This document shows positions 1 to 64,000 of a stretch of DNA of 64,000 nucleotides, in pieces. Below the pieces are notes generated by a model that worked only from the letters and a program-made list of their open reading frames with translations, made no database searches and was not told where the DNA came from. This stretch comes from Planctomycetota bacterium (GTDB lineage: Bacteria > Planctomycetota > Planctomycetia > Planctomycetales > Planctomycetaceae), in assembly GCA_018242525.1 (NCBI GenBank), contig JAFEBS010000056.1, forward strand, positions 3,202 to 67,201, written 5' to 3'. The position numbers were made by a program, and so were the translations under genes. The first letter of the stretch is position 1, and the number at the start of each line of letters is the position of its first letter.

Positions 1-40
1 CCCAATTTGAAAAAGGCGATGGCCGTGGCCTGCAAGGTTT
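1..40. repeat. Partial copy of intergenic palindromic repeat family A
   Basis: The first bases of the window match the right arm of the large inverted repeat at 5801-5856 (shared core CCCAATTTGAAAAAGGCGAT followed by a GTGGCCTG-like tail). A third diverged copy lies near 8477-8516 in the opposite orientation. The copy here is cut by the window edge. Confidence 0.6.
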
Positions 41-172
41 ACCGTTTGTGGGGGTGTCGTCCCCACGAGCGGGCCGGTCGTGATTTCGGACGGGTGCCAG
101 CCGCCATTGACGATTCAAACCAACATCCTCCGGTCCGATGCCGGCGGGACGGAAGAAAGTGAGCTTTCTGTG

Positions 173-724
173 ATGCGCGATGAGGGCTGGGTCCATGATC
201 ATGACCACGATCATTCCCACGACCACGACCATGATTGCGGTCATGATCACGATCACGACACCGGTCCTGAACTGGACGCCGGACCGGACGGTGACGGCAT
301 CGAAACCTACTCGGGACACGGCGTCCGATTCCAGTATCCGGGGCATTGGGAACTGGGCGAAGAGTCCAGTCCGGAACAAACAACGATCACCGTCCAGAGC
401 CCCGGGACGACGTACTGGACATTGAGTCTGTTCGAGGAACGCCCGGATCCCCAGCAGATCGAAGCCTCGGTCATGGCAGCGTATGAAGAGATGTACGACG
501 AGATGGATGTCTATGATTCCGACATCCTGGTCCTGGGCGTTCCCGCGATCGCCCGCGAACTTGATTTTGTCTGCCTGGACCTGGTCAGCACCGCCGCCCT
601 GATTATTTTTCAAACCATGAACCACACGGTGCTCGTCCTGTTCCAGGGAGAAGATCGGGAACTGGAAACCTGCCGTCCTCAACTGGAAGCCATGACCCGC
701 AGCCTGCTGTGCGACATGGATTGA
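173..724 (+). CDS. Hypothetical protein with His/Asp-rich N-terminus
   Basis: This is a 183-residue protein of unknown function. Residues 8-29 are almost only alternating His and Asp with one Cys, a composition that would be expected to bind divalent metals such as Zn, Ni or Cu. The rest (about residues 45-183) is a compact acidic domain starting with a Tyr-Pro-x-x-Trp-like motif that resembles PsbP/DUF1795-type domains; this is a weak impression. No signal peptide or membrane helix is visible. I chose the ATG at 173 because a purine-rich GGAAGAAAGTGAG stretch precedes it. An in-frame start at 80 would add 31 residues. The mazG gene follows 21 bases downstream on the same strand, so the two may be cotranscribed. 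Confidence 0.6.
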   Translation: MRDEGWVHDHDHDHSHDHDHDCGHDHDHDTGPELDAGPDGDGIETYSGHGVRFQYPGHWELGEESSPEQTTITVQSPGTTYWTLSLFEERPDPQQIEASVMAAYEEMYDEMDVYDSDILVLGVPAIARELDFVCLDLVSTAALIIFQTMNHTVLVLFQGEDRELETCRPQLEAMTRSLLCDMD

Positions 725-745
725 ATCACGGAAGTTTGTAAGCTT

Positions 746-1654
746 ATGACGACTGATTCGAACGAGCCATTGAATCCCCCCGGGACGCCTCCCGACCCCG
801 AACAGATCGGTCCGGCGTTTCGGCAATTGTGCGAGGTCGTGGCGCGACTGCGTTCCCCCACCGGCTGTCCATGGGATCGGGAGCAAACCCTGGCCACCAT
901 CAAGCCGTTTACACTGGAGGAAACGTACGAATTGCTGGAGGCGATCGATTCCAACGACGATGCCGCGATCGTCGAGGAACTGGGTGACGTCCTGCTGCAG
1001 GTGATCCTCGACAGCCAGATTGGAGCGGACGAAGGACGGTTTGATCTGACCGATGTGGTGGCCGGATTGACTCACAAGATGATCACGCGCCATCCGCATG
1101 TGTTCGGCGACCAGACCGCCGCCACCGCCACGGAAGTTACGAAACATTGGGACCGGATCAAGCAGCAGGAAAAGCAGCGTCAGTCGATCTTTGATGGCCT
1201 GCCGCTGGCGCTTCCCGCCCTGGCTCGTGCAGCGCGGATTTCCAGCAAGGCGGCTCGGGTCGGCTACGACTTCCCCTCACGCGACATGCTGTTCGACAAG
1301 CTGCGTGAAGAACTGGACGAACTGGCCGCTGAGTTGTATCCGCAGGGTCAGCCACCCGCGGTGTCGGCGACCGCCAGCGCTCCGGTGGAACCCGATGCCC
1401 CGCCGTTTGATCCGCAGCGACAGCGCCGGATTGAAGGAGAACTGGGCGATGTGCTGTTCGTACTTGCCAACATCGCCCGTCGCTGGCACGTGAATCCTGA
1501 AGAAGCGCTGCGGGCCTCGAATCAGAAATTCGAGCGTCGGGTTCAGTACATCGAACGTCGCCTGAAGGAACAGAACCGTTCTCTGAGCGATGCCACGCTG
1601 GCCGAACTGGAACTGCTTTATCAGGAAGGCAAGCAGACCGAAACTTCGTCCTAA
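746..1654 (+). CDS. mazG: Nucleoside triphosphate pyrophosphohydrolase MazG
   Basis: MazG hydrolyses (d)NTPs to NMP and pyrophosphate in the cytoplasm, removing aberrant nucleotides. At 302 residues it is slightly longer than E. coli MazG (263). The family signature CPWDREQT lies at residues 41-48. It is followed by the metal-binding EExxE (58-62) and ExxD (78-81) of the first all-alpha domain. A second domain repeats the pattern at 188-192 and 232-235. Between the halves of the second domain is a Pro/Ala-rich insert (about 199-228) that explains the extra length. The start is the ATG at 746. Confidence 0.93.
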
Positions 1655-1723
1655 TGGGATTACCTCCTGGCAGTCCATTCCAGATCTTCCCACCCACCAT
1701 GATTGCAAAGTGCTGTTTTGACT

Positions 1724-2251
1724 ATGAATGAACCAACCGCGTCCACAAATGATGCCCCTCCCGATTCTCCCCGACGCGTGCGCGAAATCTCTGGCAGCCT
1801 GGTTGTGATCGGCATGCTGGTCCTGGGAGTCATCGCCGTTTCATTGCTGTTTGTCTATTTCGAGTTGCATACCGGCCCGTTCCGCCCCTTGCGTGAAGCG
1901 ATCGGTCGCGAATTCCGGCATTCCCGCCCCAACGTGGAAGGGGGCCGCGTGAAGGGCCGTGGCCCGATGATCCTGCGGATCTCGCTGAGTGTCCCGTTTG
2001 ACCCGGTCGTGGAAGAGCAGAAGGCGACCGAGATCAATACCCGCATCCTGGAAATCGCCAGGAATTACCAGGATCTTCCCAGCTTTGAGCAGGTCCAGAT
2101 CAACCTGATCAACTTCGTTCCTGAATCGACGGCCAAACGTCGAACGTTCGACTTCACCGGCGCGGGCGTCCCCATCGTTAAGCCAACAAACTCCACCAGG
2201 CCGGCGGAGTCACAAATGGTACCGCAGCCAACGCTGCCAGCGTCGGAATGA
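1724..2251 (+). CDS. Hypothetical single-pass membrane protein
   Basis: This is a 175-residue protein that I do not recognise. A short Pro/Thr-rich cytoplasmic tail is followed by one strong transmembrane helix at about residues 24-46. A soluble domain of about 100 residues follows, ending in a Pro/Thr-rich tail. An upstream in-frame TTG at 1703 is possible, but the ATG at 1724 gives a better N-terminus. The gene is convergent with the RND permease gene, whose stop is only 12 bases away. No terminator hairpin fits between them. Confidence 0.6.
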   Translation: MNEPTASTNDAPPDSPRRVREISGSLVVIGMLVLGVIAVSLLFVYFELHTGPFRPLREAIGREFRHSRPNVEGGRVKGRGPMILRISLSVPFDPVVEEQKATEINTRILEIARNYQDLPSFEQVQINLINFVPESTAKRRTFDFTGAGVPIVKPTNSTRPAESQMVPQPTLPASE

Positions 2252-2263
2252 TCCGTATCCAAT

Positions 2264-5200
2264 TCAGTGTCCGTCGGATTGTTCGTCGCCGTCGCTTGCG
2301 TCTTGAGCCAACCCAGTCAGTCGCGCAATGTCGAAAAAGACCATGTTGATCGCCGGGACAACGACCAGTGTCAGCACCGTGGCAAAGATCAATCCCCAGG
2401 TCAATGTCACAGCCAGTGGAATCAGGAACTTCGCCTGAAAACTGGTCTCGAACATCAACGGCGACATTCCCACCACGGCGGTAATCGTGTTCAGGACGAT
2501 TGCCCGCATCCGCAGCTTGCTGCCAGCGACACTGGATTCAAAATGACTCATGCCGCTGCGGACCCGGTTGTTGATGAAGTCGACCAGGACCAGTGAGTCG
2601 TTGACCACAATTCCGTTCAGCGCGACCAGCCCGATGGCACTCATGATGGTCAGGTCGTACCCCATGATCCAGTGACCGACGATCGCGCCCTGAACGCCAA
2701 ACGGTACTGCGATCAGGACGACGATCGGCTGAATGTAGGATCGGAACAATGCCGTCAGCAGGACATAGATGATTCCCAGTGATATCGGAAAAGCGATCAG
2801 CATGCTGTCCATGAACTTCTTGTTTTCCAGGGTTTTCCCCCGCATGCTGACTCGCACCCCCGGATGCTGGTCTCTGAGTTCCGTGTTGATCCAGTTCTGA
2901 ATGGACGCCGAGATTTCGTTGTCGTTGTGCTGGTCGTCCACATCGGCATAGATCGAGATCGCCCGGCGGAATTCGCTGCGCTGGATCGAATCGTGAGCGC
3001 GGTCTTCCGTCAGTTCGGCGACTTCACTCAATGGGACCCAATTGTGCTTGCCCAGCACGTTCGGCGGCGACGGAATCCACATGGCTTCCAGCATCGAATC
3101 ATCCTGCCGATATTCCTTGGGATACCGGACCATAATCTTGACGTCTTCGCGGTTGCGGGAAATTCGTCGGGCTTCGCGGCCGAAGAACGCATTGCGGACT
3201 TCGTGCCCCAGCGTGGCCACGGTGATCCCGGTTGGCCGGGCCGTTTCGTGCAATCGCAACTGCATTTCCCGCAGTCGGGCGTTGACGTTGTCGTCGATGT
3301 CGAACACCCCGTCATACGTGACGAGTTTTTCGCGGATCGCCTGGGCGGCGGCCAGACTGTCCTCGAACCGATCTGCCGAAACATTCAATTCCAGTGCCCG
3401 GCCCGCGGGACCGCCGTTCAGTGACGACCAGGTCACGGCATTGACTCCGCTGAGCTGTTCCGCCTGCTGACGCAATTCAATCAGGATCGCTTCACTGGTG
3501 CGGCTGCGCCGATGGGCTTCCTTCAATTCGACGATCAACTGTCCCAGGTGCGAACCCAGGTTTTGACCGACCGCTCCTTCACCCGCAATGTCGACCTGGA
3601 TCCCAACCAGCATCTGCACGTTGACGACTTCGGGCAGGCTGGTCAGGTGATCGCTCAATTGTTTCAGGCGATCCCTGGTCAGTTCCACCGGTGTGCCGAT
3701 CGACATTTCCAGGGATCCGACCAGGGTTTCGCTGTCCATCTTGGGGACCGGCACGAACGGGACGATTCCTCCCAGAACCAGGCCGATGGCAACTGACAAG
3801 GTGGCCACGGCCGACGCCAGCGTGACATAGCGCCAGCGCAACAGCAGTCGGATCAACCGGTCGTACCAGACGTCGACCACCACGCCCAGAACTCGATCCT
3901 TCGTCACCACGACACGATTCCAGATGTGCGCGAACCCGGAATCAATGGTCGCGGATTCACCGCCCGACCAGGTGCCCTTCGATGTTCGCGCCGGAACTTT
4001 CAGGTGCCCCAGATGCGTTGGCAGGATGACCAGGGCTTCCAGCATCGACATGCTCATGGCTGCGATGCAGACCATGGGAAGTTCCTTCAGGAAATCGCCC
4101 AGTTGGCCTTTGATGAACAGCAGGGGGATGAATGCACCGATTGTGGTTCCCGTCATGACAACAATCGGCCACATCACTTCTTCGGAACCCTCGATCGCGG
4201 CGACGTCGGGGGGCAGTCCCTCCTGCATGCGCCGGTAAACGTTTTCGCCCATCACGATTGCTTCGTCGACATCGATGCTCAGGACGATGATCAGTCCCAT
4301 CAGGCTGACCAGATTCAATGAAACTCCCATCAGCGACATCATCAGAAATGTTCCCAGAAACGTCACGGGCAGGCCGGTGGCCGCCCAGAAGGCAACGCGA
4401 CGATCCAGGAACAGCACCAGCGTCAGCAGGATCAGGAACAAGCCCTGCAGGCCATTGTCCACCATCAGGGCAATTCGCCCTTCTACAAACCTTGCCAGGT
4501 CGGTGTGCAGAGCGACCTTGAATTTATGGTCGAATGGTTTCGACAGACTTTTCTGATAGTAGATTTCCGGGTCGGGATGCCCGATCGCCAGGTTCGCCAG
4601 GCGTGATCCGTGTGCCCACACGATGGCAAACGGACGCCAGTACCAGGGTTGATTCGCCGCGTCGTCCAGGCCATACGGATCAAAGGGCAACCCCTTTTTG
4701 GCCAGGATATACGCCTTGACCAACTGGGAAATCCGGATCGCATCCTGGCCAGTATTCTGGTGGACGACGCAATTGATCGACGGTTCGCCATTGAAATATC
4801 CCTCCTGGTCGATGTCGACGAACGCGTCCTGCACAGAGGCGACGTCCGAGAGGTAGACCGTACGTCCATCGGCCAGGCTGCGGACGATGATCTTGTTCAG
4901 ATCCACGCCGCGTTGTTCCTCGCCCAGGGTCCGAATGGACAGCGAACTGCGGCTGGCATCGATTTGACCTCCGGTGACATCCAGATTGGCCTGGCGGATG
5001 GCGGTGGCGACATCGTCAAACGTGATGTCGTATTCCATCAGCTTGGCGGGACGGATTTCGACACTGATCTCGTCATCCTTCGCGCCGTTCATGACGACAT
5101 CGCTGACTCCCGGCAGCAGCAAGAGTTCGTCACGCATCGACCGCGCCGCTCGCTTGCGATCGGCATCGCTGCCGGCCCCATAAACGGCGACGGCGATCAC

Positions 5201-5608
5201 CGGCAGCTTGGGCTCCAGTTTTTTGATGGTCGATTTTTCGGCGTCGGCGGGCAGGTCTTCGATCGCATCGATTTCCGCCTTGACGTCCTGCAGGACCCGG
5301 TCGACGTTGCGCGTGCCTGGCAGCAGGCTCAACCGGGTGAGGCTCATCCCTTCAATGATCGTGGAATCGACCTCATCGACCCCTTCGACGTCCCGGACCG
5401 CCTCCTCAATTTTGACGGTCAGGACTTTTTCGATTTCCTGCGGCGAAACGCCCGGGTAAATCGTCGTAATCAGCAATTTCTCCGGCCTCGATTCCGGAAA
5501 CATTTCCCGGGTCAAAGTCAGAGCGCTGATCATTCCGCTGATGATAATGACCATCATCAGCAGATTGACCAGCACAGGATTGCGAACGCTGAAGCGGGGC
5601 AGTGACAT
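2264..5608 (-). CDS. Efflux RND transporter permease subunit (AcrB-like)
   Basis: This is an inner-membrane, proton-driven efflux pump subunit of 1114 residues. The N-terminus has the typical short tail and first helix (NPVLVNLLMMVIIISGM). Two large periplasmic loops follow helices 1 and 7. Helix 4 carries the proton-relay region as D-E-A-I-V rather than the usual D-D-A-I-V. I place the start at 5608 because the reading frame upstream of it runs through a palindromic repeat and encodes no conserved residues. The membrane-fusion and outer-membrane partners are not in the window. The substrate cannot be told from sequence. Confidence 0.9.
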   Translation of the reverse strand: MSLPRFSVRNPVLVNLLMMVIIISGMISALTLTREMFPESRPEKLLITTIYPGVSPQEIEKVLTVKIEEAVRDVEGVDEVDSTIIEGMSLTRLSLLPGTRNVDRVLQDVKAEIDAIEDLPADAEKSTIKKLEPKLPVIAVAVYGAGSDADRKRAARSMRDELLLLPGVSDVVMNGAKDDEISVEIRPAKLMEYDITFDDVATAIRQANLDVTGGQIDASRSSLSIRTLGEEQRGVDLNKIIVRSLADGRTVYLSDVASVQDAFVDIDQEGYFNGEPSINCVVHQNTGQDAIRISQLVKAYILAKKGLPFDPYGLDDAANQPWYWRPFAIVWAHGSRLANLAIGHPDPEIYYQKSLSKPFDHKFKVALHTDLARFVEGRIALMVDNGLQGLFLILLTLVLFLDRRVAFWAATGLPVTFLGTFLMMSLMGVSLNLVSLMGLIIVLSIDVDEAIVMGENVYRRMQEGLPPDVAAIEGSEEVMWPIVVMTGTTIGAFIPLLFIKGQLGDFLKELPMVCIAAMSMSMLEALVILPTHLGHLKVPARTSKGTWSGGESATIDSGFAHIWNRVVVTKDRVLGVVVDVWYDRLIRLLLRWRYVTLASAVATLSVAIGLVLGGIVPFVPVPKMDSETLVGSLEMSIGTPVELTRDRLKQLSDHLTSLPEVVNVQMLVGIQVDIAGEGAVGQNLGSHLGQLIVELKEAHRRSRTSEAILIELRQQAEQLSGVNAVTWSSLNGGPAGRALELNVSADRFEDSLAAAQAIREKLVTYDGVFDIDDNVNARLREMQLRLHETARPTGITVATLGHEVRNAFFGREARRISRNREDVKIMVRYPKEYRQDDSMLEAMWIPSPPNVLGKHNWVPLSEVAELTEDRAHDSIQRSEFRRAISIYADVDDQHNDNEISASIQNWINTELRDQHPGVRVSMRGKTLENKKFMDSMLIAFPISLGIIYVLLTALFRSYIQPIVVLIAVPFGVQGAIVGHWIMGYDLTIMSAIGLVALNGIVVNDSLVLVDFINNRVRSGMSHFESSVAGSKLRMRAIVLNTITAVVGMSPLMFETSFQAKFLIPLAVTLTWGLIFATVLTLVVVPAINMVFFDIARLTGLAQDASDGDEQSDGH

Positions 5609-5696
5609 TGTGATTTGGACGCCGACCGATACTCGTGGAGACGATGCCGCCGGATTATAGCGACTGGTTTGGCGGTGGCGACCATGGCCTGAATCA

Positions 5697-5844
5697 GGGC
5701 GATCGCCTTTTTCAACTTGGGGTGCCACGGTCTTACTGGCCTTACTGTCTTCAGTAAGGCCGTGCGAGTGCTCAATCAGCACAGCCTTGTCGCGGACTCC
5801 AAGACCGTGGCACCCGATTCCCAATTTGAAAAAGGCGATCGCCC
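5697..5844. repeat. Large nested inverted repeat (family A)
   Basis: The outer arms at 5697-5734 and 5801-5844 are imperfect inverted repeats that share GGGCGATCGCC, TTTTTCAA-TTGGG and GTGCCACGGTCTT. Inside them, 5738-5747 and 5752-5761 form a perfect 10-bp stem with a 4-base loop. The right arm recurs at the window start and, diverged, at 8477-8516. The element lies just upstream of the RND permease gene, so it sits in or near its promoter. Confidence 0.75.
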
Positions 5845-5984
5845 TGTGGCCTGAATGGCGTTACATGAACCTGGGACACTCTGCCGACGCGCGAGCGAAG
5901 GATTCGTCGATGCGTGTCCAACTCGATCATTCCGACCGGGTTCCCCGGGGATCGTACGTCGAAGGATCGGCATACAAAACGAAC

Positions 5985-6011
5985 AGAACCCCGTGTCTTA
6001 AACGGGGTTCT
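5985..6011 (-). terminator. Hairpin downstream of tRNA-Cys
   Basis: A perfect 10-bp stem (AGAACCCCGT / ACGGGGTTCT) with a 7-base loop lies 7 bases beyond the tRNA 3' end. A short T-rich run follows on the minus strand. It is probably the tRNA-Cys terminator. Confidence 0.6.
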
Positions 6012-6017
6012 GCTGAG

Positions 6018-6089
6018 AGGCTCCGGTCGGAGTCGAACCGACGATGACGGATTTGCAATCCGCTGCCTTAGCCACTTGGCTACGGAGCC
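6018..6089 (-). tRNA. tRNA-Cys (anticodon GCA)
   Basis: The minus strand folds as a cloverleaf. The acceptor stem is GGCTCCG/CGGAGCC, the anticodon loop is ATTGCAAAT with anticodon GCA, the T-loop is GGTTCGACTCC, and the discriminator base is U73, as usual for tRNA-Cys. CCA is not encoded. Confidence 0.93.
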
Positions 6090-6387
6090 GACAGACCAAG
6101 AATCGGCAATCGAATGTCGCGGGTTGAGTTTTCCCGGGGTGAGAACCGGGAAAATCCATCCATTGAGCACTTCCGGCAAACATTGCCTGACACCGCGAAT
6201 CCTAATTGCGCTCTTGCGGGCGGTCAACTGCCAAATTAGAGTTCCGCGGAACACGGGTGAAGTTTGCGGCGGGGCTCACAACGCATTTGGCCATTCGGAG
6301 TTACGCTCACATGCCGGAGTCGGATGGCAAACGACGATCGACACTGACCCGAAATTCCGGGGATCGAGGCACACCGAGGCAAAGACG
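6090..6387. other. Intergenic spacer between the two tRNA genes
   Basis: No convincing gene is seen. It holds a 9-bp hairpin at 6129-6154 (TTTTCCCGG/CCGGGAAAA) with A/T runs on both sides, which could terminate transcription in either direction. The promoter of tRNA-Cys should lie just above 6090, but I see no clear -35/-10 pair. Confidence 0.4.
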
Positions 6388-6416
6388 CAAAAAAGCCCCT
6401 GAACGCAAGGGCTTTT
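6388..6416 (-). terminator. Rho-independent terminator of tRNA-Met
   Basis: An AAAAGCCC/GGGCTTTT stem continues into a T run on the minus strand, a few bases downstream of the tRNA-Met 3' end. Confidence 0.75.
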
Positions 6417-6421
6417 ACGAG

Positions 6422-6495
6422 TAGCAAGGGCGGGACTCGAACCCGCGACCCCAGGCTTATGAAGCCTGTGCTCTAACCGACTGAGCTACCTTGCC
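6422..6495 (-). tRNA. tRNA-Met (anticodon CAT)
   Basis: The minus strand gives a 74-nt cloverleaf with acceptor stem GGCAAGG/CCTTGCT, D-arm TAGCTCAGTCGGTTAGAGC and anticodon loop CTTCATAAG. The G1-U72 wobble closes the acceptor stem and the discriminator is A73. The anticodon stem lacks the three G:C pairs of initiator tRNA, so an elongator Met tRNA is most likely. A tRNA-Ile with modified CAU cannot be fully excluded. CCA is not encoded. Confidence 0.92.
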
Positions 6496-6744
6496 ATCCG
6501 GCGACGGTCCTAACCCGGAATCCAGTTCTGTTTTCGGGACCACCGACGCGGGAAGTTTAGCGTATTCCCTTCAGGCGACAAGCCAACCGCCATGATTCGC
6601 ATGAGGAGCGCTCAGGAAATCCTAGGACAGCGATTCCCAAACCGTTTGACCGATCAGGGATTTACGCCTGCCGATCCACGGATGACTGCCTCGCTGACGC
6701 TGCGGGTTACATGGCCGTTGGCCGTCAGCTCAATGGCACTGATC

Positions 6745-6825
6745 TTGTGAGCCGCACGGCGCTAGCCGCGGGTGCATTCTCACTCGTACCCGAAGAACCC
6801 GCGGCTAGCGCCGTGCGGCTCACAA
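6745..6825. repeat. Perfect 29-bp inverted repeat
   Basis: The arms 6745-6773 and 6797-6825 are exact reverse complements, separated by 23 bases. The core GGCGCTAGCCGCGGGT is of a kind I associate with planctomycete intergenic repeats. It lies 22 bases beyond the stop of the epimerase-like gene and could act as a bidirectional terminator or mRNA 3' stabiliser. Confidence 0.8.
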
Positions 6826-6847
6826 AATCATTGGGCTAGCGCCGCCT

Positions 6848-7690
6848 TCAGCCTGCCATCATCCGTTTCATGAACGCCAGGGCGTGCTGAGCCAAGTATT
6901 CTTCGTTCGGAAACATCCGTCGCCAGACTTTGGTGGCCGCGGCCAGGGCGGGCAGTGCCAGGCCAAAGGCTTCGACCATCAGCCAGCCGTAGTACTTCAG
7001 CGTTTTCAGCATCTGGAACGTGGTTTCCCAGTCGACATGGCCTTCGCCCGGAGTGGACCGGTCGTTCTCCGAAATATGGACGTGGACGACCTGATCCCAG
7101 CACGATTGCATCGCGGCCGCGAGGTTCTTTTCCTCAATATTCGCGTGGAACGTGTCGTACATCATTTTCAGGTTCGGATGATTCGCTTCACGGCAGAATC
7201 GGGCATCGTCCGCGGCGTTTGTCAGGAAGTAGCATTCAAACCGATTCAGGTATTCCACGACCAATGTGACGTCGTTGGCCTGAGCATGGTCGGCCGCCTT
7301 GGTCAGGGTTTCCAGCCCCCATTTCCATTCGTCTTTCGTGGGTCCGGCCCCGCTGAAGGTTCCCAGGGCCGAATGAATCGGGCCGCACAGGTGAGTGGCC
7401 CCGCTGGCGGCACACATGTCGATCGCTTTTTTCAGTCGGGACAGACCCGCCTTGCGGATCTTCGCACTCGAGGAAATCGGGTTTTCCGCATCCGTGCAAA
7501 CGGTCACCGCCGTCCGGCCCAGGCCGATGGCATCCAGCTTCTTGCCCAGCTTCGTGAACTTCGACTTGTCCATCTCGAAGATGGGGAGTTCGACGCCGTC
7601 GTACCCCCACGCCTTGAGATTCTCCAGCAGCGGGTAGTGCTCTTCGGTCACATCCGAAGTCCACAGCAGCATATTCATCCCGAACTTCAT
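6848..7690 (-). CDS. Sugar epimerase, D-tagatose/D-allulose 3-epimerase-like
   Basis: This is a 280-residue TIM-barrel protein of the AP-endonuclease-2-like sugar isomerase family, probably cytoplasmic. The putative metal ligands Glu146, Asp179, His205 and Glu240 keep exactly the spacing known for Pseudomonas cichorii D-tagatose 3-epimerase (152, 185, 211, 246). The GPIHSALG motif at 103-110 also matches that family. Interconversion of ketohexoses at C3, or a related isomerisation, is therefore likely. The exact sugar is unknown. The start codon overlaps the stop of the upstream gene (ATGA), so translation of the two is coupled. Confidence 0.85.
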   Translation of the reverse strand: MKFGMNMLLWTSDVTEEHYPLLENLKAWGYDGVELPIFEMDKSKFTKLGKKLDAIGLGRTAVTVCTDAENPISSSAKIRKAGLSRLKKAIDMCAASGATHLCGPIHSALGTFSGAGPTKDEWKWGLETLTKAADHAQANDVTLVVEYLNRFECYFLTNAADDARFCREANHPNLKMMYDTFHANIEEKNLAAAMQSCWDQVVHVHISENDRSTPGEGHVDWETTFQMLKTLKYYGWLMVEAFGLALPALAAATKVWRRMFPNEEYLAQHALAFMKRMMAG

Positions 7691-8427
7691 GGCGTCGATT
7701 CCTCGATGTTGGTGTCGTTGGTGGAACTGAGTCGATCGGGCGGCAGCGTCGCCGTTGCGGCTGAGTTCCCCGCGAAGTAATGCCTGGCGGGCAACAGATC
7801 GTCGACCCGCTGTCGGACGATCTCGCGGGCAGCAGCCAGCAGTTCCTCAGCGGTGGCTGGGAGCGGCGACAGTTTGACCCGCTCCAACACCTGATTCAAG
7901 CGCACCAGCAGCCGCTGATCGTCAAAATAATCCCGCAGAAACTGTTTCTGACGAAAAAGTTCGACAAACCACGCCAACCGATCGGTCGGCTGCCGGGCCA
8001 TCCGATTGACGGCCGCCTGGATCTCGGCGGGATTCACGGACGCCAAAACTTCGTAGTACCGCTCCAGCTCAGCCGGGTGCCGTTCCATCAGGATCGCGTC
8101 CAGCAGTAATTCCATCCCGACGTGGCCCAAAAAGCCGCAATTGAATTTGTCGTCGGCCCCCAGTCCCCGGCGAAACAGCAGCGTCAGTTGACCAGTCACC
8201 TCGACGAATCCACGGGTGGCATGAAACCAGCCGTCGTCGTGCAGATGCTGAGCGGCCCCGGCGGCGATTTCCGACTGGATCGGGGCCGCCGAATCCAACC
8301 AGGGAATCAACTGGCGGGGCCGCAATCGGACCCTGCGGTCGATCACGGACAACCAGTCCGGGACTGCGGTTCCCGCGACAAAATAGGGCCGGTCCAAGTG
8401 CAGCAGTGCATGTGCGAAGTAATTCAT
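7687..8427 (-). CDS. Hypothetical protein, AcpH-like N-terminus
   Basis: This is a 246-residue soluble protein. The start MNYFAHALLHL resembles the opening of acyl-carrier-protein phosphodiesterases (MNYLAH...), an HD-like helical family, and Asp/His residues are scattered through the helices. The similarity is short, so this is only a hint. It overlaps the epimerase-like gene by 4 bases and is the first gene of a two-gene unit. Two acidic/basic helix-rich segments at about 130-215 look like an all-alpha fold. No signal peptide is visible. Confidence 0.65.
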   Translation of the reverse strand: MNYFAHALLHLDRPYFVAGTAVPDWLSVIDRRVRLRPRQLIPWLDSAAPIQSEIAAGAAQHLHDDGWFHATRGFVEVTGQLTLLFRRGLGADDKFNCGFLGHVGMELLLDAILMERHPAELERYYEVLASVNPAEIQAAVNRMARQPTDRLAWFVELFRQKQFLRDYFDDQRLLVRLNQVLERVKLSPLPATAEELLAAAREIVRQRVDDLLPARHYFAGNSAATATLPPDRLSSTNDTNIEESTP

Positions 8428-8476
8428 GCGTCGATTATGAACGGATTCGGCTCAATGGCAACCAGTTCGATGGCCA

Positions 8477-8516
8477 GGGCCATCGCCTGTTTCCAATTGG
8501 GAATCGGGTGCCACGG
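8477..8516. repeat. Diverged copy of repeat family A
   Basis: The sequence runs GGCCATCGCC, TTTCCAATTGGGAATCGG, GTGCCACGGTTAT. This is the reverse orientation of the arm at 5801-5844, with several substitutions. It sits between the AcpH-like gene and the next minus-strand gene. Confidence 0.6.
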
Positions 8517-8523
8517 TTATGGG

Positions 8524-9951
8524 TTACTTCAGCAGGAATCCAACATCGCCCGGACGAGCGTTGTTGGCGGAAACGACATCCCCGTTCCCGTCATTCCTGT
8601 CCTCGCCGACACTCCAGACGACGGCCTGTTGCGGATCCATCCGGCGGTAGCGAATCCGTCTTCCACCCGGATCAAAGGGATCCAGTGGCAGTTCGTCCAG
8701 GTATTGGGGGACCAATTGAGACGCATCCGAGGGAAACTCGGCGTGATCGCGCCGATGGGCCTGGGCAGCCAGGAGCAGTTCCAGAGTCAACTGCCGAGCT
8801 TCCTGGCGCAACAAGGCCTCGTCGGTCTGCTTGATGGATGGGACGACGTGGCGGTAGAGCATCGAACTGTTGATTGCTCGATCCAGTTTTACCGGATCGA
8901 GGCGACCAGCCGTCAGTGGAGTGGCCGGGTCTGGATCAAACAATACCGCCGCCCCGGTGCCCACCTGCTTTCGACGAGTTGCGATTGGCTTGTCGATTTC
9001 CTGCAACTGGATTGCCAGAACCTGTCGCATGAGCCGCACGGTCAAATCGGGTTCGGCCATCACCCAATAACCGAATTGTTGAATTTTGACGACGGTACTG
9101 ACGTCCGACCGGCCGGTTAGAGGTGCGAACATTTCGAGCCAGCGACCATCGGCCAGTGTGTTTTCCAGCATTCGATACTCGCATTTCAGGATGTTCCCTC
9201 GTGATTCGTACAGGGAATAATCGGAACGCGTCGAGATCAATGCGGTTTTGAGCTGGTCGGCCGTCACTTCCGGCCGTTCCGCCCAGCGTTGAAGTCCCTG
9301 TGTCGACATCTGATGCAGGGCCACGGCCATCAGCCCCTGGACAAAGGTGCCACGGTGCGACATATGGCCCCCGGCACGCTGTACGGCACGAGCCCACTGG
9401 TGTGCCTCATCCAACTTCGCAGTCTCAAGGCAGCGGGATTGTTCCAGCAGTGCCAACCGCACAATATTCCGCTGGTCGGTCACGCGTATGCTGGTGTCTG
9501 CCCGCAATAAGTCCGGCGACAGATTGCGTCCGCGTGGTTTTTCGGTTCCCCGCCGCCAGATGTCGAGTGCCTCGCGATGAGATTCCATCCACCGGACTAA
9601 AGACTCATCGGCCGCACTCCATCCCTGTTCCAGGACAGCTTGGACGCATTCCGGTTCCTGCCAGGTGTTGCTGTCGGATTTGGCCGGACGACGCTGGACC
9701 AGATCAAACACTTGACGGTATTCCGTGAATGCGTCGTCTTCTGCGGGGACATCCCAGGCGACAAACTCAGCCTCGTCATACGGCTGAGGGATCGCTGGAA
9801 TCCCGGCCAGTTTGATGGCGCGAATTCCGAACGGAAGGGACATGATCAGCACGCCGATGACGAGCGCCCAGACCCCTGCAGGCCAACGGAACGGGTTCCA
9901 AACCACCGTAGACGGGTGGGAAATCGAATCCTGGGGTTGAGGGTCCGCCAT
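8524..9951 (-). CDS. Hypothetical membrane-anchored protein
   Basis: This is a 475-residue protein that I do not recognise. One transmembrane helix at about residues 26-46 follows a 25-residue cytoplasmic tail. The remaining 430 residues would lie outside the cytoplasm and look mainly alpha-helical. The C-terminus holds a short motif, PLDPFDPGGRRIRYRR, followed by VVWSVGEDRNDGNG. This resembles the C-terminal tail of many planctomycete type II secretion or DUF1559-like proteins, where a GEN/GD loop is common. It is probably an envelope protein of unknown role. Confidence 0.7.
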   Translation of the reverse strand: MADPQPQDSISHPSTVVWNPFRWPAGVWALVIGVLIMSLPFGIRAIKLAGIPAIPQPYDEAEFVAWDVPAEDDAFTEYRQVFDLVQRRPAKSDSNTWQEPECVQAVLEQGWSAADESLVRWMESHREALDIWRRGTEKPRGRNLSPDLLRADTSIRVTDQRNIVRLALLEQSRCLETAKLDEAHQWARAVQRAGGHMSHRGTFVQGLMAVALHQMSTQGLQRWAERPEVTADQLKTALISTRSDYSLYESRGNILKCEYRMLENTLADGRWLEMFAPLTGRSDVSTVVKIQQFGYWVMAEPDLTVRLMRQVLAIQLQEIDKPIATRRKQVGTGAAVLFDPDPATPLTAGRLDPVKLDRAINSSMLYRHVVPSIKQTDEALLRQEARQLTLELLLAAQAHRRDHAEFPSDASQLVPQYLDELPLDPFDPGGRRIRYRRMDPQQAVVWSVGEDRNDGNGDVVSANNARPGDVGFLLK

Positions 9952-10044
9952 CGTGGAATGCTCGCAGAGTTTCTGTTCTCACTTTCGTCGAAACGGTGCA
10001 AATCCAGATTGGATCAAACAATCGGGCGTCGAACCGTGACAGGC

Positions 10045-10914
10045 TCAGTTCTGGTTCGCAGCCAGCTTTGCCGCCGTCAGCGTGTTCTTGAGCAGCATCG
10101 CGATCGTCATCGGCCCGACGCCACCGGGGACGGGTGTGATTGCTGAGGCCACTTCGCGAACGGTTTCAAATGCGACGTCGCCGACCAGTCGGTCCTGCTG
10201 CCGGTTGATGCCGACATCGATCACCACCGCACCAGGTTTGACCATGTCGGCCGTGACAAATCCGGCCTGGCCGATGGCGGCAATCAGGATGTCGGCCGTC
10301 CGAGTGATGTCGGACAGGTTGCGAGTCCGGCTGTGACAGATGGTGACGGTCGCATTGGCTGTCTGACCCTTCTGCACCAGCATCATGGCGACCGGTTTTC
10401 CCACGATTTCGCTGCGTCCCAGGACAACCACGTGAGCCCCGTCGACATTCGTCCCCGACTGCTGCAGCAGGACCTGAACACCATGTGGCGTGCACGGCAG
10501 GTACCGGGGCCGGCCCTGGACCATCAGTCCCACGTTTTCCGGGTGGAAGCAATCCACGTCCTTCAGTGGATGAACGGCATCCAGCACGGTCGTTTCATGG
10601 ATGTGCGCCGGCAATGGCAACTGAACCAGGATGCCATGCACGGCGGAATCGGAATTCAGCCGGTGCACCAGTTCCAGTAGTTCCCCCTGAGTTGTCGTGG
10701 CGGGCAGACGATGGACGTCACTGGCCAACCCCGCTTTCACACAGGCTTGTTCCTTGTTGCGGACGTACACCTGGCTGGCGGGATCGTCACCCACGAGCAC
10801 GGCGGCCAGCTTGGGGACAACCTGAGTGGCTTCGCGAAAGGCCGCGACTTCGGCGGCCAGTTGGACACGAATCGACGCGGCGACGGCTTTTCCGTCGATT
10901 AATTTGGCAGTCAT
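10045..10914 (-). CDS. folD: Bifunctional methylenetetrahydrofolate dehydrogenase/cyclohydrolase
   Basis: FolD oxidises 5,10-methylene-THF with NADP+ and then hydrolyses methenyl-THF to 10-formyl-THF, feeding purine and formyl-Met synthesis in the cytoplasm. The 289-residue length is standard. The catalytic Lys sits in YVRNKEQACVKAG. The dinucleotide-binding region VVLGRSEIVGKPVAMML and the C-terminal signature PGGVGPMTIAMLLKNT are intact. It appears to be a single-gene unit. Confidence 0.95.
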   Translation of the reverse strand: MTAKLIDGKAVAASIRVQLAAEVAAFREATQVVPKLAAVLVGDDPASQVYVRNKEQACVKAGLASDVHRLPATTTQGELLELVHRLNSDSAVHGILVQLPLPAHIHETTVLDAVHPLKDVDCFHPENVGLMVQGRPRYLPCTPHGVQVLLQQSGTNVDGAHVVVLGRSEIVGKPVAMMLVQKGQTANATVTICHSRTRNLSDITRTADILIAAIGQAGFVTADMVKPGAVVIDVGINRQQDRLVGDVAFETVREVASAITPVPGGVGPMTIAMLLKNTLTAAKLAANQN

Positions 10915-11310
10915 CGGGAGAGGAAACTTTCAAATTCAAAATAAGTAACAGACGGGATGGCCCGGCAGACTTTGCCGAAGTTTTTGATGGGGGAAACTTA
11001 GATACTGGAATTTTCGTTGCTCCCGGACAGGATCATTCCAGAATTCCGGGCCTGGTAGAAAGTCTGCACCACACAGCTGAAAACAGTCTAACGGCAATTG
11101 ATATGACATGGCAGGCAAGAGCTTGGAGTTACGGGAAGTCGCACGTCTGGGAGTTGACACGACCATGGCACCGGCGTCTAATCACAGGCGGATATCGGCG
11201 GTGCATCATCCACTGAGGATTTCAAACGTCAAGGCCTGAGGATTGGCGACAGTTGTTGCTGAAACTGGGCCGCACCGTCATTAGACAGTCACACGGTTAG
11301 GAGACAGTTC
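10915..11310. other. Intergenic region without recognised gene
   Basis: This is a 396-base spacer between divergent genes. The only open frames are short and overlap folD in other frames. The end carries TAGGAGACAGTTC, a good ribosome binding site for the haem protein gene at 11311. I see no clear promoter, riboswitch or repeat. Confidence 0.4.
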
Positions 11311-11670
11311 ATGCGGAAGAGTTGGACGTGGATTGCCTGTGGCGTGGCATTTGTCGCGGCGGCGCTGGTCGCCGGTCAGCAAGATGCTCAAGCCCGGCCG
11401 AACTACCTGAAGAGCTTCAATGGCGCTTATCCTGCCCTGAAGGAAGCTGCCGAAGGTGCCAAGTGCGGGATTTGCCATTTTGGCGAAAAGAAGACGAACC
11501 GCAATGATTACGGCAAGGCCGTCGGTGAAGCGTTGGGTGCCCCCAAGATTACCGACGAAAAGGTCCTGGAAGCCGCTCTGAAGAAGGCCGAAGCGGGCAA
11601 GAGCAGCACCGAAGGAAAAACCTTTGGCGACCTGATCAAGAGTGGCAAGCTGCCCGGCAAGAATCCCTGA
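11311..11670 (+). CDS. Small secreted c-type cytochrome-like protein
   Basis: This is a 119-residue exported protein. Residues 1-28 form a signal peptide ending in AQA. The mature part has one CxxCH haem-binding motif (CGICH, residues 52-56), so it would carry one covalent haem in the periplasm. The surrounding fold is small and Lys/Gly-rich, shorter than a class I cytochrome c, and I see no distal Met ligand. An AGGAG ribosome binding site lies 8 bases before the ATG. It is followed by a strong terminator. It may be a planctomycete-specific electron carrier; the partner is unknown. Confidence 0.8.
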   Translation: MRKSWTWIACGVAFVAAALVAGQQDAQARPNYLKSFNGAYPALKEAAEGAKCGICHFGEKKTNRNDYGKAVGEALGAPKITDEKVLEAALKKAEAGKSSTEGKTFGDLIKSGKLPGKNP

Positions 11671-11746
11671 TCGGGCCTGACGCTTGGTGATTCCGATTTG
11701 TCGCAGCGCTCGCGACTTTCGGACACCGACTGATCAAGATCAATCC

Positions 11747-11778
11747 GCAGCCCGACAAATTGTCGGGCTGCGTTTTTT
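11747..11778 (+). terminator. Strong rho-independent terminator
   Basis: A GCAGCCCGAC/GTCGGGCTGC stem with a short loop is followed by G and six T. It ends the transcript of the small cytochrome gene and lies 28 bases before the next gene. Confidence 0.85.
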
Positions 11779-11806
11779 CATACCTGCCAACCGGGAAGTC
11801 GCCGCC

Positions 11807-12757
11807 ATGCAGATTTCGCGTCGAGATTGGATTCACTTGACCACTGTCGGACTGTGTGCCAGTCAATTGCCAACAGCGCGTGCCGACGACGCCAAACCCA
11901 CTGTTCGGCCCAACCGGATTGGAGTCTCGACGTATTCCTTCTGGCACTTCCGGGGTGAACCCACTCCGATCGAATCCTGCCTGGAACAGGCCGCCGAGAT
12001 GGGATTCGATGGCGTCGAAATCCTGCATGTTCATATGGAAGAAGCGGCCAAGGCTGCGAACGGTCAGGTTGACAAGCCGTTGCTGCGGCGGATCAAGCAA
12101 CGCGCGTTTTCGCTGGGACTGGATCTGATGGGCTTTTCCACGCACCAGGGGTTTGTCACCCCCGATGAGAACAAACGCAAAGCCAACATCGAACATACGG
12201 CGAAATGCCTGGAACTGGCTCACGAACTGGGCATCCCGACAATCCGGGTCAACACGGGTCGCTGGGGAACCAGCAAGAACTTTGATGAGTTGATGGCCAA
12301 CAAGGGGATCGAACCGCGTCTGCCTGGATACACCGACGAGCAGGGGTTCGATTGGGTCATTCGCAGCTTCGAGGCCCTCGTTCCCAGGGCCGAAGAACTG
12401 GGAGTGGTCATGGGACTGGAGAATCACTGGGGGTTGGGACGCGAAGCCTCGGGAGTGATCAAGGTCATTGATACGGTCAAATCCCCCTGGCTGCAAGCCA
12501 CGCTGGATACAGGCAACTTTCTCGAAAACATGTATGAGCAGATGGACGTGCTGGCTCCGCGAACCGTGCTGGTGCAGGCCAAGACCTATTTCGGAGGTGG
12601 CGAGTGGTACTCGCTCGACGTCGACTATTCCCGCGTCGCCCAGATCCTGCGGAAGCATCATTATCGCGGCTACATCTCGCTGGAGATGGAAGGAAAAGAA
12701 TCCCCGGCGACCGCGGTTCCGAAAAGTCTGGAACTGTTACGCAAAGCGTTCGCCTGA
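11807..12757 (+). CDS. Secreted sugar phosphate isomerase/epimerase-like TIM barrel
   Basis: This is a 316-residue protein. The N-terminus MQISRRDWIHLTTVGLCAS with a following ARA is a twin-arginine-type signal, so export in folded form is likely. The rest is a xylose-isomerase-like TIM barrel. Likely metal ligands are Glu205 (GLENHWG), Asp234 (LDTGNF) and Glu293 (SLEMEG). Such exported barrels are abundant in planctomycetes and their substrates are mostly unknown. I start at 11807 because the frame upstream crosses the terminator at 11747-11778. The 3' end is duplicated downstream at 12886-12906. Confidence 0.85.
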   Translation: MQISRRDWIHLTTVGLCASQLPTARADDAKPTVRPNRIGVSTYSFWHFRGEPTPIESCLEQAAEMGFDGVEILHVHMEEAAKAANGQVDKPLLRRIKQRAFSLGLDLMGFSTHQGFVTPDENKRKANIEHTAKCLELAHELGIPTIRVNTGRWGTSKNFDELMANKGIEPRLPGYTDEQGFDWVIRSFEALVPRAEELGVVMGLENHWGLGREASGVIKVIDTVKSPWLQATLDTGNFLENMYEQMDVLAPRTVLVQAKTYFGGGEWYSLDVDYSRVAQILRKHHYRGYISLEMEGKESPATAVPKSLELLRKAFA

Positions 12758-12906
12758 TAAGGGCATTCCAGTGACTGTCATATCATTTCATCACTCTGAC
12801 GGTCATAGAGTGATCTCCTGCCGAATACCGACCGCGAAGCGGAGCTTCGAAGACGGGCGTTCCCAAGCGGGAGCTTGGGAACGAGAAAGCGTTCGCCTGA
12901 TGAGGG
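12743..12906. repeat. 21-bp direct repeat flanking a hairpin-rich insert
   Basis: The 21-mers at 12743-12763 and 12886-12906 differ at one base and begin AAAGCGTTCGCCTGAT. The first copy contains the stop codon of the isomerase-like gene. Between them lie three hairpins: an ATCACTC/GAGTGAT stem, a CGAAGC/GCTTCG stem, and an 11-bp perfect palindrome with GGGA loop at 12858-12883. The arrangement looks like insertion of a small palindromic element with duplication of its target. Confidence 0.65.
12858..12883. repeat. Palindromic repeat with GNRA-type loop
   Basis: An 11-bp perfect stem CGTTCCCAAGC/GCTTGGGAACG is closed by the loop GGGA. It matches the kind of short palindrome that I recall being widespread in planctomycete and cyanobacterial spacers. 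Confidence 0.75.
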
Positions 12907-12928
12907 ACCGGTCCAGGACGCGACGAAT

Positions 12929-13747
12929 TCACATCGGTCCAGTCTGATCACTTCTGCCAGACACATTCGGCGGCCATGGCAGGAATGAGCTGGTTCTGGC
13001 TTGATAGGCCGCATAGTCGGGGCGGCGGTCGGTGATCGTTTGTTCCAGCAGCGTGACTCCGGAAACCTTGAGCAGGAGGAACGACATCAACAGCGGGCTG
13101 AAGATCGTCCATGCCGCTCCGCCAGATGAAGCGATGAGGTACAGGCCCCACCAGACGCAGAAATCTCCGAAGTAATTCGGGTGGCGGGTCAGCCGCCACA
13201 GGCCGCGATCCATCACCCGTCCCGCATTGCCGGGATCGGCCTGAAAGCCGGCCATCTGGTAATCGCCGACGGATTCGAAGAACAAGCCGAGGCTCCACAA
13301 CGTCAATCCCGCCAGATCGAGCGTACCCGGCGGCTTCGATTCGGCGGCGACGATGGCGGCCTGGATCGGCAGCGACACGATCCACAGGATGACGCCCTGG
13401 AGCAGGAACACCGTCCCAAGGCTGATCCACCAGAATCGGCGTCCGTGATGGTCCCGCATTGCCCGGTACCGCCGGTCCTCGTCGTGTCCCCAGTTCCTCC
13501 AAAGCAGATACAACGACAACCGAACCCCCCAGAGGGTTGTCAACGCGGTCAGCAACCACGGGCGCCCGCCCGAGTGAGCCGTCGGCGAAGCCGCCAGCGT
13601 CATCCAGGTCACGAGCACGAACCCCGTACCCCAAAACGGGTCGATGATGCTTGCATCGCGCCGCACCAGGCTGACCAGCCAGAGACAGGTCAGCGCGGCG
13701 ACGACGGCCAGCAACGAGTTCAGCAGCGCTGAGGCCAGCGGCGACAT
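12929..13747 (-). CDS. DUF1295 steroid 5-alpha-reductase-like membrane protein
   Basis: This is a 272-residue polytopic membrane protein with about six hydrophobic helices. The C-terminal motif LTRHPNYFGD (186-195) is characteristic of DUF1295 proteins. It is related to the NADPH-binding region of steroid 5-alpha-reductases and isoprenylcysteine methyltransferases. A role in reducing or modifying a lipid substrate is plausible but unproven. It is the last gene of the five-gene operon and starts 3 bases after the stop of the upstream methyltransferase. The reductase-like fold fits a pathway that modifies unsaturated acyl chains. Confidence 0.88.
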   Translation of the reverse strand: MSPLASALLNSLLAVVAALTCLWLVSLVRRDASIIDPFWGTGFVLVTWMTLAASPTAHSGGRPWLLTALTTLWGVRLSLYLLWRNWGHDEDRRYRAMRDHHGRRFWWISLGTVFLLQGVILWIVSLPIQAAIVAAESKPPGTLDLAGLTLWSLGLFFESVGDYQMAGFQADPGNAGRVMDRGLWRLTRHPNYFGDFCVWWGLYLIASSGGAAWTIFSPLLMSFLLLKVSGVTLLEQTITDRRPDYAAYQARTSSFLPWPPNVSGRSDQTGPM

Positions 13748-13750
13748 GGT

Positions 13751-14800
13751 CTACGTTCCGTTCGGCTGTAACAGCAACTGAGTCACGAACCATTCACTGC
13801 CACCGGAGTAGCCAAATAGTTCGGCCACCGCGAGGAAGAACATCCGCCAGCGATGCAGCCACCGTCGGGCCGCATCGCGACCGTAGGTCGCTTCCAGAAC
13901 CGGCAGCAATTCGCCGCGGCGGGCATCCAGGTTCGCCAGCCATGCTTCGGAGGTCCGCTGATAGTGAGTGCCGTCCCACCGCCATTGGTTGATTACCGTC
14001 ATGTGCCGGTCGAACTGCCGCAGCATGTTTTCGCTTGGCATCAAGCCACCCGTGAAGAAGTAACGCCCCATCCAGTTCGCGTCCCCCTCGGTTTCATAGG
14101 GATAGGCCAGCGTCCGATGGCAAAAATGATGGACAAACAATCTGCCGTCCGGTTTCAGCCACGACGCGATCCGCTCCAGCAGCAGTTCGTAATTCCTCAT
14201 GTGCTCGAACATTTCCACAGAGACAACACGGTCAAAGCATTGCGGCCCGGCTGAGAACTCGTTCATGTCGGCGGTAATGACGTGCAGGTTCGTAAGTCCG
14301 CGCAACGCGGCTTCGGTTTCAATGTACCGCCGCTGGGGAGCCGAATTCGAGACGGCTGTGATCCGGCTGCTGCGATACCGTCCGGCCATCCACAACGACA
14401 GAGAACCCCAGCCGCAGCCGAGTTCCAGAATCGTCTGGCCTTCGCCGATGCCAGCCCGCTGACAGGTGATTTCGAGAGCCGCGGATTCGGCCTCCGCCAG
14501 TGACGTGTCGTCCGTCGGAAAGAAGCACGCACTGTACTTGCGATGCGGACCGAGAACCGCGACGAAGAACTGCGGCGGGAGTTCGTAATGCTGTTCGTTT
14601 GCCTTCTCAGGCACGGGGGCAATCGGACCTGTTCGCATCGTCTGGACGAGTGTCTCGAACCGGCGGAGAACGGCGTCTTCCCGGTCGTGTTCGCAGTCGC
14701 GCAGTCGCTGCGCACAGAGCCGCTGGATCGCGATGCGCGTGATCCGATCCGGGACCAATCCCCGCTCGACCGCATCAATACCGACTGACATCAGAGTCAT
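13751..14800 (-). CDS. Cfa-family SAM-dependent methyltransferase, short paralogue
   Basis: This is a 349-residue protein of the cyclopropane-fatty-acid-synthase superfamily. The acceptor-side motif HYELPPQFF (71-79) is changed from the usual HYDxGNDFY. The SAM-binding motif LELGCGWGS (125-133) is intact, and a GxDxNW-type segment follows in the C-terminal half. The N-terminal lipid-binding part of classic Cfa is mostly missing. The substrate therefore probably differs from that of the neighbour, for example another acyl position or a small molecule. The ATG at 14800 overlaps the stop of the upstream Cfa (ATGA). Upstream in-frame codons lie in another gene and are not used. Confidence 0.88.
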   Translation of the reverse strand: MTLMSVGIDAVERGLVPDRITRIAIQRLCAQRLRDCEHDREDAVLRRFETLVQTMRTGPIAPVPEKANEQHYELPPQFFVAVLGPHRKYSACFFPTDDTSLAEAESAALEITCQRAGIGEGQTILELGCGWGSLSLWMAGRYRSSRITAVSNSAPQRRYIETEAALRGLTNLHVITADMNEFSAGPQCFDRVVSVEMFEHMRNYELLLERIASWLKPDGRLFVHHFCHRTLAYPYETEGDANWMGRYFFTGGLMPSENMLRQFDRHMTVINQWRWDGTHYQRTSEAWLANLDARRGELLPVLEATYGRDAARRWLHRWRMFFLAVAELFGYSGGSEWFVTQLLLQPNGT

Positions 14801-16137
14801 GCTGACCTCCCTTGCGCGGCCCGCGACCCGATGGCGATCGGGTCGCGCTGGCACCGTGGCTTGTCGAACTGCATCTGGACGACGCCTGTGAACCGCTCGT
14901 CGAATGCCGCCTCGCAATAGCTCAGGTAGTAATTCCACATCCGGATGAAACGCTCGGGAAAACCCATCTGCCGCACCTCGTCCAGATGGTCGTGAAACCG
15001 TTGCCGCCATTCGCGCAGCGTCTGAGCATAGTGGGTGCCAAATTCTTCGGCGTGGACGAATCTCAAGTCGGTTGCCCGGCCCATTGAATCCAGTATTGCC
15101 CCCACTGATGGCAGGCATCCCCCGGGAAAGACATACCGTTGGATGAAGTCGACCGACCGCAGATACCTGGCGTACCGGCGATCCGGCATTACGATCCCCT
15201 GCAATACAAACGAACCATCGGGCTTCAGCAGTTCGCTGCATTTGCGGAAGTATGTGTCGAAGTAGCGGTGCCCGACGGCTTCAATCATTTCGACCGAAAC
15301 GAGCTTGTCGTACTGACCGGTCAAGTCGCGGTAGTCCTGAAACAGCAACGTCACGCGGTCGGACAGGCCGGCCGCGTCGATTCGCTGACGGGCGACGTCG
15401 AACTGCTGCTGTGAGATGGTTGTCGATGTCACCCGGCAGCCGAACCGTGTGGCCGCGTGGACTGCCAGTCCGCCCCAACCGGTGCCGATTTCGAGCAGAT
15501 GATCGCCCGGTTGCAGATCGAGCTTGCGGCAGATGCGATCCATTTTTTCCACGGATGCGTCATGCAGCGTGCTGGCCGGAGTGGCGAAGATACCGCTCGA
15601 ATAGGCCATCGTTTCATCAAGCATCAACTGGAAGAAGTCATTGCCCAGGTCATAATGGGCGTGAATGTTGCGGCGGCTGCCCGATTTGCTGTTGATGTGC
15701 CAGGCGTGATACAGCTTGTTCACCAGCCCGGCGATCTGCGAAAGCCCGCGATCGATCTTGTCGGCTGTTTCGATGTTCCGCACAAAGACTCGAAAGAAAG
15801 ACGTCAGATCGTCGCAGTCCCACTCACCGCGCAGATACGACTCGGCCACCGACAGGCTTCCTCCCAGCACGGCATGACGGAAGAACGCCGGGTTGTGAAC
15901 TCGCATGCTGCACTCCAGGTCGCCGCCGTGCCCGAGCGTCGTCGAGCCGGTCGGATCCACCAACTGAATGGTGCCGCCTTGCAGTTCCTGCAGATTCCGC
16001 AGGACCAGCCGCCGTGCGAGACGGCTCACAACGCTCAAGTGTTTCGGCACGGAACCAGAATCGTTGTCGAGCGTGAGCGAGTTCGTGGGCGCGGCCGTGG
16101 AATGGCTCGATGGATCGGATGCGAACGTGGTACTCAT
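14797..16137 (-). CDS. Cyclopropane-fatty-acyl-phospholipid synthase family protein
   Basis: This is a 446-residue protein close to full-length Cfa. An N-terminal domain (about 35-150) precedes the motif HYDLGNDFF (161-169), which in this family binds bicarbonate at the active site. The SAM-binding loop LEIGTGWGG follows at 215-223. It probably transfers a methyl or methylene group from SAM onto a double bond of membrane phospholipid acyl chains. The start at 16137 overlaps the DUF1365 stop by 4 bases. A 42-codon in-frame extension lies inside DUF1365 and is rejected. Confidence 0.92.
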
Positions 16138-17012
16138 GGTCTCGCTTGCTTCGTGGAGTGTGTTGAGGATGAGAGATTGGGACGCGGAACAGGTGGATTG
16201 AAAGCGGCTTTCATGGAAAACGCAGCCTTGGGATGCGGGACATACGGAACCCGTTTCAACCACAGACGCAGAGCCTGCCAGTAGATGCCCAGAAAGATTT
16301 GCCCGGTCATCAACGGATACCTCACCAGTGCGCGGGCAAGCTGCCAGGACGTGATCGCTCGCCGTTGCAGCGACAGCGTCGCATCGAAACGCTTCGCGCC
16401 GTTTGCATGGTTCTGGATGGTCACAGCCAGCCGTTCGCGGGGTTCGGTCACCCGCCAGTGGTAGGTCATCTCCATTGGCATGAACGGAGACACGTGAAAC
16501 TCTTTGGGATGCTCGAACCGCCCCACAGGCTGCGAAAGCTCCGGTCCGGTAAGGTCGTTGTCGGACCGGGTCGCGTTAAGCACCTGACCCGCGAAGTTCA
16601 GCACGTACCAGTGCCGCTCGTTCCAGGGTGTGTTGCTGACTTCCGCAACCAGCGTTTCGACCCGTTCTCCCGACAGATCGAAACAATAGTAGAAGCTGAC
16701 CGGATTCATGCCGAATCCGAAGTATCGAAAGCTGGTCAGCAATCGGATCGGTCCGGCCGGGCGATGTCCGGTCCGTTGCTCGACCAGGTCGCGAACGGAT
16801 TCATCCAGGGATTGTGCCGGATCGCCCAGGTAGTCAGCCCGCCGGAACCACGCCAGAGCCGGCCACCGCGTGGACCAGATTCCGCGTCGCCCGAACAACG
16901 AGTCCAATTCGGCCAGATCGATGTAGACCAGGAACAGCCGGTATTGAAACGAGTGCGCGACGGGATCGAGCCGTCGATGCTGGACGGTGCCCTCGTAGAG
17001 ACAGCTTCTCAT
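16134..17012 (-). CDS. DUF1365 family protein
   Basis: This is a 292-residue protein. The N-terminus ([23 protein letters not shown]) and the centre ([16 protein letters not shown]) are the hallmarks of DUF1365. The family has no established reaction, but it is almost always found beside a Cfa methyltransferase and an FAD-containing amine-oxidase-like protein, as here. In alpha-proteobacteria such clusters belong to a stress-induced fatty-acid modification pathway. No signal peptide is visible. The gene is coupled by ATGA overlaps to both neighbours. Confidence 0.92.
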
Positions 17013-18265
17013 GCCAGAACCTCCCTTGGCACGAGAGCCTCACAGACGCGCAAGGCACTGACGACACCGTCCTCATGGAATCCGTTCCCCCAGTACGCAC
17101 CGCAAAACGACGAGCGGTTTTGGTTGAGGAGTTCGCCGTGTCGCGCCTGTGCCGCGCTCCTGCGAGTGGTGAAGATCGGGTGGTGATATTCAAACCGCCG
17201 CAGTACGTGGTCCGGAGCGATCCGCGATTCGTCGTTGAGCGTCACGCAAATCGTGTGGTGCGAGCGGATCTTCTGCAGAATGTTCATGTTGTAAGTGACA
17301 CTCGCCAATGCGGACGGGTCGCCCGTCACGCGGTAATTCCAACTCGCCCAGGCACGCTTTGAGCGCGGCAGAACCGATTCGTCGGTGTGCAGCACCGCGA
17401 CGTTTCGCCCGTAGGGAAAGGCGGACAGAATGTCCCGCTCGGTTGGAGTTGCATCGTCGCCAAGCAACCGCAATGCCTGATCGCTGTGACAGGCGAAGAT
17501 CACGTGGTCGAATTGCTTGGCCTCGCCGGTGCGCGGCTGCACCGAAACCTGATCGGCGAACCGCCGCACGCTTTGGACGGGAGTTCGCAGGCGGATCCGG
17601 TCGTGAAATCCCCGGATCATTGCCTGGACGTACGTCCGCGACCCGCCGAGAACATAGCGCCACGTCGGCCGATTTCGCACGCTGAGCAAGCCGTGATTGT
17701 GATAAAATGAGGTGATGAACCGAATCGGAAACTCCGCAAACGTCCCCGTCGGACAGGACCAGATCGCGGCACCCATCGGCAGAAGGTACTGTTCGGCAAA
17801 TTCCCGCGAGTAACGGTGCCGGGAGAGGAAGTCGCCGACCGTCGCATTTTCGTCACACTGCTCGACGAGCCCTCGTGCTTCCCGGTTGAATCGCAGGATA
17901 TCGGCCAGCATCCGGTAGAATCCCGGTCGCAACAGGTTTCGACGCTGGGCGAACAGGGTATTCAGCGAGCAACCGTTGTATTCCAGTCCCGAGCGGTCGT
18001 CGCGCACGCTGAAGCTCATCGATGTCGGCCGTGAAGCGACTCCCAGTTCGTCCAGCAGAGCGATGAAATTCGGATACGTCCAGTCGTTGAAGACGATGAA
18101 GCCGGTGTCCACCGCGTGCCGCTCACCGTCCAATTCCACGTCAACGGTGTTGGTGTGCCCACCGGGGTAGTCGTTGGCCTCGAACACTGTCATCTCGTGA
18201 TCGCCCTGCAGACGATACGCGGCCACCAGCCCGGAGATTCCCGATCCAATGATTGCCAGTTTCAT
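17009..18265 (-). CDS. FAD-dependent oxidoreductase (amine-oxidase fold)
   Basis: This is a 418-residue flavoprotein. The N-terminal dinucleotide loop GSGISG (7-12), the acidic residue after the second strand (VFEAND) and the PGGHTNTV loop define the amine-oxidase/phytoene-desaturase-like FAD fold. As first gene of the Cfa operon it may desaturate or oxidise the methylated acyl product. That role is inferred from known furan- and cyclopropane-fatty-acid clusters. I prefer ATG 18265 over GTG 18286, because the Rossmann strand then starts at residue 3 as usual. The promoter and a candidate operator lie at 18317-18363. Confidence 0.9.
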
Positions 18266-18316
18266 GCGTGTTCTTTCGTGACTCACGTGCTTCCGGCACT
18301 GCGACGCCTTGCAAAA

Positions 18317-18363
18317 CGTCCAAAACGTTCATTCAGTCTAGCCGCACCAGCCACGCTCGACAA
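18317..18363 (-). promoter_or_regulatory. Candidate promoter and operator of the FAD/Cfa operon
   Basis: On the minus strand TTGTCG (18358-18363) and TAGACT (18335-18340) are separated by 17 bases, a fair -35/-10 pair. Directly downstream, 18317-18330 reads CGTCCAAAACGTTC on the plus strand. This resembles the element at 18445-18459 on the other side of the divergent region, so it would cover the transcription start. Confidence 0.5.
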
Positions 18364-18438
18364 GGTAGTGACCGTAAAAAGCGATTGAATCGTCCATATT
18401 GGTGGAGAGTTCTGATGGACGCTCGATTCAGTAGATGT

Positions 18439-18459
18439 TACAATTCGTCCAATTCGTTC
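18439..18459 (+). promoter_or_regulatory. Candidate -10 box and operator of the regulator gene
   Basis: TACAAT at 18439-18444 could be the -10 box. It is followed at once by TCGTCCAATTCGTTC (18445-18459), which recurs with 14 of 15 identical bases, inverted, at 20977-20991. A half copy TCGTCCA is at 18390-18396. The position suggests autoregulation. Confidence 0.5.
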
Positions 18460-18478
18460 TGCCTCTCGGGATGCTTTG

Positions 18479-19408
18479 ATGGAAACTCCGTCCGAACTGG
18501 TCTCACCGAAACAAGTTTCCCGCGCGATTGGCGTCAGCGAATCGTCGTTGAAGCGCTGGTGTGACCAGGGGTTGATCAAGACGATCCGAACAGCGGGGGG
18601 GCACCGCAAAATGCTCATGGCCGACGTGTTGCGTTTCGTCCGGGAAAATGACCATCCGCTGATCTCGCCCGAAGTGCTCGGCCTGCCGCCGGTCAGCCAG
18701 AATGCCGAGTTGGGGCTCACTCGCAGCCTGCCGCGTCTGGTCGACGCCCTGCTGGCCGGCGATGAGTTACTCGCTCGGCAAATCGTGTTTGACCTGTACC
18801 TGGCCCAACATTCGATCAGTGTCATTTGCGACGAAGTGATCACGGCGGCATTTCGCGAGATCGGTGATCGCTGGGCCTGCCACGAAGCCGCCGTTTATCA
18901 GGAACGGCGGGGCTGCGAGATCTGTCTGCGGGTGCTGTTCGACCTGCGCAAGATTCAGCGACTTCCGGACATGACTCAGTCCGCAACCGGTGGCACGATC
19001 GAAGGCGACCACTACACGCTGCCGACGGCGATGGCCGAACTGGTGCTGCGCGATACCGGTTTTCGAGCCACATCGCTGGGGACGTCGATTCCATTCGACT
19101 CGCTGATCAAAGTCGTGCAGGAAACAAAACCGAAACTGTTCTGGTTGAGCGTGTCGTATGTCCGTGAAGGCCTGGACTTCGTCGGTGAGTTCGCGAAGTT
19201 GTCCAACGCCTGCCTGACGACGGGCACGGCCCTTACCGTTGGAGGCCGCGCACTGACGGACGAACTGCGGCATCGCATGAACTACTCGGCCTACTGTGAC
19301 ACGATGCAGCATCTGGAACGATTCGCCAGAACTCTGATCGGCGCGAAGCCGGTCGAACCGACCTCACAAGCGGCAGCAAAGCCGCGGCGCGGTGCGTCGA
19401 AGAAATAG
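18479..19408 (+). CDS. MerR/CarH-like regulator with cobalamin-binding-type domain
   Basis: This is a 309-residue cytoplasmic DNA-binding protein. Residues 8-55 form a MerR winged helix (SPKQVSRAIGVSESSLKRWC, GGHRK). Residues about 78-160 form a four-helix bundle, and residues 170-285 a Rossmann-like B12 domain. Compared with the photoreceptor CarH, Trp132 and Glu142 of the W-x9-EH motif are kept, but the His of EH is Arg143. The residue after Trp (a His in Thermus CarH) is Ala133. The lower-axial His of DxHxxG is present as His178, but its Asp partner is shifted. It may sense adenosylcobalamin and light, or be a B12-independent relative. It is divergent from the Cfa operon, its likely target. 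Start is ATG 18479; a TTG precedes it. Confidence 0.85.
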   Translation: METPSELVSPKQVSRAIGVSESSLKRWCDQGLIKTIRTAGGHRKMLMADVLRFVRENDHPLISPEVLGLPPVSQNAELGLTRSLPRLVDALLAGDELLARQIVFDLYLAQHSISVICDEVITAAFREIGDRWACHEAAVYQERRGCEICLRVLFDLRKIQRLPDMTQSATGGTIEGDHYTLPTAMAELVLRDTGFRATSLGTSIPFDSLIKVVQETKPKLFWLSVSYVREGLDFVGEFAKLSNACLTTGTALTVGGRALTDELRHRMNYSAYCDTMQHLERFARTLIGAKPVEPTSQAAAKPRRGASKK

Positions 19409-19535
19409 AAAATGGTTGTCGTTGGGAAGTGTGATCGCGACTCCCGCATGGCCGATCAGTTCACCGCATTTCGCATGAGTTGATCAAAACGCAGTGGATC
19501 CTGAAGAACCACCTGCACTTGTTGTTTGAGTGTCA

Positions 19536-19551
19536 CGGTGCCCGGGCACCG
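19536..19551. repeat. 16-bp perfect palindrome
   Basis: CGGTGCCCGGGCACCG lies 21 bases before the ATG of the PQQ-like gene and just upstream of its AGGAG ribosome binding site. It could be an operator or a 5'-UTR hairpin. Confidence 0.5.
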
Positions 19552-19572
19552 CTGTCGACCAGGAGTGAATTG

Positions 19573-20844
19573 ATGAAACGCCGGTTTGTCTATTCTCTGG
19601 CATTGTTGCTTGGCCTGTCGCATTTCAGTCTGGCGGCCGATGGGGTGGATGCTCCAGGAGCACCGGCAACCTGGCCGCAGTGGCGCGGTCCCAGACGGGA
19701 CGGCAAAGTCACATCACCATCGGTCTGGCCCGACAGTTTGTCGGGCGATCTGCTTGTTCAGACGTGGCGGATTCCGCTGGAACCCAGCTATTCCGGTCCG
19801 GTTGTTTCCGACACGCTGGTTTTCACCACGGAAACGAAGGACAAGAAACGCGAGGTCGTGCGGGCGCTGGATCGAAAAACCGGCCAGCAGCAATGGGAAG
19901 CATCGTGGGACGGCGCGTTGTCCGTACCCTTCTTCGCGAAATCCAATGGCGACTGGATCCGCTCCACTCCGGCCTATGACGGCGAGAGTCTGTTCGTCGC
20001 TGGAATGCGCGACGTCCTGGTCTGCCTCGACGCCCGCACCGGAGAGGAGCGATGGCAGGTTGACTTCGTGAAAGTCCTCGGTGCTCCCCTCCCTGCGTTC
20101 GGCTTCGTCTGCTCGCCCCTGGTCGATGGCGAATCCGTGTATGTGCAAGCCGGCGCCGCTCTCTGCAAACTCGACAAGCGGACCGGGAAGATTCTCTGGC
20201 GTTCGCTCAAGGACGACGGCGGCATGTGGGGCAGTGCGTTCTCGTCTCCGTTCCTGACCGACATCGCCGGCCGCCGGCAGTTGCTTGTGCAGACACGCGA
20301 AAAACTGGCGGGGGTTGATCCCGAAACCGGGGCCGAACTATGGTCGCAGCCGATCCCCGCGTTCCGTGGCATGAACATCCTGACGCCGACCGTCAGCGGC
20401 GAGACGGTCTTCACCAGTTCCTACGGCGGCAAATCGCTCCTGTTCCAATTGAAGAATGACCGAGGAACCGTTTCCGCCACGGAAGCCTGGACGAACAAAG
20501 CCACCGGGTACATGTCGTCACCCGTGGTGATCGACGGATACGTTTATCTCCATCTGCAAAACCAGCGATTCACCTGCATCGACCTGGCGACCGGAAAATC
20601 AAAGTGGACCACGCAACCGTACGGCAAGTACTGGAGCCTGGTGGCCAACGGTGACCGGATTCTCGCGTTGGACGAACGAGGCGAACTGCTGCTGATCCGC
20701 GCGAATCCCGAAAAGTTCGAGCTACTGGACTCGCGCAAGTTGAGTGAATCCCCGACATGGGCGCATCTGGCGATCTGCGGCCAGGAACTCTTCATCCGCG
20801 AACTGAAGGCACTGAGCGCCTATCGTTGGCGGAGCGAACGCTGA
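19573..20844 (+). CDS. Secreted PQQ-like beta-propeller protein
   Basis: This is a 423-residue exported protein. It has a signal peptide (residues 1-22, ending SLAADG) and then an eight-bladed-type propeller. Repeats of the form LDxxTGxxxW are visible at least five times (RKTGQQQW, ARTGEERW, KRTGKILW, PETGAELW, LATGKSKW). PQQ-dehydrogenase catalytic residues were not identified, so it is more likely a binding or scaffold propeller of the kind common in planctomycetes. An AGGAG site at 19561 fixes the ATG at 19573. It lies downstream of the CarH-like gene on the same strand. Confidence 0.88.
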   Translation: MKRRFVYSLALLLGLSHFSLAADGVDAPGAPATWPQWRGPRRDGKVTSPSVWPDSLSGDLLVQTWRIPLEPSYSGPVVSDTLVFTTETKDKKREVVRALDRKTGQQQWEASWDGALSVPFFAKSNGDWIRSTPAYDGESLFVAGMRDVLVCLDARTGEERWQVDFVKVLGAPLPAFGFVCSPLVDGESVYVQAGAALCKLDKRTGKILWRSLKDDGGMWGSAFSSPFLTDIAGRRQLLVQTREKLAGVDPETGAELWSQPIPAFRGMNILTPTVSGETVFTSSYGGKSLLFQLKNDRGTVSATEAWTNKATGYMSSPVVIDGYVYLHLQNQRFTCIDLATGKSKWTTQPYGKYWSLVANGDRILALDERGELLLIRANPEKFELLDSRKLSESPTWAHLAICGQELFIRELKALSAYRWRSER

Positions 20845-20976
20845 CCTTTCCACGGTTTGCAGAATCTGTCGCCAGCGCTGGTCCACGACCTTCGGGAAGA
20901 CTGGCTGAAAGAACCAGATTCGGATTTCCTAAAAAAACGGGTTAAAGATCCGGACGCCATGCGGTCAGAAAGGAGT

Positions 20977-21020
20977 GAACGAATTGAACGATTTGTTGTG
21001 AACCGTATTCGTTCAGTCTG
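20977..21020 (+). promoter_or_regulatory. Candidate operator/promoter upstream of the fasciclin gene
   Basis: GAACGAATTGAACGA (20977-20991) is the inverted copy, 14 of 15 bases, of the element at 18445-18459. GTTCAGTCTG at 21011-21020 also resembles ATTCAGTCTA at 18331-18340. A possible promoter is TTGAAC (20984-20989) with TATTCG 16 bases on. Confidence 0.45.
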
Positions 21021-21046
21021 GAACCTGTTTGCCGGGAAGAGGGACG

Positions 21047-21655
21047 ATGATGACTCAGAGACGGATGATGGGGGCGATGGTTGCGGCGATGCTGGTACTG
21101 GTTCAGGGGCGGGGGATGGCGGAGGCGGCTGAGCCCAAGGACATTGTGACGACGGCGGTCGAAGCAGGTACGTTCAAGACGCTTGCTGCGGCACTTCAAG
21201 CGGGCGGACTGGTGGAGACGCTGCAGAGCAAGGGGCCGTTCACGGTGTTTGCTCCCTCGGATGCGGCATTTGCCAAGTTGCCCGCCGGTACACTGGAAAC
21301 GCTGCTCAAGCCCGAGAATAAAGGTCAGCTCGTGGCGATCCTGAAATTCCACGTCGTTGCGGGGCGGGTCTACTCGACGGACCTGTTGAAGGCCAGGGAA
21401 GCGAAGACACTGAATGGTGCGATGCTCAACGCCACCGTGTCGGACGGCATCGCCAGGGTGAACGGAGCGGGTTTGGTGGCCACTGATATCGATGCCTCGA
21501 ATGGCGTGATCCATGTGATTGACACCGTCCTGTTGCCGCCAGCCGCGCCAGCGAAGGGGGCGCACGTTGCACCAGAACCGGCACACGTCGTGTCCCATGA
21601 CTGCCCGCAGACAGGACGCAGGATAACCTGGCGGACACGAATGGCTCGTCGGTAA
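21047..21655 (+). CDS. Secreted fasciclin (FAS1) domain protein
   Basis: This is a 202-residue exported protein. The signal peptide spans about residues 1-28 (ends AEAAEP). A single FAS1 domain follows at about 31-165, with H1 motif FTVFAPSDAAFAKLP and H2-like segment GVIHVIDTVLLPP. FAS1 domains mediate adhesion. Single-FAS1 secreted proteins are also frequent in singlet-oxygen and light-stress regulons of bacteria, which fits the shared upstream element with the CarH-like operon. A GGGAAGAGGG stretch precedes the tandem ATGs at 21047 and 21050. The short Arg-rich tail is not conserved. Confidence 0.9.
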   Translation: MMTQRRMMGAMVAAMLVLVQGRGMAEAAEPKDIVTTAVEAGTFKTLAAALQAGGLVETLQSKGPFTVFAPSDAAFAKLPAGTLETLLKPENKGQLVAILKFHVVAGRVYSTDLLKAREAKTLNGAMLNATVSDGIARVNGAGLVATDIDASNGVIHVIDTVLLPPAAPAKGAHVAPEPAHVVSHDCPQTGRRITWRTRMARR

Positions 21656-21768
21656 CACACTCAGACACATTAATCCGGCGTCATCAGATTCGAACTCTGA
21701 TCACCGTACTCGTTGACGCTTGGGTACCACGGTGCCCAGGCGTTGACTTATTCCATCGGGAAATTCGC

Positions 21769-23235
21769 ATGTCGGGTTTGATCCTGCTCACCGGCGCCAC
21801 GGGGTATGTTGGCGGTCGGCTGTTGTCGGTGCTGCAACAGCGGAATCTTCCCATCCGGTGTCTGACCCGGCGTCCCGAGGCACTGCACGACCATCTCACG
21901 CCTTCAACCGTCGCTGTTCAGGGAGATGTACTCGATCCCGCGTCACTACCGGCCGCGTTTGAGGGGATCGACACGGCGTATTACTTCGTCCATTCGATGG
22001 GAGCCGCCGGGGAATTCGAATCGCAGGACCGGATCGCCGCGGAGAATTTCGCAAAGGCGGCTTCCGCTGCGGGGGTCCGCCGCATTATTTATCTGGGTGG
22101 CCTCGGAAATCCTGATGAACGGTTGTCCAAGCACCTTCGCAGCCGTCAGGAAACGGGCAATGTGTTGCGGGCTCATCATCCCCAGGTGATCGAATTTCGC
22201 GCGTCGATCGTGATCGGTTCCGGCAGCCTGTCGTTCGAGATGATCCGGGCGCTGGTCGAACGGCTGCCGATCATGATCTGCCCGCGCTGGGTTCAAGTGA
22301 ACGCGCAGCCGATCGCGATTGAAGATTTGCTCGCGTATCTTCTCGCTGCTTTGGATCTCCACGCCGACTCCTCGCAAGTGTACGAGATCGGCGGTCCCGA
22401 TCAGGTTTCCTACGGGCAGATCATGCAGGAGTATTCCCGGCAGCGGGGGCTGAAACGCTGGATGATCCCGGTTCCCCTGCTGACGCCGTATCTGTCCAGT
22501 CTCTGGCTGGGTCTGGTCACTCCGTTGTACGCTCGGGTTGGCCGGAAACTCGTGGAAAGCCTGCGAAATCCGACGCTGATTTCCAACAACCTGGCGGAAT
22601 CCGTATTCTCCGTCCGACCGCGGTCAATCCGAGATGCGATTGCCCGCGCACTGGTGAATGAAGATCGCGAGTTTGCAGAGACACGCTGGTCGGATGCCCT
22701 GTCATCGGGAGGGAAGCCCCAGAACTGGGGTGGCAATCGGTTCGGTTCGCGTCTGGTCGATTCGCGGACGATCACCGTAAGCGTGCCGCCGGAACAGGCG
22801 TTCGCTCCGATCCGCCGCATCGGCGGTCGCACCGGCTGGTACTACGGAAACTGGTTGTGGACGCTGCGCGGTTTCCTGGACCTGCTGATCGGCGGGGTTG
22901 GCGTCCGCCGCGGACGTCGCGACCCGGAGAATCTGCACGTCGGCGATTCACTCGATTTCTGGCGTGTCGAAGTTTACGAGCCACCGCGCCGCCTGCGCCT
23001 GCAAGCCGAAATGAAACTGCCGGGCCGCGCCTGGCTGGAATTTGAGGTGACACCGTCCGGACCGGGGAGCACGATTCGTCAAACGGCCATCTTCGATCCC
23101 CTGGGGCTGGCCGGACTGTCGTATTGGTACGGAATCTATCCGCTGCATCAGTGCGTATTCGCAGGGATGCTCCGCAATCTGGCACGGACCGCGCAGCGCC
23201 GTGATCAAGCTTCCGAACGGCGCGAGAACAGTTGA
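21769..23235 (+). CDS. NAD(P)-binding SDR-type protein with C-terminal DUF2867
   Basis: This is a 488-residue cytoplasmic protein. The N-terminal half is an atypical SDR/NmrA-like Rossmann fold starting TGATGYVGGRLL (residues 7-18), with YFVHSMG replacing the usual YxxxK region. The C-terminal half (about 335-475) is DUF2867, a START-like lipid-binding fold with GWYYGNWLW and LHVGDSLDFWRVE. The same two-domain protein occurs beside Cfa/DUF1365 or photolyase genes in other bacteria, which supports a role in the lipid-modification cluster. The substrate is unknown. Confidence 0.9.
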   Translation: MSGLILLTGATGYVGGRLLSVLQQRNLPIRCLTRRPEALHDHLTPSTVAVQGDVLDPASLPAAFEGIDTAYYFVHSMGAAGEFESQDRIAAENFAKAASAAGVRRIIYLGGLGNPDERLSKHLRSRQETGNVLRAHHPQVIEFRASIVIGSGSLSFEMIRALVERLPIMICPRWVQVNAQPIAIEDLLAYLLAALDLHADSSQVYEIGGPDQVSYGQIMQEYSRQRGLKRWMIPVPLLTPYLSSLWLGLVTPLYARVGRKLVESLRNPTLISNNLAESVFSVRPRSIRDAIARALVNEDREFAETRWSDALSSGGKPQNWGGNRFGSRLVDSRTITVSVPPEQAFAPIRRIGGRTGWYYGNWLWTLRGFLDLLIGGVGVRRGRRDPENLHVGDSLDFWRVEVYEPPRRLRLQAEMKLPGRAWLEFEVTPSGPGSTIRQTAIFDPLGLAGLSYWYGIYPLHQCVFAGMLRNLARTAQRRDQASERRENS

Positions 23236-23310
23236 TCTCGCCGCGGGACCCGTAGATCAAATCTGCTTTGTCACGCCAAGCACCGAAAATCGGTGACTGT
23301 CAGGACGTCG

Positions 23311-23739
23311 TTAAAGCGTGGCCAGCGATTCACACCGGGCCTTAAGGCTTGCATTTTCCCGTTCAAGCGATTGGCGCGCCAGGGAACTGATCACCGGCCA
23401 CAGCAACCGTGCCACGATCCCGGATAATTCGATGCGAAGGACACTCTGCGTCCCGGTGTCCTTCGTCGACAGTTCATGCGTTGCAATCATCCGCATCCCC
23501 AGGATCCGACTTTCCCAGGTGAACTGCTCGCCCGGGACCAGCGCCGTAACTACCCATTTGGCCTCCGGGAGTCCGGGTTGCTTGATGAGCGCCGCACTGC
23601 CGCAACCGAAGGGACCGTCATCGAGCCTCCTGACGGACTTGACGGTTGGCGTCCATTGTGGCCAGCGTTCGATATCGATAGTGACGCTCCAGGCGACGCT
23701 GCTGGGGGCGTCCATGGACACAACGTTTTCGAGCTTCAT
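23311..23739 (-). CDS. SRPBCC (START-like) family protein
   Basis: This is a 142-residue single-domain protein of the polyketide-cyclase/START-like superfamily, with the opening VVSMDAPSSVAWSVTIDIERWPQW and closing long helix typical of the fold. These proteins bind hydrophobic ligands in a cavity. ATG 23739 is preceded by CAGGGA; an in-frame start at 23763 would add eight residues. It is convergent with the SDR gene and probably transcribed with, or just after, the MFS gene upstream. Confidence 0.8.
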   Translation of the reverse strand: MKLENVVSMDAPSSVAWSVTIDIERWPQWTPTVKSVRRLDDGPFGCGSAALIKQPGLPEAKWVVTALVPGEQFTWESRILGMRMIATHELSTKDTGTQSVLRIELSGIVARLLWPVISSLARQSLERENASLKARCESLATL

Positions 23740-23823
23740 TCCCTGATGAAGACAGCCAAACATTCAATTTGCTCCATGAAAAGCACGACGGATCTCGCAG
23801 TATTGTCAATCGCCTGAATCTCG

Positions 23824-25089
23824 TCACGCTGATGCAACGTCCTGCTTCGAGCGAGTTTCATTCAATGGCTGCAGTTCCCGCAGGGAACCCAGTCGCCGAA
23901 TCTGCGGCCATTTTCCGGCGACACCCAGAACCACCAGCAGTGTGCCCAATCCGCCGAAGACGACCGACAGCACCGGCCCGAACAGTTTCGCCGTAACACC
24001 GGATTCCAGGCCGCCGAGCTCGTTGCTGGCCCCGATGAAGACCTGGTTGACCGCAGAAACTCGACCCCTCATCGAATCGGGCGTCAGCGATTGAACCAGA
24101 GTCTGGCGGATGATCACGCTGATGTTATCACTGGCACCGATCAGGACCAGCATCCCCAGACTCAACCAGAAGTTTTGAGACAGACCGAACACAACGGTTG
24201 CCGCCCCGAACATCGCGACGGACAACAGCAGGGTGCGACCGGCACGGGTCATCGGCGACCGATGGGCTTGAAAGATCGCCATCGCAAACGCTCCCAGGGC
24301 CGGGGCGGCGCGCATCCAACCGTAGCCGATCGAGCCCACTCCCAGCCGTTCGGCGAAGATCGGCATCAAGTACGTCGCGCCGCCCAGCAGTACCGCGAGC
24401 AGGTCGAGTGTCATTGCGGCCAGCAACAATGGCGAATCGAATACAAACCGCAGGCCCGCCGACAACTCCCGCCAGCCGGGTTCCTGCTTCGCTGGTTCTC
24501 GCGGCGCTTCGTTCGGAAACAGCAAAGTCACTCCGAAGCAGCCCAGCAAACACAGGCCCGATACCAGATAAGCCCAAGTCACTCCAAAGACAATCAGCAT
24601 TCCGGAAACAGCCGGGCCGACCCAGGCCGCCGTCTCGAACAGGCTGCTCATCCAGGCGAACGCATTGGGATACGCGGAACGTGGCACCAGGTTGGGAAGG
24701 ATCGATGCCCGTGCCGGGCGAGCAAACGTCAACGCAAGCGCATTGGCTCCCAGCAGCGAATACGTCACCAGCAGTGACACTCCCTGCGGATTCCAGGCAT
24801 GGAGCACGCACAACGCCACCGGTACCGCGGTCAAGGGAACCTGTGTGATGAGCAATACCCGCTTGCGGCTGAACCGGTCTGCCACATGTCCCGCCGGTAG
24901 CGCCAGCAGGATCACGGGAATGGCGCTGATCAGCCCGACCAGTCCGATGGCGAACGGATCTTTCGTCGATTGGTAGACATCCCACTGGATGGTCGCGGAC
25001 AAGACCTGGCTGCCGACGATGGCAAGCACGTAGCTGGCGGCAAACCGGCTGAACGCCACGTACCGAAACGCCTCATACGGATCGTGCAT
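23824..25089 (-). CDS. MFS transporter (EntS-like exporter)
   Basis: This is a 421-residue inner-membrane protein with about 12 hydrophobic helices. The loop between helices 2 and 3 has GHVADRFSRKRVLL, the MFS motif A region, and a second copy-like loop follows helix 8. Overall it resembles the enterobactin-exporter/MFS_3 group. The substrate is unknown. It lies upstream of the SRPBCC gene on the same strand and next to the light/lipid cluster. Confidence 0.88.
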   Translation of the reverse strand: MHDPYEAFRYVAFSRFAASYVLAIVGSQVLSATIQWDVYQSTKDPFAIGLVGLISAIPVILLALPAGHVADRFSRKRVLLITQVPLTAVPVALCVLHAWNPQGVSLLVTYSLLGANALALTFARPARASILPNLVPRSAYPNAFAWMSSLFETAAWVGPAVSGMLIVFGVTWAYLVSGLCLLGCFGVTLLFPNEAPREPAKQEPGWRELSAGLRFVFDSPLLLAAMTLDLLAVLLGGATYLMPIFAERLGVGSIGYGWMRAAPALGAFAMAIFQAHRSPMTRAGRTLLLSVAMFGAATVVFGLSQNFWLSLGMLVLIGASDNISVIIRQTLVQSLTPDSMRGRVSAVNQVFIGASNELGGLESGVTAKLFGPVLSVVFGGLGTLLVVLGVAGKWPQIRRLGSLRELQPLNETRSKQDVASA

Positions 25090-25128
25090 ATGTCATCAGT
25101 CTCTGCGAAAGCCGCCAGCCAGCAGTTC

Positions 25129-28100
25129 TCAGTCATTGAGCGGTTGGGAACTTCGCAGATAGGCAAACAGGTTGCGGAGTTGTTCGTCAGAAAGATCTTT
25201 CAACTGACCTTCCGGCATCAGCGATTTGCGGGATTTGTTCAGTTCATCGATTTCCGCACGTTCCAGTGATATCGTCTGGCCGTCCGGACTGCGGAGCGTG
25301 ATCGATTGCGGATCCTGCTCGACCAGGAATCCGGTGACAACCCGTCCGTCGTTGAGGACGGCCACTTGAGTTTCAAAACCTTCGCGAATCTCGGCGCTGG
25401 GATTGACGATGTGAATCAGCATTTGCCGGACGTCGTCACGCTTGTACGTGGTCAGATCAGGGCCGATCTTGCCACCGACGGAATGCAGCGTGTGGCATTT
25501 GCCGCACATCTGCATGTAAAGTTTCTTGCCCGGATACGGATCTCCGGCACCGACCAGCGTCTCCGAGTACTTCTGGATCTGAGCCTGCATCTGGGCGGTG
25601 GTGGCTCCTTCGACACTGCCCCAGTGCTTCTGGATCAGGCCGGCGAGCTTGTCGTCCTTGTAAACTGTCAGTCGGCGGACGGTGTCCAAGGGCAGCGAGG
25701 CCGCCGCGATCTCGCCGCGATCGACCGCTTCGGTGAGCGACAGAGCCCACGATTTGCGACTGACCAGCAGAGATTGGGCGACCGTTCGGACATCCTCGTT
25801 GAGATTCTGATACTGGGCCAGAACCGCCGCCGCGATCTGCGGATCGGGGTACGCCTGAAGCGCGGTCAGGATCGCGGCCTTCAGTCCGTCGTCACCCGTG
25901 TTCGTCAGTGTCTGCAACAGGACTGGCACGGCCCTGGGTTGCTTCACTTCTCCAAACAGGCTGGCGTATTCCGTCCGTTTGCCGGAGGGACTCTTTTCAT
26001 CCGCGATGATCTTCAAAGCGTCGTCGATGGCGGCCATGTCCGCCTGACGGATTTTCAGCGAGAGCGAACCGCCGCCCGCCGCCGACAATGCGGAGATCAG
26101 TTCCGGCGGGACATTGCTCATTGATCGCCCTTGATACGCTTCTTCAAATCCCTGCATCAACGCCTTGGTGGTTTTGGCCGTCGGAGATCGTTTGAGAAGT
26201 CCGGCACAGATGGTCAGGTCGGAACGCTGGCCGGTTGAGGCGTAGCGGCGCATCAATCGGGGCAGGATTTCCTTCTGCACCAGTGGCCGCTGCCAAAGTT
26301 CCGGATCATCCAGTGTCAACGCGGGATGGGAATGCACTGCGGGACCGCCATCAGCAGGTTTTGCCAGCACGTCACAGGTGGTCTCAAACGCCCACCAGAT
26401 CATCATCGGCTGCCGGGCATCGGCGACATCCTCGTCGCGCATCATCAGATTGCGCACGATGGGTAACGTCTGCTCCGGCGGAAGCCGCTTGGCGGTTGCG
26501 GCAAACTGCGTGCGGACTTCGATGTTGGGTTCTGTCAGTGCCAGTGCGGCGACTTTCGAGGCGATGTCCGACGGCAGTCGGCGTTCATCCCCCAGCAGTC
26601 GCACGGACCAGGCCCGGACTTGTGGTTCGGCATGATCCAGCGCCTTCAAGGCGGTGGCTTCATCGAGTCCACCTGTCAGGTTCAACACCCACAACAATTC
26701 CACGGCCGTCTGGCCCCGGGCGGCAAACAGTCTTGATCGCAGGGTGGGGATCAGGCTGGCATCCTTACGGTCAGCCAGGATCCGACGCGCCGCTTCGCGG
26801 TGCCAGCGATCGGGACTGTCCAGCGTCGCTGTCAGCTCTGTTGCCGACAATTTGCGCAGGTCGGATGGGACTGCCTTCACGGAACCGGGGTTGGCTGACC
26901 TGGCACGAATGCGATAGATGCGTCCGTGATCCCGATCAAGTCCCCCCTGATAGTTTGCCGTATGGGCCAGTTGTCCGTCATACCAGTCGGCGACGTAGAT
27001 TGCTCCATCGGGACCATCCTTGACGTCGACGGGCCGAAACCACGTGTCAGACGAATCGATCGCGTGGCCGATGTCCCTGGTCTTGAATGTGGCTCCGACC
27101 GGGATGACGTCGCTGATCACCACGTGATTCAGGATGGCCGCGGCACCGAACAGTTTTCCACGATACGCGTCGGGAAGTGCAAACGGACCGCCGTTCCCTT
27201 CGTAGATGATGAATTCGTGTGTGAATCGCGGAACATTATGATGTTCCATGGCCGGGAAATATCCGAACGCATACGGATTGGACAGCGGGCCGTGCTTGGT
27301 GAATCCCTTCTGCAGATACGCTCCCTGCATGTAATGAAAACCGCGAGTATTGCCGCCGTTGTGACCGGAAAAGACCCGCCCGGCGGAATCGATTTCCAGT
27401 CCGAACGCGTTCCCGCCACCTTCCGAGAAAATCTCGTAGCGTCGAGTTTCCGGGTGATAGCGCCAGATGTTCTGGCCTTGCGAAAATGTCGGTTTGACCA
27501 CGGCTTTCGGATCGGCACCCGGCAGATGGACTTTCACCGCCGCCGAAACCGTGCTTCCCTGGGCACCGTACAGCCAGCCATCGGGCCCCCAGCGCAGGCT
27601 GTTGATGACCGAATGCGTGTCTTCCAGGCCAAACCCCGACAAATGAACCTCGGGATCCCCATCGGGAATGTCGTCGCCATTGCGGTCAGGATAGAACAAC
27701 AGGTATGGCGGATTCAGGACCCACACTCCGCCGCGTCCCTGGACGAACGACGTGGCGATGTTCAGGCCGTCGACGAAGGTCTTGTGCTTGTCGTAGACGC
27801 CGTCACCGTCTGTATCTTCATGAATCGAAATCTTGTCGCGGCCTTTGACGCCGTGCGGTGGAGGTTCCGGAACCTTGTCATACACCGCCCGCCAGAACTG
27901 GTCTTTGCTGATCAGCTTCAGACCTTCCGGTTCCGGATACTGCAGGTACTGCATGACCCACAGCCGTCCGCGTTCATCAAAATTCATGAACAGTGGCTGC
28001 GAGACGATCGGTTCCGCCAGGACCAGATCGACCTGCAGATCGTCGGGGATTTTGAAATGGTCCATCGACTGTTGCGGGGTGAGTGCAGACTGCTGTGTTT

Positions 28101-30213
28101 CCCGGCGAATGACCGTGGCAAACGGACTGACCTTCGGGGCCGGAACGACGCGGGCAAACGCGTCCAGCCGGTGTTGAGCGTACGCCCCCGGCTTTTCCGC
28201 AGCCCACGCCAGATCGTCGCCCGGCCGAAACAGCCAGAAGCCTTCCAGCACGATGGCATCGCTGCCGGCGATCAGTTGTGGCGCGCCGGCCTTGAAGCCG
28301 CCGGCCCCGCCGTCGTCATAGACCCGGATCGCAATCGTGTTCAACTCGCCGGGCTTCAGGACGGTCGGGGGAACGACATAGCGATGCATGTTGGCTTCGC
28401 CATTGGCATACTTGGGCGGCATCGCTCCGCTGACACCGACCTTGACGCCGTTGATGAAGCATTCGCTGGCATTGTCGATCTTTTCGATATACAGAAAGAC
28501 GCCGCGTCCCTTCCAGGCCTCCGGCACGTTGACTTCCGTCCGGTACCAGGCAAAGCCATCCAGCTTGCCGAGGTCATGTCCCTGTTGTTCCCACGTCCCG
28601 GGAACCGGAATGGGTTGCCATCCAGGAATCGCGGCCGCGGTGGCCGGGTCGTCCTTGGGAATTTCCAGGCCAGCCGCCCAATAGATTCCGTTCTTCAACA
28701 GCCGGTTGAATTCGGGCTGTTCAAAATCGTCCTTGTGCCCCAGTGATGTGTAAAAGGTCTTGCCCCCATCCTGTCGCTGGAAGGTCCAGGCGACGGGTTC
28801 CTGTTGAGGATTCCCTTCGACCCGGCCGCGCATCAGTTCGGTGGCGCGCGGATCGAGCGGCGTGTTCAAATAGAGTGTTCCGCCGCTGGTGAACTCGGCC
28901 GCCGGGATGCCGGTCAGGATCGGATGTTTCACACCGGGCAGGGCGCGGACAATCCCCCGGGTCGCCCCTTCCGTATGACCGCGATAGTTTCCGCCGATCA
29001 TCTGCGCATCGATTTCGGGCCAGGCCGCCAGCCCATCGGGCGTCTTGTCGCGCAGCAGGTGAAACGCATGGCTGGCGGTGCGGATGCCGACGACCGGCTT
29101 TCCGGCGGCCACATACTTCTTGATCAGATCCAGTTGCGCGGCCGGCAACGGTCGACGCCGCACACTGACCAGCAGCACATCTGCGTCATTGACGACATCT
29201 ACTCCGGGCAGGTCGTACTTGTTCGTGGCCGACTGGAAGACGAAGCTGACTTTGAAATCTTTTCCCAGATGCTTTGCGGCAAACGCTGGCAGGGTGACTT
29301 CGGTTCGATACTCGTCTTCAGCCGCCAGAATCACGACATGGGGACGCTTGTCGTCCTTGAATGTGAACGGTTTTCCGCCGAGCAGATCGGCACTGGTGAT
29401 GGTTGGGCACCAGAATTTCTCGATGTGCTCGACGATCAGGTCATTGCCGGTAAAGTGGCTGACGTACGGACGCATCGCCGGGTTGTACATGGTGTCGGTC
29501 ATGTCGCGCATCAGGGCGACGTTCATCCCCTGGTAGACAAGCTGACGGATGGAAAACGGCCGGCCCAGGACGCACATGTTGGCGTGGACCCCCATCACAA
29601 TCACATTGTCGATTCCCCGCGACTTCATCAGCCGAAACGCCTCGTCGGAATCCGTAATGGCATCGCCCTCGTGAATCTCGAGGGTGGCGATCTGCCGGGA
29701 CCAGGCGCGATAGTTCTTGACCGGTTCGCCGCAGTCGCAACCGCCGTCGGAATCGTCGATGGGCAAGGGGCCTTCGTGGGCGGCATCAATCCGGCACCAG
29801 CGTTCCAGCGGACGCCTGGTGGGGACCATGGGGGCCGACTGGGCCAGTTTTCGCTGCGGCGTGTCCTTGTAAAACTCCATCGTGTCGCTGGGGCAGTGGA
29901 TGATGAACACGCCGCGTGATCGTGCCGCCTTGACGACTTCGTTCATCCGCGGCGCCATCTCGGCAACCCGCTCGGTCGAGTTGGGACACCAGTGCTTGTC
30001 CCACATGTCACAAATGACAATGGCGGTCCTGGCGGGATCCCATTCCGTCGGAGTCGTCAGTGTGTGGTACCGACCGGTATCGGGTGCCACTTCGACCCGC
30101 TTGCGCATCTTCAAAACCAGCGGCTTGGACGCAACCTCCTGAGCATGCACAAGCCATTCGGCACCAATCCAGCAGGACAAACCGACGACAACCCAGGCCA
30201 CGCGACTTCGCAT
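25129..30213 (-). CDS. Giant secreted isochorismatase-ThuA-PVC dehydrogenase-cytochrome c fusion
   Basis: This is a 1694-residue protein. A signal peptide (1-25, ends VHAQ) is followed by an isochorismatase-like hydrolase domain (about 60-270, Asp69 and nucleophile Cys214) and a ThuA-like domain (about 288-500). Next come a galactose-binding-like beta sandwich (about 545-700), the PVC-type membrane-bound dehydrogenase propeller (about 770-1150) and HEAT-like repeats (about 1200-1500). A cytochrome c domain with CGKCH (1570-1574) and a C-terminal haem-associated segment ends the protein. PVC dehydrogenase/cytochrome fusions are common in planctomycetes. Adding a cysteine hydrolase at the N-terminus is unusual. 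It is probably periplasmic and may act on a carbohydrate or amide. I prefer ATG 30213, which has GGAG 6 bases upstream, over ATG 30225. Confidence 0.9.
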   Translation of the reverse strand: MRSRVAWVVVGLSCWIGAEWLVHAQEVASKPLVLKMRKRVEVAPDTGRYHTLTTPTEWDPARTAIVICDMWDKHWCPNSTERVAEMAPRMNEVVKAARSRGVFIIHCPSDTMEFYKDTPQRKLAQSAPMVPTRRPLERWCRIDAAHEGPLPIDDSDGGCDCGEPVKNYRAWSRQIATLEIHEGDAITDSDEAFRLMKSRGIDNVIVMGVHANMCVLGRPFSIRQLVYQGMNVALMRDMTDTMYNPAMRPYVSHFTGNDLIVEHIEKFWCPTITSADLLGGKPFTFKDDKRPHVVILAAEDEYRTEVTLPAFAAKHLGKDFKVSFVFQSATNKYDLPGVDVVNDADVLLVSVRRRPLPAAQLDLIKKYVAAGKPVVGIRTASHAFHLLRDKTPDGLAAWPEIDAQMIGGNYRGHTEGATRGIVRALPGVKHPILTGIPAAEFTSGGTLYLNTPLDPRATELMRGRVEGNPQQEPVAWTFQRQDGGKTFYTSLGHKDDFEQPEFNRLLKNGIYWAAGLEIPKDDPATAAAIPGWQPIPVPGTWEQQGHDLGKLDGFAWYRTEVNVPEAWKGRGVFLYIEKIDNASECFINGVKVGVSGAMPPKYANGEANMHRYVVPPTVLKPGELNTIAIRVYDDGGAGGFKAGAPQLIAGSDAIVLEGFWLFRPGDDLAWAAEKPGAYAQHRLDAFARVVPAPKVSPFATVIRRETQQSALTPQQSMDHFKIPDDLQVDLVLAEPIVSQPLFMNFDERGRLWVMQYLQYPEPEGLKLISKDQFWRAVYDKVPEPPPHGVKGRDKISIHEDTDGDGVYDKHKTFVDGLNIATSFVQGRGGVWVLNPPYLLFYPDRNGDDIPDGDPEVHLSGFGLEDTHSVINSLRWGPDGWLYGAQGSTVSAAVKVHLPGADPKAVVKPTFSQGQNIWRYHPETRRYEIFSEGGGNAFGLEIDSAGRVFSGHNGGNTRGFHYMQGAYLQKGFTKHGPLSNPYAFGYFPAMEHHNVPRFTHEFIIYEGNGGPFALPDAYRGKLFGAAAILNHVVISDVIPVGATFKTRDIGHAIDSSDTWFRPVDVKDGPDGAIYVADWYDGQLAHTANYQGGLDRDHGRIYRIRARSANPGSVKAVPSDLRKLSATELTATLDSPDRWHREAARRILADRKDASLIPTLRSRLFAARGQTAVELLWVLNLTGGLDEATALKALDHAEPQVRAWSVRLLGDERRLPSDIASKVAALALTEPNIEVRTQFAATAKRLPPEQTLPIVRNLMMRDEDVADARQPMMIWWAFETTCDVLAKPADGGPAVHSHPALTLDDPELWQRPLVQKEILPRLMRRYASTGQRSDLTICAGLLKRSPTAKTTKALMQGFEEAYQGRSMSNVPPELISALSAAGGGSLSLKIRQADMAAIDDALKIIADEKSPSGKRTEYASLFGEVKQPRAVPVLLQTLTNTGDDGLKAAILTALQAYPDPQIAAAVLAQYQNLNEDVRTVAQSLLVSRKSWALSLTEAVDRGEIAAASLPLDTVRRLTVYKDDKLAGLIQKHWGSVEGATTAQMQAQIQKYSETLVGAGDPYPGKKLYMQMCGKCHTLHSVGGKIGPDLTTYKRDDVRQMLIHIVNPSAEIREGFETQVAVLNDGRVVTGFLVEQDPQSITLRSPDGQTISLERAEIDELNKSRKSLMPEGQLKDLSDEQLRNLFAYLRSSQPLND

Positions 30214-30586
30214 CAGGAACTCCATTGTGCAAGAAGACACTGTCATCGGAGTAGTCTGATTTGAATGGGTCCGAAATGCCAATCCGCCCGCCGAAAATGA
30301 GGGCGCTTGGAGGGACGCTCGAATTCGGACCAACGTCCCTGGCCTCGGACCTTGCGCCAGATTTGATTCAACCGGATCGTTGCGACAGTCCGATACAACG
30401 GGTGCGCACTGCGCGGAAGTCCATGCCTGGTAACGAGTTTCAGGCGAACATCGCCCGCACAGTTTACTCAGCCGGAAAAGTCATCATCAACTTTGACGGC
30501 TGAGCATACTGGATGGGCAACCGGCATTTTCGCGGCGGACAGCGCCATCTGGATTTGGACGCCCCTGAGGAACAGGATGCCTCATT
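30214..30586. other. Divergent intergenic region
   Basis: This 373-base spacer separates the giant fusion gene from the plus-strand secreted protein gene. It must hold both promoters, but no clear -35/-10 pair or palindrome stands out. Open frames here are short and overlap the 5' end of the neighbours. Confidence 0.35.
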
Positions 30587-32089
30587 ATGCGATTGAAGAA
30601 ATCTCTTGGGTTGTTGTGCGCCGCGGCCCTGTTTGGGTGGCAGGCACCAGTCCAAGCTCAAATCGTCCCCGGTACCGGTCACCAATTGACGGAACTGACC
30701 GATGACTTTGAGGACGAGTCCTGGAGCTTCGTGCTCAACCTGCCAAAGGCGAGCACGAATATCGACAAGGTCGATCGCCAGCCCGCCGGGTATTCAACAA
30801 ACGGCAAGTGGTTCGAGAGCACCTATCGAGGAACTCCGGATTTTGTCAAACGCATCGAGACTCCGGAGCATGGACTGCCCGGCAGCAAGGGGGCCATGGC
30901 CCTGCAGACGCTTTACTCGGGCATCCCCGGCCAGTTGTCGCACAAGTTCCAGCAGGACGACTTGATCGCCAACGTCAGCCAGAAGCTGGGGCACATGATT
31001 CCCGCGACCTGGACACCCAGTTATGTCGTGCGAGTTTACGTTCCACCGTTCGAGCAATGGGAACAGCGAGTCGGCAGCTCGTTCGGCTATCGGGCTGACT
31101 GCCAGACGATCATCAACAAGCCGACCAAGATTGGCAAGTTCTTCCGCACGGGCGGGACATCCAAGGAAATCGAGCAGTATTGGCCTGGCTTCTTCATCCA
31201 GTTCAACGGCAAGAATCATCCGCAGTACACGACACAGAACACCGCGACGATTCTGATTCGTTCGGGCGAACGTGGCGAAGACATTCCCGGTCCCGTCATC
31301 CTCCAGCCAGGCTGGTGGACGCTGGGAATGACAATTACCTCGGACGGCAAGGTCCACTACTACGGTCATCCCGGGGTCGCCAATCTGACGTCGAAGGATC
31401 ACCTGTACTCGAATTACCCGTATGGATACAAGTGCCTGCAGACCAGCACGTTCTTCTTCAACGTTGTGAATCAGGACGATGGACGGACCTGGTCGACCCG
31501 CTGGATCGTCGATGATCCCAAGGTCTACGTGGCCACGCGTCCGTACACGCCGCCCGCACAGACCGCGCAAGTGCCGGCAACTCCGATTTCGCAGGTGAAG
31601 CCCGTGGCTCCGGCCGCGACTGCACCCGTGACGCCATCTGTTCAACCGGTGGCTCCTCCGGTCGCACCTCCGACGGTCCCAGCCATTCAGAACTCCCCGG
31701 CTGCCCCGCCAGCCGCACCGCCATCGACGGCACCTGCGGGCCAACCTGCGGCCACGCCAGCGGCGACATCGTTGCCATCGCTGCAGTCCGCTCCCGTGGC
31801 TCCCAGCACCACGTTGAAGGCACCAACCGAGTCGGCGTCGGTCGTCGCAGGATTGCCACCGCTGTCAAGCCAACCCAGTCCGGTGACACCTGCCCGAGCG
31901 GCGGAGCCAGTAGCGGCTCCTGCTCCGGCGCTATTGCCGGTGGAAACCGAAGCCGAACCGGCCGTACAAGCCGCTCCCGTCATCGCCGCCCCGGCCCCCG
32001 CTCCGGCCGCCCTGCCAGACGAGGACGCACCGAAGTTGCCGGAAGATACGGCTCCGGCATTGCCACCCGCCCCGGCCACACCGGAATAA
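30587..32089 (+). CDS. Secreted protein with Pro/Ala-rich C-terminus
   Basis: This is a 500-residue exported protein. The signal peptide spans 1-24 (ends VQAQ). The folded part (about 30-310) is rich in aromatic residues and beta-strands (for example PGWWTLGMTITSDGKVHYYG), like a jelly-roll or concanavalin-type lectin. I do not recognise a named family. Residues about 310-500 are low complexity, dominated by Pro, Ala, Thr and Val, and may span the planctomycete cell wall or be disordered. A strong terminator follows 28 bases after the stop. Confidence 0.8.
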   Translation: MRLKKSLGLLCAAALFGWQAPVQAQIVPGTGHQLTELTDDFEDESWSFVLNLPKASTNIDKVDRQPAGYSTNGKWFESTYRGTPDFVKRIETPEHGLPGSKGAMALQTLYSGIPGQLSHKFQQDDLIANVSQKLGHMIPATWTPSYVVRVYVPPFEQWEQRVGSSFGYRADCQTIINKPTKIGKFFRTGGTSKEIEQYWPGFFIQFNGKNHPQYTTQNTATILIRSGERGEDIPGPVILQPGWWTLGMTITSDGKVHYYGHPGVANLTSKDHLYSNYPYGYKCLQTSTFFFNVVNQDDGRTWSTRWIVDDPKVYVATRPYTPPAQTAQVPATPISQVKPVAPAATAPVTPSVQPVAPPVAPPTVPAIQNSPAAPPAAPPSTAPAGQPAATPAATSLPSLQSAPVAPSTTLKAPTESASVVAGLPPLSSQPSPVTPARAAEPVAAPAPALLPVETEAEPAVQAAPVIAAPAPAPAALPDEDAPKLPEDTAPALPPAPATPE

Positions 32090-32117
32090 GCCGGCGGCGA
32101 TCAAGTTGACAGGAACA

Positions 32118-32152
32118 CGGCCCGTCGACCAGTCGACGGGCCGCTTTTTTTT
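32118..32152 (+). terminator. Strong rho-independent terminator
   Basis: A CGGCCCGTCGAC/GTCGACGGGCCG stem is followed by C and eight T. It ends the transcript of the Pro/Ala-rich secreted protein. Confidence 0.9.
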
Positions 32153-32203
32153 GAGATACGGCGCCGACAGGATGCTCAACCGCCAGTTGCATCCATTGGG
32201 CTG

Positions 32204-32515
32204 TCACCCGCGACGCGCGGGGCGTTTGCTGAATGTGCCGCAGACATCCGCAACTCGGCCTGTTTCTTCCAGCGCGACGTGATACCGGTGGTCCCCTTCG
32301 AGTCGATGGACGGTCATGTGATAGGCCGGGCTGACATTGGCCAGGTAGGGACGGGATTCCGGTTGCTCGGGGATTCGGAGCTTGCCCCAGGATCCATCAC
32401 CCAGATAGATGACTCCGTTCTTGCTATTCATGCCGTCGATCAGCGGGTGGGTTCTTTTGAAGGCGTGGTCGTGATGTTCCAACACCACGTCCACGTTGTA
32501 ACGTTCAAAACACAC
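32204..32515 (-). pseudogene. C-terminal remnant of a metallophosphoesterase
   Basis: A 103-codon frame encodes only the end of a purple-acid-phosphatase-like enzyme. It holds the last metal motif (VDVVLEHHDHAFKRT) and the following GVIYLGDGSWG strand. The earlier metal motifs (GDxxD, GNHE) are absent, and the upstream minus-strand sequence (32516-32670) does not supply them. It is therefore a decayed fragment. Confidence 0.6.
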
Positions 32516-32605
32516 ACTTCAATCTTGATTCGATGGATGAGATATTCATGGATGTCAGACACATCGACGGGTTGCGGACTGCTCGCCATTGCACCCTCGC
32601 GACGT

Positions 32606-32611
32606 TATAAT
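32606..32611 (+). promoter_or_regulatory. Consensus -10 box TATAAT
   Basis: A perfect TATAAT lies 61 bases before the ATG of the SnoaL-like gene. No good -35 is found at 16-18 bases spacing, so the call rests on the -10 alone. Confidence 0.35.
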
Positions 32612-32672
32612 CCGGCAATTGGGGCACTACGAAATCTGCCTGTGCGGTCGTTCATTACATCCGAGGTCTGCA

Positions 32673-33728
32673 ATGCACATCAAAACCGGGATCACGGTCG
32701 CTGCTGTTGGGTTGGGCTTTTGCTTTGCTTTTGTCGCCAACGGGCAAAGCCGTGATAAGTCCGCGGAGCCTGCCAGGAAAATATCCACGTCGACCACCAA
32801 GGCACCCGCAAGACAGAAGGTAGAGACGGCCAAAGAGGCCGTGCCGGCTCCCAGGAACGGTACAGCATCGGCAACCAGGCCACAGGCCGCTGAGTCGGCT
32901 GATGAAAAGGCCATTCGCGCCGGTGTCGAACTGTTCACCAAGAGTTACGCGGCCCATGATGCGAAAGCTGTGGCAGCCCACTTTACGCCCAATGCCGAAG
33001 TCATCAATCCCGACGAGCGGGTGGTGAAGGGACGCGACGCCATTGAACAAGTCTTCGCGAATGTCTTCAAGACGACTCCCGAATGCACCATGGAGGTCGA
33101 CATCGAATCCATCCGGGTGTTGACTCCAAACCTGGCGATTGAAGAAGGAGTGGCCCGGACTCGTGAGGCACCCAATGAGGACGAGAGCCTCAGCCCCTAT
33201 GTCGCGATCTATTCAAAACTGGAGGGCAAATGGCTGCTGGCCTGCGTGCGCGAATGGGGCGAAGCCGCTCCCGAGTTGACTCCGCATGACCATCTGGAGG
33301 AACTGGCCTGGCTGGTCGGTGACTGGGTGGAAGAGAGCCCGCAATCGGTTGTCCGGACCAGTACGACCTGGAGTGACAACGGCAACTTCCTGCAGCAGGA
33401 ATTTCATGTTCAGACCGGTGGTGCAATCGCCATGTCAGGAACAGTGCGAATCGGCTGGGATGCCGTCCGAAAGCAGTTCAAGTCCTGGGTCTTCGATTCG
33501 CACGGTGGACATGCGGAAGGGTACTGGCTGCACGTCGGGGGACAATGGGTGATCAGGTCCCACGGATCAACGGCAGCAGGCGAAGTTGCATCCGCCACCA
33601 ACGTCTACCGGCTGATCGATGCCGACACCTTGGGGTGGCGATCCTACGACCGGCTGGTGGATGGTGAACGCCAGCCGGACATTGACGAAATTGTCGTCAA
33701 ACGTCGTCCACCGGCACCAGGCAAATAA
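32673..33728 (+). CDS. Secreted SnoaL-like (DUF4440) protein with C-terminal lipocalin-type domain
   Basis: This is a 351-residue exported protein. The signal peptide spans 1-23 (ends ANGQ). A Lys/Ala-rich linker is followed by a SnoaL/DUF4440 domain (about 85-210) with the typical segment SYAAHDAKAVAAHFTPNAEVI. A C-terminal domain (about 215-350) beginning LAWLVGDWVE looks like a DUF1579-type beta barrel. SnoaL-like folds bind or isomerise small hydrophobic ligands; no catalytic residues can be assigned. ATG 32673 is chosen because it opens directly into the signal peptide. Confidence 0.85.
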   Translation: MHIKTGITVAAVGLGFCFAFVANGQSRDKSAEPARKISTSTTKAPARQKVETAKEAVPAPRNGTASATRPQAAESADEKAIRAGVELFTKSYAAHDAKAVAAHFTPNAEVINPDERVVKGRDAIEQVFANVFKTTPECTMEVDIESIRVLTPNLAIEEGVARTREAPNEDESLSPYVAIYSKLEGKWLLACVREWGEAAPELTPHDHLEELAWLVGDWVEESPQSVVRTSTTWSDNGNFLQQEFHVQTGGAIAMSGTVRIGWDAVRKQFKSWVFDSHGGHAEGYWLHVGGQWVIRSHGSTAAGEVASATNVYRLIDADTLGWRSYDRLVDGERQPDIDEIVVKRRPPAPGK

Positions 33729-33787
33729 CCAGAGCGAATTCGATTGCAGTCACCCATCCGGCCGAGTGCCACTTTGAGGATACAGTC

Positions 33788-35662
33788 ATGAAGATGATCA
33801 CCGGACTTGCTGTTTTGCTGGCTGGCTTGATGTTCGTTCTGCCGGACGGTGTGTTTGCCCGTGGTGGTGGCGGGGGCGGTCGCGGTGGCGGGGGCGGGGG
33901 GTTTGGTGGCGGCGGCCGTGGTGGCGGCGGGGGAGCTCACCCGAGCTTTGGCGGCGGGGGCGGGGGCGGGGGGCATCCCAGTTTTGGTGGTGGCGGCGCG
34001 CGGCCCAATCCCGGTGCGAACCATACACCTTCATTCAGCCATCCGTCCGGCGGTGGTTCCGCACGACCGAGCACTGGTGCCGGCGGAAATCGCCCGTCGA
34101 CGCTGCCCGGAAACTCTGGAATTGGAAATCGTCCCAATCTTCCCGGCGGTGGTGGTCACAACAGTGCGGGTGGTGGCAATCGTCCCAATCTGCCGGGTGG
34201 TGGCATCAACGGCGGCAACCGGCCAAATATTCCGGGTGGCGGCAACAATCGGCCCGGTGGCGGCGGCAATAACATTGCTGGCGGTGGCAATCGCCCCAAC
34301 CTGCCTGGGGGCGGCGGAAATCGCCCGAACTTGCCCGGTGGTGGGATCAACAACGGGAATCGGCCGAACGTCGGTAACGGAAATCACAACAACGTCGGGC
34401 ATATTGGTAATAACAATTTCAATAACTTCAACAACAATCACAACAACATCAACATTGCCTCGAACCGTCCGTATTACAACAACTGGCAGCACGGGAACTG
34501 GAACGGAAACTGGAATCATCCCGGCGGCGGTGGTTACTGGAACGGCTACGCCCACGGGTATGCCCATGGATATTGGAACGGCGGATGGGGGGGATACTGG
34601 CACGGAGGTTACGGCGGCTACTGGGGTCGTCCCTGGTATGCGTCTCCGATCACCTGGGGTCTGGGGGTCTGGGCGGTCGGTTCAGTGATGTACGATTCGG
34701 GGTATGCCACTTACAGCAACCCCTATTACGTTGCCGGAAGCGCTCCTGTTTACTACGACTATTCGCAACCAATCACCGTGGTCAATCAGCAACCCGCTGC
34801 GGCCGTGGCCGATCCATCTTCACCTGATGCCCCGGTCGAGACTCCGCCGTCGCCCGAAGTCCAGGCAGGGACAGCGCACATGGATCTGGCACGCGATGCC
34901 TTTAAAAACGGTGATTACGCGACTGCCATGCAGGAAATCGACGTGGCGATCAAGAGTCTGCCCCGGGACGCGGCGCTGCACGAATTCCGCGCGCTGGTCC
35001 TGTTCGCAACACAGGACTACGCGCAGGCGGCATCGACGCTGTATGCCGTCCTGTCAGCCGGACCCGGTTGGGACTGGACAACGCTGGGAGGGATGTATGC
35101 CAGTGTTTCCACCTACACCGACCAGTTGCGTCAGCTGGAGGAATACGTCAAGGCGAATCCCATGTCAGCCGACTCACGCTTTGTGCTGGCTTATCACTAC
35201 CTGACCTGTGGTCACAATGACGCCGCCATTAAGGAATACCAGGCGGTTCTGAACCTGCAGCCTGGAAATCAGCTGGCAGCGCAACTGCTGAAGATGCTGG
35301 GGGGCAACACCCAACCCGTTGCCGAATCGCCCGTTCCCGAACCTCCCGCCACGGATCCGGAACCGGTTGCTCCCGCTTCGATCGATACATCGAGAATCCA
35401 GGGAAAGTGGGTCGCGAAACGTTCCGACGGTTCCACCTTCACTTTGGATCTGACGCCGGAATCCAAATTCACCTGGGGTTTTGAGCAGGGTGGAAAGAAG
35501 CAGGAGTTCGGCGGCAAATACTCGGTGGACGGAGCCATCCTGGTCCTGGAGCGGTCCGACGGATCGCAGATGCCCGGCCTGATCACACTTGCCGACGACG
35601 GGTTCAACTTTAAGCTCTACGGTGGTCCGCCGGATGACACGGGGCTGGATTTCAAGAAATAG
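33788..35662 (+). CDS. Secreted Gly/Asn-rich protein with TPR and C-terminal barrel
   Basis: This is a 624-residue exported protein. The signal peptide spans 1-25. Residues 26-225 are a low-complexity Gly/Asn region with recurring GGGNRPNLPGGG units. Residues 226-320 are rich in Tyr, Trp and Gly (repeats of GYWNG and GGYW), followed by a short hydrophobic segment (289-301). TPR repeats (about 360-505) and a C-terminal beta domain (about 533-624, GKWVAKRSDGSTFTLDL) complete it. A GAGGA site precedes the ATG. It may be a cell-surface or wall-associated protein. The DNA of the Gly-rich part has strongly skewed composition and may be hypervariable in length. Confidence 0.85.
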   Translation: MKMITGLAVLLAGLMFVLPDGVFARGGGGGGRGGGGGGFGGGGRGGGGGAHPSFGGGGGGGGHPSFGGGGARPNPGANHTPSFSHPSGGGSARPSTGAGGNRPSTLPGNSGIGNRPNLPGGGGHNSAGGGNRPNLPGGGINGGNRPNIPGGGNNRPGGGGNNIAGGGNRPNLPGGGGNRPNLPGGGINNGNRPNVGNGNHNNVGHIGNNNFNNFNNNHNNINIASNRPYYNNWQHGNWNGNWNHPGGGGYWNGYAHGYAHGYWNGGWGGYWHGGYGGYWGRPWYASPITWGLGVWAVGSVMYDSGYATYSNPYYVAGSAPVYYDYSQPITVVNQQPAAAVADPSSPDAPVETPPSPEVQAGTAHMDLARDAFKNGDYATAMQEIDVAIKSLPRDAALHEFRALVLFATQDYAQAASTLYAVLSAGPGWDWTTLGGMYASVSTYTDQLRQLEEYVKANPMSADSRFVLAYHYLTCGHNDAAIKEYQAVLNLQPGNQLAAQLLKMLGGNTQPVAESPVPEPPATDPEPVAPASIDTSRIQGKWVAKRSDGSTFTLDLTPESKFTWGFEQGGKKQEFGGKYSVDGAILVLERSDGSQMPGLITLADDGFNFKLYGGPPDDTGLDFKK

Positions 35663-35720
35663 CACCTTGCGCCGGTGGCACACAACGCGCGTCGCACGAT
35701 TTGACGTTTCCCCGGCGTAG

Positions 35721-35740
35721 CCGATCTCGTGAGAGATCGG
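35721..35740. repeat. GTGA-loop hairpin, repeat family B
   Basis: CCGATCTC-GTGA-GAGATCGG is an 8-bp stem with GNRA loop, preceded by CGTAG. The same layout at 51905-51924 has two compensated stem changes. Confidence 0.7.
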
Positions 35741-35832
35741 ATGTCGAGTGACAAACATCTGAACTCTCACGAATTCAGCGACAACAGATCGTTATCCGCG
35801 TTGGGTGGCACAGGCGTCGATCTGGTTCACCG

Positions 35833-36750
35833 CTATTGGCGGCCCAGCTTCCAGCAGGGGGAGTTGGCTTCTTTGATGGCTTCGCACAGGATGTCGTGGA
35901 CCCTGCGGGAAAACGACGCCCGGCGACTTTCATTGAACAGCACTGGCATTGCCGCGTTGTCGTCCGGAGCGTACCCGTCGGCCGATCCGACTCGCTGGAC
36001 ATGGTTGGCCATGTGATCCGCGACCGCGGTCAATGCCACCAGCGATCGATGTTCATCGACCAATTCTGGTGTATGGTGCCTGCCGACGACGGTCACCAGG
36101 ACTTCCGGAAGGTTGGAGTGCGCGAGAAACCAGGCTGCCAGTTCGCAGTGATCCGTTCGCAGGATGGCCCGTTCGTGCTCCAGAAAATCGCCCTCTTCGA
36201 CAAAGTCCAGTGAATCGGCCTCGGCAAAATGATTGGGGGCGATCACGGCCAGCAGTGATCGCCCCACATCATGAATCAGTCCAGCGGTGAACTCTTCGCC
36301 GATAAAGCCCAGTTTGAACTGCTGATTGATCTCAGTGGCAATCAGTCCCGTCAAGACAGAGTGCCGCCACAGGGCGGATTGCATCCAGGCTTCGCTCAAT
36401 GTCAGACGCTGCAATGCGCTCCCCAGGCTGGCGGACAGGATCACGTTTCGGCAGTGGGCCAGCCCCAATCGGGTGACCGCCTGCCGCAATACCACGATCG
36501 GGATCCGGGTCGCATGAGCGGCACTGTTGGCAATCCGCAGGATCTCAAACGCGAGCTTGGAATCGCGTTCCACCACCTGCGAAAACTCCTTGATCGAGCA
36601 GTCAGGGTCGCGCGCCATCGCCAGTGCCCGCACCGCAACTTCGGGCAGCATTTTCCAGTTGGCCAGCTTGTTCAGTAGCCGCGCGCGAAGCTCTTCGGGC
36701 GGGATCGTGAGCATTGTTCTGGGTGCCCCGGATTCTGTGCCTGTGAACAT
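35833..36750 (-). CDS. HDOD domain protein
   Basis: This is a 305-residue cytoplasmic protein. The HDOD domain covers about residues 30-230, with typical segments DSKLAFEILRIANSAA and HDVGRSLLAVIAPNHF. The phosphohydrolase HD metal pair of true HD-GYP proteins is not complete, as is usual for HDOD. Such proteins act in signalling, motility or cell-cycle regulation in other bacteria, and the partner here is unknown. Start could be ATG 36750 or 36714; I chose 36750, which has AGGG upstream. Confidence 0.85.
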   Translation of the reverse strand: MFTGTESGAPRTMLTIPPEELRARLLNKLANWKMLPEVAVRALAMARDPDCSIKEFSQVVERDSKLAFEILRIANSAAHATRIPIVVLRQAVTRLGLAHCRNVILSASLGSALQRLTLSEAWMQSALWRHSVLTGLIATEINQQFKLGFIGEEFTAGLIHDVGRSLLAVIAPNHFAEADSLDFVEEGDFLEHERAILRTDHCELAAWFLAHSNLPEVLVTVVGRHHTPELVDEHRSLVALTAVADHMANHVQRVGSADGYAPDDNAAMPVLFNESRRASFSRRVHDILCEAIKEANSPCWKLGRQ

Positions 36751-37067
36751 ACGGAACGCCCTGCGGATTACGCCCAACCGATAAAACGACGGTGATGCGT
36801 CTGGTGCCGCTGGTTCGACGCGGCACGTCACGCAGTTTCCGCCGATGCGTGCCAGACGATGGAACGCTGTTACGACTGGACTTGATCAACCCCAGAGGCG
36901 CTTATCGTCCGTGGCGTACCACGGGTTCAATACCTTTTTTTCCTGGCCGAAGATTCCGCCAAAGTGAGTCATAGCCAGCCAGCCGTCGAAGGCGGTTGAT
37001 CCGCCAACGATCGGTCAGCTGAGACGGTCTCGGTCGCCTCGAGATGCCCTTTGAACCGGTGCGTCGA
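36751..37067. other. Intergenic region without recognised gene
   Basis: This 317-base spacer lies between two minus-strand genes. I find no stable hairpin with T run and no convincing small gene. Confidence 0.35.
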
Positions 37068-37964
37068 TTATCGGGTACAGTCCAGCCGCAGGATCCGTCC
37101 CGAGGCAAATCCCAGGATGATCCAATCCCCCAGCGGCGACATCAGGACTCGGCTCAGGTCTTCAGGCAGGGTCAGGTTCCACACCAGGTCCCCGCCGTCA
37201 CTCATGACGAACAGGTGTCGTTCGAGCGTGGCGGCGATCAATTGCCGCTTGGCGTAGCCGCAGGAGACCAGTGAGACTGTACCTTCAGTCACGAACGCTC
37301 CCTGTGAGGATCCGTCGTTGCCGTCGTACGATTGCACTCCGTGCGCGAAACCCGCCAGGAACAGGTGCCGGCCGTCGCCCGAGCAGGCCAGGTCACCGAC
37401 ATTGGACCACAGTTTTTCGGTCCAGATCGCTTCCCCCTGCAGGGAATAGCGGCCGACCAGTCCGTGTTCGGCCGCTCCGATCAAGTGAGTGTCCGACACG
37501 AGCAACTGCAGATAGCGCAGCGGCCGGATCGTCTCGAAGCGATTGACCTTGCGATTGGTCGACGTCACAGACATGGTGACGCCGTCGGCCATCGAGATGG
37601 CCAGATGAGTTCCGTGCGGATCGATCGCGATGGCGAGAATGTCGTCCGAGGTTTCGCGAGTCCACCCGAACTGAAGCTTGCGGTCCAGCCAGGCGACGGT
37701 GCGATCATCGCAGGCGATGGCACCGCCGTCGCCCGTGTCAGACCAGGCGACTCGCTGGATCGAATGCCGCGTGCGAATCAGCGAGATCACGCGACCTCGG
37801 CGGTCCAGCAGGTACAGTCCGCCCGAGGCGTCGGCGACCAGCACTTCACCCGTCTCGCGGGCCAGCTTCAAATCGGTGAGCGGAGCATCGGCAGTAAACG
37901 ACCAACGGAGCGCCGGTGCGGCGCCCCGTCCTGAGTAGAGCCATGCGTCCGAATCACCACTCAT
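37068..37964 (-). CDS. Beta-propeller (WD40-like) protein
   Basis: This is a 298-residue protein made of about six short beta-blade repeats, such as VLVADASGGLYLLDRRGRV and HLFVMSDGGDLVWNL. No signal peptide is seen, so it may be cytoplasmic, or its export may depend on a partner. Its start overlaps the stop of the upstream S41 peptidase gene by 4 bases (ATGA), so the two are probably made together. It could be a scaffold or sensor for the protease. No enzymatic motif is visible. Confidence 0.8.
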   Translation of the reverse strand: MSGDSDAWLYSGRGAAPALRWSFTADAPLTDLKLARETGEVLVADASGGLYLLDRRGRVISLIRTRHSIQRVAWSDTGDGGAIACDDRTVAWLDRKLQFGWTRETSDDILAIAIDPHGTHLAISMADGVTMSVTSTNRKVNRFETIRPLRYLQLLVSDTHLIGAAEHGLVGRYSLQGEAIWTEKLWSNVGDLACSGDGRHLFLAGFAHGVQSYDGNDGSSQGAFVTEGTVSLVSCGYAKRQLIAATLERHLFVMSDGGDLVWNLTLPEDLSRVLMSPLGDWIILGFASGRILRLDCTR

Positions 37965-39607
37965 CGTTTGGCCATTTGCTTCCGGAGAACATCCAGCCCG
38001 GTTTCGATATCCCGGTCATCTTCGGCGATCTCGCCGCGACGACCACGATATCCGGTCCGGGTGGATTCGCCCATGGCGACGTCAATATCCGGCTTGATAC
38101 CAATCTTGCCATACGTCCGTCCACTCGGCGAGTAGAACTTGGCCGTCGTCAGGCGGAAGCCCGTTTCTGCCTGGCAGGGCAGGATGCTTTGAACCGACCA
38201 TTTTCCGTAGGTCTTGCGGCCGACGATTGTTCCCCGGTGATGATCGTGAATGGCACCCGCCACAATTTCACTGGCACTGGCACTGTCACCATCGGTCAGC
38301 AGAACCAGCGGCATTTTCCACGTTCCCTGGGGATTGGCCGAGTAGCTCGAATCCTGGTCCGGTGACCGGCCGCGGGTTGATACCAGCACTCCGTTGGCAA
38401 TGAACCGGTCCAGGACTTCGACGGCCGATGTCAGCAGGCCCCCGGGATTTCCCCGGACGTCCCAGATCAGGGCACGCATTCCGTCGGCGTTCAATTTCAT
38501 GAGGGCGGCGTCCAGTTCATCGGTCGTATTCTTCTGAAAGCCAGTCATCTTGATGTACCCAATTCCGTTCGCACGATCGATGATCGTCGCGACCGGGATA
38601 CTCTTCACTTTGACGGCTCGACGAATCAACGTTGCCGGACGCTCATCGGATTCCGGTCCAACCAGTGTCAGTCGCAGACGGCTGCCGGCGGTTCCCTGCA
38701 GCAGCGAAGCGGCCTCTTCGGTCGACATCTTACGGCAATCGACGTTTTCAATTCTCACGATATAGTCGCCGGGCAATGCTCCGCCTTCTTCGGCAGGACT
38801 TTCAGGAAGCACGTTGACCAGCAACAGTCCCTTGCCAGATTCAGACTTCATTTCGATGCCGATGCCAACAAATTCGCCATCGATGTTGTTGTACAGGTCG
38901 CCCAGTTTGCCTGGCGAGAGGTAGCTGCTGTAGTCGTCAAGGGAATTGCAACCGCCGAAGACGAATTCCATCACCACCGCACCGGGAGCCAGTCCCAGCT
39001 CGTATTGCGCCAGGTCACACAGATCCATGACCGTGCGGCGCGCCTGTTCATGGCTGCCCACTTGCTTGTTCCAGTACGAATTTCGCAGCGTGCGCCGCAC
39101 CGATGTGACTTTGGCGGCGTCTGCACTCGGCAGATTGCGCTGCAGATACTTCTCGTTGGACAGCGCGAAATACAGGCTTTCCGTTCCGTGCGCGACAAAC
39201 GAGGTTGGTGTAACGGGATCGACGTAGAACTTACGAACCTTGTCCAGGACGTCGTCCAGGTAGGCCATCGCCGCAGGCCGCGAGAGCGGCAGCATGGAAT
39301 TCAGGAAGGACCGATCCGAGTACCGGCGTTCCACCGAGAACTGAATCTTGGCCTGACGCAGCCCCAGTTTCAGGGAGTCGTTCTCGGGCCACTTCTTGTT
39401 CGCCTTCTCGTAAAAATCAATCGCTTCCGCCCACTGGCGTTCGGTTCGCAGCCGGTTGCCTTCGCGGACTGCCTGAGATTCCGATTCCAATTCAATGGCT
39501 GCGGAATTATTTTCACGAGCCATCAGGACCGGAGAAGAGTTCAGGCCAACGGCGGTTGTCGCCACCCAAACAACGAGCGCCCACTCGGCGAGTGTTGAAA
39601 AAGACAT
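37961..39607 (-). CDS. S41 family C-terminal processing peptidase
   Basis: This is a 548-residue exported serine protease of the CtpA/Tsp type. The signal peptide is at 1-30. A helical, TPR-like segment (about 45-95) is followed by a PDZ domain (about 235-320) and the peptidase core. The catalytic Ser is most likely Ser444 in SASASEIVAGAI and the Lys is Lys469 in TYGKWSVQS. It cleaves unfolded or tagged proteins at their C-termini in the periplasm. It lies upstream of, and overlaps, the propeller gene. Confidence 0.92.
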   Translation of the reverse strand: MSFSTLAEWALVVWVATTAVGLNSSPVLMARENNSAAIELESESQAVREGNRLRTERQWAEAIDFYEKANKKWPENDSLKLGLRQAKIQFSVERRYSDRSFLNSMLPLSRPAAMAYLDDVLDKVRKFYVDPVTPTSFVAHGTESLYFALSNEKYLQRNLPSADAAKVTSVRRTLRNSYWNKQVGSHEQARRTVMDLCDLAQYELGLAPGAVVMEFVFGGCNSLDDYSSYLSPGKLGDLYNNIDGEFVGIGIEMKSESGKGLLLVNVLPESPAEEGGALPGDYIVRIENVDCRKMSTEEAASLLQGTAGSRLRLTLVGPESDERPATLIRRAVKVKSIPVATIIDRANGIGYIKMTGFQKNTTDELDAALMKLNADGMRALIWDVRGNPGGLLTSAVEVLDRFIANGVLVSTRGRSPDQDSSYSANPQGTWKMPLVLLTDGDSASASEIVAGAIHDHHRGTIVGRKTYGKWSVQSILPCQAETGFRLTTAKFYSPSGRTYGKIGIKPDIDVAMGESTRTGYRGRRGEIAEDDRDIETGLDVLRKQMAKR

Positions 39608-40166
39608 ACAGGTTCCCCCGGACTTTTTAGTACCTCGAAATGTTCGCCGATCCCGCCCATTCCCCCTCGAAATAGACGTTGGCGGACATTGCGGCCCTCA
39701 AGTCCCTGTGGCACGGTGCCGTCGGATGTTGACCAACGACAACTGCCGCGTTGTCAAAATTGAATATAGGCCGGGTTCCGGGAGTGGTCAAACTGCAACA
39801 TTTTTGAAGCTGCACATCCAACCGACTTAACTGGACAAGGTTCGCGCACCCGTTCGGATTACCCCGACTGCGAGGAGATTGAGGCCCGAATTCGGTGCCG
39901 GCGACGCTTGGCGTGCGACAGGCCCGAACTGGACAGTTGGTGTTGCGCCGCAAGTGGCTTACTGACAATACGTTGCGCCAACTTGTACATGAATGGGATT
40001 ATCTGGAACGGAAAATCGACTCGATCGTCGAGGGGAACTTCCCACTGGATCGGCTGATCCAGACCCTACATCCCCCCGGACCTGCCTGAAACCCCATCCC
40101 CGCAATGTTGTCGCCCACCGACAGCCGCGGTAATCCAGATCTCATCCTCGCTGATCTGTCACGGCT
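39608..40166. other. 559-base divergent spacer
   Basis: This spacer separates the S41 gene from the sigma-factor gene. It holds one 64-codon plus-strand frame (39895-40089) that I do not recognise and for which I see no good ribosome binding site. No clear repeat or riboswitch is visible. Promoters for both flanking operons must lie here. Confidence 0.4.
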
Positions 40167-40883
40167 ATGCGTATCTTCATGTGGAGGCCGAAAGTGTCCG
40201 AAGCGGATGTTCCTTCGATCAACGGAAGCGATATGACGCGCAGTGATTCTCCTCCCGACCTGGGGTACCAATTGCGGGCTGGAGACGAGGCGGTTCTGGA
40301 GGCGATTTTGCGCATTCACGGGCCGCCAATTCTGGCGCTCCTGAAGCAACGGTTTGTGGGACGCTTGACCGGGAATGACCTGGAAGATGTGCTGGCATCT
40401 GCGCTGTTTCGGGTCTGGCAGCATCGGAATCGGTTCGATCCGTCACTGGCATCGTTACGGGTGTGGTTCTTCCGAATTTCCGAGAACCTGGCGCGGGATG
40501 TCTTGAAGCATGGCTGGCACAAGGCGCGACAACTAGAGTCGAATCTGGAGCCGGCAGTCCTGGCCCTGCTGCTGGATCGAAGACCAGCGACGAACGACGT
40601 GGATTCCTCGCGAAATGGACACGCGGCACCCAAACTTCGAATACCAATCGAGCAACTGCGCGAGGTCCTTGCGCTGCTGCCAGACAATCAGCGACGCATC
40701 GTGCTGGCGGATGCCGACTCACCGGACGGGTTGGTGGCGAGTCAATTCCTGGCCAATGAACTGGGGATCACCCCGGCCACGGTCCGGGTCTATCGCCGAC
40801 GGGCACTGGAACGGCTGAAACGCGAGATTGAGCAACGCGAACTCGCCGGTCAAATGTCCCCGGCGGAAGCTTCGACATCCTGA
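40167..40883 (+). CDS. ECF-type RNA polymerase sigma factor
   Basis: This is a 238-residue sigma-70 family protein. Region 2 is DLEDVLASALFRVWQHRNRF with the downstream WFFRISENLARDVLK. Region 4 is LPDNQRRIVLA...ITPATVRVYRRRALERL. A poorly conserved linker separates them. It directs transcription of a specific set of genes. The next gene, 97 bases downstream, encodes a membrane FecR-type protein with an anti-sigma-like cytoplasmic head, so the two probably form a signalling pair. The exact start is uncertain; ATGs at 40167, 40182 and 40233 are in frame. Confidence 0.88.
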   Translation: MRIFMWRPKVSEADVPSINGSDMTRSDSPPDLGYQLRAGDEAVLEAILRIHGPPILALLKQRFVGRLTGNDLEDVLASALFRVWQHRNRFDPSLASLRVWFFRISENLARDVLKHGWHKARQLESNLEPAVLALLLDRRPATNDVDSSRNGHAAPKLRIPIEQLREVLALLPDNQRRIVLADADSPDGLVASQFLANELGITPATVRVYRRRALERLKREIEQRELAGQMSPAEASTS

Positions 40884-40980
40884 ATCGACCGCGCTGCAGC
40901 TGGCAGCCTTAAGACTTTGCCTGAAACTGAATTCTCTGCCAACGGTCGGTGTTGCCGGCCGAACTACGAAGGATCACGCG

Positions 40981-43900
40981 ATGAGCGATCCCATCAACTC
41001 TGCACCGCTGCCGGATGACGTCTTTCAGAATCGCATCGCTGCCGCGCTGCGTGAACTGGATCACACCGAAACCGACGCTGACCTTGCGGCAGTCCTCGAT
41101 GCGATCGATGCCGAACCGTTTCCAGACGCGACATTCCAGCGCATCCTGGGACAGGTTCGTTCTTCGATCCGCGCCAGCCGGACTGCCGTCAGCGTGCCTG
41201 GACGATCCAATGACCGGATGGTGGCGGGAGAACTCGGGATGACGGTCCGTTCAGCAATTCGACCGCACCGACCAGCCAGCCAGATCCCCATCGTGATTGC
41301 CTGCAGCGCGCTCGTGGCCGTGATGGCACTGCTGTTTCAACAATTTGGCGATGTCACTCGCGAACGTATCCCCCCCGAGGAGTACGCCGCCGATCCACCC
41401 GGACCGCGAGTCCTGTTGGCCGCCAGCGAGAAATCCAACACGGAAGTCGAAGCCCTGCTCGGCATCGCTCCAGCTCAACGCGTGGCCACTGGTGACACAA
41501 TCTCCACCGGTCCGCGGGAAAAGCGTCGGATCACGTTGCCAGACGGTTCCGTTCTGTCGATCAATGAATTGTCCCAAGTGACGATCGTCGGGCACCGACG
41601 CTTGAAACTTCTGGCGGGCGAAGTCTTCGTGGAAGTCGTACCGGCCAACTTTTCCCCCGCCGGTCAAGTCGACCGGTTCGTCGTCGAGACGCCGCAGCGT
41701 TCGGTCACGGCACTCGGAACAAAGTTCGTGGTCAAGGCGGACGGGAAGGCCACGAACGTCGTCGTCACGCAGGGGAAGGTCCAGGTCAGCGGTGTCGACC
41801 AGATCCTTCCCGCCGGGCAGGAATTGATTGCGGATCTCGATGATTCCCATTCCGCTCAAGTCATTCCCGCGAGACGGTCAGCCTTCGTGGTGGAGTGGAT
41901 CAAGGATTTGATGGCGGCAGCAGGCTCCGCCGTGGTGCCGTTCAGTGAGCATTCCGGCGGGTCGATGACCGTCGTTGATCCCCAGGGGCAGCCGATGAAA
42001 CTGTCGCTGCGGAAATTCCATGTCGATGTCCACATTGAAGACGGATTCGCCCGCACAACGATCGACCAGACCTACTTCAATCACACCTGGCAGCAGTTGG
42101 AAGGGACGTTCCGGTTCCCGCTGCCCGCCGATGCCTCGCTGTCACGACTGGCAATGTATGTGAATGGAACGCTGATGGAAGGGGGCATGGTGGAACGCGA
42201 CCATGGCCGCAACGTGTTTGAACAGATTCGGCACACCCGTCGCGATCCGGCCCTGCTGGAATGGGTCGATGGCAGCACGTTCCAGATGCGAGTCTTCCCG
42301 CTGGAACCACGACAGGAGAAGCGGATCCTGCTGAGTTATTCACAACGGCTGGCATCTGACTACGGAAAATCCATCTATCGCTTCCCGTCCGGCCACAACT
42401 TGGAAGGCGTGAAGGAATGGTCCACTCATGTTCGCGTGAAAGATGCGGCCGGTACAAAATGGTATTCGCCATCGCATCTGTTGACCGGCAGAGACGATCA
42501 GGGGGACTTGATCATTGATGGTCGCGATGAATATGCGATCCTCGATCGCGATCTGGTGCTCGAATTCGGCGAGACTGCTCCGGCGACTCAAGTCGCTGCC
42601 GGAGCCCGTTGGTCAGCCTATGAACAGGACGGATTTCAATACGTGATGCTGCGCCTGCGGCCGGTCCTGAAGACCACTGCCGTGCGAGCGCCGCGGCACT
42701 GGATCTTCCTGATCGAGAATTCGGCCGACCGCAACGAAGTTCTCGCCGAGACGCAGCGATTGATCGCCAGGACGCTGCTGGAAAATGTCGAACACAGCGA
42801 CACGTTCTCGGTGATTCGGGCAGGAACTCGACCTGATCTGTTCCGTCCGCGGCCTGTCGACTGTTCCCTGGACAACGTCGCTGAGGCACTGAGATTCCTG
42901 AACGAGATCGCACCGATTGGAGCACTGGACCTGCAACAGGGATTGCAGGCAGTTCAGCAACAGGTTCTGGAGCAACGCGAGAACTGGCTGGTTCACCTGG
43001 GCACCGGGATTCCGGTCCTGGGCGAACGTGACGACACAACACTGCGGCGGCTGTTGTCGGCGAAGACTCGCTACGTGGGCGTGGCCGTCGGCAAACGGTG
43101 GTCGAAGTCGTTCATGGAGGCCGCCGCCACTCAGACGGGCGGACATGTCACTCAGATCAATCCCGACGATGCGGTGGCCTGGCGCGCGTTCGATCTGCTG
43201 AGCACGTTGAATGCCCCGCGTCTGACAGAGATTTCGATCCAGGCCGTAACCGGTCCAGGCGTCGTCGGGGCTGCAGATCCCGGCCAATTCCTGCTGCTGA
43301 CAAACTCACTCGCGCATGGCCAGGAACTCGTGGCGGCTTCGCGATTTGCCACGGGCCGTCAACTTCCACAGGATGTGACGGTGACCGGAATGTTGGATGG
43401 TCAACCGTTTACGCAGACGATCGCTCTGCCCCGTTCGGTCGATGGCACAGCAGTCCTTGATTCGCATTCGGCTTCCTCAGTCGTGCCGGGAACTTCGCGC
43501 AGCGGGCATTTGCCGCGCACCTGGGCTCGCTGCGAGATCGATCGCCTGGTGGCATTGGGCTCCGTCGAACACAAGGCCCGGATCATCGAGTTGAGCAAGT
43601 CCATGTATGTCATGTCGCCGTTCACGTCGCTGCTCGTGCTGGAAACGGAAGCGATGTATGCCCAGTTTAACGTTGATCGAGGTCGCAAGGACCATTGGGC
43701 ACTGTATGCAACTCCTGACCGGATTCCGGTGATCAGCGACAACAGTCTGATCCAGGCCGCTCCGCTGGAAGCCGCACGGGAGCGTCTGAAGGCGGCTCAG
43801 GCGCGGGTGAAGGCAGCCCACTCCAATCTGGAACGCAGCGTGGCCGAGAAGCGCCCGATGGCGGATGTGCAGCGACTGGAACGGTTGCAGCGGGCGGAAC

Positions 43901-46900
43901 AGGCGGACTTGAAGTTGCTCGAGGTTGAATTGCGACGCCTTGAGCAGGCTCAGGCCGCGGCCGCCGATCCCGTTCGTAAGGCGTGGGACTCCGTAATCAC
44001 GCGCCGCTGCATGTACGATCCCCGGTATGTTCAGCTCACAAGAAGCGACTGGGGTTTGACAACTTTCGATGACTTCAATGGGAACGGGCTTGGCGCGGGA
44101 ACTGGGCTGGATGCGTCCCGCTTCTGGTACAAATCAACCCGCCTGAGTGAACTGGAAGGTTTGGAACTTCTGGGAGAGGCGGATCTCAATTTGAGTCTGC
44201 ATGGAAGCAACTCCCTGGATGGCCTGGTCCGGACGGCTCGCCCTGGCTCGGAACTGGATGTTCGCCAGAGACTGAGAGGGACGGACTTGAGAGCCATTGT
44301 GACACTGTCGGATGGCTCCGAGGAATCACCGTTTACGGCCAACGGTGCGTTTCTGTTCGGAAGCGTCCGGCAACAAGGCTTTGGCAGGAATGGTGCAAAC
44401 CTTGGTCAACTGTTCGAAATTCCTGTTCAGCTTCAGGTGTCCGACCTGGCGATGAACGGCATTGACTGGGAAGAGTATCACATTCCCCCCGCAGCCATGA
44501 TGGGGCGCCCCGGCCCGATGATCGATGGAACCGGCCCCGGAGTCCTGCCCATGTTGCTGACCCAAAGTGCGTCACAAGGGATGTGGGCGTATTACCCGAA
44601 TTCCGCCGTGACGAACTACCCACGGGACTACGTCGCCACAGGCGGGTTGGTGACGTTGGGAACGCAACTCGCTTTTACGACGTGGGGCGACGGCGAACTG
44701 ATGTACAGTCCACTGATTGTTGTTCGGGACCTTCCCAGCTACGCTCCCGGCTTACAGTCATGGACTGCAGACCGGTTGGCCGTGGCGGCCAAAGCCATGA
44801 CGACGAAACCCAAATCCGGTGACGTGGACATCGAGGCACGTCGGCTGATCGACAAAGCCCGCTCGTTGGGCTGGGAAACTGTCAAACTCAACGCAATCGA
44901 CCAGGCGCAAACGAGGCAGGCGGCGAAATCCCTGGTCGTGGATGGATCCGGTCGATTCGTCCTGCAGCGTGAAATCGGCGAAGGACTGCAGGAAACCGTC
45001 ATCAATGATGGTGCGGTGCTGTGGCACCTGTACCCGGAAATCGGCCTCGGTGCAAAACGGTCACTCAGTCGCTTTCACCAATCCACCATTCAGTCACTGA
45101 TCCCCTGGCATGTCCCTGCGGTGGATGACTTGTCGCTGGAGGCGGACATCAAACTGGTCGCGGAACGGACCATCCGGATCATTCCAATCACCGGGGATGC
45201 TGAGTCCCCGGCTGAAAGACCTCTGCATGCCGTCGAACTGGTGTTTGCGGAAACAGGTCGATTGAGCGAAGCACGCATGATTGACATCGCGACGAACAAG
45301 GTGCTGGCACGACAGGTGATGACTGCCGACGGCCTGGTTCAGCGTTTCGACGGAGCTGGCAAGCTTCTCGCAGAAGTGCAGTTTGAGCGTGCTGCGGCCC
45401 AGGCTCCCGGCCTTGTCCCTGAGACGTCGGAACTGGTCATTCTGCCGATGCCCTACCGATCCTCGGCCGGGCTGCCGATTTCGGTTCCTGCCGACCTGCA
45501 AACCAATGCCCCGGATTACACAAAGCTGTCCGATGACGACGCCCTGATGCTGGTGGGGACGTACTTCGCCGAGTCGCGACCCAACGAGTTGCTGTCGTTG
45601 ATTCAGTCGCGATACACCGGCCGCAGCGACCACCGACTGGGTTTTGCCGTCTTGATGACATCGATCCAGCCGCAGAATGTTCTGGTGACCCAGGCAACGA
45701 CTCAGCATCCGGATGCGGCACTGGCCAAATACCTGGAACAATTCGTCGCCATCGCGCTGGGGCATGACACTGCGTTCCACAGTCTCGGCGACAACGCCAG
45801 TCCGTTTCTGCGACGAATCAGCTCCGTCTACAATCAGTACCGCCAGTGGCTCGGCGACCCGCAAGTTCTCAAGGCAAAGTCTCCTGCCGAATTGGAACGA
45901 CAACTCGCGGGGACGCTGGCTGTCGCCCGCGAATGCAGAACGTCGCGTGTCGCCGACCGGCTGCTGACAACGGTATATTCGCAATTGAAGTCCGCCGAAC
46001 TCATGAATCCGGGCACCGCCCGCCAATTGAATGCCACAGCGACTGACATCGCGACCGCCCACAACCAGCCCGATTTCCTTCGTGCGAACCGGATTGAATG
46101 GTTGCTGCAGATGGGTGATGCGGCCGCAGTCACTCAGGCGAAAGAGCTGTTTCGATCGCAGCTTGCGGACGCCAACACCGTTCATCTCGCGCCTCATCTG
46201 AATGGCGGAACGCGAGCCGCCTTCGTGAAGCAGTTCCAGACTGCGGAAGGTCAGTCTTGTGGACCATGGGCCGATCTGGTTCGGGACGCCGCCCGTCAAC
46301 TGGCAGGGGACAATGTCCAATTGCGACGCGTTCAACTGGCCCGGCAGTGCCTCGATCTGAAAGAACCGGCCCTGGCCACCGAAATCATGCGACCCGTGCT
46401 CGATGATCACGGTTCGAAAACGGAAGCGGTTCTCAACCTGGCGATCCTGGAATACGCGAAAGCGGCCGGGAACTGGGAACTGGCGCAACGTTGCATTCAA
46501 CAGGTCCTGGCAAACGCCAAGCTGAATCCTGAACCAAAGTACTGGCGTGACGCCGCGAACATCGCCCACAACCTGCGGAAGTTTTCCGCCTGGATCGAAC
46601 ACCTTGAGCATGCATCCCAACTGGAATTCGCGGCACTTCCCAAGACTGTGAATCTCGATGAGTTCCGCAATTCGTACCGACTGCTGTTCGACCAGCTTTC
46701 ACAGCGGGCGGATCAACTGGTCGACGCGACACAGGAAGAACGATGGGTCTTCGCCCGGATGGTCCAGCGAGCGGCCGGGCGGTGGCGCGACATCGATGTC
46801 GACGATACGGACGTCTGCCATCGCACGGCGAAGATTCTGAACCGGTTGGGATTCGCAGACGCCGCCTGGAACTACTGGACCAGCCCGCTGGCGGAAGCCC

Positions 46901-47184
46901 CGGATCAGTCCACTGTCTGGACGACGTTTGCCACGGCAATGAATGATGAGCATCGCTTCCAGGTGGCGGATCGGGCCTGGTCAACTGCCTTTGAGTGCGA
47001 ATCCACCAATCCGGAACTGCTGCTGAAACATGCTCAATTCCTGCGAACAATCGGACAGCAGCATCGAGCCCACGAGATGTTGACTCGAATTACGACGAGC
47101 ACCTGGCAACCGCGATTTGAAAACATTAAAACCCAGGCGCAGGCAATGCTGACGGCCGGTCCTCTGCCACAATTGAAACCATGA
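40981..47184 (+). CDS. Giant FecR/VIT/vWA-like/TPR membrane protein
   Basis: This is a 2067-residue protein. A cytoplasmic head (1-100) that may bind the sigma factor is followed by one membrane helix (102-121) and a FecR domain (about 168-275). A VIT domain (about 338-470), a vWA-like domain (about 555-720, MIDAS DxSxS not intact: FLIENSAD) and a coiled coil (about 925-995) follow. A long beta-rich middle and helical, TPR-like C-terminal half (about 1600-2067) complete it. It would detect an extracytoplasmic or envelope condition and control the sigma factor. VIT plus vWA occurs in many bacterial surface proteins, but fused to FecR and TPR in one chain it is unusual. Start is ATG 40981; the upstream frame overlaps the sigma gene. 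Confidence 0.88.
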   Translation: MSDPINSAPLPDDVFQNRIAAALRELDHTETDADLAAVLDAIDAEPFPDATFQRILGQVRSSIRASRTAVSVPGRSNDRMVAGELGMTVRSAIRPHRPASQIPIVIACSALVAVMALLFQQFGDVTRERIPPEEYAADPPGPRVLLAASEKSNTEVEALLGIAPAQRVATGDTISTGPREKRRITLPDGSVLSINELSQVTIVGHRRLKLLAGEVFVEVVPANFSPAGQVDRFVVETPQRSVTALGTKFVVKADGKATNVVVTQGKVQVSGVDQILPAGQELIADLDDSHSAQVIPARRSAFVVEWIKDLMAAAGSAVVPFSEHSGGSMTVVDPQGQPMKLSLRKFHVDVHIEDGFARTTIDQTYFNHTWQQLEGTFRFPLPADASLSRLAMYVNGTLMEGGMVERDHGRNVFEQIRHTRRDPALLEWVDGSTFQMRVFPLEPRQEKRILLSYSQRLASDYGKSIYRFPSGHNLEGVKEWSTHVRVKDAAGTKWYSPSHLLTGRDDQGDLIIDGRDEYAILDRDLVLEFGETAPATQVAAGARWSAYEQDGFQYVMLRLRPVLKTTAVRAPRHWIFLIENSADRNEVLAETQRLIARTLLENVEHSDTFSVIRAGTRPDLFRPRPVDCSLDNVAEALRFLNEIAPIGALDLQQGLQAVQQQVLEQRENWLVHLGTGIPVLGERDDTTLRRLLSAKTRYVGVAVGKRWSKSFMEAAATQTGGHVTQINPDDAVAWRAFDLLSTLNAPRLTEISIQAVTGPGVVGAADPGQFLLLTNSLAHGQELVAASRFATGRQLPQDVTVTGMLDGQPFTQTIALPRSVDGTAVLDSHSASSVVPGTSRSGHLPRTWARCEIDRLVALGSVEHKARIIELSKSMYVMSPFTSLLVLETEAMYAQFNVDRGRKDHWALYATPDRIPVISDNSLIQAAPLEAARERLKAAQARVKAAHSNLERSVAEKRPMADVQRLERLQRAEQADLKLLEVELRRLEQAQAAAADPVRKAWDSVITRRCMYDPRYVQLTRSDWGLTTFDDFNGNGLGAGTGLDASRFWYKSTRLSELEGLELLGEADLNLSLHGSNSLDGLVRTARPGSELDVRQRLRGTDLRAIVTLSDGSEESPFTANGAFLFGSVRQQGFGRNGANLGQLFEIPVQLQVSDLAMNGIDWEEYHIPPAAMMGRPGPMIDGTGPGVLPMLLTQSASQGMWAYYPNSAVTNYPRDYVATGGLVTLGTQLAFTTWGDGELMYSPLIVVRDLPSYAPGLQSWTADRLAVAAKAMTTKPKSGDVDIEARRLIDKARSLGWETVKLNAIDQAQTRQAAKSLVVDGSGRFVLQREIGEGLQETVINDGAVLWHLYPEIGLGAKRSLSRFHQSTIQSLIPWHVPAVDDLSLEADIKLVAERTIRIIPITGDAESPAERPLHAVELVFAETGRLSEARMIDIATNKVLARQVMTADGLVQRFDGAGKLLAEVQFERAAAQAPGLVPETSELVILPMPYRSSAGLPISVPADLQTNAPDYTKLSDDDALMLVGTYFAESRPNELLSLIQSRYTGRSDHRLGFAVLMTSIQPQNVLVTQATTQHPDAALAKYLEQFVAIALGHDTAFHSLGDNASPFLRRISSVYNQYRQWLGDPQVLKAKSPAELERQLAGTLAVARECRTSRVADRLLTTVYSQLKSAELMNPGTARQLNATATDIATAHNQPDFLRANRIEWLLQMGDAAAVTQAKELFRSQLADANTVHLAPHLNGGTRAAFVKQFQTAEGQSCGPWADLVRDAARQLAGDNVQLRRVQLARQCLDLKEPALATEIMRPVLDDHGSKTEAVLNLAILEYAKAAGNWELAQRCIQQVLANAKLNPEPKYWRDAANIAHNLRKFSAWIEHLEHASQLEFAALPKTVNLDEFRNSYRLLFDQLSQRADQLVDATQEERWVFARMVQRAAGRWRDIDVDDTDVCHRTAKILNRLGFADAAWNYWTSPLAEAPDQSTVWTTFATAMNDEHRFQVADRAWSTAFECESTNPELLLKHAQFLRTIGQQHRAHEMLTRITTSTWQPRFENIKTQAQAMLTAGPLPQLKP

Positions 47185-47194
47185 CCAGCCCTGT

Positions 47195-48484
47195 TCAGAT
47201 CCCGACCAGCCGTTCTTTGGCGTCACCAAATTCCGGCAGTTCCAGGCCCATGCGGTCCATCAGGCTCAGGTACAGGCTGCACAACTTGCGTTTGTCGTTG
47301 CCGGACTTCACAAAGTCGAACGTGCGGCCAGTCTGCAGCTTGCCACCCAGGCCGCCTGCCAGAACCAGTGGGACTTGATTCGAATTGTGAGCGTTCCAGT
47401 GCTCGGAGACGAACATGATGCACGAGTTGTCCAGCACCGTGCCGTCACCCTCCTGCATCCGGGCCAGCCTGTCCACCAGGTACGCATACTGTTCGATGTG
47501 GCATTTCACGATCGATTGGTACTCGGGACCCGTGTTGGAGTGCGAATAGCTGTGATGATCGTCCTTGATGTTCAGGAACGGATAGACCTGTCCGGACAGA
47601 TCGCGCGACATCAGCATTGTTGCGATCCGTGTGCGGTCCGCCTGGAATGCCAGGGCGATCACATCGCACATCAGCCGGCAATACTCGCGGAAATCCTTGG
47701 GTTGGCCGACCGGTGGTCGCTGTCCCGGGTCGACGGCCACGGACTCCTCCGCCGACAGCCTGTTCAGTCGTTGCAGACGCTGTTCAGTCTCTCGAACCGA
47801 ATTCAGGTATTCATCAATCTTCACGCGGTCCGAATTGCTGACCTTTCTTCGCAGGTCACCCGCCTGCTCCAGCACGTCATCCAGGATGCTGTTCTGCAGC
47901 GTTCCCGTCCGGCCACCGAACAGGCTGTCGAAGGCCAGGGACGGATGAAGTTCGATCGGCACCGGAGAATCCGGATTGCTCCACGAAATGTGCGAGGCAT
48001 AGACCATCGAATACTGGCTTTCATGGAAGCCGCTGACAGGCTGCTCGCATCCGACCACCAGGCTGGGCACAGCCACGTCGTCTTCCAAATGCCGGGCCAA
48101 CCGCTGGTCCATGCTGACCGCCCCATGGATGACTCGGCCTCGCTTCAGCGAGGCTCCCGACAGGATGTTGCCGGTGCACTTCGCGTGACCGCCGCCCGCA
48201 TGCTGGTTGAACAGGCCGTCGATGACGTTCAACTTGTCCTTGTAGGGAGCCAGCGCTTCCAGGCTGGGCCCGAGTTCCATCTGGGCACCCTGCCCCTTGG
48301 CCCACCAATGCGGCGGCGAAATGCCGTCGCCGATGAATAGACAGGCGAATCGTTGAGCTGCCCGAACCGGTTTGGCGGCCGCCTCGGACGCGAACAGATG
48401 CCCCGACTCCAGCCATGGCAGGGCAACGGAAATTCCCAGGCCCTTCAGCAGCACGCGGCGTGAAAACTTGTCGTGGGTGTTCAT
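47195..48484 (-). CDS. DUF1552 domain protein (Tat-exported)
   Basis: This is a 429-residue protein of the DUF1552 family, with a twin-arginine leader (SRRVLLKGLGISVALPWLESG) at residues 8-28. DUF1552 proteins are large in number in planctomycetes and nearly always follow a DUF1592-type gene, as here, 2 bases after its stop. They belong to the same superfamily as DUF1501 sulfatase-like folds. The biochemical role is not established. I start at ATG 48484, just before the twin-arginine motif. Confidence 0.92.
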   Translation of the reverse strand: MNTHDKFSRRVLLKGLGISVALPWLESGHLFASEAAAKPVRAAQRFACLFIGDGISPPHWWAKGQGAQMELGPSLEALAPYKDKLNVIDGLFNQHAGGGHAKCTGNILSGASLKRGRVIHGAVSMDQRLARHLEDDVAVPSLVVGCEQPVSGFHESQYSMVYASHISWSNPDSPVPIELHPSLAFDSLFGGRTGTLQNSILDDVLEQAGDLRRKVSNSDRVKIDEYLNSVRETEQRLQRLNRLSAEESVAVDPGQRPPVGQPKDFREYCRLMCDVIALAFQADRTRIATMLMSRDLSGQVYPFLNIKDDHHSYSHSNTGPEYQSIVKCHIEQYAYLVDRLARMQEGDGTVLDNSCIMFVSEHWNAHNSNQVPLVLAGGLGGKLQTGRTFDFVKSGNDKRKLCSLYLSLMDRMGLELPEFGDAKERLVGI

Positions 48485-48486
48485 GG

Positions 48487-51400
48487 TCAATCTCCGGAAA
48501 CTTCCGTTTTGAAGGCGGCGGCTGAAAAGTCGCGACAACGCTGGTTGCGAAATTGTGGGCTGGTGACAACAGTCTCAAACAGGATGCCAAACCGCTGGTC
48601 ATTCTCCTTCAGCCGGGACTGCATCGTCTCCAGCAGCGGCTGATCGGACAATTGCAACGAACGCCCCAGGGCAAACCCGACGAACTTTCGTGACAGGGTC
48701 TTCGTAAATTCATCGGCACGTTCGGCGACCAGGTATTGCGAATATTCCGGCACGCCGCGAGCCTCTTTCCCGGACGGGAGCGGCACCAGGTTGTCGACGG
48801 CACGACCTGCCAGGTCCCGTGTGCGAGCCCGTCCGATGGCGTCAAATCCTTCCATCGACAGGCCCACGGCATCAAACCGAACGTGACACCGGGCACACTT
48901 GACATCCTCGGTGTGCAGGGCCAGCAACTGCCGGATCGTCTTGCCGTTTGTGTCTGTCTCCCTGGCAGGCAGTGCCACAACATCGGCAGGTGGAGCGGGG
49001 ATATGCTCACCCAGCAGATGATGCACGACCCAAAAGCCACGTTTGACCGGACTCGTACGCTGCGGTTGCGAGTTCCTGGTCAGGAAAACCGCCATCCCCA
49101 GCAGCCCGCTGCGGCCCTGTTGATGCAGGCCGGTCACTTCGGACCAGTCGCTGTCAGATCCCGCGAATGGAATGCCGTAATGCTGAGCAAGCCTCTTGTT
49201 CACAACGGTGACATCCCCGTTCAGCAGATCTGTGACGGGGCGATCGTGTTGAATTAGAGATGCCGTCAGCCGACTGGGCTCTTCGAACATCGCCTGTTTG
49301 AGAGCGGCATCAAATGCCGGGAATGAATCGCGGCTGACCGATTCCTGTTCCAGAAAATCCCGATAACGCAGCCACTGGCCGAAGAATTCCCGGGCGAACC
49401 CGCTGACCCTGGGATCCTTCAACATCCGCCGCGTCTGTGCCCGTAAGACTTCGTCATCGCTCAGCTTCCCGGCGACGGCCACAGACAGCAGTTCTGCGTC
49501 AGGCTGTGAGGACCACAGGAAGTAACTCAATCGCGACGCCAACGCCAGATCCGACAGTGGCTGAACAGAATCGCCCGCCGGCGCGGGATCGATTCGATAG
49601 CAGAAGTGCGGTGAGACCAGCAGGCGAATCACGCTGGCTCGCACCGCCATCTCGATGCCGGATTCCGCCTGACCACTCAGCTTGTGAAAGAACGCTCGCA
49701 GTTGCTGAGTTTCCGTGTCGGTCAACGGTCGCCGATAGGCGGATTGAGCGAACGCTTCCAGCAATTGCAGATAGACTGGCTGAGCCTGCGCCAACTTTTC
49801 GCCGCGCTGTTTCAGACCCTGACGGATGTCTTCGAAGAAAAGATGAATTGGGTGAGCCGCCAGTTGTTCGGCCGACCCTTTGAAATTCGTGCGTTTGAGG
49901 TATGCCTGTTCCAGACGCAGAACTGAATCCTGAGTTGTCAGTTCCGGATCTTCTTCCTTGAAGGAATCGAAGTCCGGATGCTTCATGAAATCCCGCTCGG
50001 AACGCTCGAAGAAGACAAACCCGCGCAGCATCTTTTCAGCGATCTGGGTGCCAAATTCCAATTCGTCCCACAGGCGATCCAGTTCGCGGTTTTCCGTGTC
50101 ATTCAGCACATGCTTGCACAACGGCTGATCGTCACGGAAAAACCCTTCAATCAGGTGGAAGCCGGCCGAGAGACCTCGTTCTTCGTCCGCAAAATAGAAC
50201 CGGCTCGGCAGGATCTGACACAGCGACTGGCACGACTGCTGCAACTCGGCGGCGACGGCATGTTCGGGGTTCACCAGCGGAAACTGGGCATCTTCAAAGC
50301 TGTTGCCATCGGGTGTGTGGTCCAACAACGCAAACTGTGCCAGACCCGACGGGGAATGATCGCGATCCAGCCGCGCTTCGACATACAGATGAACCGGCCT
50401 GGTGTCGGGAAGAGCCGACTTTGGAATTGTCAATTCAACCGTTTTGCCGACAGGCAGTCCAATGCTGCCGGAATCGAGCAGCCCCAGTGGCTGCTGGTCG
50501 ACGTGGAGTCGTTCGTACTGGTCTGGCACCTTGGTCTTTAGCAATTCCAGCAACGAAGCATTCTTCTTGTCATCGTTTGGCCGGTAGGCATCTGGATTTG
50601 ATGTGCTGAGATTCAAGTCCTTCAGGACGACAAATCCGCTGTTGGGATCGCCTTCGCAGGCGGCCGCATGCAGAACAATCTGGATCGAATCCTGCTTTGC
50701 CAGATCCCGAAACTCGATGTGGAACCGGCGACTGTCTGACAGCAAGGCGGTGTTGAAGGTATCCCGGCTGTTCGCCATCTTCCGGCGGTGTTCGATGTGT
50801 GTGATCGGACCGTTTCCAGCGTTGGCAACGATCGCCGGGATTTCGGTGGGAGTCAGTCGTCGCGACAGTTGCTGAAGATCTCTGGCGAGGGTTCGGATTT
50901 CCGGCGGAGGTGTGGTGAGTGAACTGTCTGCAGGAATCGACTGCCAGCGTTGGCGCAGTTCCTTCACATAGAATCTGGCCTGGCTGGGATCGCCTGAGAT
51001 CAATTCCCAGAGGGAACGCAGGTAGCGCGGGCTGAGTTCCCGATCGCCGGCCCAAGCTTCAAGGGTAACGGTACTTCCGGCAGGGCGGCACCGGTAGCTC
51101 CACGCGGCGTTGAGGTACGTTTCGTATTTGACGTCATGCTTGCTGTAGAAATCCAGAATCAACTGTTCATGCAGTTTCTTCTGGTCGGCATAGGTGGAAA
51201 CGGGATACGGAGCGAATGCCCATCCCGACGGGGTAAAGTCAATGTGGTCCGCAACGAACTGCGCTGCTGCATAGTACTTCTTGAACAGGCTGGGGGACAT
51301 CAGCAGGGCTTCCCCTGTATTGCTGAATCCCTCGCCCGAGGCGGGATCGACAGGAAAGGAGTCGGCTGGACGGATATCAACTCCCGTCAGATCGCGGATC

Positions 51401-51801
51401 GTGTAGTTGTATTCCGCGTTACTCAATCGCCTGGGCAGGACGACGCCGGGATCCCCTGCCAGTTTGCGGGCTTCCGTCAGCATCACGTCATTCAGCAGTT
51501 GCAGGAACTTCGCCCGCTCGCTGTCAGTCGGTTGCATCGCCTCGCCCGGGGGCATTTCCCGACTTTTCAGGAACGTGACGACATGCTCCCACTGCCGAAA
51601 GTCTTCGGCCAGCATCGCCGTCGAATCATACCTGGCGAGATTCAATTCGCCTTCAGATTTCGTGGAGTTATGGCATTCGTAGCAATACGCTTTGAGGAAC
51701 GGCTGCAACTGCTCTCGAAACGGGTCGGCCGCGCGCGACGGCACCGGCAAGGTCAGCAACCCGAGAATGGCCAACGCCCGCACAGAAACTTGCTTCGTCA
51801 T
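48487..51801 (-). CDS. DUF1592-family cytochrome-like protein (DUF1587/1592/1588/1585)
   Basis: This is an 1104-residue exported protein. The signal peptide (1-24) is followed by an N-terminal CxxCH (CYECH, residues 40-44) of the PSCyt type and then DUF1587 (LPRRLSNAEYNYTIRDLTGVDI). DUF1595, DUF1592, DUF1588 (RTSPVKRGFWVVHHLLGEHIPAPP) and DUF1585 follow in order. A second CxxCH (CARCH) lies near residue 970, so two haems are possible. It is the first gene of a two-gene operon with DUF1552. The pair is widely assumed to be involved in envelope or polysaccharide metabolism in planctomycetes, without proof. Confidence 0.93.
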   Translation of the reverse strand: MTKQVSVRALAILGLLTLPVPSRAADPFREQLQPFLKAYCYECHNSTKSEGELNLARYDSTAMLAEDFRQWEHVVTFLKSREMPPGEAMQPTDSERAKFLQLLNDVMLTEARKLAGDPGVVLPRRLSNAEYNYTIRDLTGVDIRPADSFPVDPASGEGFSNTGEALLMSPSLFKKYYAAAQFVADHIDFTPSGWAFAPYPVSTYADQKKLHEQLILDFYSKHDVKYETYLNAAWSYRCRPAGSTVTLEAWAGDRELSPRYLRSLWELISGDPSQARFYVKELRQRWQSIPADSSLTTPPPEIRTLARDLQQLSRRLTPTEIPAIVANAGNGPITHIEHRRKMANSRDTFNTALLSDSRRFHIEFRDLAKQDSIQIVLHAAACEGDPNSGFVVLKDLNLSTSNPDAYRPNDDKKNASLLELLKTKVPDQYERLHVDQQPLGLLDSGSIGLPVGKTVELTIPKSALPDTRPVHLYVEARLDRDHSPSGLAQFALLDHTPDGNSFEDAQFPLVNPEHAVAAELQQSCQSLCQILPSRFYFADEERGLSAGFHLIEGFFRDDQPLCKHVLNDTENRELDRLWDELEFGTQIAEKMLRGFVFFERSERDFMKHPDFDSFKEEDPELTTQDSVLRLEQAYLKRTNFKGSAEQLAAHPIHLFFEDIRQGLKQRGEKLAQAQPVYLQLLEAFAQSAYRRPLTDTETQQLRAFFHKLSGQAESGIEMAVRASVIRLLVSPHFCYRIDPAPAGDSVQPLSDLALASRLSYFLWSSQPDAELLSVAVAGKLSDDEVLRAQTRRMLKDPRVSGFAREFFGQWLRYRDFLEQESVSRDSFPAFDAALKQAMFEEPSRLTASLIQHDRPVTDLLNGDVTVVNKRLAQHYGIPFAGSDSDWSEVTGLHQQGRSGLLGMAVFLTRNSQPQRTSPVKRGFWVVHHLLGEHIPAPPADVVALPARETDTNGKTIRQLLALHTEDVKCARCHVRFDAVGLSMEGFDAIGRARTRDLAGRAVDNLVPLPSGKEARGVPEYSQYLVAERADEFTKTLSRKFVGFALGRSLQLSDQPLLETMQSRLKENDQRFGILFETVVTSPQFRNQRCRDFSAAAFKTEVSGD

Positions 51802-51904
51802 CAGACCTCCGACAGCAATCCACTCAAAACCGGATTCTATGCATCAAGCGGACTTGATGCAATTCCGGTCGAGTCGGGGGCAAAGCAAGGCATCAGCATC
51901 GTAG

Positions 51905-51924
51905 CCGAAGTCGTGAGACTTCGG
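51905..51924. repeat. GTGA-loop hairpin, repeat family B (second copy)
   Basis: CCGAAGTC-GTGA-GACTTCGG, preceded by CGTAG, matches the element at 35721-35740 except for paired changes in the stem, so the pairing is kept. It lies 29 bases beyond the stop of the next minus-strand gene. Confidence 0.7.
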
Positions 51925-51952
51925 AGCTTGGCGTTTGAACCACCTGCCACCA

Positions 51953-53221
51953 TTAATGCTCGGTGGCGTCGGCCGGCGCGGCGTCGGAGATCGCTTCAGG
52001 CTTGGCGGATTCAGGGTGTTCGGTCTGCCATTTCATCCAGAAATCCGCAGGATGAGTCTTGCGCCACAGGGCCAGGGCATTGCCGACATGGCTGAAGAAC
52101 GTGTACCGGCCGGCGATGTCGCTGGCGGACTGTTCTTTTGTGGTCCGAACGACCCATCCGGCGGCTTTTACGATTTGATCGTGCGACACATGCAGTTCCT
52201 GTGGGGCAATCGCCATCCATTCCAGATGGTGTCCGGTGGCAATCACCTGCTTGTACAGTTCGTCGTCGATCGGATTGGTCAGCGCGTCGGCCCCCTCCGA
52301 CCAGTTCGAGGGCCAATGGCCATCTTCAAACTGGCAGACGGAGATCAGCTTCCTGACCGACTGCATATGTGCCATGATCCGAGACCGGGTGGCATCGGAC
52401 AGGATGTCGTGGTCGTCATCCAGTCGCACCAGCACCATCAACGAGTACAACCGGTGAGTGCCGCTGCAGACCCCGAACCGTTTGTGACCCCGCATTAATC
52501 GATCGGCGAGCAGATCAAAAGAGATTGTCCGTCCGTACCGAGTGGTCCACGTCTTCTGGGGTGCGATCCAAAGTCCGAACGCCATGGCGGACCATTCGAC
52601 TTCATTTTCGTCCAGGCGGAAGTCGCGCAGCGCCTCCTGCAGGACATCCGCGATCTCACGACGGTGGCTGGGGGTATGCACAGGTTCATGCAGGTCAACC
52701 CCCGCTTCGGTCAGGCAGGCCAACCAGTGATCGTGATGGACCGAGGCGCCCTCTTCCTTTCCCCAGCGGATGGCGACACCGGCAGGTTCGTCCTGCAATA
52801 ACGGCGGAATCTGGTCGCCCCACGATGCCAGATACTGACCGTGGTTGGTCAGGAAATCTTTCATTTGTTCGCCGGACATGACCTTCGGATCGGCAAACCG
52901 GGCCTTCAGCCACCAGGTTCGCAGGGCATGCTCCACATAATTTGGCTTCAAGCGCTCGCGGGGAAACCGCGGTTGGATCTTGGCCAGGACCGCGGCCAGA
53001 TCTTCATCGCTGACAACCTGCGAATCATCGTAAAGTGGCTCAATGACCAGCGGCGTTTCACGAGGGACCGGCACGGTGGCAGCGTACTTCACCCCGCCGA
53101 TGTCACTCAACAGGTGCTGCCGTGATTCCACAGAGGCGGATGCATACGAAGCCACGACCGCCATCACGACGATCAATTGCACCAGCAGGAACTGTTCTTT
53201 GGCGATTCGCGGAGTCTTCAT
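51953..53221 (-). CDS. Hypothetical exported or membrane-anchored helical protein
   Basis: This is a 422-residue protein that I do not recognise. An N-terminal hydrophobic segment (about residues 12-34) is either a signal peptide or an anchor. The remainder is helical, with segments (CQFEDGHWPSNW, WGDQIPPLLQ) that resemble alpha/alpha-toroid proteins such as prenyltransferase-like or pectate-type folds. No catalytic motif is clear. Start ATG 53221 is chosen because the frame upstream is in a spacer that also ends the next gene. Confidence 0.65.
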   Translation of the reverse strand: MKTPRIAKEQFLLVQLIVVMAVVASYASASVESRQHLLSDIGGVKYAATVPVPRETPLVIEPLYDDSQVVSDEDLAAVLAKIQPRFPRERLKPNYVEHALRTWWLKARFADPKVMSGEQMKDFLTNHGQYLASWGDQIPPLLQDEPAGVAIRWGKEEGASVHHDHWLACLTEAGVDLHEPVHTPSHRREIADVLQEALRDFRLDENEVEWSAMAFGLWIAPQKTWTTRYGRTISFDLLADRLMRGHKRFGVCSGTHRLYSLMVLVRLDDDHDILSDATRSRIMAHMQSVRKLISVCQFEDGHWPSNWSEGADALTNPIDDELYKQVIATGHHLEWMAIAPQELHVSHDQIVKAAGWVVRTTKEQSASDIAGRYTFFSHVGNALALWRKTHPADFWMKWQTEHPESAKPEAISDAAPADATEH

Positions 53222-53357
53222 CAGCCACACTCGCTTGAAGTCAGGACAGACAGCCTGTCCAACCAGGAAAAAAATCCGTGTTTGATACTGGCCCGACGCG
53301 CGCGAGGGACCATTGTTTGAAACGCGTATTGACGTTGTTTGCGGGGGGCCAGTGGTT

Positions 53358-54953
53358 TCAGATCGAGTTCCGGCGGACGAACACCACCTGCCCATCCTGT
53401 TCAAAGTCCAACCACCACTTGTCGTTTTCTTTCAGTTTCTTGATCAGGGCCGCCCGGTTCGCGTTGTCGACGACCACGACATTGACGCCATAGCGATCCA
53501 GAGTTTCTTCCCAGCCTGTCTGAGCTTCGCTGATCTGCATATACGCCTGCCAGACATCGCGCGGGACCAGGTGGGCATGTGAATTCACGAACACTTTCAA
53601 TTTGCCGGGACCCGCCCACTGCAGGAAATCTCCCCATTCATACGTATTGAAGATCTGACTCTGCGGACGAGTCATTCTCAGGTACTCCACCACTGCCAGC
53701 GGCGTGTCGGGCGAGACCACTCGTTCCAGCCTGGTGACTTTTCCGTGAACCAGGCGGACCCCCAGCGGGCTGTACGCGAAGAAGATCCAGATCAAACCCA
53801 CCACAACAACCGTCCACTTGCCGGCACGCACCGGTGCTTCCCCGACGACGGGCTGACGACGCCAACGGCGCCAGACGGCGTGGCCATGGATCGCCAGCAA
53901 CAAGGCCGCGACCGGTGCCCACCAAACCAGCATGCGACTGGTGGTCAGGGCTGACCAGCCCAGGACGACCAGCGCCAGCACTTCCCAGGACCGGACTCGC
54001 CGCGGCGAACTGCGATACAGGATGGCCAGCGCGATTGCCACAGTTCCAAAGATGGTCCCCCGAGCTTCCTTCAATCCCAGCGGATGCCATTCAATCAAAT
54101 CATTCAGATTGGGATTGGACGCGATCTGCAGAGCCGACGTGTAGATCCCGATGCCGTAGGGGTTCAGCAGGACCGCCGCGCAGGCCAGTTCCAGCAAAAG
54201 CAGATTCCGGCGTGAACGATGATCGCGCAGGATGGCGGAAACGGATCCGGTCCGGCGAAACAGATCAAACGCCCGGCCGATCGTGACGCTCCCAAGCAGG
54301 AACAGGCCGATCATGAAAGAACCGTGCAGGTTGGCCCACACGGTGAACAAGAGCGGAATCAACAGCCAGTCGCTGCGATGCAGCCGGCGACTGCTCACAC
54401 GAGTCAGCAACATGACGAAACAGGCGAGCCCCGCCATTTGGGGGCGGATGATGGCAAGCGGTGACCAGGCGATCACCAGAAAGCTGACCATCGCGAGCAG
54501 GCTGAACCAGCCATGCCGGGTTGTCCGATAAGTCTGGGCCACCAGCAGCGATGTACAGATTGTGACGCTGATTGCATACAGCCCCTGCAGACCGGCGATG
54601 CCCAGCGTCTTCATGGTGACATAGCCCAGGATCTGACTGAGCCAGGCAGTGTCGACAAAATCCACGCCACGGGCGAGCGGCATCAACGGCTCTGTGGCCG
54701 GCAGGGATCTGGTTTCCCAGATCAACCGTCCGTAGGACAAATGGCCCCAGACATCGGTATGCCAGACAGGCCGGATGCAGAAGAACAGGTATGTGATCCC
54801 CAGCGCCAGCACCAGTCCCGCCATGACGCGGGAGGCTCGCAGGGCATGAGGCATGTGATCCTCCAGCTTTGACAGGTCGGGCCCCTGCCGACGAGTTTCC
54901 TCCGAGGCCGGCTCAGTCGTCCGCGGTTCTTCAACAACCGTTCCACTCATCAT
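53358..54953 (-). CDS. Multi-pass membrane protein, GT-C mannosyltransferase-like
   Basis: This is a 531-residue protein. After a 40-residue cytoplasmic head come about 11 membrane helices, then a C-terminal soluble domain. The first extracytoplasmic loop (DVWGHLSYGRLIWETRSLP) has an acidic/aromatic pattern like that of lipid-linked-sugar-dependent GT-C glycosyltransferases. The C-terminal segment resembles that of related oligosaccharyl-type enzymes. The donor and acceptor are unknown. Tandem ATGs at 54953 and 54950 are both possible. Confidence 0.8.
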   Translation of the reverse strand: MMSGTVVEEPRTTEPASEETRRQGPDLSKLEDHMPHALRASRVMAGLVLALGITYLFFCIRPVWHTDVWGHLSYGRLIWETRSLPATEPLMPLARGVDFVDTAWLSQILGYVTMKTLGIAGLQGLYAISVTICTSLLVAQTYRTTRHGWFSLLAMVSFLVIAWSPLAIIRPQMAGLACFVMLLTRVSSRRLHRSDWLLIPLLFTVWANLHGSFMIGLFLLGSVTIGRAFDLFRRTGSVSAILRDHRSRRNLLLLELACAAVLLNPYGIGIYTSALQIASNPNLNDLIEWHPLGLKEARGTIFGTVAIALAILYRSSPRRVRSWEVLALVVLGWSALTTSRMLVWWAPVAALLLAIHGHAVWRRWRRQPVVGEAPVRAGKWTVVVVGLIWIFFAYSPLGVRLVHGKVTRLERVVSPDTPLAVVEYLRMTRPQSQIFNTYEWGDFLQWAGPGKLKVFVNSHAHLVPRDVWQAYMQISEAQTGWEETLDRYGVNVVVVDNANRAALIKKLKENDKWWLDFEQDGQVVFVRRNSI

Positions 54954-55246
54954 TTCACCTGCTGGATCGTATCGAACTGTCGTGACAACGGCAAAACGCC
55001 TTGCCTGCGTGTTCCACCTCCTTTAGGTTAGACCCTGAGGTTGCGTTCCGTCATCACGAAATTGGAAAACGGACCGAGCGCTGCCGCGAAAAGGCGGAGT
55101 TTGCGGGAAATGCCGGTTGAATCGATTGGGATGCAACCAGCGCCGTCGGCACGCCGGCCCGAACAAGGTGCTGGAGTTTCCGTCTGACAGATCGTCCGCG
55201 GACGAGACTGATTTCATTCTGTTCAGTTGGCCGGAAGTCGAACGGA

Positions 55247-55678
55247 TTACTGTTCCGGCGGCACGACGGATATCGGCCGTCGTATCCTCGAGAACACTGC
55301 GCTGAGCACGAACCCGAGGAACACTCCTGCGACTAACGGAAAAAGCCAGCCTCCAGAGCGAAGTTTGGAGGCAGCGGCGTGACCTGCCAACCTGATCTTT
55401 TCGGGTTGCTTCAGGAAACCCGCTTGTTCGCGACTGATCGTGCGCCAGTCCTGCATTGCTTCAACAGAATTGGGGTCTATCACCCACACATCGTCGCCTT
55501 CATTCTCAGGGACGCGGATAATGTGCAGCGACCGTGGTTGACTTCGCCCGCCATAAGGAACATCGACGATGATCATTCTGTCGACACCCGGCGACGGGTC
55601 GCTCTTGATCGTGAATTCCGTGGCATCCGCCGGGATCTGCAGGACGGAAAAATCCTCGGCGGGCCGCTCCGACCGCAC
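55247..55678 (-). CDS. Hypothetical small tail-anchored protein
   Basis: This is a 143-residue protein with a soluble N-terminal part and a single C-terminal membrane helix (about residues 110-130), ending in Arg-rich cytoplasmic residues. I do not recognise the family. The start is GTG 55678; a longer reading from further upstream would need a frame change. Medium confidence that it is real, because the hydrophobic tail and codon pattern look protein-like. Confidence 0.5.
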   Translation of the reverse strand: MRSERPAEDFSVLQIPADATEFTIKSDPSPGVDRMIIVDVPYGGRSQPRSLHIIRVPENEGDDVWVIDPNSVEAMQDWRTISREQAGFLKQPEKIRLAGHAAASKLRSGGWLFPLVAGVFLGFVLSAVFSRIRRPISVVPPEQ

Positions 55679-55811
55679 CAGCGTGTTTCAGGCCGATCGT
55701 GAACAGCGGCAACTTTTAAGTGCTGTTTGTTGTGGAACGGAATGAACCGCTTGACCTGAAAGACGAGATCGGCAAATCAAAAGTTCGGCCATTGCCGCGC
55801 CTCGACGAAGC

Positions 55812-56042
55812 GTGATAAAATCTGCCGAATTCGGCGCAATTCGACTTACTGACGAACTCGTGACGAGCCTTGCAGTCGAGACGGAACTCGGTGCGGGAGA
55901 ATCTCCCAACAAGGCGGAAATGCTGCAGCTGGCAGCACGATTCCCGCTGTTGGACGTGAACGAAGCCGTCATCGAAGCCGATGTACGCAATGCAGCCGAC
56001 CCCGCGGTTTCAGGTGGCGAATCTCGTCCGGCAGCCCGGTGA
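55812..56042 (+). pseudogene. Truncated PIN-domain (VapC-like toxin) remnant
   Basis: A 76-codon frame contains NKAEMLQLAARFPLLDVNEAV, which matches the middle of a family of PIN-domain proteins. The first acidic active-site residues and the C-terminal half (LLTWNCRHLAN-type motif) are missing. No antitoxin gene is seen beside it. It is probably a dead fragment of a toxin-antitoxin locus. Confidence 0.45.
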
Positions 56043-56087
56043 TAGCAACCGGCTCCAACGCGCCAAAAACACCGGTTGACCGCGACG

Positions 56088-56915
56088 TCACCAATTCACC
56101 GCAAACTTGATTTTCGCGGCCAGTGCGGACAGTTGCTCAGCGTCGACGGATTGCAGCGACACCGTTGTCGTGGCGGCATCAATGGCCGGGCCGGTGACAC
56201 CCCATTTGGCGATGAGCGCCTCGCGTGTTCCGAACTTGTCGGGGTGAATCGCCAACAGGCTGTATTCAACGGTATTCGCGGTGCGGGATGCCTTGCGTTT
56301 GCGCGGGTGTGGATCCGCCCCCGCCAGACCGGCCGACAACAGGCCACACAGAGCCGTCAGCGCTGGATCCAGACCGGAGCCTGCCTGCCGGTGAATGACC
56401 GGAAAAGCTCCGTCAGTGGCTGGGATCGACCAGGCCAGACTGTATCCGTTCTCCAGGTCTCCCGCGCTGGAGGTTACCATTCCGATCAGACCTTGCTTCG
56501 CGGCGAGCAGAGCGATCCCGCCCAGGTCCCCCCCCGGACGGCTGTTTTTGACGACAATGGTCGCCATGCCAACGTCCGTCGCCTTTTCGATCGCCATCCG
56601 CATGGCGTGAGTTGTGGCGACGTGTCCCATCCCTGTACTGCCGTCCAGGAGAGCCGTGGCGGCAGTTTCCTTCACCGTGATCACTCGGGCACGCGGATCG
56701 ATGTCTCCCAGATCCATCGTCTCCAGAAATTCGAACAGCGAACCAACGCCCTCGGCAAATCGCTGGTACAGGTCGGCTTCGATCATACGCTCCGCCACAA
56801 TTTCCGCTTCGGCAACGAACATTCCTTTGCGCTGCAGCAGTTTGACCACCAATTGCTGTAGCGTGGTCCGATCGACTGCGGTCAAGGGGGCGGGTTCGAT
56901 GTGGGATGAATCCAT
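56088..56915 (-). CDS. Ldh-family (malate/L-lactate dehydrogenase-like) protein, degenerate
   Basis: This is a 275-residue cytoplasmic protein of the LDH2/malate dehydrogenase family (usual length about 330-350). Core segments LLDGSTGMGHVA and AMRMAIEKATDVGMATIVVKNS are clearly of this family. The active-site His in the SHG motif is replaced by Glu55 and the His in NSNHFG is Pro127, so the usual hydride-transfer chemistry is doubtful. It may have lost catalysis or act on another substrate. It is divergent from the MoxR gene. Confidence 0.78.
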   Translation of the reverse strand: MDSSHIEPAPLTAVDRTTLQQLVVKLLQRKGMFVAEAEIVAERMIEADLYQRFAEGVGSLFEFLETMDLGDIDPRARVITVKETAATALLDGSTGMGHVATTHAMRMAIEKATDVGMATIVVKNSRPGGDLGGIALLAAKQGLIGMVTSSAGDLENGYSLAWSIPATDGAFPVIHRQAGSGLDPALTALCGLLSAGLAGADPHPRKRKASRTANTVEYSLLAIHPDKFGTREALIAKWGVTGPAIDAATTTVSLQSVDAEQLSALAAKIKFAVNW

Positions 56916-57097
56916 AAATTCGCTCGCTGGGTTATCTCAGGAATTCGTGTTCGAAGAGAAACAATAACGATGGCAGAGCCGTTCGTCACGGGTCGCAATC
57001 GGGGGCCAATTTGTGGCAGGCATGCGGTGAACTTCCCATCGCCTGCCACTTGCCTTAGATTGTTGCCAGATCCCCCTCGTTTCCCTGATCCCTGTGA

Positions 57098-58126
<1,029 letters not shown>

Positions 58127-58140
58127 CACTCGGACGCCTT

Positions 58141-58196
58141 TGCCCTACAAAGGGTCAGCACGTCAGCACCCCAATGTTTGCCCCCTTTGTTGGGCA
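58141..58196. repeat. Inverted repeat between moxR-like and enolase genes
   Basis: TGCCCTACAAAGGG (58141-58154) and CCCTTTGTTGGGCA (58183-58196) pair in 13 of 14 positions around a 28-base loop. It lies 15 bases after the MoxR stop and could separate the two transcripts or stabilise the mRNA. Confidence 0.55.
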
Positions 58197-58232
58197 ATCC
58201 CCACCAGACACCCCACCAGAAAATCGTCTTCC

Positions 58233-59414
58233 ATGCGCATTGATTCCGTCGATTTCTTCTATCTGGCGATGCCCGAAATCCTCGATATCGGCGACGGAAG
58301 CCAGGACGCCTTGCTGGTCCGAGTGACTGCCGGCGACCATGTCGGTTGGGGCGAGTGCGAGGCGGCTCCGCTGGTCTCGATCGCCAGCCTGGTCTGTCCG
58401 ATGTCGCACAGCGCCTGCAAACCGGTGCAGGCATCAGTGCTGGGCCATTCGATCGATAGCGTGGCCGACATTCGTCGAATTGGAAACCTGGTCCGCGCCC
58501 AAAGTCTGGATCTGCTGCAGGCCGATCATACGCTGTCGGGAATCGACATCGCGCTGTGGGATCTGCTCGGACGCCGCCTGGACGAGCCGGTCTGGAAGCT
58601 GCTCGGCTATTCGCAATCGTATCCGAAGACCCCCTATGCGTCCGTACTATTTGGTGACACTCCCGCCGCGACGCTCGCGAAGGCGCGTGCAATCCACGCG
58701 CAGGGGTTCCGTGCCGCCAAATTTGGTTGGGGGCCGTTTGGATTGACCAGCGTGGCCGACGATGAGGCGCAATTGCATGCTGCACGCGAAGGACTTGGTG
58801 AGGACGGCATCCTGTTAATCGACGTCGGCACCGTCTGGAACACGGATCTCGACGCGGCCCGTGCCCGGCTGCTAGCTCTGCAGGATGTGCGTGCCACGTG
58901 GCTGGAAGAACCGTTCGTGTCGGGGGCGCTCACGGAGTACCATGCGTTATCGGACGAGAGTGGCAGTGTCGGCATGGCCGGGGGTGAAGGTTGCCACAAC
59001 TTTCACATGGCGAAACAGATGATCGACTACGCCGGCTTGAAGTATGTCCAGATCGACGCCGGCCGCATTGGCGGGATCACGATCTCGAAAGACGTCGCGG
59101 ACTATGCGGTGAATCACGGTGTCACTTACGTCAATCACACGTTCACCTCCAACCTGGCGCTGTCCGCCTCGTTGCAGCCGTTCGCCGGATTAAAATCGCA
59201 TGAGATCTGTGAATTCCCCACGGAACTGAAATCGCTCGCCACGGCGATGACGAAGAATCACATCACTCCGGATGTCAACGGCCAGGTGCGAGCCCCCGAT
59301 TCTCCCGGCCTGGGGATTGAGCCCGATTTGGCGGGGATTCAGCCGTATCTGGTGGATGTGGAGATCCGCGTCGGCTCCAGAGTCTTGTATCGCACACCTC
59401 AGTTATTGCCGTGA
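58233..59414 (+). CDS. Mandelate racemase/muconate lactonizing enzyme family protein
   Basis: This is a 393-residue enolase-superfamily enzyme, cytoplasmic. Likely acid/base Lys163 (AAKFGWGPFG), metal ligands Asp197 (IDVGTVWN), Glu225 (WLEEPF), Glu252 (GGEGCHN) and general-acid region around His302 (VNHTFTSN) are present. It abstracts an alpha proton from a carboxylate, probably a sugar acid, to dehydrate or epimerise it. The 3' end overlaps the convergent M24 gene by 16 bases. Start ATG 58233 is 31 codons inside a longer frame that lies over the inverted repeat. Confidence 0.88.
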   Translation: MRIDSVDFFYLAMPEILDIGDGSQDALLVRVTAGDHVGWGECEAAPLVSIASLVCPMSHSACKPVQASVLGHSIDSVADIRRIGNLVRAQSLDLLQADHTLSGIDIALWDLLGRRLDEPVWKLLGYSQSYPKTPYASVLFGDTPAATLAKARAIHAQGFRAAKFGWGPFGLTSVADDEAQLHAAREGLGEDGILLIDVGTVWNTDLDAARARLLALQDVRATWLEEPFVSGALTEYHALSDESGSVGMAGGEGCHNFHMAKQMIDYAGLKYVQIDAGRIGGITISKDVADYAVNHGVTYVNHTFTSNLALSASLQPFAGLKSHEICEFPTELKSLATAMTKNHITPDVNGQVRAPDSPGLGIEPDLAGIQPYLVDVEIRVGSRVLYRTPQLLP

Positions 59415-60574
59415 TGATCGACATCGCATTCGATCAAGTCGCGAGGAAATCGTGACAGCAATTCCGTTCCTTCGTTCGTGATCAACACATTGTCGATGAT
59501 GCGGGCACCGAGTTGTTCTTCACCCAGGAACACGGGTGGCTCCACGGTCACCACCATTCCCGCCTGCAATGTGTATGGACTTCCGCCGAACAGATGAATC
59601 GGCTCGGCCCAACCGGGCGGGGAACCGGGGGCCAGGCCGTAGCCGGACAAGTGAACTCGACCGTGATCGAGTCCCGCGTCCGCAATGACCTGTTTGGCCG
59701 CCTCATGTGGCACCACAGCCGGGACACCGGCGCGCATCTGGGCCCGGCACGCGTCGGATGCACGACAAACCAGATCGTACAGTTCCCGCATCCGGGATGT
59801 TGGCGGTCCCAGGCAGAACTGTCGACCGATCGTTGACGTATAGCGGTTGAAGGTGGCTCCATATTCGACGTTGCCAAAATCACCGCGCCGCATCCGCCGC
59901 CGCGTGGGAGCACCATGACTGAAACACGACCGCTCCCCGGAAACAAGATTGATCGGACTGGCGGCCAGTCCGCTGCCGGTGGTCAGCAGGGCATGATGGA
60001 TTTCGCCAGCGAGTTCCAGCTCAGTACGTCCCGCCGCCAGCGTCCCCGCGAACCGCTCCATGGCAACGTCGGCGATCCGGGCGGCTTCACGGATGTACTG
60101 TAATTCGGTAGCCGACTTCACCAACGTGAGATCGTGGATCAGGTTCGTCGCTTCGACGAATGTTTCGCCGAGTATTTGGTGAAGTCGTACATAGTGATGT
60201 GGATGGAGGTAGTACCCGGGAACTTCCAGGCCGATGCGGCTGCCGGGAAGACCCAATCGGTGCAGGACCTGTTCGAGGGCGCGGAGCGGATCGTCGGGTT
60301 CGCCGCCACCCCAGGTGAAGACGTCATCGACCAAAGCGTCCTGCAGGAATTCGTTGCGCTCACCCGCCCGCGTCAAAACAGAGATCGGACCAGGCTTGGC
60401 GGACACCAGCAGGCATTGGAATTCCTGATAACTCTTCGCGTCCGAACCGGTCAGCCACCGGATCGTTACGGGATGAAACAGCAGAAACCAGTCGAGCCCC
60501 GCAGCACCGATCGCTTCGCGTGCTCGCGCGCGTCGTGCGGAAAACTCGGCATCGGTGAAGTCCCATCGCGACAT
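59399..60574 (-). CDS. M24 (pita-bread) family protein, creatinase-like
   Basis: This is a 391-residue protein with creatinase-type N-terminal domain (about 1-150) and pita-bread C-terminal domain. Of the five metal ligands of aminopeptidase P/methionine aminopeptidase, only Glu345 remains. The others are Glu237, Thr248, Tyr312 and Ile360. His220 (CFSHGAPT) is kept. The pattern fits metal-free creatinase or ectoine-hydrolase-like enzymes, which hydrolyse C-N bonds of small molecules, rather than a peptidase. It is the last gene of a minus-strand operon with the MFS and enolase genes. Confidence 0.85.
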   Translation of the reverse strand: MSRWDFTDAEFSARRARAREAIGAAGLDWFLLFHPVTIRWLTGSDAKSYQEFQCLLVSAKPGPISVLTRAGERNEFLQDALVDDVFTWGGGEPDDPLRALEQVLHRLGLPGSRIGLEVPGYYLHPHHYVRLHQILGETFVEATNLIHDLTLVKSATELQYIREAARIADVAMERFAGTLAAGRTELELAGEIHHALLTTGSGLAASPINLVSGERSCFSHGAPTRRRMRRGDFGNVEYGATFNRYTSTIGRQFCLGPPTSRMRELYDLVCRASDACRAQMRAGVPAVVPHEAAKQVIADAGLDHGRVHLSGYGLAPGSPPGWAEPIHLFGGSPYTLQAGMVVTVEPPVFLGEEQLGARIIDNVLITNEGTELLSRFPRDLIECDVDHHGNN

Positions 60575-60586
60575 GTGTGATTCTCC

Positions 60587-61858
60587 TCACGCAGTACTGC
60601 TGGTCGGATCCACGTGCGGCGTAATCAGGAACCAGACGGCACCACCCAGGCCGCTGATCGCGCAGGCGACGGCGATGGCACCGGTCCAGCCCAGGTTGTC
60701 GGCCAGCGCGGGTGTCAGCACCGGCGAGATCATCCCGCCGATGTTCCCCCCCGTGTTCATGAACGCGCCCGAGAATCCGCGGGAGGTGCCCCCGATATCC
60801 GTCGCCGTTGTCCAGAAGACTCCCTCGCAGATTCCCAAAGCGGCCATCGAGATGGCCAGGCAAAGGGTCACGTTCCATTGGCCGGTCACCAGGATTCCCA
60901 GCAGGCCGAATGCGGCCCCCAGTCCCATTCCAGTCATCACGATCCCGCGACGACCACGGGTGGCTCCCAACAGTCGGCACACCAGATCGGTACTCAATCC
61001 GCCCAGAGCCATCCCCGCCCCCTGAGCCAGCATGATGTAGAAGGACGATTTCCGCGATTCAATCTCGGGAACCTGCAGCACCTCCTCGAAGTAGTAGGTC
61101 ATCCAGTAAAAGAACAGGTATTGAAAGTAACCATACGCGGCGTAACTGAGCGTCAGCAGCCACAGGTTGCGATGACGGAGCAGACTCCACGCCGCCCTGA
61201 TGTTCGCCGCGGATTCCGACGCCGATGTCACTTTCACCGGGGCGGGAAGCGACGGCGAAGCGAACCGCCGCCAGACCACGCCATAACAGATCAGCGCCAG
61301 GCCACTGACGACGAACGCCCACGGCCACGTCAGGCGATCCATCAGCCAGCCGAAGACGGGGTAACAGCACGCAATTCCTATCAGGGCACCGGCCGTGACC
61401 ATCCCATTGGCGGTGGCCCGGCCCCGTTCGGTCATCAAATCCGAAACCACATGCGCCGCGGCCGGATGCAGCGGCGCGTTGCAGGCGCCGGCCAGTCCGC
61501 GCACGACCAGTAACCCCAGCAGCAGGTTGCCCGGTCCCTGTGTGAACCAACCGAGTGTCCCGGTGATGGCGACAAACGCTCCCATACTCAGTCCCAGCAA
61601 TGTGAGTGCCCTGGCTGAACCAATCCTGTCAATCAACCAGCCACCCGGCAGCATGCCGATCGAGTAGACGATCAGGAATGTGGTATACACCCAACCCATC
61701 TGGGTTTTTGAGATCTGCAGGTGCTTGATAAAAATCTCGCTGCCCGCCACTGAGATGCCGACGCGATTGAAATGGGCAATCCCGGCAAATCCCATCAACA
61801 ACAGAATGACTCGCCATCGGGCCAGCGCTGCACTCGTACTGACCGGAGCAAGCTTCAT
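60587..61858 (-). CDS. MFS transporter, anion:cation symporter (ACS) type
   Basis: This is a 423-residue inner-membrane permease with about 12 helices. The motif A loop is GGWLIDRIGSARAL, and the helix 1 region RVGISVAGSEI resembles sugar-acid (galactonate, glucarate) and vesicular-type symporters of the ACS family. Placed between an enolase-superfamily gene and the M24 gene (gaps of 6 and 12 bases), it probably imports their shared substrate. Confidence 0.88.
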   Translation of the reverse strand: MKLAPVSTSAALARWRVILLLMGFAGIAHFNRVGISVAGSEIFIKHLQISKTQMGWVYTTFLIVYSIGMLPGGWLIDRIGSARALTLLGLSMGAFVAITGTLGWFTQGPGNLLLGLLVVRGLAGACNAPLHPAAAHVVSDLMTERGRATANGMVTAGALIGIACCYPVFGWLMDRLTWPWAFVVSGLALICYGVVWRRFASPSLPAPVKVTSASESAANIRAAWSLLRHRNLWLLTLSYAAYGYFQYLFFYWMTYYFEEVLQVPEIESRKSSFYIMLAQGAGMALGGLSTDLVCRLLGATRGRRGIVMTGMGLGAAFGLLGILVTGQWNVTLCLAISMAALGICEGVFWTTATDIGGTSRGFSGAFMNTGGNIGGMISPVLTPALADNLGWTGAIAVACAISGLGGAVWFLITPHVDPTSSTA

Positions 61859-61864
61859 GAAAAG

Positions 61865-63037
61865 TCACCTTCTGTCGCCGATGGAAAACCGCTGGATCAA
61901 CTCCGCGGGAAGTTGATAACCGATCCCCGCCGAATTTGGAAACGGGATCTCACCGTTTTTGACGGGCAACCCCGCCTGCTGCAGTTCCCGCCGCAGGGGC
62001 GAGTCGAAGACTTCCGCCGGAGCGTATTCAATGAACGGAGTGACAGGGGAATACGCCGCCAGATGGACGGATGCCGCGCCCAGGATCTGGGTCGACCAGT
62101 TTCCGGGACAGACCAGCGCTCCGCGCGAAACGGATTGATCGACAATCCGTTTCGCTTCCGTCAGTCCGCCGCAGGTTGTCATGTATGGCTGCGCGACCGA
62201 AACCCTTCCCCGCTCGATCATCTCCTGGAATTCCCAACGAGTGACTCCGTGTTCTCCCATCGCCAGCGGGATCGACGTCAATTCGGCCAGCCGTGCGTAC
62301 GGTTCGGGGGAATCCACGGGAAAAGGAGTCTCCAGGAAGAAAATGTCCAACTCTTCCAGTTCACGACAGATGCGTGCCACGGTGGGGACATCATTGAACA
62401 GGTAGCCGACATCCACCATCAGCGTGGCGTCAGGACCGATCGCCTGTCGAACTCGGCGAGCCATCTCCACCACGTGGCGGGGCGAAGACATCATCGGTTC
62501 TACTTTGAAGGCCCGGTATCCCAGTTCCTGAAGTCGCACGGCGCGCTCGGTCTGTTGAGCGATCATCGCCTCGTCCCCCCAGGTGTCCGAGACCAGGGTG
62601 CAGTAGGGTACGACACTGGATGTGCGGGATTCCGAATGAGTTTGAAATGGCCCCCGCTGCACACCTCCCAGCAGTTGCCAGACGGGTTGCCCGAGCGACT
62701 GGCCGTAGATGTCCCAGAGGGCGACGTCGAGTGCCCCCAGAATGATGATTTGCCATCCCCGGCGGTTGGTATGGATCAGCGAATCCCACATGTGCTGCCA
62801 CAATCGTTCCGGATGACTGATCGTCTGACCGATCAACAATCGTCCGAAATGGGTGTCAGGTGCCCCGACAGTCGCCTGCACCACCCCCGGCGGAACGCGA
62901 AACACTTCCGACAAACCGACAAGTCCGTCGTCGGTATGTACCCGCAGGCAGGCCAGCGGTTCGACTCCACCCTGATCGGGATCGATCGTGGGACCGTCGC
63001 CGATCACGAATGTTTCCAGCCGGGTGATTTTCAACAT
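61865..63037 (-). CDS. Enolase-superfamily dehydratase-like protein
   Basis: This is a 390-residue mandelate-racemase/MLE family enzyme. Lys178 (FKVEPM; KxE instead of KxK), metal ligands Asp209, Glu236 and Glu262 (FLETPF, MGEHGV) are present. The usual catalytic His near the barrel end is Asn313 (PGNWSTQ). It probably dehydrates or racemises a sugar acid, but the changed dyad makes the reaction uncertain. It is the first gene of the operon with the MFS and M24 genes. Confidence 0.88.
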   Translation of the reverse strand: MLKITRLETFVIGDGPTIDPDQGGVEPLACLRVHTDDGLVGLSEVFRVPPGVVQATVGAPDTHFGRLLIGQTISHPERLWQHMWDSLIHTNRRGWQIIILGALDVALWDIYGQSLGQPVWQLLGGVQRGPFQTHSESRTSSVVPYCTLVSDTWGDEAMIAQQTERAVRLQELGYRAFKVEPMMSSPRHVVEMARRVRQAIGPDATLMVDVGYLFNDVPTVARICRELEELDIFFLETPFPVDSPEPYARLAELTSIPLAMGEHGVTRWEFQEMIERGRVSVAQPYMTTCGGLTEAKRIVDQSVSRGALVCPGNWSTQILGAASVHLAAYSPVTPFIEYAPAEVFDSPLRRELQQAGLPVKNGEIPFPNSAGIGYQLPAELIQRFSIGDRR

Positions 63038-63299
63038 TCACATCTCCAGAGTATTTGTCTTTGTCCGTCGTCTTGCGGATTCGTCCGGTGGGATCGCCCG
63101 ACCTGTTGAGCCATGGCTCTACACATGCTGCAAAGCCGCCACAATCATCCAGCCAAGGTTAACTTTTCGTCAACTACGTGTCCTGCCAATCATGGTGCTT
63201 GCTCCCTAATACCGACGAGATAGGTACAGGGAGTCTACTTGGGGCCTGCGTTCGGACCTGGCAAGGCAAACGCTGCAGACGTGGCATACATCGACGGCT

Positions 63300-63594
63300 T
63301 TCTGCGGACAATACGCTGTATGTGGTTTACACCGAGCCGGGGGTCGCCATTAATACCGGCGGCGGGGCCACGAGCATCAATTCGTTCCTCGGCTACCATA
63401 ACTATGCCAGATTCAAGTCCGGGGGCGTGACACGGTCGTTCGCCTACGCCGTGATGATCGGGCCCGACGGCAATACGATGCTCAGCTACAGTGGATCGAC
63501 CCCCAAGGCCACCAGCATCCATGGCCTGATCGCCCCGACCGCCATGAACGCGGTCACTCAGGTCTGGCAGGAACTTGGCTTCGACTGGCGCTGA
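63300..63594 (+). pseudogene. C-terminal fragment of a secreted planctomycete protein
   Basis: The frame encodes LYVVYTEPGVAIN, SFLGYHNYA and AYAVMIGPDG, strands that I recognise from larger, lectin- or protease-associated secreted proteins of planctomycetes. The N-terminal part and signal peptide are missing, and the upstream frame does not continue them. It is most likely a truncated copy. Confidence 0.45.
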
Positions 63595-63634
63595 CTCACG
63601 TCCGTCAGAACCACCCGCAGGTAACCGGGAGTCA

Positions 63635-64000
63635 TCAATTGTCACTGAGTGTCGCCAAGTCACCTTCTGCACGGGACGACAGTGCTTTCAGCAGGTGATC
63701 GTCAATGCCATACACGATATTCTTGACGGACCCGTCTGCAAAAAGGAACTGCGCTGACTGCGGGTGATGGCTCCAGAAATGCTTGTTGTGAAAGCTGTCA
63801 GGGCGGCCAGCCATCAACCCGGCAAACGTGCTCAGGACATTGTCGGTCTCGCCGTTGCCGTTGATTCCGTACGCACAAATCGGCCAGCCATGATCCAGGC
63901 TCGTCGGGATTCCGCGTTCGCCGACGATCATCGTCGTCGATGTTCCATCCGTGAAATCGCGGAACGAAGTGCGACTGCCGCTGAACAGCGCACCATCGAA
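63635..64000 (-). CDS. DUF1559 domain protein (type IV pilin-like), partial
   Basis: Only the C-terminal 121 codons are inside the window; the rest lies beyond the right edge. The conserved tail GALFSGSRTSFRDFTDGTSTTMIVGERG and the final HPQSAQFLFADGSVK are diagnostic of DUF1559. Full-length members have an N-terminal prepilin-type methylation site and are exported pseudopilin-like proteins. They are expanded in planctomycetes to tens of copies. The role is unknown. Confidence 0.9.
   Translation of the reverse strand, partial: FDGALFSGSRTSFRDFTDGTSTTMIVGERGIPTSLDHGWPICAYGINGNGETDNVLSTFAGLMAGRPDSFHNKHFWSHHPQSAQFLFADGSVKNIVYGIDDHLLKALSSRAEGDLATLSDN

What the first reader, a model, noticed from the sequence alone, without database searches (positions are those of the whole stretch)
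40167..47184. ECF sigma factor paired with a 2067-residue FecR-VIT-vWA-TPR membrane protein
The cytoplasmic head, single helix and FecR domain suggest an anti-sigma sensor, but the outside part carries VIT, a vWA-like domain lacking the MIDAS, coiled coil and long TPR. This is an unusual architecture for a sigma regulator and may sense surface contact or protein assemblies.
Basis: partly seen in the sequence, partly recalled or inferred. Interest (0 to 1): 0.55.

Follow-up and report, generated by a model that had tools for sequence, protein, structure and literature searches.

The report
Giant modular sensor controlling sigma factor
A planctomycete bacterium pairs a transcription switch (an ECF sigma factor) with a 2,067-residue membrane protein whose outer part resembles a human blood protein; in its relatives that outer part is kept while the inner switch, its gene and its control site differ together, which suggests a plug-in sensor that may mainly control its own production.

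Summary
An ECF sigma gene (start probably 40233, not 40167) is followed 97 bp later by a 2,067-aa protein: ~100-aa cytoplasmic head, one helix, FecR, VIT, vWA without its MIDAS, TPR. I add a probable LolA-like domain and a structural match of residues 338-898 to human inter-alpha-inhibitor heavy chain 1. A sigma lies upstream in 44 of 54 loci; of the other ten, six lack upstream sequence, one is fused to the sigma, two lack head and sigma, and L051 is a true exception. Main finding: modularity. Four distant sigma types (17-25% identity between types; types C and D rest on 3 and 1 loci) carry one ectodomain (50-53%), and the head changes with the sigma. Types A and B each have their own upstream motif, with few or no other exact sites in the genomes scanned. 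Best reading: a self-contained, probably autoregulated sigma/anti-sigma loop with an exchangeable inner cassette. Binding, signal and regulon are untested; contact sensing has no specific support.

The parts
40157..40176 (+). Conserved two-block motif TGT(A/C)AC-N7/8-CGTAT upstream of the sigma gene; putative autoregulated promoter element
   Evidence: TGT[AC]AC[AG] element in 18 of 18 type-A loci looked at, window included; two-block form in 16 of 18 against 0.04 expected from shuffles, with a pattern written after seeing the sequences; exact word pair in 14 of 16 against a maximum of 4 in six shuffles
40233..40883 (+). ECF sigma factor gene (longest ORF begins at 40167; start at 40233 by comparison)
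   Evidence: Pfam/NCBIfam; conserved start
40981..47184 (+). Giant membrane protein, putative anti-sigma factor, 2067 aa
40981..41283 (+). Cytoplasmic head, residues 1-101, putative sigma-binding domain
   Evidence: helices 12-25, 32-41, 49-68 at low confidence; head type changes with sigma type
41290..41340 (+). Single transmembrane helix, about residues 104-120
   Evidence: hydrophobicity; AF2 helix 104-120
41494..41784 (+). FecR domain, residues 172-268
   Evidence: Pfam 61.6 bits, cut-off 24; structure match of residues 171-310 to putative anti-sigma factor 4m0n, Z 19.0, rmsd 2.0, 131 aligned, 28% identity
41992..43674 (+). Heavy-chain-like core, residues 338-898 (VIT + vWA + following part)
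   Evidence: best structural match 6fpy_A human inter-alpha-inhibitor heavy chain 1, Z 23.0, rmsd 5.6, 523 aligned
42007..42339 (+). VIT domain, residues 343-453, the most conserved part
   Evidence: Pfam 3.3e-24; conservation profile
42706..43143 (+). vWA domain without canonical MIDAS, residues 576-721; E579 where the first Asp is expected
43759..43968 (+). Coiled-coil-like stretch, residues 927-996
   Evidence: by eye, heptad count 11 of 18; its columns are filled in only part of the relatives
44470..44562 (+). 31-residue peptide resembling the N-terminal part of a conserved lipoprotein-like protein; pattern not found in 54 relatives of the giant protein
44764..45480 (+). Probable LolA-like domain, residues 1262-1500 (strongest stretch about 1320-1440)
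   Evidence: profile match to LolA prob 75%, score 42.3 over 115 columns, controls at most 19.0; AF2 alpha/beta domain
45661..47160 (+). TPR helical solenoid, about residues 1561-2060
   Evidence: AF2 pLDDT 91 for residues 1262-2060; TPR folds; a TPR model at E<=1 in 28 of 36 members

Best explanation
A two-gene, probably autoregulated ECF sigma/anti-sigma loop. The cytoplasmic head of the giant protein holds the sigma factor at the membrane (inferred). The single helix and FecR domain carry a signal from a ~1,900-residue outer part: an inter-alpha-inhibitor-heavy-chain-like VIT-vWA unit that has lost its canonical metal site, a probable LolA-like domain and a TPR solenoid. When that part meets or loses its ligand, the head lets the sigma go, perhaps through intramembrane proteolysis as reported for E. 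coli FecR (PMC8144685, start of abstract seen in a listing). The freed sigma transcribes its own operon, so the main output may be more of the giant protein. Shown here: conserved pairing; joint difference of sigma, head and (types A and B) upstream motif while the ectodomain stays alike; few or no other exact motif sites in the genomes scanned. Inferred: binding, ligand, release, promoter function, direction of the exchanges.
For: Sigma upstream in 44 of 54 loci, 40 of these with gaps between -128 and 194 bp; in a second giant VIT-vWA family in 14 of 14 scored loci. The genome has 57 sigma70_r2 matches, 55 over cut-off; with several thousand genes (my estimate) chance adjacency is about 1%. 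Sigma and head distances correlate r 0.85, partial r 0.72 given the ectodomain (0 of 1000 permutations); sigma-ectodomain given head 0.08. Between types: sigma identity 17-25%, ectodomain 50-53%. zf-HC2 head in L071, 39.9 bits, cut-off 22.2. L074 and L102 lack head and sigma. Distant relatives of the type-B sigma sit beside membrane proteins with other ectodomains, three of them with clearly similar heads. Upstream motifs 16/18, 17/21 and 14/14, none across types. No third gene in more than 6 of 49 loci with flanking ORFs. LolA-like profile match.
Against: No binding or expression data. The window's own head matches no anti-sigma family in Pfam and folds with low confidence. L051 has a head but no sigma in its 519 bp upstream. 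The type-A motif has only 7-8 bp between its blocks, short for a -35/-10 pair, so promoter function is inference. Types C and D (4 loci) show none of the three motifs. In 4 of 7 genomes with the type-B form the strict motif does not hit the own operon. Within type A the sigma follows head and ectodomain equally (0.91 each; partial 0.54), within type B partial 0.26. Heads of different types align poorly, so saturation inflates the overall correlation. The 54 loci come from two peptide patterns and overlap with genomes.
Confidence: 0.8

Rival explanations
1. Envelope-stress sensor with RseA and RseB roles joined in one chain: the LolA-like domain binds mislocalised lipoproteins or lipids and so frees the sigma to run an envelope regulon.
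For: LolA-like profile match with controls; a LolA-like match also for the N-terminal outer domain of four members of the second giant family (prob 50, score 34.3); Pfam LolA at E<=1 in 2 of 36 C-terminal regions, best 4.4e-4. RseB's role seen in passages of PMC8103513; its LolA-like fold recalled.
Against: PDB profile search: no convincing match, best E 0.28 to unrelated proteins; the structural search did not test this half because TPR filled the list; no sign of a motif-defined regulon.
Confidence: 0.3
2. FecIRA-type cell-surface signalling: an outer-membrane TonB-dependent receptor passes a signal through the FecR domain.
For: FecR domain by Pfam and by structure.
Against: No third gene is shared by more than 6 of 49 loci, and none of the eight window neighbours scanned matches a TonB receptor model. 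A receptor elsewhere in the genome was not searched.
Confidence: 0.1
3. The giant protein is chiefly a structural or adhesive envelope protein; the sigma loop only sets its amount.
For: The own operon is the only exact site of the strict type-A pattern in G000 and the only type-B site in G094, G205 and G232; head-less, sigma-less relatives exist (L074, L102, L044, L045).
Against: No localisation or abundance data; a degenerate regulon is not excluded. It overlaps with the best explanation.
Confidence: 0.35
4. Sigma and giant protein are merely co-transcribed and do not interact.
For: Within type A, sigma divergence follows the ectodomain as well as the head; L051 lacks an adjacent sigma.
Against: Sigma and head differ together across four types, zf-HC2 head, joint absence, fusion in L096.
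Confidence: 0.05

Closest known systems
FecI-FecR type ECF sigma / anti-sigma pair
   Same: Adjacent ECF sigma and single-helix protein with cytoplasmic head and outer FecR domain; FecR part matches putative anti-sigma factor 4m0n
   Different: Far larger ectodomain with VIT-vWA, probable LolA-like and TPR parts; no conserved third gene such as a TonB-dependent receptor; window head not recognised as DUF4880
RseA-RseB / sigma-E system
   Same: Membrane anti-sigma protein with a LolA-like module (RseB's LolA-like fold recalled)
   Different: Everything in one chain; LolA-like match only moderate; RseA homology not tested
Inter-alpha-inhibitor heavy chain 1 (6fpy)
   Same: VIT plus vWA plus following part align over 523 residues, Z 23.0
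   Different: First MIDAS Asp replaced by Glu in 37 of 37 sequences; membrane-anchored in a bacterium, FecR and TPR added
NCBIfam marine sortase target protein TIGR03788
   Same: VIT-vWA region, 125.2 bits
   Different: Far under its 551.65-bit cut-off

Membership tests
ECF sigma factor | sigma70 region 2 and region 4, small protein | tested here: met
   Sigma70_r2 33.7 bits (cut-off 24), sigma70-ECF 47.8 bits (cut-off 42.9); region 4_2 23.0 bits, under its 25.7 cut-off
ECF sigma factor | autoregulation of own operon | tested here: inconclusive
   type-specific upstream motifs; no expression data; type-A spacing unusual; no motif in types C and D
Class I anti-sigma factor | gene adjacent to its sigma across genomes | tested here: met
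   44 of 54 loci; of ten others only L051 keeps a head without an adjacent sigma although upstream sequence is there
Class I anti-sigma factor | recognisable N-terminal anti-sigma domain | tested here: inconclusive
   window head: none; of 44 heads scanned at E<=1, 3 match zf-HC2 (best 1.4e-11) and 2 DUF4880 (best 3.4e-6); L071 zf-HC2 above cut-off
Class I anti-sigma factor | binds and inhibits its sigma | not testable with these tools
   needs two-hybrid or pull-down
FecR family | FecR domain outside the membrane | tested here: met
   Pfam 61.6 bits, cut-off 24; 4m0n match; outside by position after the single helix (inferred)
FecIRA cell-surface signalling | conserved neighbouring TonB-dependent receptor gene | tested here: not met
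   no third gene in more than 6 of 49 loci; eight window neighbours scanned, none a TonB receptor
VIT-vWA / inter-alpha-inhibitor heavy chain fold | VIT and vWA packed as one unit | tested here: met
   6fpy_A, 523 aligned, Z 23.0
VIT-vWA / inter-alpha-inhibitor heavy chain fold | MIDAS metal site DxSxS (recalled) | tested here: not met
   first Asp is Glu in 37 of 37
LolA/RseB fold | profile or structural match | tested here: inconclusive
   hhalign prob 75%, score 42.3, controls at most 19.0; Pfam LolA in 2 of 36 members, not the window; no convincing PDB profile match; structure not compared for this part
TIGR03788 marine sortase target | score over curated cut-off | tested here: not met
   125.2 against 551.65 bits

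The most novel reading that the evidence does not exclude
A sensor kept constant while the whole intracellular side differs: one giant heavy-chain-like, LolA-bearing outer module is found on four distant sigma/head cassettes, and in the two types tested the cassette brings its own upstream control site whose clearest copy is at the own operon. The sigma factor would then exist to meter a giant envelope scaffold by sensing its state or its lipoprotein ligand, not to run a stress regulon.
Probability: 0.4. Interest if true: 0.82.

Novelty: new variant of a known kind. Interest (0 to 1): 0.66.

Why it matters
This genome alone has 57 sigma70_r2 matches, and the signals of most planctomycete ECF factors are unknown (recalled). 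The family gives a natural domain-swap series: same sensor, different sigma, head and upstream site. It makes the rules of sigma/anti-sigma pairing and promoter choice testable from sequence, and offers a bacterial relative of the human inter-alpha-inhibitor heavy chain as part of a signalling protein. I found no paper that describes VIT-domain anti-sigma proteins (searches), but the main planctomycete ECF surveys were not held.

Tried and rejected
Genome-wide regulon by motif. G000, strict type-A pattern with up to one mismatch: 3 sites, one of them the own operon and the only exact one, 1 control hit. TGTAACN{7,8}CGTAT in G000: 2 sites against 3 control hits; the own operon (TGTCAC) is not matched by it. 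Usual ECF spacing N{15,17}: 2 against 6. Nine relatives: 13 sites against 21 control hits; three are own operons (G009, G004, G013), four in G020 belong to similar copies of a repeat away from the pair, a second one in G009 overlaps other reading frames, the rest were not examined. Type-B motif in seven genomes: 5 sites against 1 control hit; 3 are own operons (G094, G205, G232), the two in G101 and G109 lie elsewhere, G084 and G133 have none. No regulon is visible; a degenerate one is not excluded.

LolA by PDB profile search: ten hits, best E 0.28, unrelated proteins. hhalign against E. coli LolA alone: prob 8, hence the 31-sequence profile; run with -glob 0 it gave 54.8% over 205 columns, by default 75.3% over 115.

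Pattern GAAC-N-GTC upstream of the sigma: sites in 2 of 9 loci, taken as chance. Neighbouring genes as partners: the window's neighbours are TPR, HDOD, beta-propeller, S41 protease, DUF1552 and DUF1592-type genes and two without a Pfam match; none of the eight had a relative in the 54 loci at E 1e-8, and no other gene is in more than 6 loci. The 1161-1194 peptide as a family feature: rejected.

Papers: PMC7406223, PMC8103513, PMC8567305 seen as passages; all others as search listings; Jogler 2012 (PMC3497475), Casas-Pastor 2021 and Wiegand 2020 (PMC7286433) not held.

Rows dropped before counts: from the mirror analysis L088, L091, L100, L101 and L104 (broken or short N-terminal region), leaving 40 of 45; from the second family L046 and L048 were fetched but not scored because the N-terminus was not intact; L166-L168 are short VIT proteins of another type in which my script recognised neither VIT frame nor sigma; L188 was fetched but its neighbour not analysed. 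Sigma types come from an average-linkage cut at 0.72 that I chose; head labels and the patterns were written after seeing the sequences; one search is the unbiased count, with mononucleotide shuffles.
Full report
What is there. In the window (G000:C51:3202-67201 of an 8.45-Mb genome) an ECF sigma gene is followed, 97 bp after its stop, by a 2,067-codon gene on the same strand. Pfam finds sigma70 region 2 above cut-off and region 4_2 slightly below it in the first, FecR and VIT clearly and vWA and TPR weakly in the second. Relatives of the sigma begin at MTRSxS, so the start is more likely 40233 than 40167. The closest named relatives (59-67% identity) are records titled Schlesneria, Planctomyces or Planctomycetaceae, and one titled Kuenenia.

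Architecture. AlphaFold2 with 37 aligned sequences gave head helices at low confidence, a helix at 104-120, then FecR, VIT and vWA at good confidence (mean pLDDT 78.7). The structural comparison put residues 338-898 on the human inter-alpha-inhibitor heavy chain 1 as one unit (6fpy_A, Z 23.0, rmsd 5.6, 523 aligned) and residues 171-310 on a putative anti-sigma factor of Parabacteroides (4m0n, Z 19.0, rmsd 2.0, 131 aligned, 28% identity). The position of the first MIDAS Asp is Glu579 in 37 of 37 sequences, and 674-676 read mostly G-S/T-G; the canonical motif is recalled. So the loss of the usual metal site is a family trait. Residues 1262-2060 fold at mean pLDDT 91 into an alpha/beta domain and a helical solenoid; the solenoid matches TPR structures.

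LolA-like domain. The alpha/beta part (38 sequences) aligned to a LolA profile of 31 sequences with probability 75% and score 42.3 over 115 columns (about residues 1320-1440); reversed versions gave 11.6 and 11.3, 20 column-shuffled ones at most 18.2, and four other regions of the same protein at most 19.0. A run with another setting gave 54.8% over 205 columns. Pfam finds LolA at E<=1 in 2 of 36 members, best 4.4e-4, not in the window; the PDB profile search had no convincing match. I call it probable, not shown.

Conserved pairing. A scan of a collection of 84,980 species genomes with two peptide patterns returned 54 loci, nearly all titled as planctomycetes; one is titled Acidobacteria and one Nealsonbacteria, binning not checked. 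A sigma ORF lies upstream on the same strand in 44 of 54; in 40 of these the gap is -128 to 194 bp, in L088, L091 and L104 it is 476-807 bp and in L100 the frames overlap by 335 bp, probably through frame or start errors. Of the ten others, five contigs begin inside the gene (L060, L066, L075, L093, L094), L098 has 87 bp upstream, L096 carries sigma region 2 (28.8 bits, cut-off 24) in frame with helix, FecR and VIT, L074 and L102 have neither a recognisable head nor a sigma (the called L074 frame has 52 residues before its helix that resemble no other head), and L051 has a head but no sigma in 519 bp. Several loci are the same records as the relatives (for example L052 and G009:C225), so the five pairs are not extra evidence. 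In the phylum sample eight of 294 genomes (window included) carry the FecR-VIT-vWA type at over 900 bits, while 53 of 294 match at E 1e-60 or better; most of those matches begin after the FecR part and look like other VIT-vWA families. Only three candidates per genome were scored there, so this is a lower bound. The system is scattered, not universal.

A second giant family. Proteins of about 3,150-3,470 residues also have a sigma upstream, in 14 of 14 scored loci (L040-L043, L047, L157-L165; Pfam-checked for L040, L041, L043 and L047). The MIDAS-type motif DTSAS is intact in L040 and L042, where I read it. Four members share an N-terminal outer domain that matches LolA (prob 50, score 34.3); L042 and L164 seem to lack it. 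Two copies are in the window's own genome (L040, L041). A third kind (L044, L045) has a signal-peptide-like start and no head; no relative of the window's sigma was found in those loci.

Cassette exchange. In 40 pairs the sigma factors fall into four clusters: A (19, window included), B (17), C (3, Gemmataceae and Zavarzinella) and D (1, L090). Sigma identity is 54-58% within A, B and C and 17-25% between types, while FecR-to-vWA identity is 54-61% within and 50-53% between. Head type follows sigma type by inspection (my pattern, written after seeing the heads, labelled one type-B head, L078, 'other'). Sigma and head distances correlate at 0.85; given the ectodomain 0.72 (0 of 1000 permutations reach it); sigma and ectodomain given the head 0.08. 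Heads of different types align poorly, so saturation adds to this; within type A the partial value is 0.54 and within type B 0.26. The type-C head of L071 is a zf-HC2 domain above cut-off, the common zinc anti-sigma fold (recalled). In 149 phylum genomes relatives of the type-B sigma at 47-62% identity occur in five genomes, each beside the giant gene by coordinates. Six at 35-38% were found; of these, five neighbours were examined: L185, L187 and L190 have clearly similar short heads, L186 and L189 weakly so, all with other outer parts, such as carboxypeptidase-regulatory-like (L190) or FecR plus LamG (L189). At least one of the five close pairs is a record already counted (L194 begins like L073), so this overlaps.

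Upstream motifs. An exhaustive count of exact two-block words gave GTAAC-CGTA in 14 of 16 type-A upstream regions (six shuffles: at most 4), AAGGA-N15/16-ACAT in 12 of 18 type-B regions (at most 4) and GACAC-AATT in 7 of 11 second-family regions (at most 3). With patterns written afterwards: 16 of 18, 17 of 21 and 14 of 14, none across types, none in the four type-C/D regions. In L057 and L092 the type-A element lies inside the called ORF, whose start is probably too early. GCGAAGGA-N16-ACAT has the spacing of an ordinary ECF promoter (recalled); in several second-family loci GGAATT lies about 16 bp before CGTC. The type-A blocks are only 7-8 bp apart, which I cannot explain. Shared ancestry of flanking DNA could contribute to conservation within a type.

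No visible regulon. In G000 the strict type-A pattern has one exact site, its own operon; looser forms are at background there and in nine relatives (13 sites against 21 control hits). The type-B pattern has one site in each of five of seven genomes; in three (G094, G205, G232) it is at the start of the own sigma gene, in G101 and G109 it is elsewhere, and G084 and G133 have none. Apart from the pair, no gene is shared by more than 6 of 49 loci with flanking ORFs.

Interpretation. The simplest account is a membrane anti-sigma protein whose outer part is a conserved sensor and whose inner part differs together with the sigma and its control site. Because the clearest target is its own operon, the loop may serve to set the amount of the giant protein. 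The signal is unknown; the LolA-like part makes lipoproteins or lipids a candidate, the VIT-vWA unit protein binding another. Binding, inhibition, release and localisation were not tested, and the direction of the exchanges was not worked out.

Literature. Searches for VIT domain with anti-sigma, inter-alpha-trypsin with anti-sigma factor, and the VIT full name with planctomycetes found no paper holding both terms; broader ones showed nothing on this architecture in their listings. The planctomycete ECF surveys (Jogler 2012, Wiegand 2020, Casas-Pastor 2021) were not held, so these sigma groups may already have numbers there.

Noticed in passing
window 44470-44562 and L050 (G000:C8:178455-178538): A 28-residue stretch of the giant protein is 86% identical (E 2.4e-11) to a stretch shortly after a lipobox-like Cys in a 417-aa protein, relatives of which (by this peptide) were hit in about 30 of 59 genomes; DNA is 79% identical over 84 bp. 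A pattern for it matched none of 54 relatives of the giant protein. Possible ligand mimic or recent insertion.
   Followed up: partly
L096:8284-10239: Sigma region 2 fused in frame to helix-FecR-VIT in one ORF, region 4 only partly matched: a membrane-tethered sigma or a decayed locus.
   Followed up: partly
L040, L041 (G000:C49 and C78), L042, L043, L047, L157-L165: A second family of ~3,200-residue sigma-paired VIT-vWA proteins, MIDAS motif intact where read, several with a LolA-like N-terminal outer domain; two copies in the window's genome.
   Followed up: partly
L044, L045: VIT-vWA proteins of ~2,000 residues with signal-peptide-like start, no head and no sigma found; FecR below cut-off in L044, not found in L045.
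   Followed up: partly
L102:8839-14750: The head-less, sigma-less version lies in two overlapping ORFs (440 and 1530 aa), as if frameshifted.
   Followed up: no
L169-L172 (G020): Four similar copies of a repeat, three with TGACCCCAGGCT, followed by TGTAACGCC..GGCGTAT, which resembles the type-A motif.
   Followed up: partly
window 40157-40176: Type-A blocks TGT(A/C)AC and CGTAT are 7-8 bp apart, unlike normal -35/-10 spacing, yet strongly conserved.
   Followed up: partly
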